DNA of 56,918 nucleotides from a virus. The notes under the pieces are model-generated. The model had not been told where the DNA came from. It ran no database searches and saw nothing but the letters and a program-made list of their open reading frames with translations. Of the stretch, positions 1 to 56,918 are shown one piece after another. The translations under genes were made by a program, and so were the position numbers. Numbering within the stretch: the first letter of the stretch is position 1; each line of letters begins with the position of its first letter. The stretch covers positions 1-56,918 of the IMG/VR virus record IMGVR_UViG_3300043410_002441, one strand, 5' to 3'.

Positions 1-267
1 ACCTAAATTTAAACTTTCCCAAAACATTTTAACCTCGTGTTTAGGATAATAACTTGTTATATAATCAACCGAATTTGGGTCGAAATTAAACTTATCAATT
101 GCATCTCTCATTGAGAGGTGTGGGAATCTAAAATAATCACCATAAAAGTCTTTATATACTTTTACCCTGGTGTGTCTCTCTTCTTCTAAAGAGAATATAA
201 TTTTACCGTTTTCTATTAAACTAATACCACAAGAATGTGATCCAGCTGAAAGTCCTAATATTCTCAT
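1..267 (-). CDS. Carbamoyltransferase, NodU/TobZ family (N-terminal part; runs off the left edge)
   Basis: Only the first 89 residues lie in the window. They begin MRILGLSAGSHSCGISLIEN and continue with GKIIFSLEEERHTRVK. This matches the start of NodU/TobZ/CmcH carbamoyltransferases: a G-L-S/N-x-x-H segment, then a strand-turn-strand leading to EEERxxRxK. The family transfers a carbamoyl group from carbamoyl phosphate, through carbamoyl-adenylate, to a hydroxyl, usually on a sugar. The ATG at 265-267 overlaps the TGA of the upstream glycosyltransferase as ATGA, so the two are probably translationally coupled and act on the same glycan. The catalytic C-terminal YrdC-like part is outside the window and cannot be checked. 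Confidence 0.75.
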   Translation of the reverse strand, partial: MRILGLSAGSHSCGISLIENGKIIFSLEEERHTRVKVYKDFYGDYFRFPHLSMRDAIDKFNFDPNSVDYITSYYPKHEVKMFWESLNLG

Positions 268-1214
268 TGTTGTGCGTATTTTTGATAAACTTCTACTAAT
301 TCTTTTGATCTGTTATACCAAGATAAAGATTCAGCTGTTTGTAAAGCGTTATTTCTAAACGCGTCATATTCGTTCATAATAACATCTAAACCACGAACTA
401 AATCATTTACATTTCTTGGTGCTCTCCACATACCGTGAAAATCAGTTTCCATTTCAATCCATCCGTTAATTGGTAGACCACAAGCAGCGGCTTCTAATAT
501 TGTTAAATTAGGGTGCCCAGCCTCTAACTCCGATGGGTGCATGAAAATTGTGTGTCTATGATATAGATTAACTAATTCATCTTGAGTTGGTTCCCATTCA
601 ATTGATAATTTCGGGTAACCAAAAACCCAAGGGTTTTCATTAAAGAAGTTCTCATTATTTCTAGGACCAGCAATTGTAATTGGTAAATTTCTAGCCATAG
701 CAGCTTTAATAGCAAAACCAAAACCCTTTCTATCATACCCATTCATACCAGCTAAACCATTGTTAGCTAAACATAATAATTTATGTTCTTTCGGCCTAAC
801 ATCAGACGGATGATAAAAGTCGGTGTTGACACCATGCGAGAAATAGATGGCCTTTTCCGTATCAAAATATGGTACCAAGAATTTACCTGGCATTAAAGAA
901 ACTTGTGATTCTAAAATAGCTCTATTATTTTGGTTAAACACATATGAATCTTTACCATAATAGTAAGCGTGATGATCATGTAATTGATAAATGTAGGGAA
1001 TACCTCTTTCATTTAAAAAATGACACAAATTAGCCATGTGTACATGTACCACATCATATTCACCTGGTTGAATCTCATTGGCATATTTAATGTCAACTTC
1101 ATGACCTAATAATCTTAAATTTTGGGTGAATTCCCAAACTATTTTTTCTACAGCACCCCAATTAGGTGGTGGTACAGGAATTCCGCATCCTGGGTGCACT
1201 TGACAGATTTTCAT
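264..1214 (-). CDS. GT4-like glycosyltransferase (GT-B fold)
   Basis: A 316-residue protein. The N-terminal half opens with MKICQVHPGCGIPVPP and has the GT-B layout in which a sugar acceptor site precedes a Rossmann-like donor domain. Residues 229-248 read ELEAGHPNLTILEAAACGLP, the E-x7-E donor-nucleotide motif of GT4 retaining transferases. It sits 3 nt downstream of the large GT4/GT25 gene and overlaps the carbamoyltransferase by ATGA, giving a three-gene sugar-transfer cluster after the capsid gene. Donor and acceptor cannot be told from sequence. Transfer to a phage virion protein, phage DNA or a host glycan are all possible. Confidence 0.75.
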   Translation of the reverse strand: MKICQVHPGCGIPVPPPNWGAVEKIVWEFTQNLRLLGHEVDIKYANEIQPGEYDVVHVHMANLCHFLNERGIPYIYQLHDHHAYYYGKDSYVFNQNNRAILESQVSLMPGKFLVPYFDTEKAIYFSHGVNTDFYHPSDVRPKEHKLLCLANNGLAGMNGYDRKGFGFAIKAAMARNLPITIAGPRNNENFFNENPWVFGYPKLSIEWEPTQDELVNLYHRHTIFMHPSELEAGHPNLTILEAAACGLPINGWIEMETDFHGMWRAPRNVNDLVRGLDVIMNEYDAFRNNALQTAESLSWYNRSKELVEVYQKYAQQ

Positions 1215-1217
1215 ATA

Positions 1218-3965
1218 TTAATTTGTAAAAATTGCTGCGTAATCGTTATCTTTATTTTTTTCTTTTCTATCTACAATAGAATAACCTGGTAAATGTTTTG
1301 TATAAATCTTATCGGCCATAGCACCGTGTAATCCAGCAACTTTAGTCATCCAAAGATCAAATGCGTCCCATTTACAAGTGTTAAATTTCTCTACAAAAGT
1401 AGGTAATTTTTCTCGATTAATCAAGTATGATTGTGCTGGTGCAAAAATGCTTAAATTAAGCATTAAATCCTCACGTCTACCCTCAAATCTTTCGGCACAA
1501 TAATTACCAAAACCAAGCATATCAACATTTTCTTCTTTCGCCAATTGTGACCATCTGATTAAATTATCGTACAACTCTTGATAAGGCGCGTCAATAATTA
1601 CATCACCCTCAAATACTAAGATGAAATCATATTTATCATTATCTGGTAATGTAATACCATTCTTATGGGCTAAGAAACAACCATAATGCCCTGGCGATAG
1701 TTTGAAATAACCTGGTTCAGCGGCAACATCATGTGGTCTATTACATGTTTCAGTAGGTGGTAAATCTCTATAAATTTCATTAATTTTTTGATAATATTCT
1801 ATGTTATCAAAATTATTAGCAAAATCTTTTAAAGAATGTGCTGATCTTAATTCTTTTGGATTTGTTGTTGGTTCGGTTACTAAATGAACAATTCTAATTT
1901 TTGGTTTACCATTAGTTTTATCAATCAAACTAACATTATTCATATCACCTTTATAATCAAACATACCATTATTTGGTAATGTATTAATGATATAATTATT
2001 ATCAATTTTTATTGATTTATTTTCAATAAATTGTTGCGTGTCTTTATCAAACGCTTGATAATCAATTACGTACTCAGCATTCTCACTTAAATCATAATTA
2101 ATTATACTATACCAAGAACCTCTTCCAGTTACGGTAACTTGTTCTTCTTTTAATAAAGAACCATTTTTATTAATCGTGATATTAACAATTCTACTATCGA
2201 TTGAATTGGATACCTGGAAATAAACCACAAATGAGTTAGGTACATTTGATGGTAGAACAGTGAAGTATTCTACTCTGGAGTAATCTCTGTGATAAAAATT
2301 GGTTTCAACTTCAGTTTTAAATTGTTCTTCACCGATTAATTGAATTTCATTCATTTTATCTTTAAAAGCAAAATACATTAAATTTTCGTAACCATTACTA
2401 AATGAACCCCATTTAGTTCTTAAATTTTCATAATCTTGCGCGGAAAATACTGGTGTAACGGTATTTAAATAAAAATCTGGTCTTATACCCATAAAAAATG
2501 TTGTAACTGAGTGACCTTCGGCATTATTAGGCATATCACCAAAATAAGCGGATTTTGTGTTTAATACAGCAGATACATTATCTAAATAAGCATCGTTTTT
2601 AAGTACATAATCATAATTAAGAAAATAAACTTTTTCAATACCTAATTTACTAGCTAACGCAGCACCATTATAATAATTTGTATAACATGTTGGTCCGTGA
2701 TATACATCATTACCCTCACCTCTTAAATTAACAAACGCAAAAAAATCAGCTTCACTATATCTACTTTGTGAATAAAATGTATGTTTTGTTAAAATATTGT
2801 TTTTATCATACACGCAATAATCAACCAGGTTCTGTAAATCGGATGAAATTGGTAGGTGTGATGTTAAAATAACTTTTCTACCCGTCTTTTTTGCCGCTAA
2901 AATACATTCAACTGTTGTATCAAAAGCGCTTTTTGTTGTTGGGTACGTTGAAATAATAACCGCTTCATTAGATCTGTTAATATCCAACACCATATTTGTT
3001 TGGTGTTCCGTTTCCAACATTTCTTTAATTATAGAACAGTTTTTGTTAAAATCGGTGAAATCTAAATACTTAATATTTTCAAATTTATCAAAGTAATTTA
3101 AATAAACACCAAGATTATAAATTAAGATAGGTAAATTCCATGAAATTGCTTCGCGAATAACCAATGGCATTGTTTCTTTATCATTATCTGTACCTCTGGA
3201 TGTAAATAAGAACAAATCCATGGCCTGATAAAATCTATCAACATCTTTTCTCTCACCATGCCAAACAATATTATCTGGTTTATCGGCCATTAAAGGTTCC
3301 CAATAATGAGCAAAATTTCCAGCTTGATTACCAACTGAATGAAAAACATATTCTGGTAATGCTCTAGCGTAATCAAAAAATTCTTTTTGATTTTTTCTTG
3401 GTGTGAATAAACCAACATGTAATACGTGTTTTTTATTAGGGTCTAAACCAAGATCTCTTAGAGCATCTTCTCTATTTGGCCTTTGTTTATATTCAATAGG
3501 GTATTCAACAAGAACTTTTGGTATATCAATTGAGCTAAATAGTTTTATTTGCCAATCTGATACAAACATAAATTTATCTGGGAAAAATTTCTTTTGAGTT
3601 GCATCATATGATGAATCATGCGATGTTTCAACAATAATATAGTTACGATCTTTTTTGTAAATTTCTTTTGCAACCTCAAAATCCATGAAATATTCAGGAA
3701 TTTCTTCTAAATGCACAATATCTGGAGAAATTCTATTGATAATGTCAATTAATTCCATTTTATTTTCTTCCAGAGTAAAGAATTTATCTGGTGGAACCAT
3801 TGATGTGATTTTATCTCTTTGTACAACTAATACACCACCAGTGTGGTTGGACCACTCAATGACATAAATGTCAAATGTGTCTCTAAGTAATTCAATTTTT
3901 TTTGTTAAATATTGCGGTAACCCACCTGTTGATAAATGTGGTGCAATGTATAATAATTTCTTCAT
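1218..3965 (-). CDS. Multidomain glycosyltransferase (GT4-like N-terminus, GT25-like C-terminus)
   Basis: I place the start at the ATG at 3963-3965 (MKKLLYIAPHLSTGGLPQYL, 915 residues). The 25 codons upstream in frame run back through A/T-rich leader and into the capsid terminator. Residues about 1-330 form a GT-B module: GGLPQ near the start, then HVGLFTPRKNQKEF and a run ending in MPLVIREAISWNLPIL, which corresponds to the E-x7-E region. A middle region of about 300 residues I do not recognise. The last ~225 residues resemble LPS-type GT25: GHYGCFLAHKNGI, then an acidic YDFILVFEGDVIID in place of the usual ILEDD. Fused transferases of this kind typically add successive sugars to one acceptor. 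Confidence 0.7.
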   Translation of the reverse strand: MKKLLYIAPHLSTGGLPQYLTKKIELLRDTFDIYVIEWSNHTGGVLVVQRDKITSMVPPDKFFTLEENKMELIDIINRISPDIVHLEEIPEYFMDFEVAKEIYKKDRNYIIVETSHDSSYDATQKKFFPDKFMFVSDWQIKLFSSIDIPKVLVEYPIEYKQRPNREDALRDLGLDPNKKHVLHVGLFTPRKNQKEFFDYARALPEYVFHSVGNQAGNFAHYWEPLMADKPDNIVWHGERKDVDRFYQAMDLFLFTSRGTDNDKETMPLVIREAISWNLPILIYNLGVYLNYFDKFENIKYLDFTDFNKNCSIIKEMLETEHQTNMVLDINRSNEAVIISTYPTTKSAFDTTVECILAAKKTGRKVILTSHLPISSDLQNLVDYCVYDKNNILTKHTFYSQSRYSEADFFAFVNLRGEGNDVYHGPTCYTNYYNGAALASKLGIEKVYFLNYDYVLKNDAYLDNVSAVLNTKSAYFGDMPNNAEGHSVTTFFMGIRPDFYLNTVTPVFSAQDYENLRTKWGSFSNGYENLMYFAFKDKMNEIQLIGEEQFKTEVETNFYHRDYSRVEYFTVLPSNVPNSFVVYFQVSNSIDSRIVNITINKNGSLLKEEQVTVTGRGSWYSIINYDLSENAEYVIDYQAFDKDTQQFIENKSIKIDNNYIINTLPNNGMFDYKGDMNNVSLIDKTNGKPKIRIVHLVTEPTTNPKELRSAHSLKDFANNFDNIEYYQKINEIYRDLPPTETCNRPHDVAAEPGYFKLSPGHYGCFLAHKNGITLPDNDKYDFILVFEGDVIIDAPYQELYDNLIRWSQLAKEENVDMLGFGNYCAERFEGRREDLMLNLSIFAPAQSYLINREKLPTFVEKFNTCKWDAFDLWMTKVAGLHGAMADKIYTKHLPGYSIVDRKEKNKDNDYAAIFTN

Positions 3966-4010
3966 ATTTGTTTTAATTAACGATACAAATATAGTAAATT
4001 TTGAAACAAA

Positions 4011-4018
4011 TATAAATA
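4011..4018 (-). promoter_or_regulatory. Weak candidate late promoter for the glycosyltransferase cluster
   Basis: On the minus strand the core TATTTATA occurs about 45 nt before the ATG at 3965, immediately after the capsid terminator stem. It lacks the GA that usually precedes the core and overlaps the terminator T-tract, so the assignment is uncertain. Confidence 0.3.
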
Positions 4019-4019
4019 A

Positions 4020-4046
4020 AAAAGGGTGGAAAAAATCCACCCTTTT
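4020..4046 (-). terminator. Rho-independent terminator of the scaffold-capsid operon
   Basis: An 11-bp stem (4020-4030 with 4036-4046, arm AAAAGGGTGGA) encloses a 5-nt loop. On the minus strand a T-rich tail follows, 25 nt after the stop codon of the major capsid gene. Confidence 0.85.
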
Positions 4047-4071
4047 ATTTTTTTAATGTAACCCTTTAAGA

Positions 4072-5655
4072 TTATCTTAAACCTGTGATACCGAAGCTAA
4101 CGATATTTTTACACTTGATTACACCATAGAAACGGTTGTTAACCATTTTCTTAGCGTAACGAGTCATAATACCTTTAACTGGTGCAAAGGTGAATGGGTT
4201 GTACATTGTTGGAGTTAATTGCATTGGCACGTATGGTGCGTAAATGTAACCAGTATCCAATAATGATGTACCTTTGTGACCCATCAAGATTGTATCAGCT
4301 GGGAAGTAAGGATCACGGTAAACTTGGTATCTTCCACCCAATGAACCGATTCTTTCAATACCCATGTTATATTTGTCTTGCTCTGGAGCAGCGTTAGATA
4401 CGTGGAAGTATTCTAAGTCGTCCAAGATAGCTGAAACCTCAGCAGAAACTACGATCCAGTTAGCACCACCTCTTAAAGTAGCTTTGTGGATTTGAGCAGA
4501 AACTTGGTTGATCGCAGTGATCAAAGTTTGGTTCCAATCTTTTTGAGTATAGAAACCGTTTGTTGCAGATAAACCTAGGCCATTAGCTCTTGAACCAGAG
4601 TAATCCCAAGTCATTCTCCATGCAGCACCTCTACGTAAGTCACGTAAAATTTCACGGTCAATCTCAGCAGCAACTTGCTCAGACAATAAAGCTGTTAATT
4701 CAGCTTCAGCGTCAATGTTATGGAATGCACTAACGTCTTGAGCTAATTCTGGAGACCATTGAGCTCTTAATTTTCTTTCGATAACAGAAACTGTTACAGA
4801 TTGAAGTTCAAAGCTTACTTCACCCATTGTGTCAGCATACTCTAAAGTATCGTATTCTTTAGCAGTTACAGTTAAACCAGTTAATGGTAATACAACTGTT
4901 GAGCTATTGTTAACAACAGCAACATAAATAGCACCATTAGAATCCATGATTGATTTACCATATTTTTGAGCTGGTAAATAGAAATCAAAGTCAGCGCTAG
5001 CTGTTGCACTTGTGATGTTTAATGTAGAAAGAACTTCTTCAGCATCATCCCATGTTGAACTAGTTGGTCCAAAATCAACTTTAATGATAGATGTAGCACC
5101 TGTAGGAACTGAAGTACCAGCTAAAGTAGCATAACCACTTGTAGAGCTTGAATCAAATTGATACAAGTTAGCTGTAGTTACAGTACCAGTTAAAGTACTA
5201 GCTGCACCTTTAGAGTTGTCATAAAGACCGTTCTCACCGTAGAATGCATCATACAAGTTAGGGCTTATTGTGCTGTTTGGTGTTGGGTCGATACCCGCAA
5301 CGCTTGAGTTGAATGATGAATTTTCCAACTTCGGAATGAAGTAGAATAATTTACCAATCGGTAAGTTTAAAGCTTGAACCGAAACGATTTCGTTAGCTAA
5401 TAATTTTGAGAATACTCTTCTCACGATAGGGAATACTACAGTTTCGAAAGAACCTTCGTTACCTAAAGCAACTGATTCATTAAGCATGTAAGATGCTTGG
5501 TTTTCGAATAATTGTGCAATATTCTCTTTTCTGTGACCAGCAAGACCTTCTAAAAGACCTAAACCGTCCCATCTGTTAATTACGTCAGTACGTACAGCTT
5601 TTAAGTGATTTAAGCTCACGTTACCAACTTTTCCTGATTCTAATAATGCTCCCAT
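4072..5655 (-). CDS. 23: Major capsid protein (T4 gp23-like)
   Basis: At 527 residues it is close to T4 gp23 (521). The end APVKGIMTRYAKKMVNNRFY and the block GEVSFELQSVTVSVIERKLR followed by RAQWSPELAQDVSAFHNIDA are typical of the gp23 HK97-fold family: an E-loop region, then the long spine helix around EAELTALLSEQVAAEIDREI. Residues about 120-260 are Ser/Thr-rich and probably form the surface insertion domain. The start MGALLESGKV contains LLE, which fits the [LIF]-x-E cleavage rule of T4-type prohead proteases. It is the last gene of the scaffold-capsid unit and is followed by a strong terminator. The order protease, scaffold, capsid is the T4 order. Confidence 0.95.
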   Translation of the reverse strand: MGALLESGKVGNVSLNHLKAVRTDVINRWDGLGLLEGLAGHRKENIAQLFENQASYMLNESVALGNEGSFETVVFPIVRRVFSKLLANEIVSVQALNLPIGKLFYFIPKLENSSFNSSVAGIDPTPNSTISPNLYDAFYGENGLYDNSKGAASTLTGTVTTANLYQFDSSSTSGYATLAGTSVPTGATSIIKVDFGPTSSTWDDAEEVLSTLNITSATASADFDFYLPAQKYGKSIMDSNGAIYVAVVNNSSTVVLPLTGLTVTAKEYDTLEYADTMGEVSFELQSVTVSVIERKLRAQWSPELAQDVSAFHNIDAEAELTALLSEQVAAEIDREILRDLRRGAAWRMTWDYSGSRANGLGLSATNGFYTQKDWNQTLITAINQVSAQIHKATLRGGANWIVVSAEVSAILDDLEYFHVSNAAPEQDKYNMGIERIGSLGGRYQVYRDPYFPADTILMGHKGTSLLDTGYIYAPYVPMQLTPTMYNPFTFAPVKGIMTRYAKKMVNNRFYGVIKCKNIVSFGITGLR

Positions 5656-5688
5656 TTTAGTATTTGTTTTAAGTTTTATTTAATTTTA

Positions 5689-7035
5689 TTATTTGATTTT
5701 TCCAATGATATCCAACATTCTTGATAATTGTGGATTTTGATAAGCAGTTGATTCATTTAATTTTGAAGAACCACTAGCTTTCGGACTTTCCATAATTTTG
5801 TCTTCAATCACTTGTTTTGTTGCTGTTTTACCAGAAGATAACTGATCTTGCAAACTATTGAAGATTTCTCTTGACTCATTTAAGTTTTGAGCTGAATCAA
5901 ATCTCTTAAGGATATTTAATTTTTCATCCTTAGTAGTAGAATTTTCAGTAATCAATTTGATTGCATAAGTTAGATTTGATGAGAACAAAGCAACTTCTTG
6001 TAATTGCGACTTAAGATTTTTGATAGCTGTCCTATATTCAGTCTCAGAACCTTTAAATTCTTCAGCTAAATTTTTGAAGCTTTCTAACTCTTCAGCCTTT
6101 TTATTATTTTCAGCCACTGCTTCTTGGTATTTTTTTCTCATTACCACCAAGCTTTCATGTAACTCTTTTTCTTTGGTTTTGTTTTCAGCCTTGTTTTGTG
6201 CATTTTCATGGATGTCTTTAGTAGCTGCATTTTTGATCACACCATTTTCTTTAGCTGGTTCCTCAAGTTTTTTCTCACCTGTAGGCATTGATCCACCTTT
6301 AGTAGACATGTGTTTAGTAGCCGCATTTTTGATCACACCATTTTCTTTAGCTGGTTCCTCAAGTGAGGATACACCATCTGGTGTTGAACCACCTTTAGTT
6401 GTGATGTGAGCTGTAGCTTCTTTAGCAACTTCGTTTAGATCCTCTTCTGAGATTTCAACCTCATACACTGGCTCTTCTTCTAAATCAATCGTTTCGTCCA
6501 TTGATTCACCAAATTGTTTTTTGACAGCAGCACTAGTTGGAATTTCGTGCTCGTCACCGTACTCATCAACATTACCAACTTCTTGAAGTTCCTCTGGAGT
6601 TTCCTCTGGAGTCTCAGCTGGAGTTTCTTCCCCACCTTTTTCTTCATCTTTGGCTGGTTGGATGTTAATTTGTACACCACCTTCTGGTGTTTGGACAATT
6701 TCGATCTCGTCAGCTGGTTCCATAAGGTTGAAATGATTAATAACTTCCTCATCTGATTTGTCGGTTAGATCAATAACTTCTTCACCATCTTCTGGTGCGT
6801 CCATGTTATCGCCCATACCGTCAGCATCATTAGCTGCTTGATCACCTGGTAGATTGTCACCAGGCATGTCATCTGTTAACTCTTCGTCTTCAACTTCCTC
6901 TAGGTTGTTTTTGACAATTTCTTCTAATTCTTCCTTAAGAGTGCTTTTTAAAGCGTGATTAGCGTTTTTAGAAACCGCTTCTCTTAATTCTTGAATTTCA
7001 GCAAGAGTTTCTGCTAAAATATTTGTTTTGCTCAT
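5689..7035 (-). CDS. Prohead scaffold/core protein (gp22-like position)
   Basis: A 448-residue, highly acidic protein lying between the prohead protease side and the capsid gene, where T4 encodes its gp22 scaffold. Residues about 40-190 are dominated by Asp, Glu and Pro. Residues about 300-370 look coiled-coil. A 32-residue unit (TKGGSxPxG, then LEEPAKENGVIKNAATK) occurs twice in tandem. There are several [LI]-x-E sites, including ILAE, TLAE and LNES near the C-terminus, as expected for a core protein cut up by a gp21-type protease. The C-terminal STAYQNPQLSRMLDIIGKIK could be the capsid-binding end. No specific sequence homology to gp22 is claimed; the role rests on position and composition. 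Confidence 0.7.
   Translation of the reverse strand: MSKTNILAETLAEIQELREAVSKNANHALKSTLKEELEEIVKNNLEEVEDEELTDDMPGDNLPGDQAANDADGMGDNMDAPEDGEEVIDLTDKSDEEVINHFNLMEPADEIEIVQTPEGGVQINIQPAKDEEKGGEETPAETPEETPEELQEVGNVDEYGDEHEIPTSAAVKKQFGESMDETIDLEEEPVYEVEISEEDLNEVAKEATAHITTKGGSTPDGVSSLEEPAKENGVIKNAATKHMSTKGGSMPTGEKKLEEPAKENGVIKNAATKDIHENAQNKAENKTKEKELHESLVVMRKKYQEAVAENNKKAEELESFKNLAEEFKGSETEYRTAIKNLKSQLQEVALFSSNLTYAIKLITENSTTKDEKLNILKRFDSAQNLNESREIFNSLQDQLSSGKTATKQVIEDKIMESPKASGSSKLNESTAYQNPQLSRMLDIIGKIK
6205..6410 (-). repeat. Tandem 96-bp repeat inside the scaffold gene
   Basis: Two nearly identical ~52-nt blocks (6217-6268 and 6313-6364) are spaced exactly 96 nt apart, with more diverged sequence between. 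They encode the two 32-residue units of the scaffold protein, so the duplication is in frame. Confidence 0.85.
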
Positions 7036-7076
7036 GTTTTAATTTATTAAAAAATTATTATGATATATTATCTTAG

Positions 7077-7086
7077 TAATAAATAC
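7077..7086 (-). promoter_or_regulatory. Late promoter motif for scaffold and capsid
   Basis: GTATTTATTA on the minus strand, ending 41 nt before the scaffold ATG. It lies between the terminator at 7164-7189 and the gene, so it can start the scaffold-capsid transcript. Confidence 0.6.
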
Positions 7087-7140
7087 TACAAAAAATAGGA
7101 AAGATCAAAAAAATTTAAAAAAATATTCTTATTATCCTGT

Positions 7141-7160
7141 ATTGAGCAAGGATTGAGCAA
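7141..7160. repeat. Short direct repeat ATTGAGCAA x2
   Basis: ATTGAGCAA occurs twice within 20 nt, between the terminator at 7164-7189 and the scaffold promoter motif. The spacing of about one helical turn would suit a protein-binding site, but nothing else supports this. Confidence 0.35.
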
Positions 7161-7163
7161 AAA

Positions 7164-7189
7164 AAAACCACCCGATTTTGGGTGGTTTT
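7164..7189 (-). terminator. Rho-independent terminator after the protease operon
   Basis: A 10-bp stem (7164-7173 with 7180-7189, arm AAAACCACCC) with a 6-nt loop, followed on the minus strand by seven or more T. It lies 21 nt after the stop of the 79-residue gene. Confidence 0.9.
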
Positions 7190-7210
7190 AGTAGTTTTTA
7201 AGGTTGTAAC

Positions 7211-7450
7211 TTATTCAGCATTGATATCAACACCTTCTGGAATTAGCACTCTAACAATTTTAGATTCAGCACAATTTAAAATCCTGTAATCTCCCATGTA
7301 TCCATCCAAATCCTTGATAACATTAGCTTCTGCATCTGTTATAGAAATTGCTTTGGTCATGTAATTCTCTTTAATTTTTTTAATTTTACCAGTTTGTTCG
7401 TCCTCAATCACGAATTGAATAGTTACTGTGTACCAATAGTATGTTTTCAT
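7211..7450 (-). CDS. Small conserved-looking protein, possibly DUF4494-like
   Basis: A 79-residue protein starting MKTYYWYTVTIQFVIEDEQT. The pattern of an aromatic beta-strand start, a basic centre (KIKKIKENYM), a helix ITDAEANVIKDL and a final strand resembles DUF4494 proteins, which are common in Bacteroidota and their mobile elements. That comparison is from memory and is weak. It is the last gene before a terminator, downstream of the prohead protease, so it is probably made late. No catalytic motif, signal peptide or membrane segment is visible. Confidence 0.6.
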   Translation of the reverse strand: MKTYYWYTVTIQFVIEDEQTGKIKKIKENYMTKAISITDAEANVIKDLDGYMGDYRILNCAESKIVRVLIPEGVDINAE

Positions 7451-7503
7451 AAAAAATATTTTTTAACTATTATAATAGTAGTAATTTTTTTTAAAAAAAC
7501 AAC

Positions 7504-8253
7504 CTAAAATTTCAAAAACTTATTCAACCTAGCCATTAAATCTTCTTTGGAGTCATTACTTTCAGGTCCTTTACCAGTTGCATGATTAATACCTTTAGTC
7601 TCTTCAATATCTTTTGGTTCATTTAAAACCTCATCATATTTCTTAAAATCTTGAGCGTCTTTATAAAGGTATGAACCTGGTGTTGATGGTGATGATACAA
7701 TATCCCAGCAAATTAATTCAAAATCATCTTGCACAACGTTTTTACCGTTAATCTTTTTAAGGCTACCAACACCTCTAGACGATATACCTAAAGTCATACC
7801 ATAACCAAGGTAATGAGCGACTAAATCACCGTTACATGATATAATACCACTTCTTCTAAAACCTTCAGATACTAATATCTCTAATTTACCAATAAGAACA
7901 TTATCCTTCCAGAACATATCAACTATTCTATGTGGTGAACCACCTTTAAGTGATATAACTGATTCTTGTGGGTGATCTAATTCGTGAAAACTAGAATTGC
8001 GAGCGATAACCTCTCTATATCTTTCAACTTCTCTTTTTAGAATATCTTCTGGATAAACCCTACCGTTTCTATTCTCAACACCATATTTTTGTAATGTTGC
8101 ATAGTAATAAATAGGACCAGACAAATCAATAGGACCTTTTTGGATTTCCTCATTTATAATTTGGCCCTGTAATACTTCAGATACTGAACCAGCATCACCT
8201 TCAATTAAGATTCCAAACCCTTCTTCGTTTTCTTTTAATATTTTTATACCCAT
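7504..8253 (-). CDS. 21: Prohead core protease (T4 gp21-like)
   Basis: A 249-residue serine protease of the T4 gp21 / herpesvirus-assemblin type, which matures the capsid by cutting scaffold and capsid precursors. The start region has ATLQKYGVENRNGRVYP, typical of the family. The catalytic His is in SSFHELDHPQES (His94) and the catalytic Ser in YGMTLGISSRGVGS (Ser158 or Ser159). VQDDFELICWDIVSSPSTPG follows as in other gp21 relatives. The N-terminal ILKE is itself an [LIF]-x-E site, so self-processing is possible. A late motif lies 17 nt upstream. Confidence 0.93.
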   Translation of the reverse strand: MGIKILKENEEGFGILIEGDAGSVSEVLQGQIINEEIQKGPIDLSGPIYYYATLQKYGVENRNGRVYPEDILKREVERYREVIARNSSFHELDHPQESVISLKGGSPHRIVDMFWKDNVLIGKLEILVSEGFRRSGIISCNGDLVAHYLGYGMTLGISSRGVGSLKKINGKNVVQDDFELICWDIVSSPSTPGSYLYKDAQDFKKYDEVLNEPKDIEETKGINHATGKGPESNDSKEDLMARLNKFLKF

Positions 8254-8270
8254 TTTGATAGATTATATCA

Positions 8271-8280
8271 TATAAATATA
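8271..8280 (-). promoter_or_regulatory. Late promoter motif for the protease gene
   Basis: TATATTTATA on the minus strand, ending 17 nt before the protease ATG. The spacing matches other late genes in the window. Confidence 0.55.
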
Positions 8281-8304
8281 ACGAAAACCAGTTAAATGTC
8301 TTAT

Positions 8305-9225
8305 TTAATCATCAGAAATATTAAAACCCATTTTTTCATCAGCAATTTTCTTATTTTTTAATCGCTTGATTGTTTCATCATAAGGGTTTTTAAGAATGTA
8401 TAATGATATAAAAGTTTCTTTAAGATGAGCCATTGTATATCCATTGGTGTCTTTTACCAATTTTTCGATATCATATAACTTTTGATCTTCCTCATCTAAA
8501 ATATTTTTAAAATAAGCACCTCTATCCTCTGCGGTTGGTTTTTCAATCTTATATTTCTTATCAAATCTAGATGGTCTATCTTTAATCCTAGCTGGTATTT
8601 GTTCTAAGTTGTTTGTTGTTGCAACATATACAACATTTTCAATTGAGTTTAAACCATCTAAAAAATTTAAAAATACTTCTTCACCAAATTTTTGTATAAC
8701 CAAATCAATATCTTCAATAATGCAAAGTATCGGCCTTGTCTTTTCAACCTTTCTAACCAATTTAGCCAACTCAACCCAGTTATAGGGGTTATCAAAATAT
8801 ATTGATAGTCCGTTATATTCCTTTAACTTATCAATAAGTAGATAAATTAAAGATGTTTTACCACATCCAGGGTCACCGTATAAAATAATACCTCTTTTTG
8901 GTGTTAAGTTGTATTTTTTAAATCGATCAATGTTATCCCAAAAATTAACCAGATCAGATATAATCTCGTTATGTGGAGATGATGGTAAATGAAAAAACTC
9001 GTCACTTTTATATTCTAGCTTTGAAATACCAAAGCCATTAGCATCATTATATATCATGCTATATAAACCAGATTCAACGGTTGTAACTGGTTTAAAATTA
9101 AAAAAGAAATCGGTGTTGTTTATTGTGTACCATGATTCTATTGATGGTAATAGTCTTTGAACATGATCTGTTAGACTAACCTCTAACGGCACAGTTTCAT
9201 CATATAAGTCGTCTTGTTCTAGCAT
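8305..9225 (-). CDS. AAA+ ATPase, BCS1-like
   Basis: A 306-residue AAA+ protein. Walker A is GDPGCGKTS (residues 117-125) and Walker B ILCIIEDIDL (166-175). Sensor 1 is VATTNNLEQIPARI, and the arginine-finger region is DRPSRFDKKYKIEKP. This combination, with a single C-terminal AAA module after a ~100-residue N-terminal domain, matches BCS1-type ATPases, which remodel or translocate folded proteins. It overlaps the preceding gene by 26 nt and no later in-frame ATG fits. It lies among head genes, so a chaperone role in capsid or tail assembly is plausible, but this is inference. Confidence 0.85.
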   Translation of the reverse strand: MLEQDDLYDETVPLEVSLTDHVQRLLPSIESWYTINNTDFFFNFKPVTTVESGLYSMIYNDANGFGISKLEYKSDEFFHLPSSPHNEIISDLVNFWDNIDRFKKYNLTPKRGIILYGDPGCGKTSLIYLLIDKLKEYNGLSIYFDNPYNWVELAKLVRKVEKTRPILCIIEDIDLVIQKFGEEVFLNFLDGLNSIENVVYVATTNNLEQIPARIKDRPSRFDKKYKIEKPTAEDRGAYFKNILDEEDQKLYDIEKLVKDTNGYTMAHLKETFISLYILKNPYDETIKRLKNKKIADEKMGFNISDD

Positions 9226-9649
9226 TAGATTTTTTTGAGAAATAATTTAATTTATTTTTTTCTAGTGATTCTATAACAAGATTAGATAATTCTTGCATCT
9301 TTTTAAACATTAAATTTGAATTAAATTTAATTTTATCTTTAGGGTAAACTGTCAATTCGATAAACATAAAACTTTTTTTATCTAATGACATTCCAGATGC
9401 TCTTAAATCTAAATCAACGATAAAGTTTTCGTTAAATGTTGTAGTGTCAATATTATCTTTTATTCTAACGATAATCTCTCTACGCATGATTCTTATGTAA
9501 GAATCAAAATTTTCAATTTCTTTGGGTTGCACCCAGGATTCTATATTTAGGTATATAGCGTTTAATTTTACAGCGTCAATTGTACCGTATTTAACTCGAA
9601 ATTTCTCGTCTGTGAAGAGTTTCTTTTCTTTTCCAAATTTGCATTGCAT
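9200..9649 (-). CDS. Hypothetical protein paired with the AAA ATPase
   Basis: A 149-residue protein not recognised. The central part alternates strands (SYIRIMRREIIVRIKDNI, FIVDLDLRASGMS, SFMFIELTVYPKDKIKF), followed by a helix (MFKKMQELSNLVIESLEKN) and a basic tail ending RTRRLI. There are no membrane segments. Its 26-nt overlap with the ATPase gene suggests coupled translation and a joint function, perhaps as an adaptor. It is divergent from the membrane-protein gene at 9755. The 105-nt gap between them holds an A/T palindrome near 9681-9699. Confidence 0.65.
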   Translation of the reverse strand: MQCKFGKEKKLFTDEKFRVKYGTIDAVKLNAIYLNIESWVQPKEIENFDSYIRIMRREIIVRIKDNIDTTTFNENFIVDLDLRASGMSLDKKSFMFIELTVYPKDKIKFNSNLMFKKMQELSNLVIESLEKNKLNYFSKKSNARTRRLI

Positions 9650-9728
9650 TTTTTTTCATCATATTTTAGCGTATTTTATTTTTTATTATTATAATAATAA
9701 TAAAAAAAGTTCACTAAAGCAAATTTCA

Positions 9729-9738
9729 GATATTTATA
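9729..9738 (+). promoter_or_regulatory. Late promoter motif for the small membrane protein
   Basis: GATATTTATA, ending 16 nt before the ATG at 9755. A full match to the recurring late motif. Confidence 0.65.
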
Positions 9739-9754
9739 ATTAAACAAATTAATT

Positions 9755-10057
9755 ATGAACGTAGGAAACATCAAAAAATGGTCTTTCGGTGAGATGACAT
9801 CGAATCCAGACGGAAAAACATCAGTAACATCAACATCAGGCTTCATTATTGTAATGGTTGGCTGTCTTTCATTCCTATTAGGGGTGATTGATAAAATGTT
9901 CATTGACAAAAGCATGGACGTTATTAACCAAGCTGTTATGTTTACAACAATTGGGGCTGCATTAATCGGTTATAAAAACTACACTGGTCATAAGGTGTCA
10001 ATAGCGAAGTCAAAAACCGAAACAACTACTGAGGAAACCCCAGAAGAAGTTAAATAA
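9755..10057 (+). CDS. Small two-helix membrane protein (holin candidate)
   Basis: A 100-residue protein with two hydrophobic segments, GFIIVMVGCLSFLLGVI (about 29-45) and AVMFTTIGAALIGY (about 60-74), joined by a short polar linker (DKMFIDKSMDV). The N-terminus is polar, and the C-terminal tail is charged and Thr/Glu-rich (KTETTTEETPEEV). Size, two helices and a polar tail are what many holins show, but other phage membrane proteins look alike. It is a lone plus-strand gene inside the minus-strand head module, with its own late promoter motif and a shared terminator, so it is controlled separately from its neighbours. Confidence 0.7.
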   Translation: MNVGNIKKWSFGEMTSNPDGKTSVTSTSGFIIVMVGCLSFLLGVIDKMFIDKSMDVINQAVMFTTIGAALIGYKNYTGHKVSIAKSKTETTTEETPEEVK

Positions 10058-10065
10058 GATATTCC

Positions 10066-10078
10066 GCTATAAGCGGTG
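10066..10078 (+). other. Small hairpin just after the membrane-protein gene
   Basis: CCGC-TATAA-GCGG forms a 4-bp stem about 10 nt after the stop codon. It is too short for a full terminator, but GC-rich for this region. It may aid termination or protect the 3' end. Confidence 0.35.
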
Positions 10079-10109
10079 TTTTAGGACCGTTCCAGTTATG
10101 GGACAAAAA

Positions 10110-10136
10110 AAAGCCAGGATTCGCTACCCTGGCTTT
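10110..10136. terminator. Bidirectional terminator between convergent genes
   Basis: A 9-bp stem (10110-10118 with 10128-10136, arm AAAGCCAGG) has T-rich sequence on both exits: TTTACTTTTTT on the plus strand and at least eight T on the minus strand. It serves the membrane protein (+) and the core protein (-). Confidence 0.85.
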
Positions 10137-10160
10137 ACTTTTTTATGGTAAATTTAAAAA

Positions 10161-10874
10161 TTATTCGAAACTTTTCTTTAAATCAATTACATCATCAATA
10201 ATTTCTAATGAAGGTTTTTGATTTTTCATCTCATTTAGTTTGGATCTAACTTCCAATAATTTCTTAACGACAATTATATCATCAGACTCATTAATTGTTT
10301 TTTCAACCATATTTTGAGCACTTTCAATTAAATTTGAATAATATGTGTTAATCGCAGATTCATCATTTTCAGCAAATAAGTTTAAAACTTTTACTTGCTC
10401 TTCATTCAATTTTGATATCTTATCGGTTAAGCTTTCGTTGATCTTATCAATTGATTCCTTTAGGTTAGCTTCACTGTTTAAATCTCTCGTTAAATATTTA
10501 ACTAAATTTGTTTTATGCTTAACTTTTTCAATCAAAGACAATTTTTTATTAAAAACAAGAGCGTCAATACTTTCATTAATAGTATTATCAATTGCTATAA
10601 TATTTTCAGTTAGATTTCTTAAAGGTTCAATTTTTGTTAAATCAAAAGATTTTAAGTGGGTGATTGATTCTTCAACAAATTCTTTTGCTATATCTTCATT
10701 TTCAAATCGCATTGTATTTAACAAATTATAAACCTCGTTAAATTCTCTTAATACATTATTTTCTTTTAAAACTTTCACGTATTTAGCGAAAGATTTTTTA
10801 AAATCTTTTTCACCTTTTTCTTGGTAGGTTTTTTCTAGATCCGAAAGGATGCTTTCTTTTAATTGTCCAAACAT
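10161..10874 (-). CDS. Helical protein, probable prohead core component
   Basis: A 237-residue, almost entirely helical, Lys/Glu/Asn-rich protein just downstream of the portal gene, where T4 encodes its small core proteins gp67 and gp68. It contains about a dozen [LI]-x-E sites: QLKES at the N-terminus, VLKEN, NLTEN, TINES twice, NLKES, KINES, KLNEE, NLIES, KLLEV and KLNEM. This is the cleavage rule of T4 gp21. A protein with this many sites would be reduced to peptides in the mature head. No homology is claimed. It has its own late promoter motif and terminator. Confidence 0.55.
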   Translation of the reverse strand: MFGQLKESILSDLEKTYQEKGEKDFKKSFAKYVKVLKENNVLREFNEVYNLLNTMRFENEDIAKEFVEESITHLKSFDLTKIEPLRNLTENIIAIDNTINESIDALVFNKKLSLIEKVKHKTNLVKYLTRDLNSEANLKESIDKINESLTDKISKLNEEQVKVLNLFAENDESAINTYYSNLIESAQNMVEKTINESDDIIVVKKLLEVRSKLNEMKNQKPSLEIIDDVIDLKKSFE

Positions 10875-10890
10875 TTGTCTATTATTTTAA

Positions 10891-10900
10891 TATAAATATC
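10891..10900 (-). promoter_or_regulatory. Late promoter motif for the core protein
   Basis: GATATTTATA on the minus strand, ending 16 nt before the ATG. A full match to the recurring motif. Confidence 0.65.
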
Positions 10901-10913
10901 ATTTATTTTTTTA

Positions 10914-12767
10914 TTATACTAATAAATCGTCAATTTCGTCAATAGTTTTTTTAAGAGCTTCGTTGATTAATTTATTTTTAGCCTCTAATTTTCTTTTAGT
11001 GATTTCAGCTAAAGGTTCTTCAGCACCAGGTAATTCGGTACCACCAGCTTCTGGTGCTGGTGCTCCAGCCTCTGCCCCTGGAACTTCAAGAGGTGTTGTA
11101 AAATCTGTTCCACCAGCCAATTCTTCACCACCAGCTTCTGGTGCTGGTGCTTCAGCACCGCCACCACCGCCAACAGAACCACCAAACCCACTAGGGGTTT
11201 CTGTTCCACCAGCAGCTCCACCAAGTGTCATATTATTTGGGTCAATCTTATAGATTTTATAGATGTCTCTGAATATACCAGTTTGTTTAATAGTTTCACC
11301 AAGGGCTTTAATTTCTTCACCGCCAGCTTTTTCAACAGCTTGTCTTTGAATATCAAGTTTGATTTCGTCATCACTCATATTCAAGATTTCTTTTTTAGCA
11401 TATGTCATAGACATTGCACCAAATCCGTTACCAGCGTCAGAAACCGCATCACGATATAACGTAACTTTTTCCTTCCAGTTTTGGATTTTAAGCATTTCAG
11501 CTTGAGTTGATGGGCTTGTTAGTGTTAATGTAAAGTTTTCTAGATCATCTGTAAACCCTTTAGTGTATAAATGGATAATAGCCATTTTATTTAACTCCTG
11601 TATAAGAGCTTTTTGTACTCTATGTACAGCTCTAGCAAAACGAACATCAAGTATTGCTAAATTTTTACCATCACCAGTTGTTTCTTCAAAACCAATAAAA
11701 GCTTTTGGCACTCTAAGTGCCGCTAGCATTTTCTTTTGGATGTATTCAATGTCGGCAATCTCCGATAGATTTTGAGCCCCAGGAAGCGTTTCAATTGGCA
11801 TTGCAAGGCTTGGGTCTCTAACTGGGATAAAATAGTCCTGATCGACAGCTAATGCGTTATAGCGGGTATCTTGTTGACCGTTGTTTTTATCAACCATGTT
11901 AACTCTTTTAAAGTTATTGGCGATTTTATCAACATAAGCATCAACATCCTTATCATCCATGTTACCAACAAAAATTTTATATACACGTCTTTCTGGTGCT
12001 CTGGTTGTACGATAAACCAACATCGCGTCTTCAGATAATAAAAGTTGTTTCCAGATTCTTCTTACTTTTTCCAACATAGATGTGCCATAAGGTAATCTTC
12101 TATCATCACCAAGTAATCTAAAGTGAGAAACTTCAAATGAATTAAATTCAACGTTTTTATCTTTCCAGAAGAATTTAATATTTTTTTCTTTTTGTTGATC
12201 GTCTAAACTAGTCACTTTTGAAAAGCCTGGTTCAGATCTAGTCATTTCAATGTTAGGTAACTGGGTTACACCAACAATACCTTGATTAGGTACGATCTTA
12301 TTGTAAACAAAATTATCACCGTATTTACAAACGTTTCTAGCCCAAGAAGTTAAATTGGCGTTTATATCTAAAATATTTTCAAATAAATCGGTTAATTCAT
12401 TTTTAATTCTAGAACTATCAGAATAAATTGTTAAAACTTTACCGTTTTCATTTGCCGTTGTCGCTTCTTCAGCAAAAATATCCAGTGCAACAGAAATTTC
12501 TGGTGTATATTCCATAGCTTCATAATCATAATATGAAGCAATCCTTGTTGGTTCGTAATAAACAGCTTTTTGATAAAGTTCATTATCAATTTTTTTCCAC
12601 TGGTTTTGTAAATAAAGCGTTTGTTGCGCCTCTAATTTTTTTTGTTCCAAATCATCACCACTTAATCCGTTAAATGAATTAGGATCGATGACATATTTAG
12701 GTCCATCGACTTCATTGCCGAGAACTTTATTTAATCTTTGGAATATTGTTAATCCATTATTTGCCAT
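10914..12767 (-). CDS. 20: Portal vertex protein (T4 gp20-like)
   Basis: A 617-residue portal that forms the dodecameric DNA gate and head-tail connector. Family features are YYDYEAMEYTPEISVALDIF near residue 80, then RLLGDDRRLPYGTSMLEKVR and RIWKQLLLSEDAMLVYRTTR with APERRVYKIFVG. The stretch YIQKKMLAALRVPKAFIGFE follows, with GKNLAILDVRFARAVHRVQK after it. It is longer than T4 gp20 (524). The excess is a C-terminal Gly/Ala/Pro/Glu-rich segment (about 510-590) containing two APAPEAGG repeats, ending in a short helix. It follows terminase and a small 79-residue gene, in the T4-like gp17, gp20, gp21 order. Confidence 0.93.
   Translation of the reverse strand: MANNGLTIFQRLNKVLGNEVDGPKYVIDPNSFNGLSGDDLEQKKLEAQQTLYLQNQWKKIDNELYQKAVYYEPTRIASYYDYEAMEYTPEISVALDIFAEEATTANENGKVLTIYSDSSRIKNELTDLFENILDINANLTSWARNVCKYGDNFVYNKIVPNQGIVGVTQLPNIEMTRSEPGFSKVTSLDDQQKEKNIKFFWKDKNVEFNSFEVSHFRLLGDDRRLPYGTSMLEKVRRIWKQLLLSEDAMLVYRTTRAPERRVYKIFVGNMDDKDVDAYVDKIANNFKRVNMVDKNNGQQDTRYNALAVDQDYFIPVRDPSLAMPIETLPGAQNLSEIADIEYIQKKMLAALRVPKAFIGFEETTGDGKNLAILDVRFARAVHRVQKALIQELNKMAIIHLYTKGFTDDLENFTLTLTSPSTQAEMLKIQNWKEKVTLYRDAVSDAGNGFGAMSMTYAKKEILNMSDDEIKLDIQRQAVEKAGGEEIKALGETIKQTGIFRDIYKIYKIDPNNMTLGGAAGGTETPSGFGGSVGGGGGAEAPAPEAGGEELAGGTDFTTPLEVPGAEAGAPAPEAGGTELPGAEEPLAEITKRKLEAKNKLINEALKKTIDEIDDLLV
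11041..11151 (-). repeat. Duplicated Ala/Pro-rich segment in the portal gene
   Basis: A 24-nt sequence beginning CCACCAGCTTCTGGTGCTGG occurs at 11041-11064 and again at 11128-11151. It encodes the repeated APAPEAGG in the flexible portal C-terminus. Confidence 0.7.
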
Positions 12768-12773
12768 ATATTT

Positions 12774-13013
12774 TTAATTTACGTATTCACAATCTACATA
12801 TGGTGGATATTGATAGTTTTCAATAGCCTCAACCCATTCTTTTTTTTGCACATAAGTTGTTGTACCATCAGATTCTGGTGAGCATTTAATTGCATCAACA
12901 TTTCTTTGCAAAGCCCTACCATCTTTTTTATCTAAATTTTTTGGGTCAGCTGTTCTAACTATTGAAACTGAACCTGGTCCTGTAGTTCTACCTTGTTTAA
13001 TTATTGTTGCCAT
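12774..13013 (-). CDS. Hypothetical small protein between terminase and portal
   Basis: A 79-residue protein starting MATIIKQGRTTGPGSVSIVR and ending PPYVDCEYVN. It is not recognised. It lies 27 nt after the terminase gene and 6 nt before the portal gene in the same unit, so it is almost certainly made with the DNA-packaging proteins. It is polar and soluble, with two cysteines and no membrane segment. A structural or packaging accessory role is possible from position alone. Confidence 0.6.
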   Translation of the reverse strand: MATIIKQGRTTGPGSVSIVRTADPKNLDKKDGRALQRNVDAIKCSPESDGTTTYVQKKEWVEAIENYQYPPYVDCEYVN

Positions 13014-13040
13014 TTTTTTTTTAATATTTTGTTGTTTTGT

Positions 13041-14834
13041 TTATTTTTTTACATTTGCACCAAATAACCAAGCAAATTCTCTTGTGTTATAAATTGTGTT
13101 ATTTACTATATCTTCATCCTTTTTATAACTTTTATTTGGATCTGGTGAGCTTACTATACTTTCTAATAAATAGTTTGATTCTGTCTTTGTTGTATTATTA
13201 ACAATTTTCCAGCTATCTAACATAGCCTTTGTCATGTTATCAGATTCTTGTAATCTTTTAAAAGACGTATTTGCGACAAATAAACACATACCAAGAGCCA
13301 TGATAAGGTCATCATGTGAACCTTTCATATGATCTGGCTTACCATTTTTATAGACGAATTTTTTTAATTCAGCTGTCAATCTTTCACTACGTATTTTAAA
13401 CCCACCTCTAGATACCGCCTCTTCTAAAGCGGCTACGATTTGACTTCTTCTATTTCTTGATGCAAAATTAATACCAGGTATTGCATTTTCATCTGGCATA
13501 AAATACATGTTATTATTGTCATCATTATCATAATGCAATAATTTTTTGGGGTAATTAAGTTCTTTTAATTTTTGTGTTGATGCAATACCCATACCACCTG
13601 TGATATCAAATGTTGATAGGGCATCATACATTCTACCGTATTGATCTACTATTAAAGCAGCAACATCTGGTGGAACTTTACCATGATATTCTAATACCTG
13701 TTCAAACGTATCATAATCAATAATACACATACCAGTAGCATCTTCGGAGTCACCGCGAGACACATCAAGTGCTAGGATATATCTATGTCCCTTTTGTGGT
13801 AATTGCCATATCCATAGATTGCTATCCCAGGCTTTATCTTTAACTTCTGGGTCCCTAACGTTTTCTTGTTCTTGTTTTCTAATAACCTCACCCTCAATAA
13901 CGTTATCACCCGAACCAATAAACGCACATTCTAACTCCTGGTTGATCATTCGTTTATTAAAGTTCATGTCCCTACACATATTTTCATACCATGTAGAATG
14001 TGGTTTATAACCATCGTTTATAAATTTGGTTATAACATCTGGGTGTAAATCAATAACGGCTTCAATAACTTCTTCATATTTTTCAGTAGCTGGTTTTTGA
14101 ATCCAATCAACAATATCTTTAGTTTTAATTAAACGTAAATCTTTATTAAATCGAGGATCTTGCCACCATTTCAAGTGAGTGACACAGAAACTATTTTCAC
14201 CTTTAATCGCACCTTCATATGAAGCGTAATAAATTGGATCCAAGCCGTTAGGTGTGGAAATTAATACGGCTTTACCACCAGTACCAATTGAAGCCAAACA
14301 CGCTGTCCATAATTCCTGACCACCCTCAACGAAGGCCGCCTCATCAATTAATAATACTGTAGGTGTATAACCACGCAAGGCATCTTGAGACGTTGCAACG
14401 GCTTTAATTTCCGAACCGTTAGATAATCTAACGTGTTTTTGTGATGATTTATCAAATGAAACATTTACCCAATCAGGTAATTGCTTAATAAAATTAATGA
14501 TTTTGTTTTGGAACTCAATTGCCGTCTCCTGTTTGTTAGCTAGAATCAAAACCTTTTCAGGCCTATCAGGGCTAGCAAACGCTGTCAATACAGCTGAATA
14601 AGCTGCTGTTACTGTAGAAATACCAGCCTGACGGTATTTTAGTACTAAATTAAATCTATGTTTTCTATAATTAGAAACAAGTGTTTTTTGCCCATCAAAA
14701 AGCTCAAAAGGGACATAACCCTCTCTAGTTTTATCAAAGGTTTCAAAATAACTTTCTATGACATAACAAGGATCCTGAGAGCATCTTGCGAACTCTAAAA
14801 GTAATTCTTTTTTATCTGTAATTTGTTTTGCCAA
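13041..14834 (-). CDS. 17: Terminase large subunit (T4 gp17-like), TTG start
   Basis: A 597-residue packaging motor with an N-terminal ATPase and a C-terminal nuclease. The Walker A-like motif is LKYRQAGIST (65-74), Walker B VLLIDEAAF (160-168) and motif III LISTPNGLDP. The nuclease acidic residues are in ILALDVSRGDSEDATG (Asp357) and GSHDDLIMALGM (about 506-517). The start is TTG at 14834: an in-frame TAG lies two codons upstream and no ATG follows nearby. An ATG 16 nt upstream is out of frame and opens only a 12-codon reading. A late motif lies 15 nt upstream of the TTG. The portal gene follows in the same unit. Confidence 0.93.
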   Translation of the reverse strand: MAKQITDKKELLLEFARCSQDPCYVIESYFETFDKTREGYVPFELFDGQKTLVSNYRKHRFNLVLKYRQAGISTVTAAYSAVLTAFASPDRPEKVLILANKQETAIEFQNKIINFIKQLPDWVNVSFDKSSQKHVRLSNGSEIKAVATSQDALRGYTPTVLLIDEAAFVEGGQELWTACLASIGTGGKAVLISTPNGLDPIYYASYEGAIKGENSFCVTHLKWWQDPRFNKDLRLIKTKDIVDWIQKPATEKYEEVIEAVIDLHPDVITKFINDGYKPHSTWYENMCRDMNFNKRMINQELECAFIGSGDNVIEGEVIRKQEQENVRDPEVKDKAWDSNLWIWQLPQKGHRYILALDVSRGDSEDATGMCIIDYDTFEQVLEYHGKVPPDVAALIVDQYGRMYDALSTFDITGGMGIASTQKLKELNYPKKLLHYDNDDNNNMYFMPDENAIPGINFASRNRRSQIVAALEEAVSRGGFKIRSERLTAELKKFVYKNGKPDHMKGSHDDLIMALGMCLFVANTSFKRLQESDNMTKAMLDSWKIVNNTTKTESNYLLESIVSSPDPNKSYKKDEDIVNNTIYNTREFAWLFGANVKK

Positions 14835-14849
14835 GGCCTATTGTTTCCA

Positions 14850-14858
14850 TATAAATAG
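14850..14858 (-). promoter_or_regulatory. Late promoter motif for terminase
   Basis: CTATTTATA on the minus strand, 15 nt before the TTG start. It is one mismatch from the usual GATATTTATA, and spacing matches other late genes. Confidence 0.5.
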
Positions 14859-14862
14859 TTTA

Positions 14863-15999
14863 TTATAGTCCTAAATCGCTCAAACTAAGATTATCAAGGT
14901 CATCTTTAATGAAATTATATTCCATTATTCTCATTCTTATCTCTTTGATAATATTTTTTATTTCTTTTTCAGCGTAATCAGGTCGATGTTCTAACAATGA
15001 CATAAAATTAATAAATTCTTCAGCATCTTTTTTGAAAAGATCTATAATAATTAATTTTTTAATATCATAATCATCCTCATCAATTAAAGCGTGAAAATTA
15101 GCCCATAAAACAGGGAATAAACGTATATCCCATAATTCAGCAATGATTGTATCGGTATACTCTATTAATTTATCACTATCTTCCTCTGGTAAACCAGGTA
15201 CTGATAATAATGAAATAATACCTTTTATCATTTCATGGATTAATATCGGCAAATTAATCGCTTTTGCTATAATTTTAGGTGTTTCTCCGCTAAAGTCAAG
15301 CTTAACCCACCCAGCATTATTTGAATCATCAGATTCAATTTGCTGTTGGAACATTTCATCACTAATCAAATAATAAAATAAATCATTTGCTATTAAAGCT
15401 TTTTGATAATAACTGGTTACATCTGGTATAATTTCTTCAATCTCAGTACGATATAGGTGAAATAGATAGTGACCTCTTAACGCAGCTCCTTGGGCAAAAG
15501 CGTTAACAGTTCTTCTTTTAACGATTTCATCTTCCATTTCATTCTCCAGCTCTTCCTTTTCCTCTTCATTTAAAGGTGTTTGCATATTAGTTTCAGGCGG
15601 TAGTGAAATTGTACCTGGTTCTAATATTTCTAAATCAAAAATAACTTCATCTTTATTAAGATACCATTCCTCTCTAATAATTTTTTCGGCTAAAACACAA
15701 AGTTCTTTTCTTTTACCCGATTCTTTTTGGACAGCAATAAAATTAGCTGAACCAGCGCACATCATAACTTCCATTGGATTTAATTGTGATTTATCCAAAC
15801 CAAATGTACCGCAATATGAATCAACCAATTCTTTATAGCGTTCAGATGCTATATGTTCTTCACGCCAGGTTTCTGGGTGTGTTGATTGGTCGTAGTATGG
15901 CATTTTAGCCAATGGGTGTGATCTTTCTGATAGTTTTTTAACTATAGAGTTAGCGATGAAGTTTGGGTAATCACCCAATTGTAATCCAGATTTTCTCAT
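14863..15999 (-). CDS. Hypothetical protein upstream of terminase
   Basis: A 378-residue, mostly helical, acidic protein starting MRKSGLQLGDYPNFIANSIV. It has a Glu-rich segment around residues 145-160 (EEEKEELENEMEDEIVKRR), then long helices. The C-terminal third is rich in Asp/Ile/Leu and ends DDLDNLSLSDLGL. I recognise no catalytic motif or family. Its gene ends 28 nt before the terminase start. Its ATG begins right at the T-tract of an upstream terminator, so its transcript may come from readthrough or from an unseen start. A packaging or head role is suggested only by position. Confidence 0.65.
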   Translation of the reverse strand: MRKSGLQLGDYPNFIANSIVKKLSERSHPLAKMPYYDQSTHPETWREEHIASERYKELVDSYCGTFGLDKSQLNPMEVMMCAGSANFIAVQKESGKRKELCVLAEKIIREEWYLNKDEVIFDLEILEPGTISLPPETNMQTPLNEEEKEELENEMEDEIVKRRTVNAFAQGAALRGHYLFHLYRTEIEEIIPDVTSYYQKALIANDLFYYLISDEMFQQQIESDDSNNAGWVKLDFSGETPKIIAKAINLPILIHEMIKGIISLLSVPGLPEEDSDKLIEYTDTIIAELWDIRLFPVLWANFHALIDEDDYDIKKLIIIDLFKKDAEEFINFMSLLEHRPDYAEKEIKNIIKEIRMRIMEYNFIKDDLDNLSLSDLGL

Positions 16000-16007
16000 A
16001 AAAAAAA

Positions 16008-16032
16008 TGCCTTGTTTATTATTAACAAGGCA
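16008..16032 (-). terminator. Terminator ending directly at a start codon
   Basis: A 9-bp stem (16008-16016 with 16024-16032, arm TGCCTTGTT) with a 7-nt loop is followed on the minus strand by seven T. These run straight into the ATG at 15999. It closes the baseplate-like operon that starts at 22988. Confidence 0.85.
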
Positions 16033-16065
16033 AATGTAAGTAAAATTTTTTAAATAACCAAATTT

Positions 16066-16197
16066 TTAAGCCTTTGGTTTAGGATTTGTTTTTGGTTTAG
16101 GGATATCAATCTTTGATGGATCCTTAACTGGGCTTGGTGTTTTAACGGGTGTTTCAACAGGTGTTTCTGTTGGTGACGACCATTGATTGTTTCTCAT
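16066..16197 (-). CDS. 43-residue proline/threonine-rich peptide
   Basis: A short gene encoding MRNNQWSSPTETPVETPVKT and then a Pro/Lys-rich tail ending NPKPKA. It has no fold motif and is dominated by ET-P-V and K-P repeats. It begins 1 nt after the preceding gene's stop and lies before the operon terminator, so it is transcribed with the baseplate-like genes. The tight packing and an uninterrupted frame with a good ATG support a real gene. It may be a flexible linker or virion decoration peptide. The function is unknown. Confidence 0.5.
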   Translation of the reverse strand: MRNNQWSSPTETPVETPVKTPSPVKDPSKIDIPKPKTNPKPKA

Positions 16198-16198
16198 A

Positions 16199-17014
16199 TT
16201 ATTTTATATTTTTGCGTTGTTTAACAAATTCCAAAATGTCCAATTTTGTCAATTTTGGCTTTTCTGATTCTGCAATAATACTAAATGTTTTTGAATTAAC
16301 CAAATTTTCGTTTAAAGAATCCAATAAACTTCTTAAAATACTGTAAGCCTCTTTCTCTTTATTAGCTTTTAATAAGTCAACAACTTTTTGAATATTGTTA
16401 CGAACAAAAGCATTTCTAATCTGACCTAAAAATTCTTGGTACTCGGCATCATTCATTCTACTAACAACAGTATTTCTTTTTTCCTCGGGTTCTTTTTTCT
16501 CCGCTGGGAATAAACTCATTTGTTTTGTGTCAGCAACATTAACAATCTTGAAATGACCTTCATTTTCCAAAGCATTTTTAGCGTCCTCAAAAGTTTTAAT
16601 CTCTTCAGTATCATTATCAGCCATGTCATAATGAAAAACGGTGTTTGCATAATCAATTACATCACTTTCGGACGCATTTGCTTTAACTGTATCACCAGAT
16701 TCATCATTAATGTTATATCTATCAGATTTAATCTGTGGTCTATTTCTTTCATTCCACGGTAAATCATAGTAAGTGTAGCCAATAACTTTATAAAATAATT
16801 CATCAATGGTATCTTTCATAGTCCATTCATTTGCTGATTCAGTTTGAACATTTTGTTGATTACCAGCTATGTCGTTAACTTCTTTTGTTTTATTAACAAG
16901 TTGTTGTAACGTGTTTTTAGCGTTATCTAAAGTTTGCATCATTTTAGGGCCAGCTTCTGGGTTAGTTATTAACTCAGCAGCCATTTGATCATTGTTTGTT
17001 TCCGTATTTTCCAT
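16199..17014 (-). CDS. Hypothetical protein in the baseplate-like operon
   Basis: A 271-residue acidic protein. The N-terminus (MENTETNNDQMAAELITNPE) looks disordered. A central part follows with YKVIGYTYYDLPWNERNRP, then a charged segment EKKEPEEKRNTVVSRMND. The C-terminus has helices (YQEFLGQIRNAFVRNNIQKV) and a basic end QRKNIK. No family is recognised. It overlaps the upstream gene by 1 nt and is followed at once by the Pro-rich peptide gene. It is presumably a virion or assembly protein because it is in the late unit started at 23005. Confidence 0.6.
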   Translation of the reverse strand: MENTETNNDQMAAELITNPEAGPKMMQTLDNAKNTLQQLVNKTKEVNDIAGNQQNVQTESANEWTMKDTIDELFYKVIGYTYYDLPWNERNRPQIKSDRYNINDESGDTVKANASESDVIDYANTVFHYDMADNDTEEIKTFEDAKNALENEGHFKIVNVADTKQMSLFPAEKKEPEEKRNTVVSRMNDAEYQEFLGQIRNAFVRNNIQKVVDLLKANKEKEAYSILRSLLDSLNENLVNSKTFSIIAESEKPKLTKLDILEFVKQRKNIK

Positions 17015-17418
17015 TAGAATTTTTCTATTTCTTCTTTATTTATTATTGTTAATAGTTTATCGCGACTATAAATTTTTTCTTTAACCGAATCAATTGGTTC
17101 GCCATACCTAAACACAAGTCTATCCTCAATTTCTGGTGATTCGGATTCCCAACCAAGAGCTATAATACCCTCAACACAATCATACATTGAAAATGTATCT
17201 GAATCCATAACCAAAGTTAATTCAATATCATCAGATTTCAATATACCAATTGATTCAATTTGACGAACACTTGGTGGTGTTGGTGATCCGCTAGATGCTG
17301 GTTGAACATCCCAGTCATCACCATATTCAATATTATCTAAACGTTTTGCAAAGATAAATTCGTAGGTGTATTGACCTTTAAAATTTTTATTAAGTGGGTT
17401 TATATAAATTAAATACAT
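17014..17418 (-). CDS. Hypothetical protein in the baseplate-like operon
   Basis: A 134-residue protein starting MYLIYINPLNKNFKGQYTYE. It is beta-rich in appearance (YEFIFAKRLDNIEYGDDWDV, IELTLVMDSDTFSMYDCVEG) with an acidic character. No family is recognised. It overlaps its downstream neighbour by 1 nt and starts 2 nt after its upstream neighbour, so the three genes 18794 to 16199 are translated together. A small tail or baseplate protein is the simplest guess. Confidence 0.6.
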   Translation of the reverse strand: MYLIYINPLNKNFKGQYTYEFIFAKRLDNIEYGDDWDVQPASSGSPTPPSVRQIESIGILKSDDIELTLVMDSDTFSMYDCVEGIIALGWESESPEIEDRLVFRYGEPIDSVKEKIYSRDKLLTIINKEEIEKF

Positions 17419-17420
17419 AA

Positions 17421-18794
17421 TTAAGCTTTATTTACAACGTCAAAATGTAACTCATCACTGTGTAATGTTACTTCACCGTTAGTTTCTATTTTAATATCAA
17501 CATAATATCTTTGTGGGACCATCCAAGTTGTATCGATTGTAAAATAGTTATTATTTAACGCTTTGTTTACTGGTTGCCAGTCAAAAATATCAATAACCGC
17601 TGGTCCTTGTTTAACGTATAATTTATAATAAACACTATTGCTTACGTAATATTCTGAAACGGTGTATGGTTTTCTTAATAAAACATTCACCCTTCTTTGT
17701 TCACCTTGTTGTAAACCTTCACCAACTTTAATACCGCTTAAAGATAAACCATATCTGGTATCATCCATTGCATCAATATTAAAATTATAATACTTATCCG
17801 CGTCAATAGGTACAAATCTTAATTTAACATCTGGTCTAGGATTACCACCATAATATATATCACCCCATATATCGTTATATTCGGTGTAACTAGTAAACAC
17901 AGATTCATCACCATCAACCTCAACGTAATAAACACCCTTTGTTTTTTGATAAACCGTGTAATTTACGTTATTAATGGTACATGTTGGTAATGTGTCAAGA
18001 TTCTCCAGTTTACCGTTTATAACAGAATAAAAGAATAATTTATTTTGTTTACCTAAATAGAATGTAACCCTTTCATCATCAATATGATCATCATAAACCG
18101 TCTCAATAAACGGTTCAAAAAATGTTTGTGTGTGTCTTGTAAATAAACCAAGTGCAAAAAGCCTATTATCTGGAAAAGTTAAACCTTCAATTGCTGGCGT
18201 ATATTTTAAACAAAACCCTTCATATGAACCATTATTTGGTGATGCTAGTATTAAATTAACAAAACCCGTAATATCCATTTCAATATCCTCATTACCCCAT
18301 GAAAGGTGTTGAGTTGCTATTGGGGTAGCCCCATTTGATACAACCCCAGACGTATTAAAATTTGTCACATTTGTTGACTGGAACCAATTTGATGGGCCAG
18401 CAACATAATCAATGTTTTGTGGAAAAGTTTTAATTCCAGTAACAAAATCATAACCATTACCCTCATCCCATAATTCATTAACAGGGTGTAATTCAAGGTC
18501 AATTGATGTTGGTCTATAACTATCACCAAACATTAAATTATTATTTACACTTAAAACATCTTTAATATCAAAACTATTTGTGTTTTTGATTTTTAATATG
18601 TGTCTTACGTTACCATTTAAATTTATTACACCAGAATTAACAAGATCTCTAATTTCATCAAATGAACAATAAAACAGAAACCTGCTTGTTTTTTTACCAA
18701 AATACATTTCAGATACCTGGTTTCTACCCGTATTAACATAGTCACCATTGACTATAGTATTATTTTTATCAAAATATGTTCTGTATATGCCCAT
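17421..18794 (-). CDS. Large beta-rich structural protein (baseplate or virion)
   Basis: A 457-residue protein with abundant Tyr, Asn, Thr and Val and repeated short strands, for example ERVTFYLGKQNKLFFYSVIN and QRYYVDIKIETNGEVTLHSD. It has no membrane segments and no enzymatic motif. The composition and its place 13 nt after the OB-fold spike-like gene suggest a virion surface or baseplate component. I do not recognise the family. A sequence resembling the late motif lies only 5 nt before its ATG, too close to act as its promoter. Confidence 0.6.
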   Translation of the reverse strand: MGIYRTYFDKNNTIVNGDYVNTGRNQVSEMYFGKKTSRFLFYCSFDEIRDLVNSGVINLNGNVRHILKIKNTNSFDIKDVLSVNNNLMFGDSYRPTSIDLELHPVNELWDEGNGYDFVTGIKTFPQNIDYVAGPSNWFQSTNVTNFNTSGVVSNGATPIATQHLSWGNEDIEMDITGFVNLILASPNNGSYEGFCLKYTPAIEGLTFPDNRLFALGLFTRHTQTFFEPFIETVYDDHIDDERVTFYLGKQNKLFFYSVINGKLENLDTLPTCTINNVNYTVYQKTKGVYYVEVDGDESVFTSYTEYNDIWGDIYYGGNPRPDVKLRFVPIDADKYYNFNIDAMDDTRYGLSLSGIKVGEGLQQGEQRRVNVLLRKPYTVSEYYVSNSVYYKLYVKQGPAVIDIFDWQPVNKALNNNYFTIDTTWMVPQRYYVDIKIETNGEVTLHSDELHFDVVNKA

Positions 18795-18807
18795 AGTAAT
18801 AAATATT

Positions 18808-20481
18808 TTAATTAAGACGTAAGTTATGATTAATTATCTTTGTTGTGGAATTTGTTGTATTTCCGTTTATCTCTTGTGCGATTTGGCCCCTTAAATTTTT
18901 AACCAATTCAACAGCATTTTTACTTAAAGAACCTTCTGACTGACCAATTGAATGTCCGTGTGACAAGAACACGCTTAATATTTGATCCAATAACTCAAGT
19001 ATTTTTTCACCTCTAATAAAACCATAAGTTTCGTAACTTCTACCCGTATCGTCTAAAGATAAATTAGATAAAAATTTTGAAATTGTTTCTTTACTCATAC
19101 CATCTCTTGAATTATCAAGATAATCCCTAGAGTTTAAACTACTTAAAAATAAAAATTTATCGGCATAGTTAACATTAACAGTAACGTCATTGTCATTTAC
19201 AGTTGATTCTGTTCTTTTAGTTGTTGTTGTAATTGGTGTTTGCAACTCTTGATCACCCAAAAATCTTTCATTGTTATATTTTTTTATTTTAGATATGAAA
19301 GTGTTAAATTCTTTGAATCTAATATAATTTAAAGATGTGGTGTCAGCTGGTTGAGTTGCTGGTATACCTAATTGTTCTTGTAATTGAACACTTGGTGTTG
19401 TATATAAATCTCTATTAACTGGGTTTATTCTGACAACAAAATTTTTTAAATCAGCAACTTCATCAGTTGTATCATAATTAGCCCCAGCGTTATTAGATTT
19501 AAAAGGTATCCTATTTGTTAATGTTATTAAACCGTTATTAGTATCAATTTTTTGGGTACCAATTAATTGTGGGTTATAATATTTAATTTTTTTAGTTTTA
19601 TATGAAGCTATAATGTCTTCAATAGCTTTGTCCATTGAATCCACGTCACCGAATTCAAGTGTATGGTTTACAGTATATTGATTATTGTTAACGCCACTGG
19701 TATAATCATTAAACCTATTATAATCATTTTTCATTAACCCTTTAAATACTTTTGATGTATTGCTTTGTTTTGTTGTTATAACCTCGAGTGTATTATAAAG
19801 ATTTACGCTACAGATAATATTTTTACTATTAATATCATCTTTTTTTGTGTAATCAAACGTTATTTCAAGTATATAATCTAAGAAAACATCTGGTTTAACG
19901 GTTTCAGTGACATCTTTAAGGGTGTAATTTATTGTTTTTGTGAATTTTGATATTTGAAAAATTGGATATGTTGTTTTTCTAGCACCATTGGTTATGTGGT
20001 CTAATCTAACCAATACTCTATCATTACCTAATGAAACCTGTTCATTATTATAACCCGAAAAAACAGCGTCATCAACATTATTTGATATATCATCCGATAC
20101 GTCAAATTTATTTTTAATGTTTTCTTCAAAATATGTTGTATTTAGTTTTAAAGGGTTTTGTGTTACTGGACCTATATAATTAACAGTCCCATCGTCAAAT
20201 TTAATTAATCTAACTATTTGACCTGGTTTGGGTGTTACGGATATTTGGTTTGGTAAGAAAGGTGAGGCAACATAAGGATCTCTTATTTTTTCACCCAAAC
20301 CACCTTTTTCAGACCAATTATCATAAACAATTGATCCAGCGCTTAATAGATTAATCGCATTTTCAATGGATGAATAAGAAACATGGTTTTTGTATTGCTC
20401 ATAAGGGGCAACACGAATTCTACCATAATTTAATGGGTCGTTGTTATTAAAACATATACCTAAACTAAATTCACCGTTCAT
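18808..20481 (-). CDS. Baseplate spike/hub protein with N-terminal OB-like domain
   Basis: A 557-residue protein. The start LGICFNNNDPLNYGRIRVAP, then VASPFLPNQISVTPKPGQIV and RLIKFDDGTVNYIGPV, has the G-R-I/V-R-V strand, proline-rich turn and P-x-x-G-x-x-V of the OB-fold in T4 gp5-like and other baseplate spike proteins. The rest is Asn/Thr/Asp-rich, without a lysozyme motif that I can see. The C-terminus has a helix (ILELLDQILSVFLSHGHSIG) and an Asn-rich end. Its ATG overlaps the preceding TGA by 4 nt (ATGA). A role in the hub or spike is inferred. Confidence 0.55.
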   Translation of the reverse strand: MNGEFSLGICFNNNDPLNYGRIRVAPYEQYKNHVSYSSIENAINLLSAGSIVYDNWSEKGGLGEKIRDPYVASPFLPNQISVTPKPGQIVRLIKFDDGTVNYIGPVTQNPLKLNTTYFEENIKNKFDVSDDISNNVDDAVFSGYNNEQVSLGNDRVLVRLDHITNGARKTTYPIFQISKFTKTINYTLKDVTETVKPDVFLDYILEITFDYTKKDDINSKNIICSVNLYNTLEVITTKQSNTSKVFKGLMKNDYNRFNDYTSGVNNNQYTVNHTLEFGDVDSMDKAIEDIIASYKTKKIKYYNPQLIGTQKIDTNNGLITLTNRIPFKSNNAGANYDTTDEVADLKNFVVRINPVNRDLYTTPSVQLQEQLGIPATQPADTTSLNYIRFKEFNTFISKIKKYNNERFLGDQELQTPITTTTKRTESTVNDNDVTVNVNYADKFLFLSSLNSRDYLDNSRDGMSKETISKFLSNLSLDDTGRSYETYGFIRGEKILELLDQILSVFLSHGHSIGQSEGSLSKNAVELVKNLRGQIAQEINGNTTNSTTKIINHNLRLN

Positions 20482-20690
20482 TCTTTATCCTCAAATTTTA
20501 ATCTGTTTTTTAGTTCATTATAAACTTTATCATAAGTTATTTCAACTTCTTCAAGCGTTGCCGTTAATCGCAAAACAGTTTCTTTAACATCCTCAAAATC
20601 ATTCTTTAATGCAATGATTAACCTAGCCAACTCTTTGTTAGATTTTTTATCAACGTTTTCAACTATTTCTTTTAGTTTTGGGTTATTCAT
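20478..20690 (-). CDS. Small coiled-coil protein
   Basis: A 70-residue protein starting MNNPKLKEIVENVDKKSNKE. An in-frame ATG exists 20 codons earlier, but it would overlap the upstream gene by 56 nt. The start chosen leaves a 4-nt gap, like most neighbours. The sequence is heptad-like throughout (ELARLIIALKNDFEDVKETV, then LRLTATLEEVEITYDKVYNE) and ends KFEDKE. It is probably an assembly partner for one of the two large flanking baseplate proteins. ATGA overlap with the next gene indicates coupling. Confidence 0.6.
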   Translation of the reverse strand: MNNPKLKEIVENVDKKSNKELARLIIALKNDFEDVKETVLRLTATLEEVEITYDKVYNELKNRLKFEDKE

Positions 20691-20694
20691 AATT

Positions 20695-22599
20695 TTACTG
20701 TATTTGTCCAAATCCTGTTGTAAAACCAGCTCCTGTGGTTGTAACTTCAATTTTTGCGTTTGTTTTTATATGGCCAACCATCACTTTCATACTTTCTTCT
20801 AAAGCTATCATAAGATGATTAGGTGTCCCGTCTGGGAATGTTGCGGCTGTTTCAATACCTTTTTCACTTAAATTAGATTTAAGATCATTAATCATAGCGA
20901 TATGATTTAAACCTGGTTTTAATGCACCACCTAATAAGACGAGTGGTGGTGGCATTGGTGGCATTGGTGCCACATTTAATAATTTTAATAAACGTAATAT
21001 TTGTTCAATTATTGATTGACAACCGCTAACCTTTAAACCTTTTAAAGCTTTTAATAAAGATAATAAACTTTTTAAAGATGATATATAATCAAGCCCTCTT
21101 TGTTTTAAAAAGTCAGCACTAATTTTTTTAGCCAAACCTATTAAATCTTTTTTTATTAGGTTGAATATGTTTTTTACTAATAAATCGGTAATATAATTAC
21201 CAATTTTTTTAATCAATGGTTTCATAAAAGAAACCATGTCTTCTGAAGATTTTTTTGTGTTATCACCCTTTAAAACTAAAAATAATTTAGGTACAACCAA
21301 CAATTTTGGTGTTATAATCATCTGCATTAATGCATATGGTATAGCTTTTAAAATATTTAATTGTATTTCAGCATTTATGTTAGGTAAATTAAGAGTTACA
21401 CCTATTTCACCTGAATTAACAACATCATTAATCCCGTTTTTTAGTGCTTTGTCTAAAACATCAGACGCTTGGTCAAGGCTAGGTATTTTTTTAGAGTTAT
21501 CTATCGGGCCATTATTTTCTTCAGGTACAACACTTTGCGGGTTTTCACCAGGAAAAATTAATTTATTACCCTCACTATTTTTAAATAGTTCCTCTAATGA
21601 AGATATTATATCATCTGGGTTTATAGCGATATCTAAATTACCGCAAGATGAGAATCTTAAAAACCCGTTAGCTCTAAGATTACCAATTGTTTCTATATCG
21701 TCAAGTTCTTTTTTATTAAAATTAAAAACGTTATCAAAATCAGCGTCACTATTTAAAACACCACCATCTTCACCATTTTTTTGTGCATCAGCTGGATTAA
21801 ACTCTTTAGCTAAAAATGATTTATTTGAAGAATCTGGTTTTTCGTCATCATTTTCATTACAAAAACCAAACATCTTTTTTAAACCCTTAATTAAACCACT
21901 TTGTTTAACCATGATTTTTTTATTTAATTTAGCCTTAACCGATAATGAACCAGTTAATATGTCCATTAATATGGCCATAAAATTAGGGAAATTAAATATT
22001 GGTGTTGCTACACTTAGGTAATCTTTTAAAAAGTCACCAAATAATTTTTTAGAATAAAATTCACCGAATTTAAAAACAAAGGTTGATGAATCTTTTGCGT
22101 GTAATGTGAATAAAACGCGATTACCTTTTTTAAATTCCAAAGGTGCGTCACTTGTAGCGTTTTGTGATTTGTTAAAGAAGTAATTAGCGTGTTTGGTAAT
22201 GTCATTACCTTCGTACATTAATTTACCTGTTCTACTATCTGGATCAACATTTAATAAACCAAAAGAATCGATCTCTTGTTTACTTATTTCAATACCACCA
22301 ACAGCTAAAGTTGTGTATTTTTCAGGTATAACTAGATTAGTATCGCAACCAAATAAAGCAATAAAGTTATCAACGATAACCTTATTAATCTCATCAAATT
22401 TTTTTAATTGTGATAAACTACCTTTTAATATAAGATTTTTAAATTCTTTTTGACCCCTGGTTGATTTAACCAATTCGATCAAAAAATCAACAAACTCTAA
22501 TTTATCTAATTTTTTTTGCGCATCAGTAGCATATGGTTTCTGATTATTAGAAACCACCAGTGATCTATACCTTGAGAATATTTCGCTTTGTGAACTCAT
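20695..22599 (-). CDS. Large hypothetical baseplate/tail protein
   Basis: A 634-residue protein starting MSSQSEIFSRYRSLVVSNNQ. An N-terminal helical part is followed by a polar, Asn/Asp-rich middle. A C-terminal third is very Leu/Lys-rich and amphipathic (LKSLLSLLKALKGLKVSGCQ) and carries a short Pro-rich motif APMPPMPPPLVLLGGALKPG. Hydrophobic stretches such as AIPYALMQMIITPKLLVVPK are present, but they are broken by Lys or Pro and are not clear membrane helices. The family is not recognised. As the second gene of the late baseplate-like unit it is likely a virion protein. Confidence 0.55.
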   Translation of the reverse strand: MSSQSEIFSRYRSLVVSNNQKPYATDAQKKLDKLEFVDFLIELVKSTRGQKEFKNLILKGSLSQLKKFDEINKVIVDNFIALFGCDTNLVIPEKYTTLAVGGIEISKQEIDSFGLLNVDPDSRTGKLMYEGNDITKHANYFFNKSQNATSDAPLEFKKGNRVLFTLHAKDSSTFVFKFGEFYSKKLFGDFLKDYLSVATPIFNFPNFMAILMDILTGSLSVKAKLNKKIMVKQSGLIKGLKKMFGFCNENDDEKPDSSNKSFLAKEFNPADAQKNGEDGGVLNSDADFDNVFNFNKKELDDIETIGNLRANGFLRFSSCGNLDIAINPDDIISSLEELFKNSEGNKLIFPGENPQSVVPEENNGPIDNSKKIPSLDQASDVLDKALKNGINDVVNSGEIGVTLNLPNINAEIQLNILKAIPYALMQMIITPKLLVVPKLFLVLKGDNTKKSSEDMVSFMKPLIKKIGNYITDLLVKNIFNLIKKDLIGLAKKISADFLKQRGLDYISSLKSLLSLLKALKGLKVSGCQSIIEQILRLLKLLNVAPMPPMPPPLVLLGGALKPGLNHIAMINDLKSNLSEKGIETAATFPDGTPNHLMIALEESMKVMVGHIKTNAKIEVTTTGAGFTTGFGQIQ

Positions 22600-22601
22600 T
22601 A

Positions 22602-22988
22602 TTATTCATACTCTTTTTCATTCGTATCTGATTCACTTGTTGTAGCTTGTTTTTTGATAAAATCTTCAGCCCATTTTCTATCTTCATCAGTAATTGTCAT
22701 ACCACCAATACCAGCAGCATCGGATGGTTTACCTGATTTATAAAGGATGTCACCTTGAATTTTTATTAACCTTAATTTCTTTTCAATAGATGAATCAATT
22801 ATTTTTAATAAATCGTTTGTAATCTTACCAACTAAAGCGATATCAGAATTTTCGTTAATATCCTTTGTAAATTTTTTGTAGGCGGTTAAAGCCCTATTTC
22901 TTTCGTCAACTATTTCATTATAAGTTTCTTGCATGAGTTCTTTCATACTATCCTCTGAAACATCGACTTTTTTCTTTTTTGGTACCAT
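22602..22988 (-). CDS. Hypothetical helical protein, first gene of the late operon
   Basis: A 128-residue protein starting MVPKKKKVDVSEDSMKELMQ. It is helical and charged, with one Gly-rich turn (SDAAGIGGMTITDEDRKWAE) and an acidic tail ESDTNEKEYE. A full late motif lies 16 nt before its ATG. Seven more genes follow in the same unit, down to the terminator at 16008. Its size and helix-rich build would also fit a small terminase, but it is not next to the large subunit and I see no specific support. Confidence 0.6.
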   Translation of the reverse strand: MVPKKKKVDVSEDSMKELMQETYNEIVDERNRALTAYKKFTKDINENSDIALVGKITNDLLKIIDSSIEKKLRLIKIQGDILYKSGKPSDAAGIGGMTITDEDRKWAEDFIKKQATTSESDTNEKEYE

Positions 22989-23004
22989 AGTAACTATTAT
23001 TTCA

Positions 23005-23014
23005 TATAAATATC
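23005..23014 (-). promoter_or_regulatory. Late promoter motif for the baseplate-like operon
   Basis: GATATTTATA on the minus strand, ending 16 nt before the ATG at 22988. It overlaps the end region of the sigma-factor gene and starts a ~7-kb unit ending at 16008. Confidence 0.7.
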
Positions 23015-23726
23015 AACCATCTAGATAATTATCTTTAAAAATACGATATAAAACCTTAAATCTTTTCATACTGTTCCTAATTTCCTTTGTGTTTAGGCCA
23101 GTCATATTACGAATATATAGTAATATTAAGTTTTTATTGAATTTTGGTGAGTTTTTACCATCATTTACCTGCGAAAAAAGTTCACGCCATTCCTCAAGTA
23201 TTTTTACTAAGGAATGACCAACTTTAAACTCATTTTCGGTTAAATCATTTGACTTTAGTTCATCTTTTATGTTTGATGCTAAAGTTTCAATAAAAATTGT
23301 TAAATCAAGATCTTCATTATCAATACGATATAATAATTCATCTCTTTTTAAAACATCACCCTCTGATTGATCTATATCAACAATAGATGTATTTTTTTTA
23401 TATTCTTTGACCATTTCACCAAAAAGGTAATTTTTACATATCGTACCAAAGTACGAAAATGATCTTTTACCCTTTTCAGGTTTAAATTTGTCAAATTTTG
23501 TCATCAAGAATGACAGTGTGTCTGCATGTAAATCGTGGAATTCGTATGATTGTCTATATAATTTATAAGTTCGGATAATACTCTCTATCATCGTATTGAT
23601 AGGTTCTTGTAAATACTCTCTATAAATTTTTTCTCTCTCACCAACCGTTTTGGCTTCCAGAAACATGATCACCGCTTTTTCTTGGTCTATCCCATAATAG
23701 TTGCGATCTTTTTTCTGTCTTGCCAT
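23013..23726 (-). CDS. 55: Late-transcription sigma factor (T4 gp55-like)
   Basis: A 237-residue protein whose core LSFLMTKFDKFKPEKGKRSF followed by SYFGTICKNYL matches gp55-type phage sigma factors (pattern F-x-P-x-x-G-x-x-F-S-Y-F-x-x-I-x-K-N). In T4, gp55 directs host RNA polymerase to late promoters with only a -10-like element. The recurring TATTTATA motif in this window is a natural target. A C-terminal helical part (LLYIRNMTGLNTKEIRNSMK) could bind DNA. It is the last gene of the glycosyltransferase operon, 1-nt overlapped with its neighbour, and lies just before the first late promoter motif. Confidence 0.8.
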   Translation of the reverse strand: MARQKKDRNYYGIDQEKAVIMFLEAKTVGEREKIYREYLQEPINTMIESIIRTYKLYRQSYEFHDLHADTLSFLMTKFDKFKPEKGKRSFSYFGTICKNYLFGEMVKEYKKNTSIVDIDQSEGDVLKRDELLYRIDNEDLDLTIFIETLASNIKDELKSNDLTENEFKVGHSLVKILEEWRELFSQVNDGKNSPKFNKNLILLYIRNMTGLNTKEIRNSMKRFKVLYRIFKDNYLDG

Positions 23727-24556
23727 TACTCACTAACTTCATTTTCCTCATATATTATATGCCTATCATCGTTAAACAAATATTCTTTTTTAGCTGTTTC
23801 CATCCAAAATAAAGCTTCTCTTGGCTCCATCTTATATTCAAGAGCTTCGCTATTTTTGTACATCCAAAATAATGAACCCTCTCTCATGTTTACATGTTTG
23901 TAACCGATCTTTGGAATTACCATTGATTTGTAACCATTTTTATGGAAACGTAATAAAAATTCATAATTAAATGTTAATTTGATTTGTTTAAGCCCTTTGA
24001 TTTCATTAAAAACTGATGTTTTAATTACCATCCCACAAGGGTTGATATTTGGGTACTCTAACAAACACTCTAAATCAACATTACCAAGTGAATCACTAAA
24101 ATTATAAGCCCAAATAGCTTCATTCGATAAACCTATAAAGTTATTATCCTCAGATATATCATTAATAATAGGGAGAAACATATCAACATCTGGGTATGCG
24201 TTAATATGATCAGCCACATTTTTGTACCATGTTTTTGATACCTCATCATCAAACTCAAGAATTGACATATATTCAGTATCAACGTTTTGTGCCGCAAAAT
24301 TTATTTGATTTTGATAATCACTATCACCGTCATTTGCGATAATTTCAATATTTAAGTTATATTTTGATAAATCCATTGATGATAATTTAGCGTCAACATC
24401 AATACAATTACATCTAACGATTAAAACTTTTTCTGGTTTAACATCATTCCTGCTAATTGATGAGAGTGCGATATCAAAAAGGTCATCAAATTTTTGTTTA
24501 CCAATATCACTAACGGAGTGCACTGGGATTATAACGGTTAAATTACTTTTGTTCAT
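23726..24556 (-). CDS. GT2-like glycosyltransferase (GT-A fold)
   Basis: A 276-residue protein starting MNKSNLTVIIPVHSVSDIGK, the typical first strand and loop of GT2 enzymes. It continues with NFAAQNVDTEYMSILEFDDE, where EFDDE replaces the DxD metal site. The later stretch KSMVIPKIGYKHVNMREGSL has the His/Arg usual near the acceptor site. It would transfer a sugar from a nucleotide donor. The TAATG overlap (1 nt) with the sigma-factor gene and 14-nt overlap with the GT-B gene show co-translation. Substrate unknown. Confidence 0.7.
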   Translation of the reverse strand: MNKSNLTVIIPVHSVSDIGKQKFDDLFDIALSSISRNDVKPEKVLIVRCNCIDVDAKLSSMDLSKYNLNIEIIANDGDSDYQNQINFAAQNVDTEYMSILEFDDEVSKTWYKNVADHINAYPDVDMFLPIINDISEDNNFIGLSNEAIWAYNFSDSLGNVDLECLLEYPNINPCGMVIKTSVFNEIKGLKQIKLTFNYEFLLRFHKNGYKSMVIPKIGYKHVNMREGSLFWMYKNSEALEYKMEPREALFWMETAKKEYLFNDDRHIIYEENEVSE

Positions 24557-25625
24557 TTTGTTCTACTTCTTTTTTAAAATTTTCTTTTATTGTTTCTAGT
24601 TTTGAAAGTTTTTTATTAAAAAGGTATTCGTAAACCTCTTTTGTGTTTTTTTCAAAATTTTCTTCTGTGTATTTACCTTCTAATGTTTTAGAAACATTTA
24701 ATAAATTATCTGGTAATGTATCTTCTAACCAGTTTTTAATAAAGCTAGATAAAATCTCAGGGATTTGATTTTCATCATAAACCCAAATACCATTCTCATC
24801 CGTCATCCAATCTGGGATAATATTAGGTACTTTACCAATAACTGGTACGTTAGATTTAATTGATTCAACTGGATATCTACCGAATGATGAATCATCATCA
24901 ATCCAGATCGAAACACAACATTCTTTTAAGTTTTTAGCAAATGTATCCTGAGGCATTGTGTGCATATCCTTAAACGATACAAATCTGTAGATTGGGTATT
25001 TCAAATAAAAAGATTTAATCATTTTAGCGGCTTTTCTAGCTTCACGGCAGTAAATCGCAATGATAGGTTTTTGTGGTTTGTCGTTTAAACAAAATAAATC
25101 ATCTGAGATAACTGGTTCGATAAACTGAACATCCTCAACAGGAACCGTATCTTCAATCATACCCTTCAAAACGTTTGATGTTGTTATACATTCTTCAGCC
25201 CCTAAATCAAGCCAAGATTTACCTGGAGCAAACGCCTCAAGCATGTAATCAAACGATTGTACATAGATCACCTTTTCTAATGGCATTTTATTGATTTGTT
25301 CAAATACGCTACCATACACTTCAGGTACAATAATAAAATCAGATGCACCAACAACTAAATTATTATCTTCAATTGATAAATGTTCTAGTTCATCGCACTC
25401 TGGTGTTAACCATGACCCAACTTTAATGTAATCATTCTTTTCGTGTAACATGCTAACGTTATAACCCAATTTTTTAAGTGTTAACGCCTGTTTATATAGA
25501 TGAATAACGCTAGATTTAGCATTACCCTTGGTATCTGGTACCAAAAAAACAATCTTTTGTTCTTTGTTTTGAATCTTGCTTATAGCGGATTCAATGTTTT
25601 TAACTATTTCATTAGTTTTTTCCAT
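24543..25625 (-). CDS. GT-B fold glycosyltransferase
   Basis: A 360-residue protein. KIVFLVPDTKGNAKSSVIHL starts the first Rossmann domain, and PIIAIYCREARKAAKMIKSF the second. SSFGRYPVESIKSNVPVIGK is the donor-site loop with the E-x(n)-P-V-I-G pattern of GT4-like enzymes, though the first Glu of E-x7-E is not obvious. The C-terminal ~60 residues are helical and Lys/Glu-rich. It overlaps both neighbours by 14 nt. It may use the same acceptor as the GT2 enzyme next to it. Confidence 0.65.
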   Translation of the reverse strand: MEKTNEIVKNIESAISKIQNKEQKIVFLVPDTKGNAKSSVIHLYKQALTLKKLGYNVSMLHEKNDYIKVGSWLTPECDELEHLSIEDNNLVVGASDFIIVPEVYGSVFEQINKMPLEKVIYVQSFDYMLEAFAPGKSWLDLGAEECITTSNVLKGMIEDTVPVEDVQFIEPVISDDLFCLNDKPQKPIIAIYCREARKAAKMIKSFYLKYPIYRFVSFKDMHTMPQDTFAKNLKECCVSIWIDDDSSFGRYPVESIKSNVPVIGKVPNIIPDWMTDENGIWVYDENQIPEILSSFIKNWLEDTLPDNLLNVSKTLEGKYTEENFEKNTKEVYEYLFNKKLSKLETIKENFKKEVEQNEQK

Positions 25626-26247
25626 TTTCTTCTTTCTTTAGTTTTTTTAGGAGTTTAAATAATTCTTTAATGTTAATTATAGTATAATCTGATTTAATGT
25701 CAACATTAAAATCATTTTTGTATTTTATCGATATTTTACCCTTTGGTTTGGTTTTTAATAATTTAGGGTTATCCGTAACCAAAATATCACAGTAGGACCA
25801 GAAATCCTTCCATTTACTAGGGAAAACAATTTGTTCTAAATTATAGTAATTTTTACTTAGGAAAAACAATGTAGCAGATTTCGAACGCTGACTTTCATTG
25901 TTTAATAAAACAATTTTAATTTTGTTTTTATTTGAGAAGTCGGAGATTTGTTTGATTGTACCTGGTTCAGTTTCATCAACCCGACCAAATACCTCAAAAC
26001 ATGCATCTTCATACATGAATTTTTCAAGATTAAAAGACGTATCTTTTACGTTTTCAGTTAACTCTAATTCTTTATCGACTTCAAAATTTGTGTCTAATGT
26101 TTCACCTTCAATATCAGGGAATGATTTAGATAAGTCAAAAGGATTTATAGGTAAAATGGCTTCTTTTTCGAACTCAAATTCGTATAAATCCTTTAACTTA
26201 CTAATATGTTCTCGTAAAATGTTATTTATTGTAATACCTATTACCAT
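25612..26247 (-). CDS. HAD-like protein lacking the catalytic aspartates
   Basis: A 211-residue protein. Its layout resembles a small HAD / 5'(3')-nucleotidase: a first strand MVIGITINNILREHI, a cap region, IKIVLLNNESQRSKSATLFF where HAD motif II would lie, and SYCDILVTDNPKLLKTKPKG at motif III/IV. The usual DxDGVL nucleophile is absent: the strand reads GITINNIL. If it is a HAD homologue it is probably catalytically dead, perhaps a binding or regulatory protein. Its start codon sits in a hairpin. The gene overlaps the GT-B gene by 14 nt. The family assignment is tentative. Confidence 0.45.
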   Translation of the reverse strand: MVIGITINNILREHISKLKDLYEFEFEKEAILPINPFDLSKSFPDIEGETLDTNFEVDKELELTENVKDTSFNLEKFMYEDACFEVFGRVDETEPGTIKQISDFSNKNKIKIVLLNNESQRSKSATLFFLSKNYYNLEQIVFPSKWKDFWSYCDILVTDNPKLLKTKPKGKISIKYKNDFNVDIKSDYTIINIKELFKLLKKLKKEENGKN

Positions 26248-26278
26248 ATTAATTATTTTTGTATAAAAATAATATGGT
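26243..26278 (-). promoter_or_regulatory. Hairpin covering a start codon
   Basis: An imperfect inverted repeat: outer arms ACCAT/ATGGT, inner arms ATTATTTTT/AAAAATAAT, with a 4-nt bulge. On the transcript the ATG at 26247 lies in the 3' arm, so folding would hide the start of the HAD-like gene. Confidence 0.45.
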
Positions 26279-26296
26279 TTTAACCTAAAATAAAGA

Positions 26297-27055
26297 TTAC
26301 ATTTTACTTTCGTTGAATATTTTTTCGATTTTTTTGATTAGTGGATTTCTAACAACATCGTCTTCACCTAAAACAACTGTACCAACTTCATCAAAATCAC
26401 TGAATTTTTGGATAATAAAATTAAGGGAACTTTCACCTTTCTTTTTCATATCAATTTGATTTTCATCACCCAAAAATATCATTTTTGAATTTTCACCCAA
26501 TCTGGTCATAATTGTTCTAATATTATCAATCGAAATGTTTTGAGCTTCATCGATAATAGTGATTGAGTTGTCAATGTTAATACCCCTCATATAAGCGATC
26601 GGCATTTCTTCAATCATATTATTAGCCCTCAATAATTCAACGTTGTGTCTACCAATAACTTTTTCAAAATTATGCATAAATGAATACATGAAAGGTTCCA
26701 TTTTTTCTTTCATAGTACCCTTCAAGAAACCAATTTCCTCATCTTTTAATGTTGTCACTGATTTAACGATAACAATCTTTCTGTATCTGGGATCGTTTTT
26801 AAGTAAATCCAAGGCCATAGCACATGATAAAAACGTTTTACCAGTACCAGGTAAACCAGAGCATATTACAATCTCCTTATCCTTTATTTCATTAATCAGT
26901 TTTTTCTGATTTGCGGTTTTACATTTAATATCCACTTTCATTTTATCCAGGACATTACCACTATGAGCACGATTCAATTCTTCAAGTGCTTCATATTCTT
27001 CTTCTGGTGTTAATCTTTTTCTTGTTTTTCTTGATGTTTGTTTTGTGTTACTCAT
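26297..27055 (-). CDS. phoH: PhoH-like ATPase
   Basis: A 252-residue P-loop protein. The N-terminal ~45 residues are charged and basic. Walker A is SGLPGTGKTFLS (residues 66-77) and Walker B SITIIDEAQN, followed by MTRLGENSKMIFLGDENQID, the classic PhoH segment. VVRNPLIKKIEKIF ends the domain. PhoH proteins are helicase/RNase-related ATPases, very common in large phages, especially marine ones, and their phage role is unsettled. It is embedded in the glycosyltransferase operon, 11 nt after the KdsC-like phosphatase gene. Confidence 0.9.
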   Translation of the reverse strand: MSNTKQTSRKTRKRLTPEEEYEALEELNRAHSGNVLDKMKVDIKCKTANQKKLINEIKDKEIVICSGLPGTGKTFLSCAMALDLLKNDPRYRKIVIVKSVTTLKDEEIGFLKGTMKEKMEPFMYSFMHNFEKVIGRHNVELLRANNMIEEMPIAYMRGINIDNSITIIDEAQNISIDNIRTIMTRLGENSKMIFLGDENQIDMKKKGESSLNFIIQKFSDFDEVGTVVLGEDDVVRNPLIKKIEKIFNESKM

Positions 27056-27066
27056 ATATTTGTTTT

Positions 27067-27507
27067 TTATTTACATAATAACCATACTAGTTCAGCGATA
27101 ACGCCTTCACCACCATTACAGTCAATTATTTCCACTTTATTATTTAATTTTAATGATTTGTCGCAATCTTTTGGTGCAAAAAACCTTTCTGATTTTTCAA
27201 TCAGGTTGAGGTCCCATACATCATCACCAATAGCTATAAACGTTTCGTTTAAGTTATCAGCAAAAAGTTTTTTATCTTTGGATACAACAACTTCTGATCC
27301 AGTTTTTTTAGCAAATTCATGTGAACCTGGCCAATTACTAGCTGTTAGTATAATAACATCATACCCGTGTGATATTAGCTCTCTTATGGCCCTAACATCG
27401 CGTGTGTGGGTACCTTTAAATTGTTTACCTTCATGCGTATAATAAATTTTACCATCGGTTAAAACACCATCAAAATCTATTAATATTTTAGTTACTTCTT
27501 TTTGCAT
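27067..27507 (-). CDS. HAD phosphatase, KdsC-like (sugar phosphatase)
   Basis: A 146-residue HAD enzyme without a cap domain. Motif I is LIDFDGVLTDGKIYY (Asp11 and Asp13), motif II VIILTASNW, the motif III Lys is in VVSKDKKL, and motif IV is AIGDDVWDLNLIEKS. This layout and length match KdsC, which hydrolyses KDO 8-phosphate, and close relatives that dephosphorylate other sugar phosphates. Next to glycosyltransferases and near a heptose-type kinase, it probably prepares a sugar for activation. The exact substrate cannot be read from sequence. It lies 6 nt after the preceding GT-A gene. Confidence 0.8.
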   Translation of the reverse strand: MQKEVTKILIDFDGVLTDGKIYYTHEGKQFKGTHTRDVRAIRELISHGYDVIILTASNWPGSHEFAKKTGSEVVVSKDKKLFADNLNETFIAIGDDVWDLNLIEKSERFFAPKDCDKSLKLNNKVEIIDCNGGEGVIAELVWLLCK

Positions 27508-27513
27508 AAATTA

Positions 27514-28155
27514 TTACATAAGAATTGATTGCCAGTTATTACCATATTCATTATACAAAAAACCACACTCTATTCGGTTTCTGGCGTCTCTCAATTCTTT
27601 TCTTTTTTTGGATATTGGACTTGATAAATCTTTTACAAGATACCTGTGATCAACAAAAGCACCATGATCGACACCAATTTTATAACCAAGCTTTTTGATT
27701 TCAAAACTCCAAACCAAATCAAAAAACCAATAATGATAATTTTCATTTAAAGGGTATTTTAAGAATACATCGGTTCTTACCATGGGCGATGTCCACTCAA
27801 TGTATTTTGTTTCAAGAACCTCATTAGTTTTATTATTTCTATGTGATGGGTGATCACTATTATGTGAAGGGTGTATGGCGGCAAACCCTGTTTTATCCAT
27901 AGATGCGACAAGTCTATTGATTGTTGCTGTATCAAAATTATTATTTGTTACAAAAAATAGATATTCTGGTAATTCATCTGGAAACATTTCGGTTAGTTTC
28001 TCTATACAGGAATTAAAAGCTTTTGTCATAGATCCAATGCCACCTCTATCAACATAGATTACAGGTAGGTTAGTGTCAATTATATTTTTTTGTGTTGACT
28101 CCCAATAAGGTTCTAAATAGATTAAAGAAATTATACAAACTTTATTACTCATCAT
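27514..28155 (-). CDS. GT-A-like glycosyltransferase (GT2-type)
   Basis: A 213-residue protein. KVCIISLIYLEPYWESTQKN looks like a GT2 first strand and helix. IYVDRGGIGSMTKAFNSCIE corresponds to the segment that holds the donor base. EYLFFVTNNNFDTATINRLV replaces the DxD strand with TNNNFD. SPMVRTDVFLKYPLNENYHY and VDHGAFVDHRYLVK are acceptor-side elements. It may start at either of two adjacent ATGs. It overlaps the RgpF-like gene by 8-11 nt. The assignment rests on fold-level resemblance. Confidence 0.55.
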   Translation of the reverse strand: MMSNKVCIISLIYLEPYWESTQKNIIDTNLPVIYVDRGGIGSMTKAFNSCIEKLTEMFPDELPEYLFFVTNNNFDTATINRLVASMDKTGFAAIHPSHNSDHPSHRNNKTNEVLETKYIEWTSPMVRTDVFLKYPLNENYHYWFFDLVWSFEIKKLGYKIGVDHGAFVDHRYLVKDLSSPISKKRKELRDARNRIECGFLYNEYGNNWQSILM

Positions 28156-29149
28156 TAACTACATATCCAAGGCTATAACATAATGTACCAAAAATTCTTT
28201 CCATAGCATGATGCCAGTCACCGTCAAGTAAACCCGTTTCATCAAATTTATCTGATATTATTTTTAAATTATCATTATCTTTAAAATAATGATCTATTAT
28301 TTCAGATCTCACCCAAAAAAACGTACCACCAATAAAATATGATTCCGTATTTTTATCAATATTTAAAATTTCACATATTTCATTATATTTAGATCTGTTT
28401 CCACTAAACATAACCTCTAAAGTTTTATGTTTATGTGTTTTAGAGCCAACAACACCCAATTTTGGTTTATCATTAAAATCATCTAATATTTGATTGATTT
28501 TATTGTAATCACCAACAGTACTTAATAATAAATCATCAACCCAATTTTTAGCCGCTGATTTAATTAAATGTTTTGATTTTTTTGTATGAACTAAAAGATA
28601 AAAATCGTAAGATTTATTATTTTTATATATTGAGTTTAAGTTATTAAATTGACCGTTAATATCCCTACCAATATTTTTATCCGTATAGTTGATGGTATAA
28701 TTATCAAAATTTCTTTTAATAACTTCTATAGCCATAGCTTGATTAACAGTATCATCGTTTTTAATGAAATTAAAATAAAAATCAGCGTATTTTGATAAAG
28801 GTAATAATTTTGGTAATACTGTATGTATTAAAACGTCAATGAAATAACAATGAACTAAAACAGCTATTTTTTCGGTTCTTTCATTTTGAACACCTATAAA
28901 TCTATTGTCAAATATATCTTCATTAGCACTTAAATTATTTGGTTTAAAATATTTTAAATGATCATTTAAAACAACAGAACCTTTTTTTATTTTAACATTT
29001 TTTGGTAAATCAATGCTAATATCTTTTTTTTCTGGTTCTTTAATAACTTCAGTTTGTCGATTAGCAATTTCATATTCATTAATATCTGAATATGTTGGTT
29101 CGTAATTTTTACTAATGTCAGTTCTTTTTTTTATTTTAAAATAACCCAT
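28145..29149 (-). CDS. Rhamnan synthesis F (RgpF)-like glycosyltransferase
   Basis: A 334-residue protein. After a polar N-terminus (about 1-90) comes EKIAVLVHCYFIDVL, then the N-x-G-R-D motif in YTDKNIGRDINGQFNNL and FYLLVHTKKSKHL. The C-terminal segment SYFIGGTFFWVRSEIIDHYF is followed by the region DWHHAMERIFGTLC. These are the conserved blocks of RgpF-type proteins, which take part in rhamnose-containing polysaccharide synthesis. It would act on a sugar chain. It lies between the two-module GT gene and the small GT-A gene in the operon. Confidence 0.75.
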   Translation of the reverse strand: MGYFKIKKRTDISKNYEPTYSDINEYEIANRQTEVIKEPEKKDISIDLPKNVKIKKGSVVLNDHLKYFKPNNLSANEDIFDNRFIGVQNERTEKIAVLVHCYFIDVLIHTVLPKLLPLSKYADFYFNFIKNDDTVNQAMAIEVIKRNFDNYTINYTDKNIGRDINGQFNNLNSIYKNNKSYDFYLLVHTKKSKHLIKSAAKNWVDDLLLSTVGDYNKINQILDDFNDKPKLGVVGSKTHKHKTLEVMFSGNRSKYNEICEILNIDKNTESYFIGGTFFWVRSEIIDHYFKDNDNLKIISDKFDETGLLDGDWHHAMERIFGTLCYSLGYVVNDE

Positions 29150-29180
29150 GAATTCTTTTAAGTTAAATAGCTTATTATTA

Positions 29181-30614
29181 TTAAATAATCTTATTTTTTT
29201 TAACTAAATTATCATTAAAATCATTAATGTGTTTAACTTCTTCAAAATCATATTCATAGCCAAGTTTATGTGTTCTATTAAAATCACTTAATCGTTTTTT
29301 ATAGGATCTCATTTTGTTTAAATGATACTTTAACCCAAGTCTTTTGTAATGTAATAACATCAATTTATTTTCAAATAACTTCACATTACCCGATGGTACC
29401 GCGAAATGACAACCACCCCTATAATTTATTTCATTAATTTCATTAGGCTTAAACATTACAAACTTATCGAAAAGATCGTTTCTATACCCAGTTTTAACCA
29501 AATTGGTTAATTTATCGGTATAATCAAATGAAAAGTCACTCGTAATCATATCATACCCAGTTGGTTTAACCACAGTATAATCACTGTTATGGAATTCTAG
29601 TATAGTTGATCTTAAATCATCCGCGTATAAAAACTCATCCATATCACAAACAATAACAATATCAGCGTTATTTTTAGAATTTTTCCAACCAGTGTTTTTT
29701 ATCTGTAAATAAGCATCATCCCTTATTTCACCATTAGTGTCATAAGATATTATAGTAACCTTAGGGTGTTTTTTTAATAATTTAGTGCTGTCATCATTTG
29801 ATTTATTATCGTAGACAAATATTCTAGAAACCAAATTTTCATAATGATTTAGGAAATAAGGTATCATTTTTTCTTCATTCCAACAAAGAACATGCATGTC
29901 TATTTTGGGTAAATCTTTATCAAAGATAACATGTTTAGTTTCTTCATTTAAACAAATTGGTAAATTTTTGGAGTACTTTGATTCAAATTTATTCTTATTG
30001 TCATTCCATTTTTGATTAACCATACCAACTGATTTGTGTAGAATCAAAATATTAGATATAAGGCCAACTTTAACCCCAGATAAAAAATTTTCAAAACAAA
30101 AACTTATATCATAAAAATGAAAACCATCAAAATCTTCATCAAAAACACATTTGATATTATTCTTATTAACAGCAAAAAATAAACCGTCAACAACAATCAT
30201 ATCTTTTATTTCATTCCCATAGTTTTGGGAATACTTGTTAGCCCATGTTTTTACACCATCGGTATGTTTAACAGTACCATGCATGGCGTTTCTTATCTCC
30301 CACCACATACCACTAATCATGTGGTTTGTACCAGCAACACCCAAAATACCATATTCTGGGTTTTTATTAAAGGCCTTTAATATTTTTTCACCCCAATTTT
30401 TTGTTTCAAATAAAATGTCATCATGACAAAAAACAACAATATCACTAGATGATTCAGCTAAACCTTTATTGTATATTTGGGTTAATGAATATTCACCGTT
30501 ATTTTCATACGGTAAAATTTCAACACCTTTATGAATACAGGTTTTCCTAAGGTGCTCAATAAAACTTTCATCTATTTTTCTTGTTGAAAAAACAACACTT
30601 ATTTTATAATCCAT
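29181..30614 (-). CDS. Two-module glycosyltransferase (two GT-A domains)
   Basis: I use the ATG at 30614 (MDYKISVVFSTRKIDESFIE, 477 residues). An ATG 5 codons earlier would overlap the upstream gene further. Module 1 has SLTQIYNKGLAESSSDIVVF followed by CHDDILFETKNWG, the H-D-D-I pattern of StrF-like GT2 enzymes. Module 2 starts KIDMHVLCWNEEKMIPYFLN and contains VYDNKSNDDSTKLLKKHP and IVIVCDMDEFLYADDL, with the DMDEF metal site of GT2_4-type transferases. Two catalytic sites suggest that it adds two sugars in turn. Confidence 0.75.
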   Translation of the reverse strand: MDYKISVVFSTRKIDESFIEHLRKTCIHKGVEILPYENNGEYSLTQIYNKGLAESSSDIVVFCHDDILFETKNWGEKILKAFNKNPEYGILGVAGTNHMISGMWWEIRNAMHGTVKHTDGVKTWANKYSQNYGNEIKDMIVVDGLFFAVNKNNIKCVFDEDFDGFHFYDISFCFENFLSGVKVGLISNILILHKSVGMVNQKWNDNKNKFESKYSKNLPICLNEETKHVIFDKDLPKIDMHVLCWNEEKMIPYFLNHYENLVSRIFVYDNKSNDDSTKLLKKHPKVTIISYDTNGEIRDDAYLQIKNTGWKNSKNNADIVIVCDMDEFLYADDLRSTILEFHNSDYTVVKPTGYDMITSDFSFDYTDKLTNLVKTGYRNDLFDKFVMFKPNEINEINYRGGCHFAVPSGNVKLFENKLMLLHYKRLGLKYHLNKMRSYKKRLSDFNRTHKLGYEYDFEEVKHINDFNDNLVKKNKII

Positions 30615-30912
30615 TATCCTCTTCTTCAATGATTAAACTTCTTTCCAGAATGTCATTTTTATATTTTAAAACAGGTATAATATGGTTTATTGTTTGGATG
30701 TAAATAAATTTTTGTTCAATTTCATCCAATTCGCGCTCAAGAAATGTCGCTAATTTATAATCCTCTGAATTTAATGGGTAAACAAATGCATATAAAACTT
30801 TATCACCAACCTGTATCCTTTTACCAGACCAAACAGTTTTATAGTCTATCTGGTTTAATATATCAGGGGTGATTGCTTTATACGCTTTTATTTGATCTTT
30901 AAATACTACCAT
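30604..30912 (-). CDS. Hypothetical small protein after dUTPase
   Basis: A 102-residue protein starting MVVFKDQIKAYKAITPDILN. One motif-like segment, WSGKRIQVGDKVLYAFVYPL, suggests a small beta-barrel. A helix EDYKLATFLERELDEIEQKF and an acidic tail EEEDNGL follow. No family is recognised. The ATG overlaps the dUTPase stop as TAATG. It overlaps the two-module GT gene by 11 nt. It belongs to the operon, but there is no clue to its job. Confidence 0.6.
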   Translation of the reverse strand: MVVFKDQIKAYKAITPDILNQIDYKTVWSGKRIQVGDKVLYAFVYPLNSEDYKLATFLERELDEIEQKFIYIQTINHIIPVLKYKNDILERSLIIEEEDNGL

Positions 30913-31496
30913 TAATTGATACCTGTTGAACCAAAACCACCAGTACCTCTGTCGCTACTTGATAGTTGATCTGTTTTTATGAATTTAGTTTTACCCATTG
31001 TTTGTACAGCAGCGATAACACCTTGAGCAATTCTATCACCATTGTGTACGTAAAATGGGTTTGATGTGTCTGTATTGTATAAAATAACACCAATCTCACC
31101 TCTATAACCAGAATCAACAGTACCTGGACTATTTAAAACCATAATACCGTTTTTTAATGCCAAACCACTTCTTGATCTAACTTGTAATTCATACCCTAAA
31201 GGTATTTCAAAATACAAACCAGTTGGTATTAACATTCTTTGCCCTGGCTCTATTTCAATAGGCTTGTTAACAAAAGCTCTAATATCAAAACCACTATCAC
31301 CTTCTTTTTCATACGTAGGGTCTGGGTTATTTGATTTATTAATAAAAGAAATTTTTAATTTAACTGACATTGTTTCCGCGTCATAATCCCAATCACCCAT
31401 CATGTGTTTAGTTTGATTTAGAATTTCATCCAATTCATTTTTTGTTTCATCATCAAAAAATTCACCCATGTCTAAATTTTCCAAGTTGTTATTCAT
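30912..31496 (-). CDS. dut: dUTP diphosphatase (dUTPase)
   Basis: A 194-residue trimeric-type dUTPase that hydrolyses dUTP to dUMP and keeps uracil out of DNA. All five motifs are present: GDSGFDIRA (66-74), RSRSGLA (107-113), GTVDSGYRGEI (125-135, catalytic Asp128 and Tyr131), GDRIAQ (153-158) and RGTGGFGSTG (183-192). An extra ~45-residue acidic N-terminus precedes the domain. It is encoded 2 nt after a glycosyltransferase gene, so nucleotide and sugar functions share one transcript. Confidence 0.95.
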   Translation of the reverse strand: MNNNLENLDMGEFFDDETKNELDEILNQTKHMMGDWDYDAETMSVKLKISFINKSNNPDPTYEKEGDSGFDIRAFVNKPIEIEPGQRMLIPTGLYFEIPLGYELQVRSRSGLALKNGIMVLNSPGTVDSGYRGEIGVILYNTDTSNPFYVHNGDRIAQGVIAAVQTMGKTKFIKTDQLSSSDRGTGGFGSTGIN

Positions 31497-31498
31497 AG

Positions 31499-32719
31499 TT
31501 ATATTAATGTTTTATAAATTTGTGCTCTTAATTTTGTTACGTAATTTATATCATACTTATCTTTAACAGTTTCGTATAATTTTTCACCCAAATCTTTAGC
31601 TAAGTTAGGGTTATCGATTAATCTTTTAACGTGTTGACTCCATTGTTTATGGTTTTTACTTGGCTCAACTAATAAAGAATTACCTTTATCGTTAAAACCA
31701 CCACCTTTTTCAATAGCCGAAACAAGGTCAATTGTATACGGACCATAGTTTTGTGCGATTATAGCTTTTTTATGAAAACCAGCTTCAATAACTTTTAATT
31801 GAGATTTATATTTGTTAAACGCACTATCATTTAATGGAGCTAAAGCCACATCAAATTCATTATAACCTTTTGCGTAGGTTTCAATAGGTTTTGTCCAAAT
31901 TCTTCTATACGGCATATTTTTATCATCATAGAATAAACCTTGATCAAATTTCAATAAATGTTTTACATACTCTTGGTCTTTGATGGTTTTAAAATGATCG
32001 GTTAAGAATATTTCATACATGAACCAGGTTGTTTCAACTGGTTGCATATCTCTTTCCATAACTTGGCCAGTTTCTGGGTGTATTGCTTTAACTTTACCTC
32101 TTGTATCATAACCACACAACACAATCTGCATTTTATCCTCATACTCTTTAGATCTTTGTGTAACACCCCTTAAAAGCTCAATGTCTTTTATATGCGATGA
32201 ACCACCAAGCCATCCAAATCTCAATCTATCTGATTCACTTAATTGTGGTTTAAACTGAGGTTCATTAGGGTTAACGGCATTAGCCAATACAACACAATTC
32301 TTATTATATTTAAGAACCTCTTTTTGTAGTAAGTGTGTTGATACAGTGACTAAGTCAGCTTCTTTAATAATGCTAACAGTGTGATAAGGTATATCATTCT
32401 TTTTTGATGTTTGGTATAAACCATGTGATGGGTCTAAATTCCAGTGGTCATCGTAATCAACAATAACTTTACCACCAAAAGATTTGATTTTTTTAATAAT
32501 ATCAACACCCTGTAGATAATTACCACCTGGAGCTCTATGAAAAAAGAATAATTGGAATTTTTTTAAATAATTATCATTATTAAAATCAACATTTTCATTA
32601 ATTTCAACAAAAAACTCATCCGAATTATTATTTTGTAAAGTTACATGCGGGTCAACGCATCTAAATTTACCAGATCCAGCTCTATCGTTTGGCTGTACTA
32701 ATATATTAATCTTACTCAT
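31499..32719 (-). CDS. GT4-like glycosyltransferase (GT-B fold)
   Basis: A 406-residue protein starting MSKINILVQPNDRAGSGKFR. LRFGWLGGSSHIKDIELLRG begins the donor domain. The donor site is YKSQLKVIEAGFHKKAIIAQ, a GT4-like K-x(n)-E-A-x-x-x-x-x-I. The N-terminal acceptor domain has GKVIVDYDDHWNLDPSHGLY, resembling other phage and bacterial polysaccharide GT4 proteins. It is the first gene of the ~9.7-kb operon that ends with the sigma factor. I found no late motif before it, so it may be an early or middle unit. Confidence 0.75.
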   Translation of the reverse strand: MSKINILVQPNDRAGSGKFRCVDPHVTLQNNNSDEFFVEINENVDFNNDNYLKKFQLFFFHRAPGGNYLQGVDIIKKIKSFGGKVIVDYDDHWNLDPSHGLYQTSKKNDIPYHTVSIIKEADLVTVSTHLLQKEVLKYNKNCVVLANAVNPNEPQFKPQLSESDRLRFGWLGGSSHIKDIELLRGVTQRSKEYEDKMQIVLCGYDTRGKVKAIHPETGQVMERDMQPVETTWFMYEIFLTDHFKTIKDQEYVKHLLKFDQGLFYDDKNMPYRRIWTKPIETYAKGYNEFDVALAPLNDSAFNKYKSQLKVIEAGFHKKAIIAQNYGPYTIDLVSAIEKGGGFNDKGNSLLVEPSKNHKQWSQHVKRLIDNPNLAKDLGEKLYETVKDKYDINYVTKLRAQIYKTLI

Positions 32720-32779
32720 TTTATTATGTTTACATAATAATAGTAAAAATCAGGGAAAAATCAAAATATAATGCTAAAT

Positions 32780-33529
32780 TTATTTTGGTACAACCACACC
32801 TCTCCTGCTCACAACATCAGAAGCTTTAGTGTTTGCAAAATATATTGACATCTTAATGTCGTTAGTTTCGTAGTATTTTATTATAAATGATGCGGTAAAA
32901 GTGTCACCAGCACCACTTACATCTATTGTATCTCTGGGTACTGGAGATGGATAAACATCACCCTTATATTCAGCACCTTTTTTACCAAGGGTTGTTATTA
33001 TGTTTAAATCCGTGATAAAACTATCTTTTTGTTGTGATCTTTCTTGTTTGTTTAATTTAATAAAGGTAAAATCTTTAAATATCGGTAACATAAGTCTTTT
33101 ACTATCAAGTATTGAGCATTTTGAGTGGTGTGCTATCATACTGAGAGTTTCATTTGTTAAAAACCCTTTATTATAATCACTAACAATAACAATATCTGAT
33201 GACGAAATTTGTTCTATTAAATCTTCATTTAAAATTAAAGGTTTAATATCTTTTTCACCCTCATCAACTCGAATAATCATTTGATTACTTTGCTCATCAA
33301 CAAATCTTGTTTTAATTATTTTAGATTCTTGATGGATGGAACTTATTTCACAATCTGGTTTTATTGCTCTTATGTTTTCAACAACATTACCAGCCATACC
33401 AGGATTTTTTGTTGTTTTATATGGGTTTAATATTGGTACTGGTGCTTCTGGACAAAGCCTAGTTACGTTACCATATATAAACTTATCAACGCAAGTTTCA
33501 CCTATAACAAGTATTTTTATCTTATTCAT
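32780..33529 (-). CDS. PfkB-family sugar kinase, HldE/RfaE N-domain type
   Basis: A 249-residue kinase. The start ILVIGETCVDKFIYGNVTRL, then CPEAPVPILNPYKTTKNPGM and AGNVVENI, is diagnostic of the HldE (RfaE) kinase domain, which phosphorylates D-glycero-D-manno-heptose 7-phosphate at C1. The PfkB signature DVSGAGDTFTASFI (catalytic Asp in GAGD) is intact. It is shorter than typical HldE kinase domains (~315) and lacks the nucleotidyltransferase domain. It stands alone between terminators and short gaps. With the KdsC-like phosphatase it suggests activated-heptose synthesis, pending a nucleotidyltransferase elsewhere. Confidence 0.85.
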   Translation of the reverse strand: MNKIKILVIGETCVDKFIYGNVTRLCPEAPVPILNPYKTTKNPGMAGNVVENIRAIKPDCEISSIHQESKIIKTRFVDEQSNQMIIRVDEGEKDIKPLILNEDLIEQISSSDIVIVSDYNKGFLTNETLSMIAHHSKCSILDSKRLMLPIFKDFTFIKLNKQERSQQKDSFITDLNIITTLGKKGAEYKGDVYPSPVPRDTIDVSGAGDTFTASFIIKYYETNDIKMSIYFANTKASDVVSRRGVVVPK

Positions 33530-33550
33530 TTAACAAAAATATAAAAAAAA

Positions 33551-33573
33551 ATGGGGAATATCAAATTCCCCAT
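33551..33573 (-). terminator. Rho-independent terminator of the small-protein late operon
   Basis: A 9-bp stem (33551-33559 with 33565-33573, arm ATGGGGAAT) with a 5-nt loop, followed on the minus strand by nine T. It ends the unit that starts at 36341. Confidence 0.9.
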
Positions 33574-33602
33574 CATTAATTATTGTTAATTTTTTTAACA
33601 AA

Positions 33603-33791
33603 TTATTGTTTTTCTTCGTTAATAATCTGATCAAATTTACCCTCTTTAGCGGCCTCAACAAAATCAGCGAATTGGTTTTTGGTCCAAGTTGTTATACCTT
33701 CTGGACCCTCTTTATCACCCAATACAATTGCATTTTCTTGTACCTCAATAACTGGACAACATTTGTTTTTACAAAATTTAATTACGTGCAT
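33603..33791 (-). CDS. Small cysteine-containing protein (DUF397-like pattern)
   Basis: A 62-residue protein starting MHVIKFCKNKCCPVIEVQEN, then VLGDKEGPEGITTWTKNQFA and DFVEAAKEGKFDQI. The arrangement of a Cys-containing strand, D-x-x-G-P-x-G and a W-x-x-x-x-F-x-x-F helix resembles DUF397 proteins, otherwise known mostly from actinomycetes. That is a pattern match from memory, not a proven homology. The three cysteines could bind a metal. It is the last gene before the terminator and lies 4 nt after its neighbour. Confidence 0.55.
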   Translation of the reverse strand: MHVIKFCKNKCCPVIEVQENAIVLGDKEGPEGITTWTKNQFADFVEAAKEGKFDQIINEEKQ

Positions 33792-33795
33792 TTCT

Positions 33796-34410
33796 TTACT
33801 TTTTAGTGGTTTTATTATTATTTTCTTTCAATACATTTAGTTTACCGCCAAAAACTTTATCACCAATTTTAATTTGGAAATTTTCATCGATGCTAGTTTT
33901 TTTAGCTTGTTCTTCAAGAACAGTTTCAACCGTTTTTTTAATTATAAACTCAATTAAGTCTCTGTCCATTGTTAAACCAGTTGATTGTTGTGTTTGAACA
34001 GCTGGTTTTGATTGTGGTCTAGCCATCTCTTCAATTTGTTTCATTTTAGGTTGTGTTTTTGCAACCTGTTCCATAACGCTATCTAAACCAACGGGTACCG
34101 TTGGATCAACAATTGGGTTATCAATAAATGATTGTAATATTTCTTTTGGCATTTTTGATGACGAAATATTTTTCATATTGTTTTTAGGAACACCACCACC
34201 AACGCTTCTTGTTCTAGCAGCAACTTGTTCCTCAGTTAAATATTCTGGTTCACGTTCTTGGTATTCATCTGAATACATTTCTCTGTTAATACCGCTGATA
34301 CCTCTGTCTTGCATCATTTTACCACCAGTATTTGCTTCAACTTTTTCCATTACAGCTCTTGCTTTTAATATACCTTGAGCTAATAACGTTTCTTTATCTT
34401 TATTATCCAT
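33796..34410 (-). CDS. Hypothetical protein in the small-protein late operon
   Basis: A 204-residue, polar and partly disordered protein. Met/Gln/Lys-rich helices (QPKMKQIEEMARPQSKPAVQ) follow a Gly-Arg-rich loop (RTRSVGGGVPKNN). The C-terminal ~60 residues may form a small domain (FIIKKTVETVLEEQAKKTSI, then FQIKIGDKVFGGKLNVLKE). No family is recognised. It overlaps the WYL-like gene by 8 nt. It is likely a virion or head protein since the unit has a late promoter. Confidence 0.55.
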   Translation of the reverse strand: MDNKDKETLLAQGILKARAVMEKVEANTGGKMMQDRGISGINREMYSDEYQEREPEYLTEEQVAARTRSVGGGVPKNNMKNISSSKMPKEILQSFIDNPIVDPTVPVGLDSVMEQVAKTQPKMKQIEEMARPQSKPAVQTQQSTGLTMDRDLIEFIIKKTVETVLEEQAKKTSIDENFQIKIGDKVFGGKLNVLKENNNKTTKK

Positions 34411-34984
34411 ATATGTTATATATCCAATTTAAAAATCCAGAGCTATGTTCAGTTAATTTTTCCTCTGGTTCATTATCAGGGACATTTTGTCCTTGAGATT
34501 GTCCTTGAGGATTAACTGGTTTCTCTTCTGGTTTATTTTCAGGTTTATTTTCTGGCCTTTTTTTATTTATATCAATTTTAATTTCTGGTTTATCGTTTAA
34601 CATTTTTTTATCACCACTTAGATTGAAACCAGGCCCATCTGGTTTATCGAAATAACCATATTTTTGTAAAATATATGGTTTATCATCACCACCTAAGAGT
34701 GTAATATTATTCATTTCATCAACCAAAAACGTTTTCCAAGCTCTATTATTAGTGTTGCTAGTACCACTTTTTTGATACGCTCTTAACATCCATCTGTTTC
34801 CCTCACCCTTACTTTTACCTAAATCGGTTGGTTGAGCAAATCTCCAGTTTTGTTTAGTGTATTTTTTATTTTTAGGATCGCTAACTTTGACACCTCTATA
34901 CCAAAACGAAATCTCCACCTTATTTTCAATTGCTTGACGTAATAAGGATAATTTTTCGTTCTCGTTTTGTTCAATAATAAGCAT
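34403..34984 (-). CDS. WYL-like domain protein with Pro/Glu-rich tail
   Basis: A 193-residue protein. Residues about 10-105 follow the WYL layout: IENKVEISFWYRG (the V-x-I-x-Y strand), NWRFAQPTDLGKS (R-x-x-x-P), NRWMLRAYQKS (W-x-L-x-A-Y/x) and AWKTFLVDEMNNITLL (F-x-x-D-x-x-x-x-I). WYL domains sense ligands, often nucleic acids or nucleotides, in transcription regulators. There is no helix-turn-helix here. A disordered tail (KPENKPENKPEEKPVNPQGQ) and a short aromatic C-terminus follow. A WYL-like domain in a late virion-type operon is unexpected. Confidence 0.6.
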   Translation of the reverse strand: MLIIEQNENEKLSLLRQAIENKVEISFWYRGVKVSDPKNKKYTKQNWRFAQPTDLGKSKGEGNRWMLRAYQKSGTSNTNNRAWKTFLVDEMNNITLLGGDDKPYILQKYGYFDKPDGPGFNLSGDKKMLNDKPEIKIDINKKRPENKPENKPEEKPVNPQGQSQGQNVPDNEPEEKLTEHSSGFLNWIYNIYG

Positions 34985-35001
34985 AATCTAAAAAAAATAA
35001 A

Positions 35002-35268
35002 TTAAATAACAGAAGAATCTGGGTAAGTGTTAGTGTCTTTGTAATCGTTAATTGCAACTAATTTAGATCTTTCAGCGACATCAGTAGCATTACCGATATC
35101 ACCTTTACCTTTTTCGTCACCATCACTAATAGCGTTTTTATTTGTAGCGCTATATTCAAATGAATTTGGTTTATATTCATTAACAGGAATTAACTTACCG
35201 TATAATTCTTGGGTTGCAACATCTCTTAATTGTGTTGACGCTGGTACTTTTAAAATATTGTCAGCCAT
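35002..35268 (-). CDS. Hypothetical small protein in the late operon
   Basis: An 88-residue protein starting MADNILKVPASTQLRDVATQ and ending KDTNTYPDSSVI. It is polar, Asn/Asp/Lys-rich and probably extended or disordered after residue 40. There is no recognisable family and no membrane segment. It lies 2 nt after the 164-residue gene and 17 nt before the WYL-like gene. It may be a small virion decoration or assembly factor; nothing in the sequence distinguishes these. Confidence 0.55.
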   Translation of the reverse strand: MADNILKVPASTQLRDVATQELYGKLIPVNEYKPNSFEYSATNKNAISDGDEKGKGDIGNATDVAERSKLVAINDYKDTNTYPDSSVI

Positions 35269-35270
35269 GA

Positions 35271-35765
35271 TTAAATTTTATTTATTAGTTTTTTTATTCT
35301 ATTAAGATCTTCAAGTAAAGCGCTATTGAACATTATGTCTGGTGTATCCATAATCCTATCATCTAAACTAGTGTCAAAATCATCACCATCAGAATCTTTT
35401 CTAAATTGATTATCCATACCAGCGTTTGTTCTGGCAACTTTATTACCTTCAACTCTTTCTCTCTCCCTTTTTATCAAATCTTGTACCCAGTTGTTCATTG
35501 CTTTACCACCATTTAGGTCGTATTCAACTCTATCTACATTATTTGGGTCCAAATTATCAAAATACCTTTTGATGTTAACTAAATTAACAAAGGGTTGGTT
35601 TGGGTTATTAACCAAATGATTAGCTCTTTTATAACCTTTTGAGGTTTTATGCTCATCATGTTTATTTATAGCATGCTGTACATAAATTAAAACTTCCTTT
35701 GGTATCTCATAAAAGTTACCAACTAATTTAGAGTTTTCTTCATTTATGTTTGGGTTATTGCTCAT
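35271..35765 (-). CDS. Hypothetical protein in the late operon
   Basis: A 164-residue protein starting MSNNPNINEENSKLVGNFYE. The middle KRANHLVNNPNQPFVNLVNI is followed by KRYFDNLDPNNVDRVEYDLN and a helix NNWVQDLIKRERERVEGNKV. The C-terminus is acidic, with an amphipathic end LLEDLNRIKKLINKI. It has no catalytic motif, is not a known family and contains no membrane segment. It overlaps the upstream gene by 11 nt and is followed by the 88-residue gene after 2 nt. Confidence 0.55.
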   Translation of the reverse strand: MSNNPNINEENSKLVGNFYEIPKEVLIYVQHAINKHDEHKTSKGYKRANHLVNNPNQPFVNLVNIKRYFDNLDPNNVDRVEYDLNGGKAMNNWVQDLIKRERERVEGNKVARTNAGMDNQFRKDSDGDDFDTSLDDRIMDTPDIMFNSALLEDLNRIKKLINKI

Positions 35766-36327
35766 TTTTTAAACCATTTTCAAAATAAGATAGTAATAAT
35801 TTTTTTTCACCATCATTTAAATTTTCTTTGAAGAATTCTAAAATTTTGTCAAATTTATCAAAAAGTAATTTTTCTTTATCTTTTATTTCTTCAATAGTTG
35901 TGGGCATTTCTCTAGAGATAAGATAATCGTTATCTTTTCTTTTAGAGAGTAGGTCCTCGAGCATTTTAAACGCTTTTTCTTTGGCTATTTCTTTTAACTT
36001 ATCCTTTGGATCAGCGGGTTTTACATCTTTTCTGGGTTTTACTTCAGTAAAATAATCCTCAAAAGTATGGTCCATACCCTTTTTTTCTAAAAATTCATAA
36101 AACTTTTTAGGGTCATCTTTACATAGATCAGCCTCATTGTTAAAAGGCAATACAGACTCACCATAATATCTTCTATAGTTTTGGAAGACAAATGGTTGTC
36201 TAGTCATTAAGATAGTGGCATCAGTTGTTTTATTAGTTGTGTTGTTATAATCAATATGATTTCTATCACCACTAATTATATCCCCATCCTGATCAATAAA
36301 TTCATTTATGTCTTTATTAGTTTTCAT
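35755..36327 (-). CDS. Hypothetical protein, first gene of the small-protein late operon
   Basis: A 190-residue protein starting MKTNKDINEFIDQDGDIISG. Tyr/Arg-rich QPFVFQNYRRYYGESVLPFN is followed by acidic and basic helices (DPKDKLKEIAKEKAFKMLED) and a C-terminal helix FDKILEFFKENLNDGEKKLL. No family is recognised. A full late motif lies 13 nt before its ATG. Five more genes follow down to the terminator at 33551. Confidence 0.6.
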   Translation of the reverse strand: MKTNKDINEFIDQDGDIISGDRNHIDYNNTTNKTTDATILMTRQPFVFQNYRRYYGESVLPFNNEADLCKDDPKKFYEFLEKKGMDHTFEDYFTEVKPRKDVKPADPKDKLKEIAKEKAFKMLEDLLSKRKDNDYLISREMPTTIEEIKDKEKLLFDKFDKILEFFKENLNDGEKKLLLSYFENGLKNEQ

Positions 36328-36340
36328 CCAATATTTTATC

Positions 36341-36350
36341 TATAAATATC
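36341..36350 (-). promoter_or_regulatory. Late promoter motif for the small-protein operon
   Basis: GATATTTATA on the minus strand, ending 13 nt before the ATG at 36327. It lies in the short gap after the DNA polymerase gene. Confidence 0.65.
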
Positions 36351-36372
36351 GGTGATTTGGGTAATATTTCAA

Positions 36373-39300
36373 CTAAACCGTAAATTCTTCGTCTAAACCA
36401 GGTATTTTGAGGGTTACGGTTTCAGAAAACCAATAATCTGGTTCATAATCCATCTTTTTCCAGAATTCTTTTTCCATCTGAGATGGTGTGAAAAACTCAT
36501 GTAGGGTATCTTGATCCTCAATATCAGTAGGTTGGTCATTAACCAATTCTAGTTCAGATTTTAAGAACATTTGTTTATCTTCTGGTTTCCTTATTAAGAT
36601 TTTATCCCTAACATCAAGTGAAAAAGCGACTAAAAGTGGTTGAACTTTATTATTTAAAGCTTCTAAATATTTTGGTACATTATATTCACCAATATAGTTA
36701 GGTTGATTTTCTATAATATCGTTTGGTACCAAAGTAGCATACATATTACCATGCTTATCTTCTTGGGCATCACCATGTGATTTTGTTTTACCATTATTCA
36801 CATAATAAATTACATCACCAAGATTCACATCTAAATTATGCTTAATAGCTAATTCCATATGGGCTTGCTTAGCTAATTGTTTACCATTTTTATCGGTACC
36901 ACGATTAACATAACCATTTATAGATTTTTTAACTTTAGCTTTTGTCGCTATTTTAGCCAAAGGTATTTCTTTATTATAAACTTTTTCAGCGTATTGATAG
37001 TAATACTGAACAAAACCATACCCATCACCATTTAACAACATTTTCATAGCAACAGCTAAAAATTCTTCAATATAAACTGGCATGGCTTTAGATTTAATAC
37101 TATTACCAGTTAAACTAATTGATCCGTCATCTTCCAATAAAGCGTAGTTCTTTCTTGATAAATTGATTGTTGCTGGCCAAATACCATCTAAACCAAGACC
37201 CATTTCACCACGCATGTACGTATCATTAAACTCCGCAACAACAGCTTTAACACCAGTATATTCCTTACCAGCTTCCACTTCATCGTTTAACCCTTTACCA
37301 ACATACGTATATGGTTCACCAGTTTTTGGTGCCATAAAGTTAACACCGTCCGTATCAAGTACCAAAGGTGTATAACCTCTTTTCATAAAGAATTTAACCA
37401 TTAATCTCAAATACTGTCTAGCTGTACATGTAATTCGTTCACTGACATCTATCTCAGCCCATTGAAACGCCATTGGTGCGCCCAAGGCACCGAACATCGA
37501 GTTAATGAAGATTTTAAGTGGTAATTGTTTGCGTTTATATTTGTCTGCTAATTGGTGGTTACCTTCTTTTTTGTATTTACTAGCTAAGTTTTTAGCTTTA
37601 AAACGTTCTGTGTGGAAATACTTTAACATGGCTTTCATCGCCCCATTAACATCCACACTAGGGAACACATCGTGGGCCAACTGTATCGCTGGATAAAGTG
37701 AGTTGTAGTCCATCTTTCTAAGGGTGGTTGAGTAACCAACTTTAAATAATCTTGATAAACCACCTGTATAATCTCTTTTTACATCAGATACTGGAATAGC
37801 TAAATCATTCTCAAATGAATATGTCATCATTAACAATTTCCATAAACCAGCTGTACCCATTGTTGAAACTCTTTGGTATGTGGTTGGTATCAATTTAGCC
37901 AACATAAATGACGTTTGGTTATAAACAGCATCAACTTCCATTGTTTCCCACAAGTCATCAATAAGATAACGCTCAACAATGTATTTACCATCAACTTCTT
38001 GAAACGTATCAATATAGCTACGTAAAGCACTTAACAAACCCTTAAGATATTTAAAAGTTTTTGGTGCTCTCATGTCTAATTGAGCTAAACCAGTACCGAT
38101 ACCCATTTTTGGGAATACGATTGTTTTACCTAATTTGATTTGCTCTATAATTTTGTTTATGTCAGAATCAATGTGTTTTTTAATATTATCAAAATCTTTA
38201 TCATTAAAATAAGATTCTGGGTTTGAATCTGGTGAATGTTTAGTTACAATCCCAATAACGTTTGGTTCACCACGCATTTCTTTTGCTTGACCACCAAGAC
38301 CTTCTCGCATCATATTATCCCCAAATACAAATATTTTATTTGGGTTGGCTTGAATATCCTCTCTACGGATATAATCCATAAACTCCAGAGCGGGTTTTGT
38401 TTTAGCGTATGAACCTGTTCTATCGTCAAAATAAAATTTATCCTTTGAATACCATGTATTACCAATCCTATCACCAACAATATAAACACGGTTCTTTTTG
38501 GCGATTTTGTTGTATTTACACACATACTTTAAACTAGTTGATTTCATACTAGAATCAATCGCTTGGGCACGTCTAGCTGAGTGTATGATGTCAATTATGC
38601 TATAACCAAACATATTTGTTTGAGTGTAGTTTTCAACTTCATTACCCAATTTTAACATACCATCTTTGTTGTTGATTAATTCACCAACTTTAAGGGTTAT
38701 TGCAATTTGTGTAATATCTAAACCAAGAACCTCACATCTTTTAAAGAAAAACGGCCAGTCAAAGTTTGCGCTGTTATAACCCGCAATAATTGTTGGTTTT
38801 ATTTCATTAATTCTTTCAAAAAACTTTATAATTGCTTGTCTTTCAGATTCATCATCATCTTCAACAGGTATAATTTCCTGAAAACCTTTATTTGTGTAAA
38901 TACCAATTAAGAAAATACGATTAATTGCTGGATCCAAGCCTGTTGTCTCTAAGTCAAATATGTATTTATGGATTTCATCGTATTCTTCAAAACCCTTAAA
39001 TAATCGTTTACCTGTATGGATGAAATATTGCTCAACTGGCGAAAGCATCAAAAAATGCGATCTAATGTCATGTCTTGTATCATAAACATAAATCCCACCT
39101 TCCCTAAAAAAATCTAACATTCTTTTGTGGCCCTGAGTACAAGTTACTAAATAACGGTAACCCTCATGTAATTTTGGGTGATCGCCACCTAAAGCTTTTA
39201 TCTCAATCCCAAATCTTTGTCTAGCGGCTTTAATTTTAGAATCGCTATTACCGTAAAAATTAACGAGTTCCTTAATTTTATTAAGGTTTTTAATCCACAT

Positions 39301-39471
39301 GAACGCTAACAATGGTTCAGTCTCAACATAACTACCCCTTTCAGGATCCTGTTTAATCTTATGGATTAGATTTGTTTCAGCATCATACTCGACATTGACG
39401 ATGTATTTTTCATCATCATGACCATTTAAAAACTTTTCTATTTCTTCAGGGGAAATCTTGTATTCAGCCAT
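36373..39471 (-). CDS. 43: DNA polymerase, family B, with an inserted DUF7831-like domain
   Basis: A 1032-residue replicative polymerase. The exonuclease motifs are Exo I IFDLETTGLD (171-180), Exo II GYNSANFDWPFF (231-242) and a candidate Exo III YLIDD (502-506). The polymerase motifs are A DYNSLYPAI (588-596), B KIFINSMFGALG (653-664) and C LDTDGVNF (705-712, with Gly where Ser is usual), followed by LSRKNYALLEDDG and KKSINGYVNRG. Between Exo II and Exo III are ~160 extra residues compared with T4 gp43. Residues 376-490 (NPNKIFVFGDNMMREGLGGQ through GIGTGLAQLDMRAP) match the phage DUF7831-like family. The promoter resembles a host (Bacteroidota) type, not the late motif. Confidence 0.92.
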   Translation of the reverse strand: MAEYKISPEEIEKFLNGHDDEKYIVNVEYDAETNLIHKIKQDPERGSYVETEPLLAFMWIKNLNKIKELVNFYGNSDSKIKAARQRFGIEIKALGGDHPKLHEGYRYLVTCTQGHKRMLDFFREGGIYVYDTRHDIRSHFLMLSPVEQYFIHTGKRLFKGFEEYDEIHKYIFDLETTGLDPAINRIFLIGIYTNKGFQEIIPVEDDDESERQAIIKFFERINEIKPTIIAGYNSANFDWPFFFKRCEVLGLDITQIAITLKVGELINNKDGMLKLGNEVENYTQTNMFGYSIIDIIHSARRAQAIDSSMKSTSLKYVCKYNKIAKKNRVYIVGDRIGNTWYSKDKFYFDDRTGSYAKTKPALEFMDYIRREDIQANPNKIFVFGDNMMREGLGGQAKEMRGEPNVIGIVTKHSPDSNPESYFNDKDFDNIKKHIDSDINKIIEQIKLGKTIVFPKMGIGTGLAQLDMRAPKTFKYLKGLLSALRSYIDTFQEVDGKYIVERYLIDDLWETMEVDAVYNQTSFMLAKLIPTTYQRVSTMGTAGLWKLLMMTYSFENDLAIPVSDVKRDYTGGLSRLFKVGYSTTLRKMDYNSLYPAIQLAHDVFPSVDVNGAMKAMLKYFHTERFKAKNLASKYKKEGNHQLADKYKRKQLPLKIFINSMFGALGAPMAFQWAEIDVSERITCTARQYLRLMVKFFMKRGYTPLVLDTDGVNFMAPKTGEPYTYVGKGLNDEVEAGKEYTGVKAVVAEFNDTYMRGEMGLGLDGIWPATINLSRKNYALLEDDGSISLTGNSIKSKAMPVYIEEFLAVAMKMLLNGDGYGFVQYYYQYAEKVYNKEIPLAKIATKAKVKKSINGYVNRGTDKNGKQLAKQAHMELAIKHNLDVNLGDVIYYVNNGKTKSHGDAQEDKHGNMYATLVPNDIIENQPNYIGEYNVPKYLEALNNKVQPLLVAFSLDVRDKILIRKPEDKQMFLKSELELVNDQPTDIEDQDTLHEFFTPSQMEKEFWKKMDYEPDYWFSETVTLKIPGLDEEFTV

Positions 39472-39488
39472 AAAATTTTATTTTGGCA

Positions 39489-39521
39489 CAAATATAAGAA
39501 AAAAATTATCGAAAAACCAAA
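39489..39521 (-). promoter_or_regulatory. Host-type promoter of the DNA polymerase gene
   Basis: On the minus strand TTTG (39518-39521) is followed, after 21 nt, by TATATTTG (39489-39496). This fits the Bacteroidota consensus TTTG-N19-21-TAnnTTTG. The -7 box ends 18 nt before the ATG. It suggests early transcription by host RNA polymerase. Confidence 0.55.
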
Positions 39522-39527
39522 AAAATA

Positions 39528-39929
39528 TTAAACAATGTCGGTTTTTACAAATGAATCAAGGATGTGGATGTATAATTCTTCCTGGATCGGTGCAATTAAT
39601 TCACCATAAACTTGGGTTGGGTTTGCTAAATCAAATAAAGTTAGTTTGAACTCACCAAGAAAAATACCTGGTTTATCGGTATCATCTTTAGTAAATTGAT
39701 AAGTAATTATGTAATGTTTATAACCATTTTCATCACAAGGGTTTTCAAGAGCAATATTTGCGGCTTTATTTGCAACTTTATATATACCAGTTTTTTCATC
39801 TTTCATGGCAAATGTAGCCACACAATTTTCGATCAACTCTTCAAAACGTCTAAAATCGTTACGTCCGTCTCTGAAAACTTTCATTTTCAAAATTGGTAAT
39901 GTTGCATTTTGTCTTATACTGAATATCAT
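39528..39929 (-). CDS. Small beta-sandwich virion protein (BppU-like pattern)
   Basis: A 133-residue protein starting MIFSIRQNATLPILKMKVFR. The order ENCVATFAMKDEKTGIYKVA, then NKAANIALEN, YIITYQFTKDDTDKPGIFLG and EFKLTLF resembles the N-terminal beta-sandwich of baseplate/fibre proteins such as BppU. In these, D-x-x-x-P-G-x-F/Y-x-G-E-F-x is conserved. That match is by pattern only. It overlaps the fibre gene by 1 nt (TAATG) and is last in the neck-fibre unit. It is probably an attachment adaptor of the adjacent fibre. Confidence 0.55.
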   Translation of the reverse strand: MIFSIRQNATLPILKMKVFRDGRNDFRRFEELIENCVATFAMKDEKTGIYKVANKAANIALENPCDENGYKHYIITYQFTKDDTDKPGIFLGEFKLTLFDLANPTQVYGELIAPIQEELYIHILDSFVKTDIV

Positions 39930-41680
39930 TAGAATAGGTTTTTTATAAATATTTGTCTACCACCATTTATTATAGGTAAATTGTATATACCAGCAATATT
40001 TCTAGTTTCTTTTTTAACTTCAACAGTATACAAAGGTAAGCAATACATCTTAAAAGATTTAACACCACCCAAAAATGTTCCAGCAAAGAATTTTTCAAGA
40101 ACCGTATTAATATGTTTGGTATTATCTAGTAAAACAGCGTTCATTAAATTTTGGGTACCACCACCAAATGAAATATTAAATGGTACACCTTCTTGGTATT
40201 TTGCGTCAGTATCCAATTCATGCGGGGTGACCTCAACAAAATTATTATTCCTAAAAACTAAGAATCCGTTTAAATATATTGAGAACGTACCTTTTTTATA
40301 GTCACCGTATTTTAACTGACAATTATTACCATAAGCAAAATCTCTCTCAAACACACCAGTTACATTTAAAAATTTTTTCTCACTAACATTTATAACTGGT
40401 ACTTTTGTATAACACTCTTCAATAGTAAAATATTTTGTAACAATTAAAGCCCTTGTGTAGTTAACACAAGGATCGTCTGGTTCCATTATAAAAGAATTAT
40501 TTGTTATACCACTAACTTCTTGAGTAGCCCCAGTATAACAAATATCAGTTGGGTATATTGTTCTGTAGCCAATTCTACCGTCATTTGTAACCCTAATACC
40601 AAAAGCGTTATAAGTTAAATCACTATATTTTTGGTGATATTGTAATGGTTGTGAATCAACTGTATAATTTCTACCCGTATACATCAAACCATTGTAGTAG
40701 TTGAAGTATCCGATGTAATTTGTTAAACCATCCAATGTTATTGCACTATTGTAAGTGTATAAATTATTTGTATCTAAAGGTATTACATTATATTCGTTTT
40801 GTAATTTTTGAACCTCAACAGTTGTTTGATCAGCAAATTTATTTTCAGCTCTTGTTCCCATGTAAAAAATGAAACCACTATTATTTGGATAAACTTCATT
40901 TAATGTTAAACAACTTCCAGATGAACCAGAGCTGCCAGATGAACCAGACGAGCCAGAGCTACCTGAGCTACCAGAACTTCCAGATGAACCAGAGCTACCT
41001 GAGCTACCAGAACTTCCAGATGAACCAGAGCTACCTGAGCTACCAGAACTTCCAGATGAACCAGAGCTACCAGATGAACCAGGTAAATCCATTGGGAAAT
41101 GAATGATCATGTCAACGGTCCAACCTCTTTTAGCTCGAGCAGGAAACCATTCAACATTCTCACCAAATATTTTATAAAAACCCTGATAAAAGCCACCGTT
41201 TAGTTTATTGTAATAAACACCATTGTCTAAATTCATGTGATCAATTTCATAACAATAGTTACCACTATAACCTGAAATTTCATGAAAACAGAAAGTGTCA
41301 CCACTTTCAACAATGTATGTTAAATTACTATCAACGTCAAGAATTATATTACTATTTGCTGTGTAACCAGTGGCACCATTACCAATATTACCCAACCAAC
41401 TAAAATTAGTGTTTAACCATACAGGTGCCGAATTATTCCAAACAAAATTATTAACATTAAATGTTGTGCCATTATGTATGAAATAATTGTCATAACCAGT
41501 TAAAGTTATATTTTTAAGTTCCACATTTTCTGTTTGTACAGCACCTGGTATAGAACATAGATCTTCCGTTAAATTTACGTTAATTAAATTACATTCGTTA
41601 TAATCACGATAAAAATCACGACAATCTTTTGTTACGATTAAATCAAAATAATCGCTATTATCTAGGGCTGTATAAAACAT
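39929..41680 (-). CDS. Fibre-like virion protein with a Gly-Ser-Ser repeat shaft
   Basis: A 583-residue protein. An N-terminal globular part (~200 residues, aromatic and Asn-rich, MFYTALDNSDYFDLIVTKDC) is followed by about 18 uninterrupted Gly-Ser-Ser triplets (~residues 200-256). A C-terminal beta-rich domain (~325 residues) comes next, with LNGFLVFRNNNFVEVTPHEL and ending GGRQIFIKNLF. G-x-y-like repeats of this kind form shafts or linkers in phage fibres. The Ser-rich shaft could carry O-linked sugars, which fits the many glycosyltransferases of this phage, but that is inference. It is joined by TAATG to the neck gene. Confidence 0.7.
   Translation of the reverse strand: MFYTALDNSDYFDLIVTKDCRDFYRDYNECNLINVNLTEDLCSIPGAVQTENVELKNITLTGYDNYFIHNGTTFNVNNFVWNNSAPVWLNTNFSWLGNIGNGATGYTANSNIILDVDSNLTYIVESGDTFCFHEISGYSGNYCYEIDHMNLDNGVYYNKLNGGFYQGFYKIFGENVEWFPARAKRGWTVDMIIHFPMDLPGSSGSSGSSGSSGSSGSSGSSGSSGSSGSSGSSGSSGSSGSSGSSGSSGSSGSSGSCLTLNEVYPNNSGFIFYMGTRAENKFADQTTVEVQKLQNEYNVIPLDTNNLYTYNSAITLDGLTNYIGYFNYYNGLMYTGRNYTVDSQPLQYHQKYSDLTYNAFGIRVTNDGRIGYRTIYPTDICYTGATQEVSGITNNSFIMEPDDPCVNYTRALIVTKYFTIEECYTKVPVINVSEKKFLNVTGVFERDFAYGNNCQLKYGDYKKGTFSIYLNGFLVFRNNNFVEVTPHELDTDAKYQEGVPFNISFGGGTQNLMNAVLLDNTKHINTVLEKFFAGTFLGGVKSFKMYCLPLYTVEVKKETRNIAGIYNLPIINGGRQIFIKNLF
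40915..41082 (-). repeat. Gly-Ser-Ser coding repeat with a 36-bp unit
   Basis: A 36-bp unit (starting CCAGAACTTCCAGATGAACC on the plus strand) is repeated exactly at 40971-41006 and 41007-41042, with a third partial copy to 41070. More diverged copies precede it. It encodes the GSS tract and could change length by slippage or recombination. Confidence 0.9.
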
Positions 41681-42771
41681 TATATTACTTTAATTGGTTT
41701 TTGGAACGCTCTATATTTAAGAGCTTTGTTAATTTCTTCAGCTTCAGATGACATTCTTTTAAGAATTTCCAAAGGATTTAATTTAAACATTCTGTCTTCT
41801 AATTCTTTTTTAAGTGTAACCATTTCATCTTTACCTTCGGATAAAAGTGATTGATATTCAATCTCCATGTTAGCATCAGGTACAGGTATTTTACCGCCAA
41901 AGGTACCCCTAACTCTACCCAAAGTTTCTTTACATAAAGCGATAAAATATCGTCTAATCCAAACTTTAGCTGGGTCGTTTAAATCATCAAATGATATATC
42001 ATCCAATGGAACATCAGCTGGTGATTTAATAATATCTTTGTTTTTAGCTAAACAATCATCTTTTATTAAAGGGTTTATATCATAATACCAATACCAAACT
42101 TTACCTTGATCAGCCAATGAACCTCTAAAATCAAACTTACTACCTGGAGTATTCATTAAATGAAGATATTTTTTACCTTCAGGTGCGTTTGTAATTTTAT
42201 AAATGAGTTCAGAACGGATTATTCTATTTTTAAGGTTTCTATCCGTTGTTCTCATTAAAATATCAAAAGCTGGTAAGATATAGTAACTACCAAGACCCAT
42301 ATATTCAGCACCAAATTGATTATTCCAAACACCTAAAAATGGGTCAATAACCGATTGATCCAAAGTTGCTGGGGTAAACCATAAAACCTCATTAATCTCT
42401 CTGTTAGCTGGTATTTCATAAATTTGTTGTCCTTTAACCAACTCAACGTAATCTTTTTTAAGAACATAACCACCTTCACCAGCACCAAGACCAACAATTT
42501 TTGAATAAGAATAAGTGTATTGTGTAACCAAATCAAAAGTTCTATAAATAAAAGCTCTTGTTAAATCAGCTTCACTAATACTTAAACCAATTAAACTAGG
42601 CCATTGATGTTCAATTAACCAGTTATTGATAAACTCAACATAGTCTTCAGTTGCAATTTCAAGAAGTGAGTCCATTTGCTCATCTTCCAATTGAATTTTT
42701 CTAATTGGGGCACCAAGCCTGTGTTTAGCCTGTTTGTATATTTTTTGTTTTTCAGCTGGATTTATTCTCAT
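41680..42771 (-). CDS. Probable neck protein (T4 gp13-like)
   Basis: A 363-residue protein starting MRINPAEKQKIYKQAKHRLG. It contains WLIEHQWPSLIGLSISEADL and IYRTFDLVTQYTYSYSKIVG. VWIRRYFIALCKETLGRVRG is followed by TFGGKIPVPDANMEIEYQSL, a block I associate with the T4-type neck/connector proteins. In T4 gp13 and gp14 close the filled head before the tail joins. Here the gene is next to the fibre and divergent from the gp14/gp15-like genes further right. The name rests on this block, on length (gp13 is 309) and on context, so it is not certain. Confidence 0.45.
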   Translation of the reverse strand: MRINPAEKQKIYKQAKHRLGAPIRKIQLEDEQMDSLLEIATEDYVEFINNWLIEHQWPSLIGLSISEADLTRAFIYRTFDLVTQYTYSYSKIVGLGAGEGGYVLKKDYVELVKGQQIYEIPANREINEVLWFTPATLDQSVIDPFLGVWNNQFGAEYMGLGSYYILPAFDILMRTTDRNLKNRIIRSELIYKITNAPEGKKYLHLMNTPGSKFDFRGSLADQGKVWYWYYDINPLIKDDCLAKNKDIIKSPADVPLDDISFDDLNDPAKVWIRRYFIALCKETLGRVRGTFGGKIPVPDANMEIEYQSLLSEGKDEMVTLKKELEDRMFKLNPLEILKRMSSEAEEINKALKYRAFQKPIKVI

Positions 42772-42779
42772 GTTCTTAA

Positions 42780-42795
42780 TATTTATTATAAATAG
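42780..42795. promoter_or_regulatory. Two-way late promoter element between divergent genes
   Basis: The sequence reads as a near palindrome. It has TATTTAT on the plus strand (42780-42786), facing the GP88 gene, and CTATTTATAA on the minus strand (42786-42795), 14 nt before the neck-protein ATG. One short element can serve both genes. Confidence 0.5.
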
Positions 42796-42814
42796 TTTTA
42801 AATACTGGAATATT

Positions 42815-43684
42815 ATGATAAAAAAATATAAAATTACTGAGTCGCAATTTCATTTATTAGAAAAATACTCAAAATATAAAGGAAATATCTTATTTGAAAG
42901 CGCTGATGATTTTGATCCACTCAGTTACCCAGATGATATAGATACTGGTGATATTAGTAATAGTTGTTTATTATCATTTAGTTCAAGTAACGCTAAAATA
43001 TCACACCCATATTTTTCTTTACCAGCTGGTTATACATGTCCATTCGCTAAATTATGTAAATCAACCGCTGATAGAGAAACTGGTAAAATAAAAGACACAA
43101 AAGATACCGAATTTAGGTGTTATGCCGCTTCACAGGAAGCTATTTATAAAAATACCAGGAACTCCAGATGGAGAAATTTTGATTTACTAAAAGAAGCGAA
43201 GACAAAAGATGGTATGTATAAGTTAATCAAAGATTCGCTTGAGTATAATTTACCAACCGCTAATTTGATTAGAATACACGAATCAGGGGATTTCTTTAAT
43301 CAAGAATATTTTGACGCTTGGTTACAAGTTGCTAAAGAAAAACCATCAACCACTTTTTACGCATACACTAAAGCAATACCATATTGGGTTGCTAGAATAG
43401 GTTCAATACCTAAGAATTTTAAACTAAACGCATCTAAAGGTGGTAGATATGATTCTTTGATCGATAATTATAACTTAAAGTATGCTGAAGTTGTTTTTTC
43501 TGTTGAGGAAGCTAAACAAAAAGGTCTTTATATTGACAAAGATGATAAATTAGCTTGGGCTCAAGATAAACCATTCGCTATTTTATTACATGGAACACAA
43601 CCAGCTGGTAGTGAAGCATCTAAAGCTTTATCCGCGTTAAAAAAACAAGGTTTTACTGGTTATTCTTCTAAAAAGAAACGTTAA
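42815..43684 (+). CDS. GP88-family protein with a shared N-terminal motif
   Basis: A 289-residue protein. The longer open frame upstream is rejected because its first 27 codons are hydrophobic and antisense to the neck gene. The ATG at 42815 (MIKKYKITESQFHLLEKYSK) follows the late motif. Conserved blocks match phage gene-88-type proteins: SLPAGYTCPFAKLC, FRCYAASQEA, RIHESGDFFNQEYFDAW, FYAYTKAIPYW and FAILLHGTQPAGSEA. Two cysteines in CPFAKLC could hold a metal. The biochemical role is unknown. The opening KKYxITExQ also begins the unrelated protein at 52411. Confidence 0.7.
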   Translation: MIKKYKITESQFHLLEKYSKYKGNILFESADDFDPLSYPDDIDTGDISNSCLLSFSSSNAKISHPYFSLPAGYTCPFAKLCKSTADRETGKIKDTKDTEFRCYAASQEAIYKNTRNSRWRNFDLLKEAKTKDGMYKLIKDSLEYNLPTANLIRIHESGDFFNQEYFDAWLQVAKEKPSTTFYAYTKAIPYWVARIGSIPKNFKLNASKGGRYDSLIDNYNLKYAEVVFSVEEAKQKGLYIDKDDKLAWAQDKPFAILLHGTQPAGSEASKALSALKKQGFTGYSSKKKR

Positions 43685-45465
43685 GTTCTTAAACTTCCGA
43701 TAACTTCTTTACCAACAGATATTTCTTCTTCGGAAGGATTATCCCCCATAATTGTACTAATCACTTTCATCTTAGCCTGTAAAGCTTTATACATGATCAT
43801 ATCCAAAGTATCCGCAAATAAAGGATAAATAACGTGCACTTGATTCTGTTGACCGATTCTATGTGCTCTATCTTCAGCTTGCATGTGATTAGCTGGTGTC
43901 CAGTCCAAATCATTGAATATTACCACACTACTTTCAGTTAACGTTAGACCAACCCCAGCTGCTACAATATTACCAATAAAGACTTTAATCTTTTCATCAT
44001 TTTGGAATGAATCAACAGCCTGTTGTCTTTTTTCTTTTGAGGTGGATCCGTCAATTGTTACAGCTTTTTTACCAAAATGTGCTTGTAATTCTTTGATTGT
44101 GTTTGTAAAACAACTAAAAATGATGACTTTTTGGTCATTTTCAAGCATTTCTTCAGCCATTTCAATAGTATGTGCTATTTTATCATATGATAAAAGTTGT
44201 CTAACTTTAATAAGTTTTGTTAAGTGATCGGTAATTGTTGGTTTTTCACCAGCAGCTTCCATCTCTTCAATCCAAGCCTCATATTCAGCAATATAAGCAT
44301 TGTAACTTGTTGAGAATTCAAGTGGTAAATAAACTGGTTTAATAGTTTTTTGAGGTAAATCGATAGAATCATTCTTGGTTCTTCTTAGAATAACATCAGA
44401 TGAAAAATCTTTTAATTCTTCTAAATTAGAGGATCCAGAACAAACCCAATATTTTTGTTTGGTACCTTTACGGTTGAATTGTCTACCAGCACAATATCTT
44501 TTAACATAACCAACCCAATTAGCGGCTACTGGTGAGTCACACAAATACAAAAGATTATAGAAATCAATTGGTTTATTTGTGATCGGTGTACCAGTCAATA
44601 ACCATCTAACAGGTATTTTCATAGCAAAATCATTGAATATCTTGGTTCTATTTGATGTCGCGTTTTTGAGGTAGTGAGCCTCGTCAGCAATAACTAAATC
44701 GAATTTATGATAATCAATAGGTGATGTTGGTAAATCAGCAACTTTAACACCACGTCTTGGTAAATGGTGGAAATTTTTAAGAATATCATAGTTAACAATA
44801 GTCCATTTTTTAACCGTTAAATTACTACCATCCACAACACTGATGTTATCTGGTGAATCATAATTTGATATTTCTATTTTCCAATTTAGTTTAAGCGAGG
44901 CTGGACAAACAACCAATATCTTTTTAAATTGTCCTTCCATGGCCGCAATAATAGCGGATGTGGTTTTACCAAGACCCATTTCATCAGCCAGGATGAATTT
45001 ATCATTGGTTAATAATTTTTTAATAGCCGTGATTTGATGTGGTTTTGGATCTCTTTCATATTTTGTTGGATCAATCTCTGGTTCTGGTCTACTAACTTTA
45101 ACACATTCCTTTGAGATATAAAATGTGTAATATTTATCACAACCCTCTTCAAAACAACCAAATACATGTAAAAAATTATCTTTACGGCTAAGTAATTTAT
45201 TGATAAAAATTTTGTCTGGAATAAAATCCAATTTTAATTGTTCAGCAATAAAAGGTCTACATGATTTGCTTATATTAAACAATTTATTTACAACAACGGG
45301 CTCAACGTTACCATTTCTTACAACGTAATCGCTTTGGTTTTTTGTGGGTATAAAACTTTTACTAGTAAAGTATGTTTTTTGAATACTTAAGATGTAATCG
45401 TTTGTTCCCTTATAAACTTTTAATATATCTAGTGCCCTCTTTTCTATCGGTAACTGCATTTCCAT
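43681..45465 (-). CDS. SNF2-family DNA helicase/translocase (SMARCAL1-like)
   Basis: A 594-residue SF2 enzyme. An N-terminal ~130-residue domain (HARP/HIRAN-like in position) precedes motif I DEMGLGKTTSA (161-171), motif II VIADEAHYLKN (DEAH 261-264), motif III RWLLTGTPITNK, motif V NIVAAGVGLTLTESS and motif VI AEDRAHRIGQ. The short insert and RAHRIGQ are typical of SMARCAL1-type annealing helicases, which rewind and remodel replication forks. In a T4-like phage it may replace UvsW. It is convergent with GP88, and the two stops share the four bases TTAA. Confidence 0.88.
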   Translation of the reverse strand: MEMQLPIEKRALDILKVYKGTNDYILSIQKTYFTSKSFIPTKNQSDYVVRNGNVEPVVVNKLFNISKSCRPFIAEQLKLDFIPDKIFINKLLSRKDNFLHVFGCFEEGCDKYYTFYISKECVKVSRPEPEIDPTKYERDPKPHQITAIKKLLTNDKFILADEMGLGKTTSAIIAAMEGQFKKILVVCPASLKLNWKIEISNYDSPDNISVVDGSNLTVKKWTIVNYDILKNFHHLPRRGVKVADLPTSPIDYHKFDLVIADEAHYLKNATSNRTKIFNDFAMKIPVRWLLTGTPITNKPIDFYNLLYLCDSPVAANWVGYVKRYCAGRQFNRKGTKQKYWVCSGSSNLEELKDFSSDVILRRTKNDSIDLPQKTIKPVYLPLEFSTSYNAYIAEYEAWIEEMEAAGEKPTITDHLTKLIKVRQLLSYDKIAHTIEMAEEMLENDQKVIIFSCFTNTIKELQAHFGKKAVTIDGSTSKEKRQQAVDSFQNDEKIKVFIGNIVAAGVGLTLTESSVVIFNDLDWTPANHMQAEDRAHRIGQQNQVHVIYPLFADTLDMIMYKALQAKMKVISTIMGDNPSEEEISVGKEVIGSLRT

Positions 45466-45540
45466 TCATTTTCCCTTTAATTTATTATTATTCAATAATA
45501 ATAAATTTTTATGACAAAGTCAATTCATTAATAAATCAAA

Positions 45541-45550
45541 GTATTTATAT
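45541..45550 (+). promoter_or_regulatory. Late promoter motif for the neck/tail block
   Basis: GTATTTATAT, ending 10 nt before the ATG at 45561, in the 95-nt gap that also holds the start of the divergent helicase gene. Confidence 0.6.
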
Positions 45551-45560
45551 AAAAACGGTA

Positions 45561-46082
45561 ATGGAAAGAAAAACTAGAATACCAAATACTAGGTTGAATA
45601 GATTTTATGACGAGGAAGACTTTCAACTAGAGATTGACATGGCAACAGAGTTAATTGAGGGTGATATGAACTTTACCGTAGTTTTATTTAGAGTTGATAG
45701 AGTTAATACACAAATGGATGATGTTTATGGTGAAAGTAATGTAAACGATATCAGATTTTTAGCTCCAGTAGAATTAAAAGTTATTCTTAACCTAGAAAAC
45801 GGTGAGAATAAATCATATTCACCAAATGGTAATTTAAGGTACCAAGATTACGGAAACCTTGAATTTACGGTTTTACAAAAACAATTAGACGAAAAAAATA
45901 CCGAAATAAGCTATGGTGACATAGTTGGTTATTCTGATAGAGAAAACAATTTTAAGTATTTCACGGTATTTGATGATGATACTATAAACACCGATAATGC
46001 GAGTAGTCATTATGGCTATAGAGGTTATTTTAGAAGAATAAAATGCACAAACGTTGACCCTAACGTATTTAAAGGGGTATAA
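45561..46082 (+). CDS. Neck protein (T4 gp14-like)
   Basis: A 173-residue protein. The open frame extends 63 codons further left, but the late motif lies 10 nt before this ATG (MERKTRIPNTRLNRFYDEED) and the upstream part is antisense to the helicase start. IRFLAPVELKVILN is followed by LEFTVLQKQLDEKNTEISYG and DIVGYSDRENNFKYFTVFDD, then YGYRGYFRRIKC. This resembles T4-type gp14, where G-D-x-I/V-x-x-x precedes a F-x-V and aromatic ending. It is followed after 2 nt by the gp15-like gene and then by the sheath, as in T4. Confidence 0.5.
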   Translation: MERKTRIPNTRLNRFYDEEDFQLEIDMATELIEGDMNFTVVLFRVDRVNTQMDDVYGESNVNDIRFLAPVELKVILNLENGENKSYSPNGNLRYQDYGNLEFTVLQKQLDEKNTEISYGDIVGYSDRENNFKYFTVFDDDTINTDNASSHYGYRGYFRRIKCTNVDPNVFKGV

Positions 46083-46084
46083 TT

Positions 46085-46852
46085 ATGGCTTTACCAGGTT
46101 CATTTAAAAAGAAAATTAACATCACACAACAACGTGAAAATATTGAGTATCCATACTCAATGCAAAGCGCTGCTGCTGAAAATATGAAAGATATGATAAT
46201 CAATAAAGATACGTATCTTCCTAAAGGTGTTATGCATATTGACTTAGACAGAGGTTTTAAAGAATTTGTTAATAATAATTTAGCCATAAGTATTGACGGT
46301 GAAAAATTACCAGTTTTTATGATGGGTATTCAAAAATGGAACGAGTTTTCACAAACTTGGAAATTTTCAGATGAATATAAAAACTTAAAAATACCTTTTG
46401 TTAACATAGTTAGGAACCCTGATACAAAATATGGTACAAATCCATCTTTAATTTATAATATACCAACTGGTAAGCATTATACATATGCGGAAGTACCAAC
46501 TTGGGATGGAAATAAGATGGGGGTTGATGTTTATCAGATACCGCAACCAATACCAGTTGACATTACTTATGATGTTAGGATATTTGCCTACAGACAACAA
46601 GAACTTAATAAATTTAACGCTGCTGTTTTAAAAAATTTCCAAAGTAGACAAGCCTACACCGTTGTTAATGGACATTATATACCTATTGTATTAGAAGACT
46701 CATCTGATGAAAGTCAGGTAACTGATTTGAACAATAAGAGATTTTACGTTCAGTTGTATAACTTCAATTTACAGGGTTTTATTTCAGATCCCGATGATTT
46801 TATTGTTAAACCAGCAATAAGTAGAACTTTTACAATAACTGAAAATACTTAA
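46085..46852 (+). CDS. Tail completion/sheath stabiliser (T4 gp15-like)
   Basis: A 255-residue protein starting MALPGSFKKKINITQQRENI. The conserved block PQPIPVDITYDVRIFAYRQQ, then ELNKFNAAVLKNFQSRQAYT and IPIVLEDSSDES, corresponds to T4 gp15. There, a P-S-P-I-x-M-x-Y-E-L-S-I-F-T-R-Y strand, a helix and an I-P-I/V-L pattern lie in this order. gp15 forms the hexamer that caps the sheath and tube and joins the head. Its size (T4 272) and its place just upstream of the sheath gene agree. Confidence 0.6.
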   Translation: MALPGSFKKKINITQQRENIEYPYSMQSAAAENMKDMIINKDTYLPKGVMHIDLDRGFKEFVNNNLAISIDGEKLPVFMMGIQKWNEFSQTWKFSDEYKNLKIPFVNIVRNPDTKYGTNPSLIYNIPTGKHYTYAEVPTWDGNKMGVDVYQIPQPIPVDITYDVRIFAYRQQELNKFNAAVLKNFQSRQAYTVVNGHYIPIVLEDSSDESQVTDLNNKRFYVQLYNFNLQGFISDPDDFIVKPAISRTFTITENT

Positions 46853-46909
46853 AAATAAAAAAAGAATTTTAAAAATGAAGAAGTAATCTGGTTTTTTGGT
46901 AAAAAATCT

Positions 46910-46918
46910 GATATTTAT
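46910..46918 (+). promoter_or_regulatory. Late promoter motif for the tail sheath
   Basis: GATATTTAT, ending 37 nt before the sheath ATG. The longer leader is A-rich and ends in ACTAAAT before ATG, without a Shine-Dalgarno sequence. Confidence 0.65.
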
Positions 46919-46955
46919 GAATAACATAAAATTAAATAAATAAAATTAACTAAAT

Positions 46956-49900
46956 ATGGCAAACAAAGTTTATGCATCTCCAGGTGTCTACACAACCGAA
47001 AAAGATTTAACATTTACAACTGAGACAGTTGGTGTTACAACATTAGGTGTAGTGGGTGAAACCTTAAAGGGTCCAGCGTTCCAACCAATATTCATCAGAA
47101 ATTTTGATGAATTTAAGACTACTTTTGGTGGTACTAATCCAGAAAAATTTAAAAATACTCAAATTGTTAAGTACGAATTACCGTACATCGCAAAACAGTA
47201 TTTAACACAATCAAATCAATTGTACGTTACAAGACTTTTAGGTTTATCTGGTTATGATGCTGGTATGGCTTGGGTTATTAAAACATTAGGTGCTATTGAT
47301 GAATCAACTTTATCACACACTGGTGTTACACAAACAACAATTAATTTTAAAGTTGACACAAATAATAACTCGTTTTATGTAACTGGTGTTAGTGGTAATA
47401 CAGATTTAATTGATTACTTAGCTAACGTAACAGGCGTTGCTACAACTGAATTTGATACAGTATTTAATCAATTCTTTACAACTATTGGCGGGTACATTAA
47501 TGCTGATTTTTATCTTGGTAACGCTATGTATTGGGGTCTTTTAACCAATGATATGGATAGTCAATTAACACTTGACGCTTCAAATTATAGTATTACACCA
47601 ACATACATTGACGCATACGAATTACCATTTACAATCCCAACTTCTGATAGAGATATCTACGTGTTAAACAATGAATTAACATATGATACAAATACTGAAA
47701 CATATAGTGGACCATCATTTGCTTTATATTGCCATACATTTACGCCTGCTGGTTCTCACGTACTTAACGGCCAATTAGAATTGTTCACTGTTACTTTAAC
47801 AGCTGATCCATTCATGGAAGGTCATAATAAGAATGTTGCTACTGTAAGAAGTAGAGGTAATTACACATCAGATGTGTTAGGTTATAAAGTTAATACTTTG
47901 GACATGGTTGCATCTTCAGGTGTTGTTAGTGATCCGTACTTAGCTTTTGATTTAACTGGTACAACAGCTAACCCTACTGGTGGTACTTTCTCATACACAG
48001 TTTCATTAGATTCTACAAAATCTAACTACATTAAAAAAGTTATTGGTACTACACCAACAGATAAAGATTCTCAAATTTATGTTGAGGAAGTTTATGACGC
48101 TTCTTTAAAATTTGGTTGGTTAAGTGGTAAAATTAAAGGTTTATACACTGAATTAACATCAGTTAACCATTGGGATCACTATAGATTCCAATATCAATCA
48201 CCAGTAACACCTTTCTTCGTTTCTGAATTAAGAGGTGGTTTACCACAAAGATTGTTCAGATTAATTTCTATCTCTGATGGTACAAGCGCTAATACAGAAA
48301 TCAAAACGTCAATTGCTAACGTTGATTTAGCTAAGAAAACATTTGATATCTATGTAAGAGCGTTCCGTGATACCGATGCAAATCCAGTTATTTTGGAAAA
48401 ATTTGTTGACTGTACAATGGATGAATCATTAGATAACTTTGTTGGTAGAAAAGTTGGTACAATTGATAACAAATACCCACTTAAGAGTTCTTATGTTGTT
48501 CTTGAGTTGGCTGTAAACGCACCAACAGATGGTGTTCCAGCTGGTTTTGAAGGTTATGAATTTAGAACAAATGGTTTAAGTGGTTATACTGCTACTGCTG
48601 TTCCTGAAATGCCTTATAAATTAAAGTATTACGCACCTGGTGACACAATTTATAACCCACCATTTGCTAACGCAACAGTTTCTAGTGGTGATAGAGTACC
48701 TAAACATTATTTAGGTTTTTCAAGTCAATTTGGTTATGACAAAGACTTATTATTGTTCAAAGGTAAAATAAGCACATTAGGTGACAACGCTTACAACACT
48801 GGTGATGATTACGCTACCAAAACAAAAGGTTTCCACATGGATATCAACGCTGGAAGTATTATTGATTCTGTAACTGGTGAGGAAGTATTCTCTGTAGGTG
48901 TTGGTACATTTGTTGATCCGATCGTTGTTGACGGTACAGCAACTCACCCATACAATAGCATGAGAACAAGAAAATTCACAGCTTTATTTGCTGGTGGTTT
49001 TGACGGTTGGGATGCTTACAGAATTAACAGAACAAACACAGACGAATATAAAATCGGTAGAACTGGTTTCGTAGCTGGACAATTTGATACATTCACAAAT
49101 GTTGAATATGCTGAATTATTTGGTACTTCTGACTACTACGCTACAATGTATGGTATCAGAACATTCCAAAACCCTGAAGAAACCGCTATCAATATCTTAG
49201 CAACTCCTGGTATTGACGTTTTAAACAACACAGACTTGGTTAGAGACGCAATTGAAGTTGTTGAAGAGAAAAGATTAGATGCAATTTATTTACCTACATT
49301 ACCTGATATCAAGTTGTTAAACAATAACAACCCTTCAGATACTGAAAGCTGGTACTTTGCTCAAGATATCGTTGACGAATTAGAAAACACTGATATCGAC
49401 TCTAACTACACTGCGGTTTACTATCCATGGATTCAAATCACAGATACTGATAATAACGCTAACTTGTATATCCCACCTACTGCTGAAGTAGTAAGAAACA
49501 TGGCTTATACTGATAACGTAGCGTTCCCTTGGTTTGCAACCGCTGGTTACAATAGAGGTTTGGTTAAATGTAATAGAGCTCGTATCGTTCTTGATCAAGA
49601 AGCGAGAGACGTGTTATATCCAGGTAGAATTAACCCATTAGCGACTTATTCAGACGTTGGGGTTGTAATCTGGGGTAACAGAAACTTACAAATCAAATCA
49701 AGCGCTCTTGACAGACTTAACATCAGAAGATTGTTATTACAAGCAAGAAGATTGATCATGAGTGTATCTAAGAGATTGTTATTTGATCCAAACGATACAA
49801 CAGTTAGAAATCAATTCTTATCGTTGGTTAACCCAATCTTGGATAATATTAGAAAAGAAAGAGGTTTAACAGACTTTAGAGTTAGCGTTGCAATGGACGT

Positions 49901-50021
49901 TGAAGATAATGATAGAAATACTTTAAAAGGTAAAATCTTTATCAAACCAACACCTACTTTAGAATTCATTGAACTTGAATTTACAGTAACTCCACAAAAC
50001 GTATCATTCGATAACATATAA
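46956..50021 (+). CDS. 18: Tail sheath protein (T4 gp18-like), enlarged
   Basis: A 1021-residue contractile sheath subunit. The start VYASPGVYTTEKDLTFTTET and the end of the core (NIRRLLLQARRLIMSVSKRL, then GKIFIKPTPTLEFIELEFTV) are typical of gp18. Conserved PWFATAGYNRGLVKCNRARI and INPLATYSDVGVVIWGNRNL lie in the C-terminal domain. T4 gp18 has 659 residues. The ~360 extra are in the middle (about 110-700), where surface-exposed domains of sheath proteins sit. Codons here are notably enriched in C-ending synonyms in the last third, in keeping with high expression. A strong terminator follows. Confidence 0.93.
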   Translation: MANKVYASPGVYTTEKDLTFTTETVGVTTLGVVGETLKGPAFQPIFIRNFDEFKTTFGGTNPEKFKNTQIVKYELPYIAKQYLTQSNQLYVTRLLGLSGYDAGMAWVIKTLGAIDESTLSHTGVTQTTINFKVDTNNNSFYVTGVSGNTDLIDYLANVTGVATTEFDTVFNQFFTTIGGYINADFYLGNAMYWGLLTNDMDSQLTLDASNYSITPTYIDAYELPFTIPTSDRDIYVLNNELTYDTNTETYSGPSFALYCHTFTPAGSHVLNGQLELFTVTLTADPFMEGHNKNVATVRSRGNYTSDVLGYKVNTLDMVASSGVVSDPYLAFDLTGTTANPTGGTFSYTVSLDSTKSNYIKKVIGTTPTDKDSQIYVEEVYDASLKFGWLSGKIKGLYTELTSVNHWDHYRFQYQSPVTPFFVSELRGGLPQRLFRLISISDGTSANTEIKTSIANVDLAKKTFDIYVRAFRDTDANPVILEKFVDCTMDESLDNFVGRKVGTIDNKYPLKSSYVVLELAVNAPTDGVPAGFEGYEFRTNGLSGYTATAVPEMPYKLKYYAPGDTIYNPPFANATVSSGDRVPKHYLGFSSQFGYDKDLLLFKGKISTLGDNAYNTGDDYATKTKGFHMDINAGSIIDSVTGEEVFSVGVGTFVDPIVVDGTATHPYNSMRTRKFTALFAGGFDGWDAYRINRTNTDEYKIGRTGFVAGQFDTFTNVEYAELFGTSDYYATMYGIRTFQNPEETAINILATPGIDVLNNTDLVRDAIEVVEEKRLDAIYLPTLPDIKLLNNNNPSDTESWYFAQDIVDELENTDIDSNYTAVYYPWIQITDTDNNANLYIPPTAEVVRNMAYTDNVAFPWFATAGYNRGLVKCNRARIVLDQEARDVLYPGRINPLATYSDVGVVIWGNRNLQIKSSALDRLNIRRLLLQARRLIMSVSKRLLFDPNDTTVRNQFLSLVNPILDNIRKERGLTDFRVSVAMDVEDNDRNTLKGKIFIKPTPTLEFIELEFTVTPQNVSFDNI

Positions 50022-50028
50022 TAAAATT

Positions 50029-50049
50029 GGGGGTACCAAAAGTGCCCCC
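50029..50049 (+). terminator. Terminator of the sheath gene
   Basis: An 8-bp stem (50029-50036 with 50042-50049, arm GGGGGTAC, one G-T pair) with a 5-nt loop, followed by TTATTTTTA. It begins 8 nt after the stop codon. Confidence 0.8.
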
Positions 50050-50303
50050 TTATTTTTAGTCTCTTATTTACCATAGCTTATTTTCCGCTTACGGTAAAAT
50101 GGGAACTAATTAATAAAAAGAAAGTAACAAAGAAAAAATAATATATAGTACATATATATAATAGAATATAATAAATAATATATTATAGTACTATATTAAT
50201 AGAGTACCTTGGTTAAGACCCTTAACAAAAATAAGCCAAAAGAACTAAAAAGTCAAGTATTTTGAAATATTTTTTTAAAAAGGTGTACAAAAGCAAAAAC
50301 AAA

Positions 50304-50312
50304 GATATTTAT
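50304..50312 (+). promoter_or_regulatory. Late promoter motif for the tail tube
   Basis: GATATTTAT, ending 36 nt before the ATG at 50349. The A-rich leader is very like that of the sheath gene. Confidence 0.65.
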
Positions 50313-50348
50313 TAATAAACAATAAAACAAAACTAAATAAAGAAAAAT

Positions 50349-50837
50349 ATGGCTAACTTATTAATGAAAATGCCTGTTCCTTACGAACCTAAAAGAAAGA
50401 ACAGGTTTATTTTAAGATTCCCAAGCTCACTTGGTATTAACGAGTGGTTTGTAATCTCTACGTCAAGACCAAAAATAGCAATAAACGAAGTTGAGATTCC
50501 ATTCTTAAATACTTCTACTTGGGTAGCTGGTAGATTTACATGGGATGCTATTGATGTTACGTTTAAAGATCCTATTGGTCCTTCAGCTGCACAAGCATTA
50601 ATGGAATGGGTTCGTCTACATGCTGAGTCTGTTACAGGTAGAATGGGTTATGCTGCTGGTTACAAAAAAGATATTGAATTAGAAATGCTTGATCCAACAG
50701 GTGTTGTTGTGGAAAAATGGATTCTTCAAGGTACATTTATGACCAACGTTGACTTTGGATCGTTAGAATACAGCGATGACGAAATCGCAGATATCACCGC
50801 AACATTAAGAATGGACCGTTGTATATTGGTTTACTAA
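50349..50837 (+). CDS. 19: Tail tube protein (T4 gp19-like)
   Basis: A 162-residue protein (T4 gp19 has 163). KRKNRFILRFPSSLGINEWF is the first strand pair, VISTSRPKIAINEVEIPFLN and TSTWVAGRFTWDAIDVTFKD the central sheet, and AAQALMEWVRLHAESVTGRM the helix. NVDFGSLEYSDDEIADITAT is the typical C-terminal block of contractile-tail tube proteins. Its position next to the sheath, its own promoter and a strong terminator are as expected for the most abundant tail protein after the sheath. Confidence 0.95.
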   Translation: MANLLMKMPVPYEPKRKNRFILRFPSSLGINEWFVISTSRPKIAINEVEIPFLNTSTWVAGRFTWDAIDVTFKDPIGPSAAQALMEWVRLHAESVTGRMGYAAGYKKDIELEMLDPTGVVVEKWILQGTFMTNVDFGSLEYSDDEIADITATLRMDRCILVY

Positions 50838-50860
50838 GATTTGCAATTACTATTTACAAG

Positions 50861-50883
50861 AAGGGGACGCTATGCGACCCCTT
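50861..50883 (+). terminator. Terminator of the tail tube gene
   Basis: AAGGGG (50861-50866) pairs with CCCCTT (50878-50883), with an inner CGC/GCG stem after one mismatch. A run of ten T follows. The opposite strand has no comparable T run. Confidence 0.85.
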
Positions 50884-50888
50884 TTTTT

Positions 50889-51290
50889 TTATCCATTAAG
50901 TAATTTACTATGTTTGGTGATAAAATTGTTTATTTTTTCAGTTAACAAAGTCTGTTTATCCATTTCATGCTCCCAAATGACCATTAAGGTGTATGAGAGG
51001 TCAAATTTTACGATTTTAACCTTGTATTGATCATTCTTTAGGTTTGCTCTTTGAAAGGCGTATTTTGGCTCTGGATTGTGTTTTTTGCAACAATGGAAAA
51101 AACAACCGTGAGTTTCAACTAAAATGTTATGATCTGTTAACAAAAAATCAAATTCCCTACCCTTGAACATAAAATGTTGTTCAAATTTAATATCTAGTTT
51201 GGTAAGTATTTCAGCAAAAGATACTTCTAAATTTGAAGTGCCGTTCATTTTTTTAAATAATTTACCAATTTTTCTTTTCTTTTTGGTCAT
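50889..51290 (-). CDS. Vsr-like PD-(D/E)XK endonuclease (possible homing enzyme)
   Basis: A 133-residue protein. NLEVSFAEILTKLDIKFEQH, then KGREFDFLLTDHNILVETHG, CFFHCC and KNDQYKVKIVKFDLSYTLMV ending in IWEHEM resembles the very-short-patch-repair nuclease fold: catalytic Asp in EFDFLL, Glu/His in VETHGCFFHCC and W-E-H at the end. Similar stand-alone genes act as homing endonucleases in T4-like phages. It lies on the opposite strand inside a plus-strand tail gene block, which fits a mobile insertion. It could also protect the phage from base mismatches, as Vsr does. Confidence 0.7.
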   Translation of the reverse strand: MTKKKRKIGKLFKKMNGTSNLEVSFAEILTKLDIKFEQHFMFKGREFDFLLTDHNILVETHGCFFHCCKKHNPEPKYAFQRANLKNDQYKVKIVKFDLSYTLMVIWEHEMDKQTLLTEKINNFITKHSKLLNG

Positions 51291-51363
51291 ATGTGCGTAT
51301 TATTATAATAAGTACCGTCAAAATCACAGTAAACGGTAAAAAAAACAAAAAATATTGTTTACA

Positions 51364-51373
51364 GTATTTAATA
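51364..51373 (+). promoter_or_regulatory. Variant late promoter motif for the tail chaperone
   Basis: GTATTTAATA, ending 33 nt before the ATG at 51407. It has one base difference from TATTTAT, with the same spacing as the sheath and tube motifs. Confidence 0.4.
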
Positions 51374-51406
51374 ATATACTATAATTAGATTAAATTTAAA
51401 GAAAAT

Positions 51407-52165
51407 ATGGATAACGGACAACAAGTTTACTTTGAGCCAGCGCATGACGTAATTAGCTTACCTTCTGGTGGTAAATTTTACAAAAATAAAAAGAGCACTA
51501 TTAAGGTGGCATATATGACTGCCGCTGATGAAAACATTTTAACTTCACCAAACTTATTACAAAGTGGTAAAGTTCTTGATGTTTTATTGGAAAAAAAGAT
51601 TTTAGATAAAGATATTAAAGCTGGTCAATTATTACCAGGTGATAGAAACGCTATTATCTTCTTTTTAAGAGCAACTGGTTATGGTGAGATCTACCCAGTT
51701 GAATTAACTGACCCTAAAACAGGTGAAAAATTTGTTGAGGAAATTGATATTAGTCAATTACCAACAAAAGAAAATCATTTACAACCAGACGAAAATGGTG
51801 AATGTTCATTTTTATTACCAAAATCTAAAAAAACGGTTAAATTTAGATATTTGACTTCAGAGGAAGATGAGAAAATAGTTAAAGAAGACCAAGCCAGAAC
51901 TAAAAAAATGGGGTCTAACGCTATTAGTCAATTAATGACTCTTAGATTGCAAAGTCAAATAACTGAAGTTGATGGTATTAGGGATAGATCAGCTATTTCT
52001 CAATTTATCGATAGCATGTCACCAATGGACTCTGCTGAGTTTAGAAAGCATTTAATGGACAACGAACCAGGTTTAGATTTGAACATTAATATACAAGCTC
52101 CAAGTGGAGAGTTTTTTTTTGGTGAACTTCCGATTACAGCCAAATTTCTTTGGCCTTACGTATGA
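51407..52165 (+). CDS. Tail assembly/baseplate hub protein (T4 gp26-like)
   Basis: A 252-residue protein. HDVISLPSGGKFYKNKKSTI, then IKVAYMTAADENILTSPNLL and SGKVLDVLLEKKILDKDI, followed by GDRNAIIFFLRATGYGEIYP, has the block order of the T4 gp26 / phage tail-chaperone family (S-G-x-x-Y, M-T-A-x-x-E-x-I-L, L-x-G-D-R, R-x-x-x-Y-G-x-x-Y). It ends ITAKFLWPYV. The gene comes before a small ORF in another frame and the tape-measure genes, the arrangement used by tail assembly chaperones. Near the end is a run of nine T (52112-52120, codons TTT TTT TTT), a possible slippage site. Confidence 0.6.
   Translation: MDNGQQVYFEPAHDVISLPSGGKFYKNKKSTIKVAYMTAADENILTSPNLLQSGKVLDVLLEKKILDKDIKAGQLLPGDRNAIIFFLRATGYGEIYPVELTDPKTGEKFVEEIDISQLPTKENHLQPDENGECSFLLPKSKKTVKFRYLTSEEDEKIVKEDQARTKKMGSNAISQLMTLRLQSQITEVDGIRDRSAISQFIDSMSPMDSAEFRKHLMDNEPGLDLNINIQAPSGEFFFGELPITAKFLWPYV
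52112..52120 (+). promoter_or_regulatory. Nine-T run, candidate frameshift/slippage site
   Basis: The T9 run reads as three Phe codons near the end of the gp26-like gene. A +1 (or -2) shift, or transcript slippage losing one T, would move ribosomes into the frame of the next small ORF. A -1 shift meets TGA at once. Confidence 0.35.
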
Positions 52166-52178
52166 GTATAGGAACCAA

Positions 52179-52349
52179 ATGATGTATGAATCATACATTT
52201 TGGTTAAACACGCAAACTTTACCTATACTGACGTAATGATGATGCCAGTCTTTGAGAGAAGGAAATTTATTGACATTTTGATGGAAGAAAATGAAAAGAT
52301 AAAAGAGGCACGAGAACGAGAGATGAATAAAGCTAAAGCAAGACGATAA
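52179..52349 (+). CDS. Small tail-chaperone partner (gp51-like), possibly made by frameshift
   Basis: From the first ATG it has 56 residues. MMYESYILVKHANFTYTDVM is followed by MPVFERRKFIDILMEENEKI and a charged helix ending KAKARR. The pattern H-x-N-F-x-Y-x-x-V-x-x-M-P-x-x-E-R-R-x-F resembles short tail-assembly proteins beside gp26-like genes. The frame stays open upstream through 52104, overlapping the end of the gp26-like gene in the +1 frame, and FFGLTYEYRNQ there looks like protein. It may be a separate gene, 13 nt after the stop, or the end of a frameshifted fusion. A terminator follows. Confidence 0.6.
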   Translation: MMYESYILVKHANFTYTDVMMMPVFERRKFIDILMEENEKIKEAREREMNKAKARR

Positions 52350-52352
52350 AAG

Positions 52353-52378
52353 AAACCCACTAATAAGGTGGGTTTTTT
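52353..52378 (+). terminator. Terminator after the tail chaperone genes
   Basis: An 8-bp stem (52353-52360 with 52368-52375, arm AAACCCAC), a 7-nt loop and a T-rich tail, 3 nt after the stop codon of the small chaperone gene. Confidence 0.85.
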
Positions 52379-52387
52379 GTTTTAAAG

Positions 52388-52397
52388 GATATTTATA
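52388..52397 (+). promoter_or_regulatory. Late promoter motif for the 247-residue protein and tape measure
   Basis: GATATTTATA, ending 13 nt before the ATG at 52411, just after the terminator. Confidence 0.65.
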
Positions 52398-52410
52398 TTA
52401 AACAATAGCG

Positions 52411-53154
52411 ATGAAAAAATATATTATAACAGAAGGTCAATTAGAAAAACTTGTCAATTCAATTGATGAGAGGGATGTTAAATTCTCTGAATTACCAAAA
52501 GCTTCTGGTAAAGATTTGGGTGGCCAGAAAGAATTAACCTTTCAAGAATTTATAACCCAATCAGAAAAAGATCAACAAAATGACCCAAATGCTGGTGCAC
52601 CTGATACTAAATTAAATGTACAAGCACAAGTAAGTGCGAATAGAGCTGGTTTTAATATTAATAAAACGGATCAAGCTCTTAAAAACATTGCTGGTAAGTT
52701 TTATAAACAAATGTATTCACTTGCGTATGATCCAGATTTAATGTCAATACCAGAGGGTTTAGCCGCTATTGTATTGACATTAGCTTATTCATTTGATGGA
52801 AAAGCGTACCCAGATTTTAAAATAAATTATTTAAAGAACGTTAATTATTTACAAAATAATTTAAGAAAAATTACAACGGACGGTTCATTAAAAACAATAC
52901 CAACTGGGATATATAGAAATCCAACTGATCCAGAAGATATTTTAATTTACACTTTAAATAATACTGTTGTAATACATGTTAATTCGCAAAAACTTACAAA
53001 AAAAGTTGAGTTTGGTAATATAGATCCGCAAACAATATCTAAAATTGAAAATTTTTTTAAAGACATAAATAACATTGATATTGTTAATAAAGCTATTGGT
53101 AGAAAAATAGTTAGTGTTAAAAGTACTGGTAATAATCTAGTTGTTAAATTTTAA
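52411..53154 (+). CDS. Unknown late protein with KKYxITExQ N-terminus
   Basis: A 247-residue protein starting MKKYIITEGQLEKLVNSIDE. The opening is almost the same as in the GP88 protein at 42815, though the rest is unrelated. The I-T-E triplet fits the [LIF]-x-E site of T4-type prohead proteases, so a removable targeting peptide is possible. After a polar linker comes a helical part (NIAGKFYKQMYSLAYDPDLM, GLAAIVLTLAYSFDG) and a beta-rich C-terminus ending IVSVKSTGNNLVVKF. No family is recognised. It is 2 nt ahead of the tape-measure gene and shares its transcript. Confidence 0.65.
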   Translation: MKKYIITEGQLEKLVNSIDERDVKFSELPKASGKDLGGQKELTFQEFITQSEKDQQNDPNAGAPDTKLNVQAQVSANRAGFNINKTDQALKNIAGKFYKQMYSLAYDPDLMSIPEGLAAIVLTLAYSFDGKAYPDFKINYLKNVNYLQNNLRKITTDGSLKTIPTGIYRNPTDPEDILIYTLNNTVVIHVNSQKLTKKVEFGNIDPQTISKIENFFKDINNIDIVNKAIGRKIVSVKSTGNNLVVKF

Positions 53155-53156
53155 TA

Positions 53157-55712
53157 ATGCAAGGTGACGTAGCTTCAATAATAGAGGAATTGGTTAAAAA
53201 ACTGCAAATTAATACGGCAGCAGCAACTAATTCACAACAAATGATCGAATCATATATCGAAGATGTAATTGATTCGTATAACAAAGCTATTGAACAAAAA
53301 AATGACATGTATAGATGGAACGCCAAGACAGAAAGTTTATGGGGTTATTTTAAAAGAGTACAAGAACAAAAACACAAAATTTATAAAGAAAGACAAAAAA
53401 GAAAAGAAAATATAGCGTTTCTTGAGGATCAGATTAATCTTTATAAAGAAAAAGAAAATGACGCAATAAATTCACATAAAAAGGAATTAGGTAACGAAAT
53501 TTTTAAAAGAAGGGTTCAATTAGAAATTGAAAAAGATATTAAAGAAGCTATGGATGATGTTGCCGATACAGTTGAAACTGGGGCAAAATCAAGAAACCCT
53601 TATTTAGCCGCAATATTGATTGGTGTGGGTCTTGTTATTGATGCTGCTAAAATGCTATTTAGAATAGCAAAGAGCATAATAACAATAGGGTTTTCATTAC
53701 TAACAGACGCACTTGGTGCTGATATGGGTATTGGTGCTGTTTTCAGAAAATTTCTTGAAATGCAAAAACTTGTTGGTAAAGTTTCTGCTGATTCTGGTTT
53801 AATAGCATCAGAAGCAAGAAAGTTTTTAGAGGATATGCCAACAATAATGAATGAAGTATTAGATGTTGGCGGTAGTATTGAACAAATTGGTGAGGCTTAT
53901 GAAGCATATAATAGATTAACAAATAGAAACAGGGTTTTCACTGGTGGTGAGTTTAAATCAATTATAGAACTTGGTTTAGGTACTGGTCTTGGTGTTGACG
54001 CTGCTGGTGAACTTATCGGTAATTTTGAAAATTTAGGTCTTTCGCTTGATAAAACATTAAAATTTACAGATTTTGTTAGAGGAAAAGCAATGGCTGTTTC
54101 GCAAAACCAAACTAAAGTACTTAAAAAAGTAAGTGAAACAATAATCGAATTAACTGGTTTTGGTATTGAAAAAGGTTTAGAGGGTATGACCAAATTGGTT
54201 ATAAAAACAGAAAAATTAAGAATTGACGCTAAAAAAAGTGTTTCAGCTTTTAAAGATGTTTTTACTGACCCAGAAAAAGCTGTTGAGACTGCTGGTACCG
54301 CTAGATTACTTGGTGGTAAATTTGCTTTGTTTTTTTCAAACCCATTTAATTTAATGGGTGAAAGTATGGATGATCCAGCTGCGTTAGTAGAAAAACTAAT
54401 AGAAAGTATTAAAGGTAAAGCATATAAAACAAAAAATGGATTTCAAATAGATGCCGCTGATCGTGAATTAATAAGACAATTTGCAAAAACATTTGATCAA
54501 GACGCTGATCAATTATTTAACGCTGCTATTGAAGATGCTAAATATTCAGATAAAATTGAAGCTTTAACAAAACGTGGTATAATTGGTTTAAGTGACGAAC
54601 AAAAAGATTTGGTAACGAATTTAATGACAATGAATGAAGATGGTTCTTACAGCATAAGATTGTCAAACGGTGTTGTGCAAAGATTATCAGAAACTCCAAG
54701 TAATACGGAAATATTTAAAACAATACAACAAGAAAGAAAAAACGAAGAATCGGCATTACTTAGAAAAACATTACAAGAAAGATTATTAATAGTACTTGAT
54801 AGATTTAATATTGGGTTTTCACAGTTTTTTGTTGAGTTGGATAAAGTTTTTAATAACCATAATACAATTAATGATCTTGATAGTTTAGCAAAAGATGTCT
54901 CGACTGGTACCATGGAGTTCATTAGAGAAAGTTTTAACGGCCCTTTTGGTAAAATGGTTAAAGATGGTTTTATTGCAATTAAAGATATTTTTCAAAAAAC
55001 ATTTTCAATATTTACTGATCCGAATAAAGAATTGGGTCAAAAAATATTAGAATTTGGTAAATATATGGTTGATCTTTTTGATATAAACATTTGGCCATGG
55101 CTTAGATATTTTAATGGTGCTTTAATTAAAGAATTAGGTAAGAAATTCTTATCTGAATCAATGGAAGGTTATGGTCTTAAAATGCAAAATAAAGCTGTTT
55201 TATCAGCTGGTGAAAATAGTATGTTAGCAAATAATTTATCTGAATTAATTAAAGAAACTAAAGATTATAATTCTTCATATGGTGCTAATATTGATGTTAG
55301 TAAATTGTATGATTTACAGAAAAAAATTGATGAGTCAAATAAAAAACTTGATAAAAATAAAAATCAATTAAATGGTTTAACAATACAACCATCTTTTATG
55401 AATTATGGTGCAAAAATGTCTAATACTACCGTACCGTATAGAAATGATGTTAATTTATCTCCATTACCAGATATACCAAGACCAACTATTTTTGCCAACG
55501 AGCAGATAATACAAGGTAGAAAAGATGACGCTCTTTTATTTTTTGATGAAAAAGCGACACAAATGGCTGTTGTAAAAAAACCAGTTGTTAATATAAATTT
55601 AGTTGGATCTATTGATTTAACAAAACATAATTTAGATAATGATGGTATTAATAACGCAAAAATTTTAACATCAAAACAAATAATAGGGCAATTAGCTAAT
55701 AATACTGTATAA
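53157..55712 (+). CDS. Tape-measure protein 1
   Basis: An 851-residue protein. The N-terminal ~130 residues are coiled-coil and Lys/Glu-rich (FLEDQINLYKEKENDAINSH). A hydrophobic stretch follows (YLAAILIGVGLVIDAAKMLF, then FRIAKSIITIGFSLL), then long helical regions. Length, coiled coil, hydrophobic segment and position after the tail-chaperone genes fit a tail tape measure, which sets tail length and is threaded through the tube. It shares blocks with the following gene: F-L-E-M-Q-K-x-V-G-x-x-S-A-D, D-x-M-P-T-I-x-N-E, N-R-x-F, L-G-L-S-L and S-x-x-x-F-K-D. The stop is 50 nt before the second copy. Confidence 0.75.
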   Translation: MQGDVASIIEELVKKLQINTAAATNSQQMIESYIEDVIDSYNKAIEQKNDMYRWNAKTESLWGYFKRVQEQKHKIYKERQKRKENIAFLEDQINLYKEKENDAINSHKKELGNEIFKRRVQLEIEKDIKEAMDDVADTVETGAKSRNPYLAAILIGVGLVIDAAKMLFRIAKSIITIGFSLLTDALGADMGIGAVFRKFLEMQKLVGKVSADSGLIASEARKFLEDMPTIMNEVLDVGGSIEQIGEAYEAYNRLTNRNRVFTGGEFKSIIELGLGTGLGVDAAGELIGNFENLGLSLDKTLKFTDFVRGKAMAVSQNQTKVLKKVSETIIELTGFGIEKGLEGMTKLVIKTEKLRIDAKKSVSAFKDVFTDPEKAVETAGTARLLGGKFALFFSNPFNLMGESMDDPAALVEKLIESIKGKAYKTKNGFQIDAADRELIRQFAKTFDQDADQLFNAAIEDAKYSDKIEALTKRGIIGLSDEQKDLVTNLMTMNEDGSYSIRLSNGVVQRLSETPSNTEIFKTIQQERKNEESALLRKTLQERLLIVLDRFNIGFSQFFVELDKVFNNHNTINDLDSLAKDVSTGTMEFIRESFNGPFGKMVKDGFIAIKDIFQKTFSIFTDPNKELGQKILEFGKYMVDLFDINIWPWLRYFNGALIKELGKKFLSESMEGYGLKMQNKAVLSAGENSMLANNLSELIKETKDYNSSYGANIDVSKLYDLQKKIDESNKKLDKNKNQLNGLTIQPSFMNYGAKMSNTTVPYRNDVNLSPLPDIPRPTIFANEQIIQGRKDDALLFFDEKATQMAVVKKPVVNINLVGSIDLTKHNLDNDGINNAKILTSKQIIGQLANNTV

Positions 55713-55724
55713 AATAGATTATTT

Positions 55725-55734
55725 GATATTTATA
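55725..55734 (+). promoter_or_regulatory. Late promoter motif for tape-measure protein 2
   Basis: GATATTTATA, ending 28 nt before the ATG at 55763, so the second tape-measure gene has its own start. Confidence 0.65.
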
Positions 55735-55762
55735 GTTAAGCAATAATCATTAAATTTAATAT

Positions 55763-56918
55763 ATGGCACAAGCGGATTTTTTTGGTAATTTAGATGGGGC
55801 TTTAAATAAACTTGATGCAGCTAAAAAAGCTGGCATCATATCAGCCGAACAAGAGAAAGAGCATATCAATGATATGTTATCAATGTATGATGCTATTAAC
55901 GCTAAAAAAGCGGCTGGTATACAATGGGATCTAAAAACGCAATCTATCTGGGGAAACCTTAAAAGATATGGTAAAGAGATGGCAGAGGATGCTGAAAATC
56001 TAAGAAAAGCTAAAAAAGGCCTTAAGAAAACAGAAGATGAAATTGTCAACATGGGCAAAGTTGCCAATGAATTAGAAAAAAGGGGTAATAAAGAAGCTGC
56101 TGACCTTGTTAAAAAGAAAAAAGCACAACTTGAGATTGAAAAAGAAATACAAGAAGTTAATTACGAAACAGCTAAAGGATCTGTAAGTAAATTAGGTCAG
56201 GCTTTAAATATGTTTGGTAAAGTTGGTGGGTTTTTATCTATGAATTTTGGTGGTTTATTTGACATATTTACAAGTATTTTAGGTGCAGCGTTTAAAATAG
56301 CTAAAGCTATTTTTGATATTATTTTCCCTATAGAAAAGGCTTGGAAATTATTCCTTGAAATGCAAAAAGTTGTTGGTGCCTTGTCTGCCGATATTGGTAT
56401 GACAAATAAAGAGTACTGGCAATTATTAGACGCCATGCCAACAATATACAATGAAATACTTGAATATGGTGGTAAAATTGAAGATGTTGGTAAAATCATA
56501 AAAGGTTTTAGTGAAGAAACAGGTAAAAACAGGATTTTTAGTACCGAAGAAATTAAAGATATTGTTAATTTAGGTAATAGTACAGCGTTAGGTGTTGAAG
56601 GTGCAACTAAAATGGTTGCTGAATTTGATAAATTAGGTTTATCGTTAACAACAACACTTAAAGTCGCACAAAAAGGTAGAAATGAAGCGGCAAGGTTTAA
56701 TATTAATCAAACTAAATTATTACAAACAACAACAGAAGTAATTAAAAATTTAACTGGTTCTGGTTTTGGTAGAAGTGTTGAAGGTTTAACAAAATTAGCA
56801 GCTAGAGCCGAATCCTTAAGATTTAATTTAGCTGAATCAGTAAAATCTTTTAAAGATGCCTTTTTTAACCCAGAAGATGCGGTTGAAGCGGCAGCTAAAA
56901 TACAAGTTCTTGGCGGTG
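55763..56918 (+). CDS. Tape-measure protein 2, paralogue of the preceding gene (runs off the right edge)
   Basis: 385 codons are visible, with no stop. It starts MAQADFFGNLDGALNKLDAA. The coiled-coil region (KAQLEIEKEIQEVNYETAKG) and hydrophobic block (FGGLFDIFTSILGAAFKIAK) are in the same order as in tape-measure 1. Then LFLEMQKVVGALSADIG, AMPTIYNEILEYGG, GKNRIFSTEEI, KLGLSLTTTLK and AESVKSFKDAFFNPEDAVEA line up block by block with it. Identity is moderate, so the duplication is old. It has its own late promoter motif. Whether both are in one virion cannot be told. Confidence 0.75.
   Translation, partial: MAQADFFGNLDGALNKLDAAKKAGIISAEQEKEHINDMLSMYDAINAKKAAGIQWDLKTQSIWGNLKRYGKEMAEDAENLRKAKKGLKKTEDEIVNMGKVANELEKRGNKEAADLVKKKKAQLEIEKEIQEVNYETAKGSVSKLGQALNMFGKVGGFLSMNFGGLFDIFTSILGAAFKIAKAIFDIIFPIEKAWKLFLEMQKVVGALSADIGMTNKEYWQLLDAMPTIYNEILEYGGKIEDVGKIIKGFSEETGKNRIFSTEEIKDIVNLGNSTALGVEGATKMVAEFDKLGLSLTTTLKVAQKGRNEAARFNINQTKLLQTTTEVIKNLTGSGFGRSVEGLTKLAARAESLRFNLAESVKSFKDAFFNPEDAVEAAAKIQVLGG

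Follow-up and report, generated by a model that had tools for sequence, protein, structure and literature searches.

A DUF7831 domain is embedded in the exonuclease module of a phage family B DNA polymerase

Background

The DNA polymerase encoded by the phage of IMG/VR record IMGVR_UViG_3300043410_002441 has a long additional stretch of protein between two of its exonuclease motifs, which raises the questions of what this stretch is, how it was acquired and what it could contribute to the polymerase. The original prediction read it as a complete copy of a stand-alone phage protein family, set between intact Exo II and Exo III motifs, that may bind a nucleotide-like ligand and so tune editing or sense modified nucleotides.

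The window, by which we mean the whole stretch of DNA analysed (56,918 nucleotides, or 56.9 kb), comes from a contractile-tailed phage as judged by its gene content of sheath, head, portal and terminase genes; it contains major head, portal and terminase genes in addition to the following:

46956-50021, tail sheath gene, in the window

Elsewhere the window encodes a 583-aa protein with a long central Gly-Ser-Ser repeat (39929-41680, minus strand), as well as several glycosyltransferase-like genes and a PfkB-type kinase (264-1214, 29181-30629, 31499-32719, 32780-33529, minus strand).

Results and Discussion

The polymerase gene

The open reading frame under study is a family B DNA polymerase, with polymerase motifs A to C and exonuclease motifs Exo I to Exo III all present. 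It matches PHROG 262 (DNA polymerase) at 2.5e-44, and its residues 499-858 align with residues 308-678 of solved Pfu-type polymerases, a register in which Y502 and D506 fall within Exo III. No catalytic residue of Exo I-III or of motifs A, B and C varies in an alignment of 19 insert-bearing polymerases; F237, D238, Y502 and D506 are among the residues conserved without exception, and Exo II and Exo III are thus intact around the insert, as had been predicted. The gene and its catalytic motifs are as follows:

36373..39471, minus strand, family B DNA polymerase gene of 1032 aa with the inserted DUF7831 domain (open reading frame; Pfam DNA_pol_B, DNA_pol_B_exo1 and DUF7831; PHROG 262; solved family B polymerases)
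38947..38955, minus strand, Exo I, D173-L-E175 (D173 and E175 invariant in the insert-bearing set)
38746..38781, minus strand, Exo II, GYNSANFDWPFF, residues 231-242, including D238 (N233, F237 and D238 invariant; exonuclease Pfam matches)
37954..37968, minus strand, Exo III, Y502-L-I-D-D506 (Y502 and D506 invariant; Pfu-type register)
37684..37710, minus strand, motif A, D588-YNSLYPAI (D588, L592, Y593 and P594 invariant)
37489..37515, minus strand, motif B, K653-IFINSMFG (K653, N657 and G661 invariant)
37348..37356, minus strand, motif C, D706-T-D708 (invariant)

Identity and boundaries of the inserted domain

The window polymerase carries a complete DUF7831 domain inside its exonuclease module. 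Pfam family PF25176 (DUF7831) matches residues 363-477 with an E-value of 4.8e-44 and a score of 149.4 bits, above the curated cut-off of 27, and the match spans positions 2-116 of the 118 in the profile, which is nearly its full length. PHROG 2072 matches the same stretch at 6.4e-15, while NCBIfam and PADLOC gave no useful match for the inserted domain. The idea that the insert is an entire copy of a stand-alone family is therefore borne out by both matches. The boundaries first assigned to it, residues 376-490, lay in the right region but cut off an N-terminal strand and helix; the domain occupies residues of about 362-487, and the insert ends some 15 residues ahead of the Exo III tyrosine. 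Its parts are:

38008..38403, minus strand, whole inserted stretch, residues of about 357-488, in place of a short variable loop (alignment with insertless relatives of 51-63% identity in the polymerase domain)
38011..38388, minus strand, DUF7831 domain, residues 362-487 (PF25176 at 363-477; domain HMM at 362-487; AlphaFold pLDDT of 95 for residues 356-500)
38284..38325, minus strand, signature loop 1, residues 383-396, FGDNMMREGLGGQA, after the first core strand (the window keeps every loop position that is conserved to at least 90% among 104 DUF7831 domains outside polymerases)
38239..38244, minus strand, signature T410-K411, at the end of the second core strand (conserved family-wide; ordered like DarG T79-K80 by motif comparison only)
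38089..38103, minus strand, signature loop 3, GIGTG, residues 457-461, following core strand three (conservation of at least 90% in non-polymerase copies; degraded in two sublineages)

Stand-alone DUF7831 proteins (PF25176, PHROG 2072), found in Caulobacter, Rhizobium and Ruegeria phages, Acidobacteria and giant viruses, share about 35-50% identity and the signature residues with the insert. They are free-standing and mostly 120-160 aa long, whereas the window copy lies inside a DNA polymerase.

AlphaFold modelled the isolated domain with a pLDDT of 95 from 57 aligned relatives, predicting strands at positions 24-31, 50-56 and 95-99 of the construct with long helices between them; a conserved loop follows each strand, so that the conserved glycine-rich loops are located at strand ends. 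A Foldseek search with this model recovers other DUF7831 proteins, including those of Tupanvirus and Hyperionvirus and giant proteins of uncultured cr-phages, and returned no solved structure below an E-value of 0.001 from the PDB. A tyrosine phosphatase or rhodanese fold was considered and is not credible, the best PDB match being 6i28 at an E-value of 0.04 and a TM-score of 0.29.

Distribution of the insertion

The same insertion was looked for in other phage polymerases and found in about 34 IMG/VR contigs, from 60% identity upward. A search with the polymerase recovered the insert in frame in 31 contigs (60-90% identity), one being truncated inside the domain, and a search with the domain added a further 4; in one of these contigs, L054, the polymerase frame is interrupted once past the insert, on its downstream side (L054:5170), by either a sequencing error or a real frameshift. 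An assembly or frameshift artefact joining two genes, the outcome that the original prediction had named as fatal to it, is ruled out because the same in-frame architecture recurs across these contigs, and an intein is likewise ruled out since the region is DUF7831 and Pfam finds no intein or Hint domain in it, in agreement with the initial failure to see splice residues; the chance that either accounts for the insert is negligible.

Relatives that do not have the insert (51-63% identity) were recovered by searching with the polymerase domain alone. The starts of Exo II and Exo III are 271-272 residues apart with the insert and 147-162 apart without it, confirming the lengthened spacing noticed at the outset, and the stretch between the conserved NRVY motif and the tyrosine of Exo III measures 170-171 residues in the 29 polymerases that carry the insert versus 47-62 in 82 that lack it. 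Alignment with these relatives places the insertion point in a variable loop immediately ahead of the strand that runs into Exo III, and this loop differs in both length and sequence among the insertless polymerases. The family B polymerases of Salinibacter phages, cyanophages and the insertless IMG/VR relatives thus have the polymerase and exonuclease motifs in common with the window, but have a short loop here and no DUF7831. A free-standing DUF7831 gene was found in none of 42 contigs of insertless relatives and a second copy in none of 17 insert-bearing contigs; most of all these records may be incomplete.

Our literature search found no mention of DUF7831 or PHROG 2072, and no paper describing such an insertion. 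The architecture, in which a known orphan domain is embedded in a known enzyme, appears to be new and, as first supposed, undescribed.

Origin, selection and decay

When the insert columns are left out of the polymerase tree, every polymerase that carries the insert falls into a single clade (support 1.0), and on a domain tree the inserted domains also form one clade (support 0.988). DUF7831 was therefore gained once by this polymerase lineage. The inserted-domain clade groups with proteins of acidobacterial mobile elements and with domains from polyproteins (0.87).

The inserted domain is under purifying selection. Its dN/dS is 0.035-0.066 in pairs near 90% identity, which is like that of the remainder of the protein, and 0.10-0.27 in most of the more divergent pairs. 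It does evolve faster than the exonuclease core, with a mean pairwise identity of 57% versus 73%. As a measure of how well the family signature has been preserved, we took the 27 positions that are at least 90% conserved in 104 DUF7831 domains outside polymerases; the window keeps 26 of the 27, most insert-bearing lineages keep 25-27, and L010 and L028 keep 23. Only 16-20 are left in L011, L013 and L014 and in L015, L016 and L017, with losses that include G384, D385, G394, A396, T460 and G461. The polymerase tree resolves these two groups as separate lineages, although support for the deeper node is weak (0.44) and the domain may have recombined. Both sublineages have retained the domain with a degraded putative pocket, so that any ligand function appears to be dispensable for the polymerase there.

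Genomic and domain company of DUF7831

The proteins and genes that accompany DUF7831 elsewhere offer a clue to what the domain may do. In phages, free-standing DUF7831 genes occur near rII, helicase and nucleotide-metabolism genes, part of these neighbour roles having been assigned by visual inspection of the sequences. Acidobacterial MobL-type elements have the gene order SLOG (YspA-like), SSB and DUF7831, sometimes followed by DUF4326; in five acidobacterial mobile elements (L130, L143, L148, L201 and L202) DUF4326 comes directly after DUF7831, with SSB upstream. An acidobacterial polyprotein of 1928 aa (L123:534-6317) has YpsA SLOG, DUF7831 and DUF488 in a row, a giant protein of L085 joins a cpYpsA SLOG to DUF7831, and in the giant protein L103:41-6262 DUF7831 is followed by a 2OG-Fe(II)/AlkB-like oxygenase domain that scores below the Pfam cut-off. 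The giant phage proteins of L093, L107, L113 and L103 are related to one another and have DUF7831 near residue 1320. In a 2739-aa frame (L065:170-8386) DUF7831 lies N-terminal to an N4-like virion RNA polymerase, so that the domain is tied independently to another phage polymerase. No homology of DUF7831 to DUF4326 itself was found.

Viral SLOG and DUF4326 proteins have been proposed to act on ADP-ribose derivatives within an NAD/ADP-ribose counter-defence network, and fusions of SLOG to nucleic-acid enzymes, including a 3'-5' exonuclease, have been interpreted as sensors of ADP-ribose derivatives (PMC9503650). Because the partners of DUF7831 include SLOG, DUF488 and DUF4326, we infer by association that it probably binds or processes nucleotide or ADP-ribose derivatives. 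The phage SLOG fusions likewise join a putative nucleotide or ADP-ribose sensor to a replication or repair enzyme (PMC9503650), although they involve another domain family, and here the domain is inserted within a replicative polymerase. The nucleotide-like ligand of the original prediction is made plausible, if indirectly, by this company and by the conserved loops at strand ends.

Is DUF7831 a macrodomain?

In the macrodomain protein DarG, ADP-ribose is contacted by N22, Q34, T79, G117, G119, N120 and G121 among others, and K80 is needed (PMC5179494). DUF7831 has counterparts in the same order, N386, Q395, T410, K411, G457, G459, T460 and G461, which lie in the loops that follow its core strands and were chosen after the fact. 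Their N...GxGGQ...TK...GxG(T/N)G order resembles that of the ADP-ribose contacts and catalytic lysine in DarG/TARG1-type macrodomains. The DarG/TARG1 macrodomains, however, have a six-stranded sheet, whereas DUF7831 has fewer strands and matches them significantly neither by profile nor by fold. Pfam found no Macro (PF01661) match in the window polymerase at E-values up to 1; hhalign of DUF7831 against macro gave P of 0.008-0.04, with 8 of 150 column shuffles equalling the score and the reversed profile scoring higher; and HMM matches between the two reached E-values of only about 0.002-0.02. No macrodomain is among the 50 Foldseek PDB matches listed, and the search of the viral library gave the macro protein Tk.4 at a TM-score of 0.48, a probability of 0.20 and an E-value of 1.9. 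The motif pattern is suggestive, but these profile and fold tests are not significant, and we do not place DUF7831 among the macrodomains. In the larger contigs we found no Macro (PF01661) gene and a single NADAR gene (G016:C1:11848-12279, L458), on a 321-kb contig that also has an inserted polymerase.

T-even PolB mutants are cited in PMC11348598 as escaping DarTG, and a polymerase-linked answer to DNA ADP-ribosylation is therefore plausible. Its most specific form, in which DUF7831 would be a minimal macro-like ADP-ribose hydrolase and thus a built-in DNA-ADP-ribose eraser by the proofreading site, removing DarT-type lesions at the fork, is one that we consider unlikely.

Possible roles of the insert

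The ligand, the activity and any effect on editing are put forward here as proposals. The best overall explanation, which we hold tentatively, combines the single capture with an ADP-ribose-type ligand role of DUF7831 at the replication fork, directed against host defence. The capture itself is established: once, in an ancestor shared by this clade of large tailed phages, a free-standing DUF7831 entered the replicative family B polymerase at a permissive loop that separates its exonuclease core from the helix of Exo III, and purifying selection has kept it there with the polymerase and exonuclease active sites intact throughout. The domain may belong to the counter-defence network as a small module that binds or processes ligands of the nucleotide or ADP-ribose type and that, being fused in cis, could act at the replication fork. 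Its most likely action would be to let synthesis or proofreading continue by binding or removing an ADP-ribose-type adduct or signal made by a host defence, the best known being DarT-like DNA ADP-ribosylation. Two sublineages later degraded the putative ligand site, and the domain there is perhaps a structural part only.

That the insert has a structural or regulatory role and no ligand, filling a permissive loop as a spacer or as a surface on which a clamp, primase or helicase docks, is somewhat unlikely. The variable length and sequence of the loop in insertless relatives, the faster evolution of the insert and the persistence of the domain in the two sublineages that lost signature residues all speak for this reading, but the preservation of 26 of the 27 family-conserved residues in the window, and of at least 23 in the other non-decayed lineages, is more than a spacer needs.

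A possible role for the domain in proofreading, as a nucleotide-responsive gate or allosteric switch on primer transfer to the exonuclease site, is suggested by how near to the tyrosine of Exo III it ends, in an exonuclease that is intact in all other respects. The insert loop before Exo III is, we presume, not the beta-hairpin loop of RB69/T4 polymerase known to partition primer ends. The full-length AlphaFold model (pLDDT 58.7) is too poor to orient the insert relative to the DNA, the signature residues have been lost in two lineages, and there is no sign of modified bases: the five thymidylate synthase homologues in the larger insert-bearing contigs look ordinary, and we rejected base hypermodification on this ground. 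Tuning of editing or sensing of modified nucleotides, as originally suggested, is thus possible but gained no support, and we doubt that a proofreading switch is the explanation.

It is more improbable still that DUF7831 acts on soluble defence signals, such as cyclic ADP-ribose variants or ADPr-1''-phosphate, with the fusion to an early and abundant protein securing only its expression or stability and giving it no role specific to the fork. Phage ADP-ribose-processing domains have been argued to act mainly against soluble derivatives (PMC9503650) and most DUF7831 proteins are free-standing, but the domain is associated independently with SSB, a helicase, a virion RNA polymerase and a DNA polymerase.

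Conclusions

An embedded and probably ligand-handling domain would physically link the replisome of these phages to the nucleotide/ADP-ribose arms race. The insertion also makes the function of DUF7831, an orphan family of phages, bacteria and giant viruses, testable through deletion or mutation of the insert. The naturally decayed and the insertless relatives provide controls for such studies, and the invariant residues indicate which ligand-site mutants to make.
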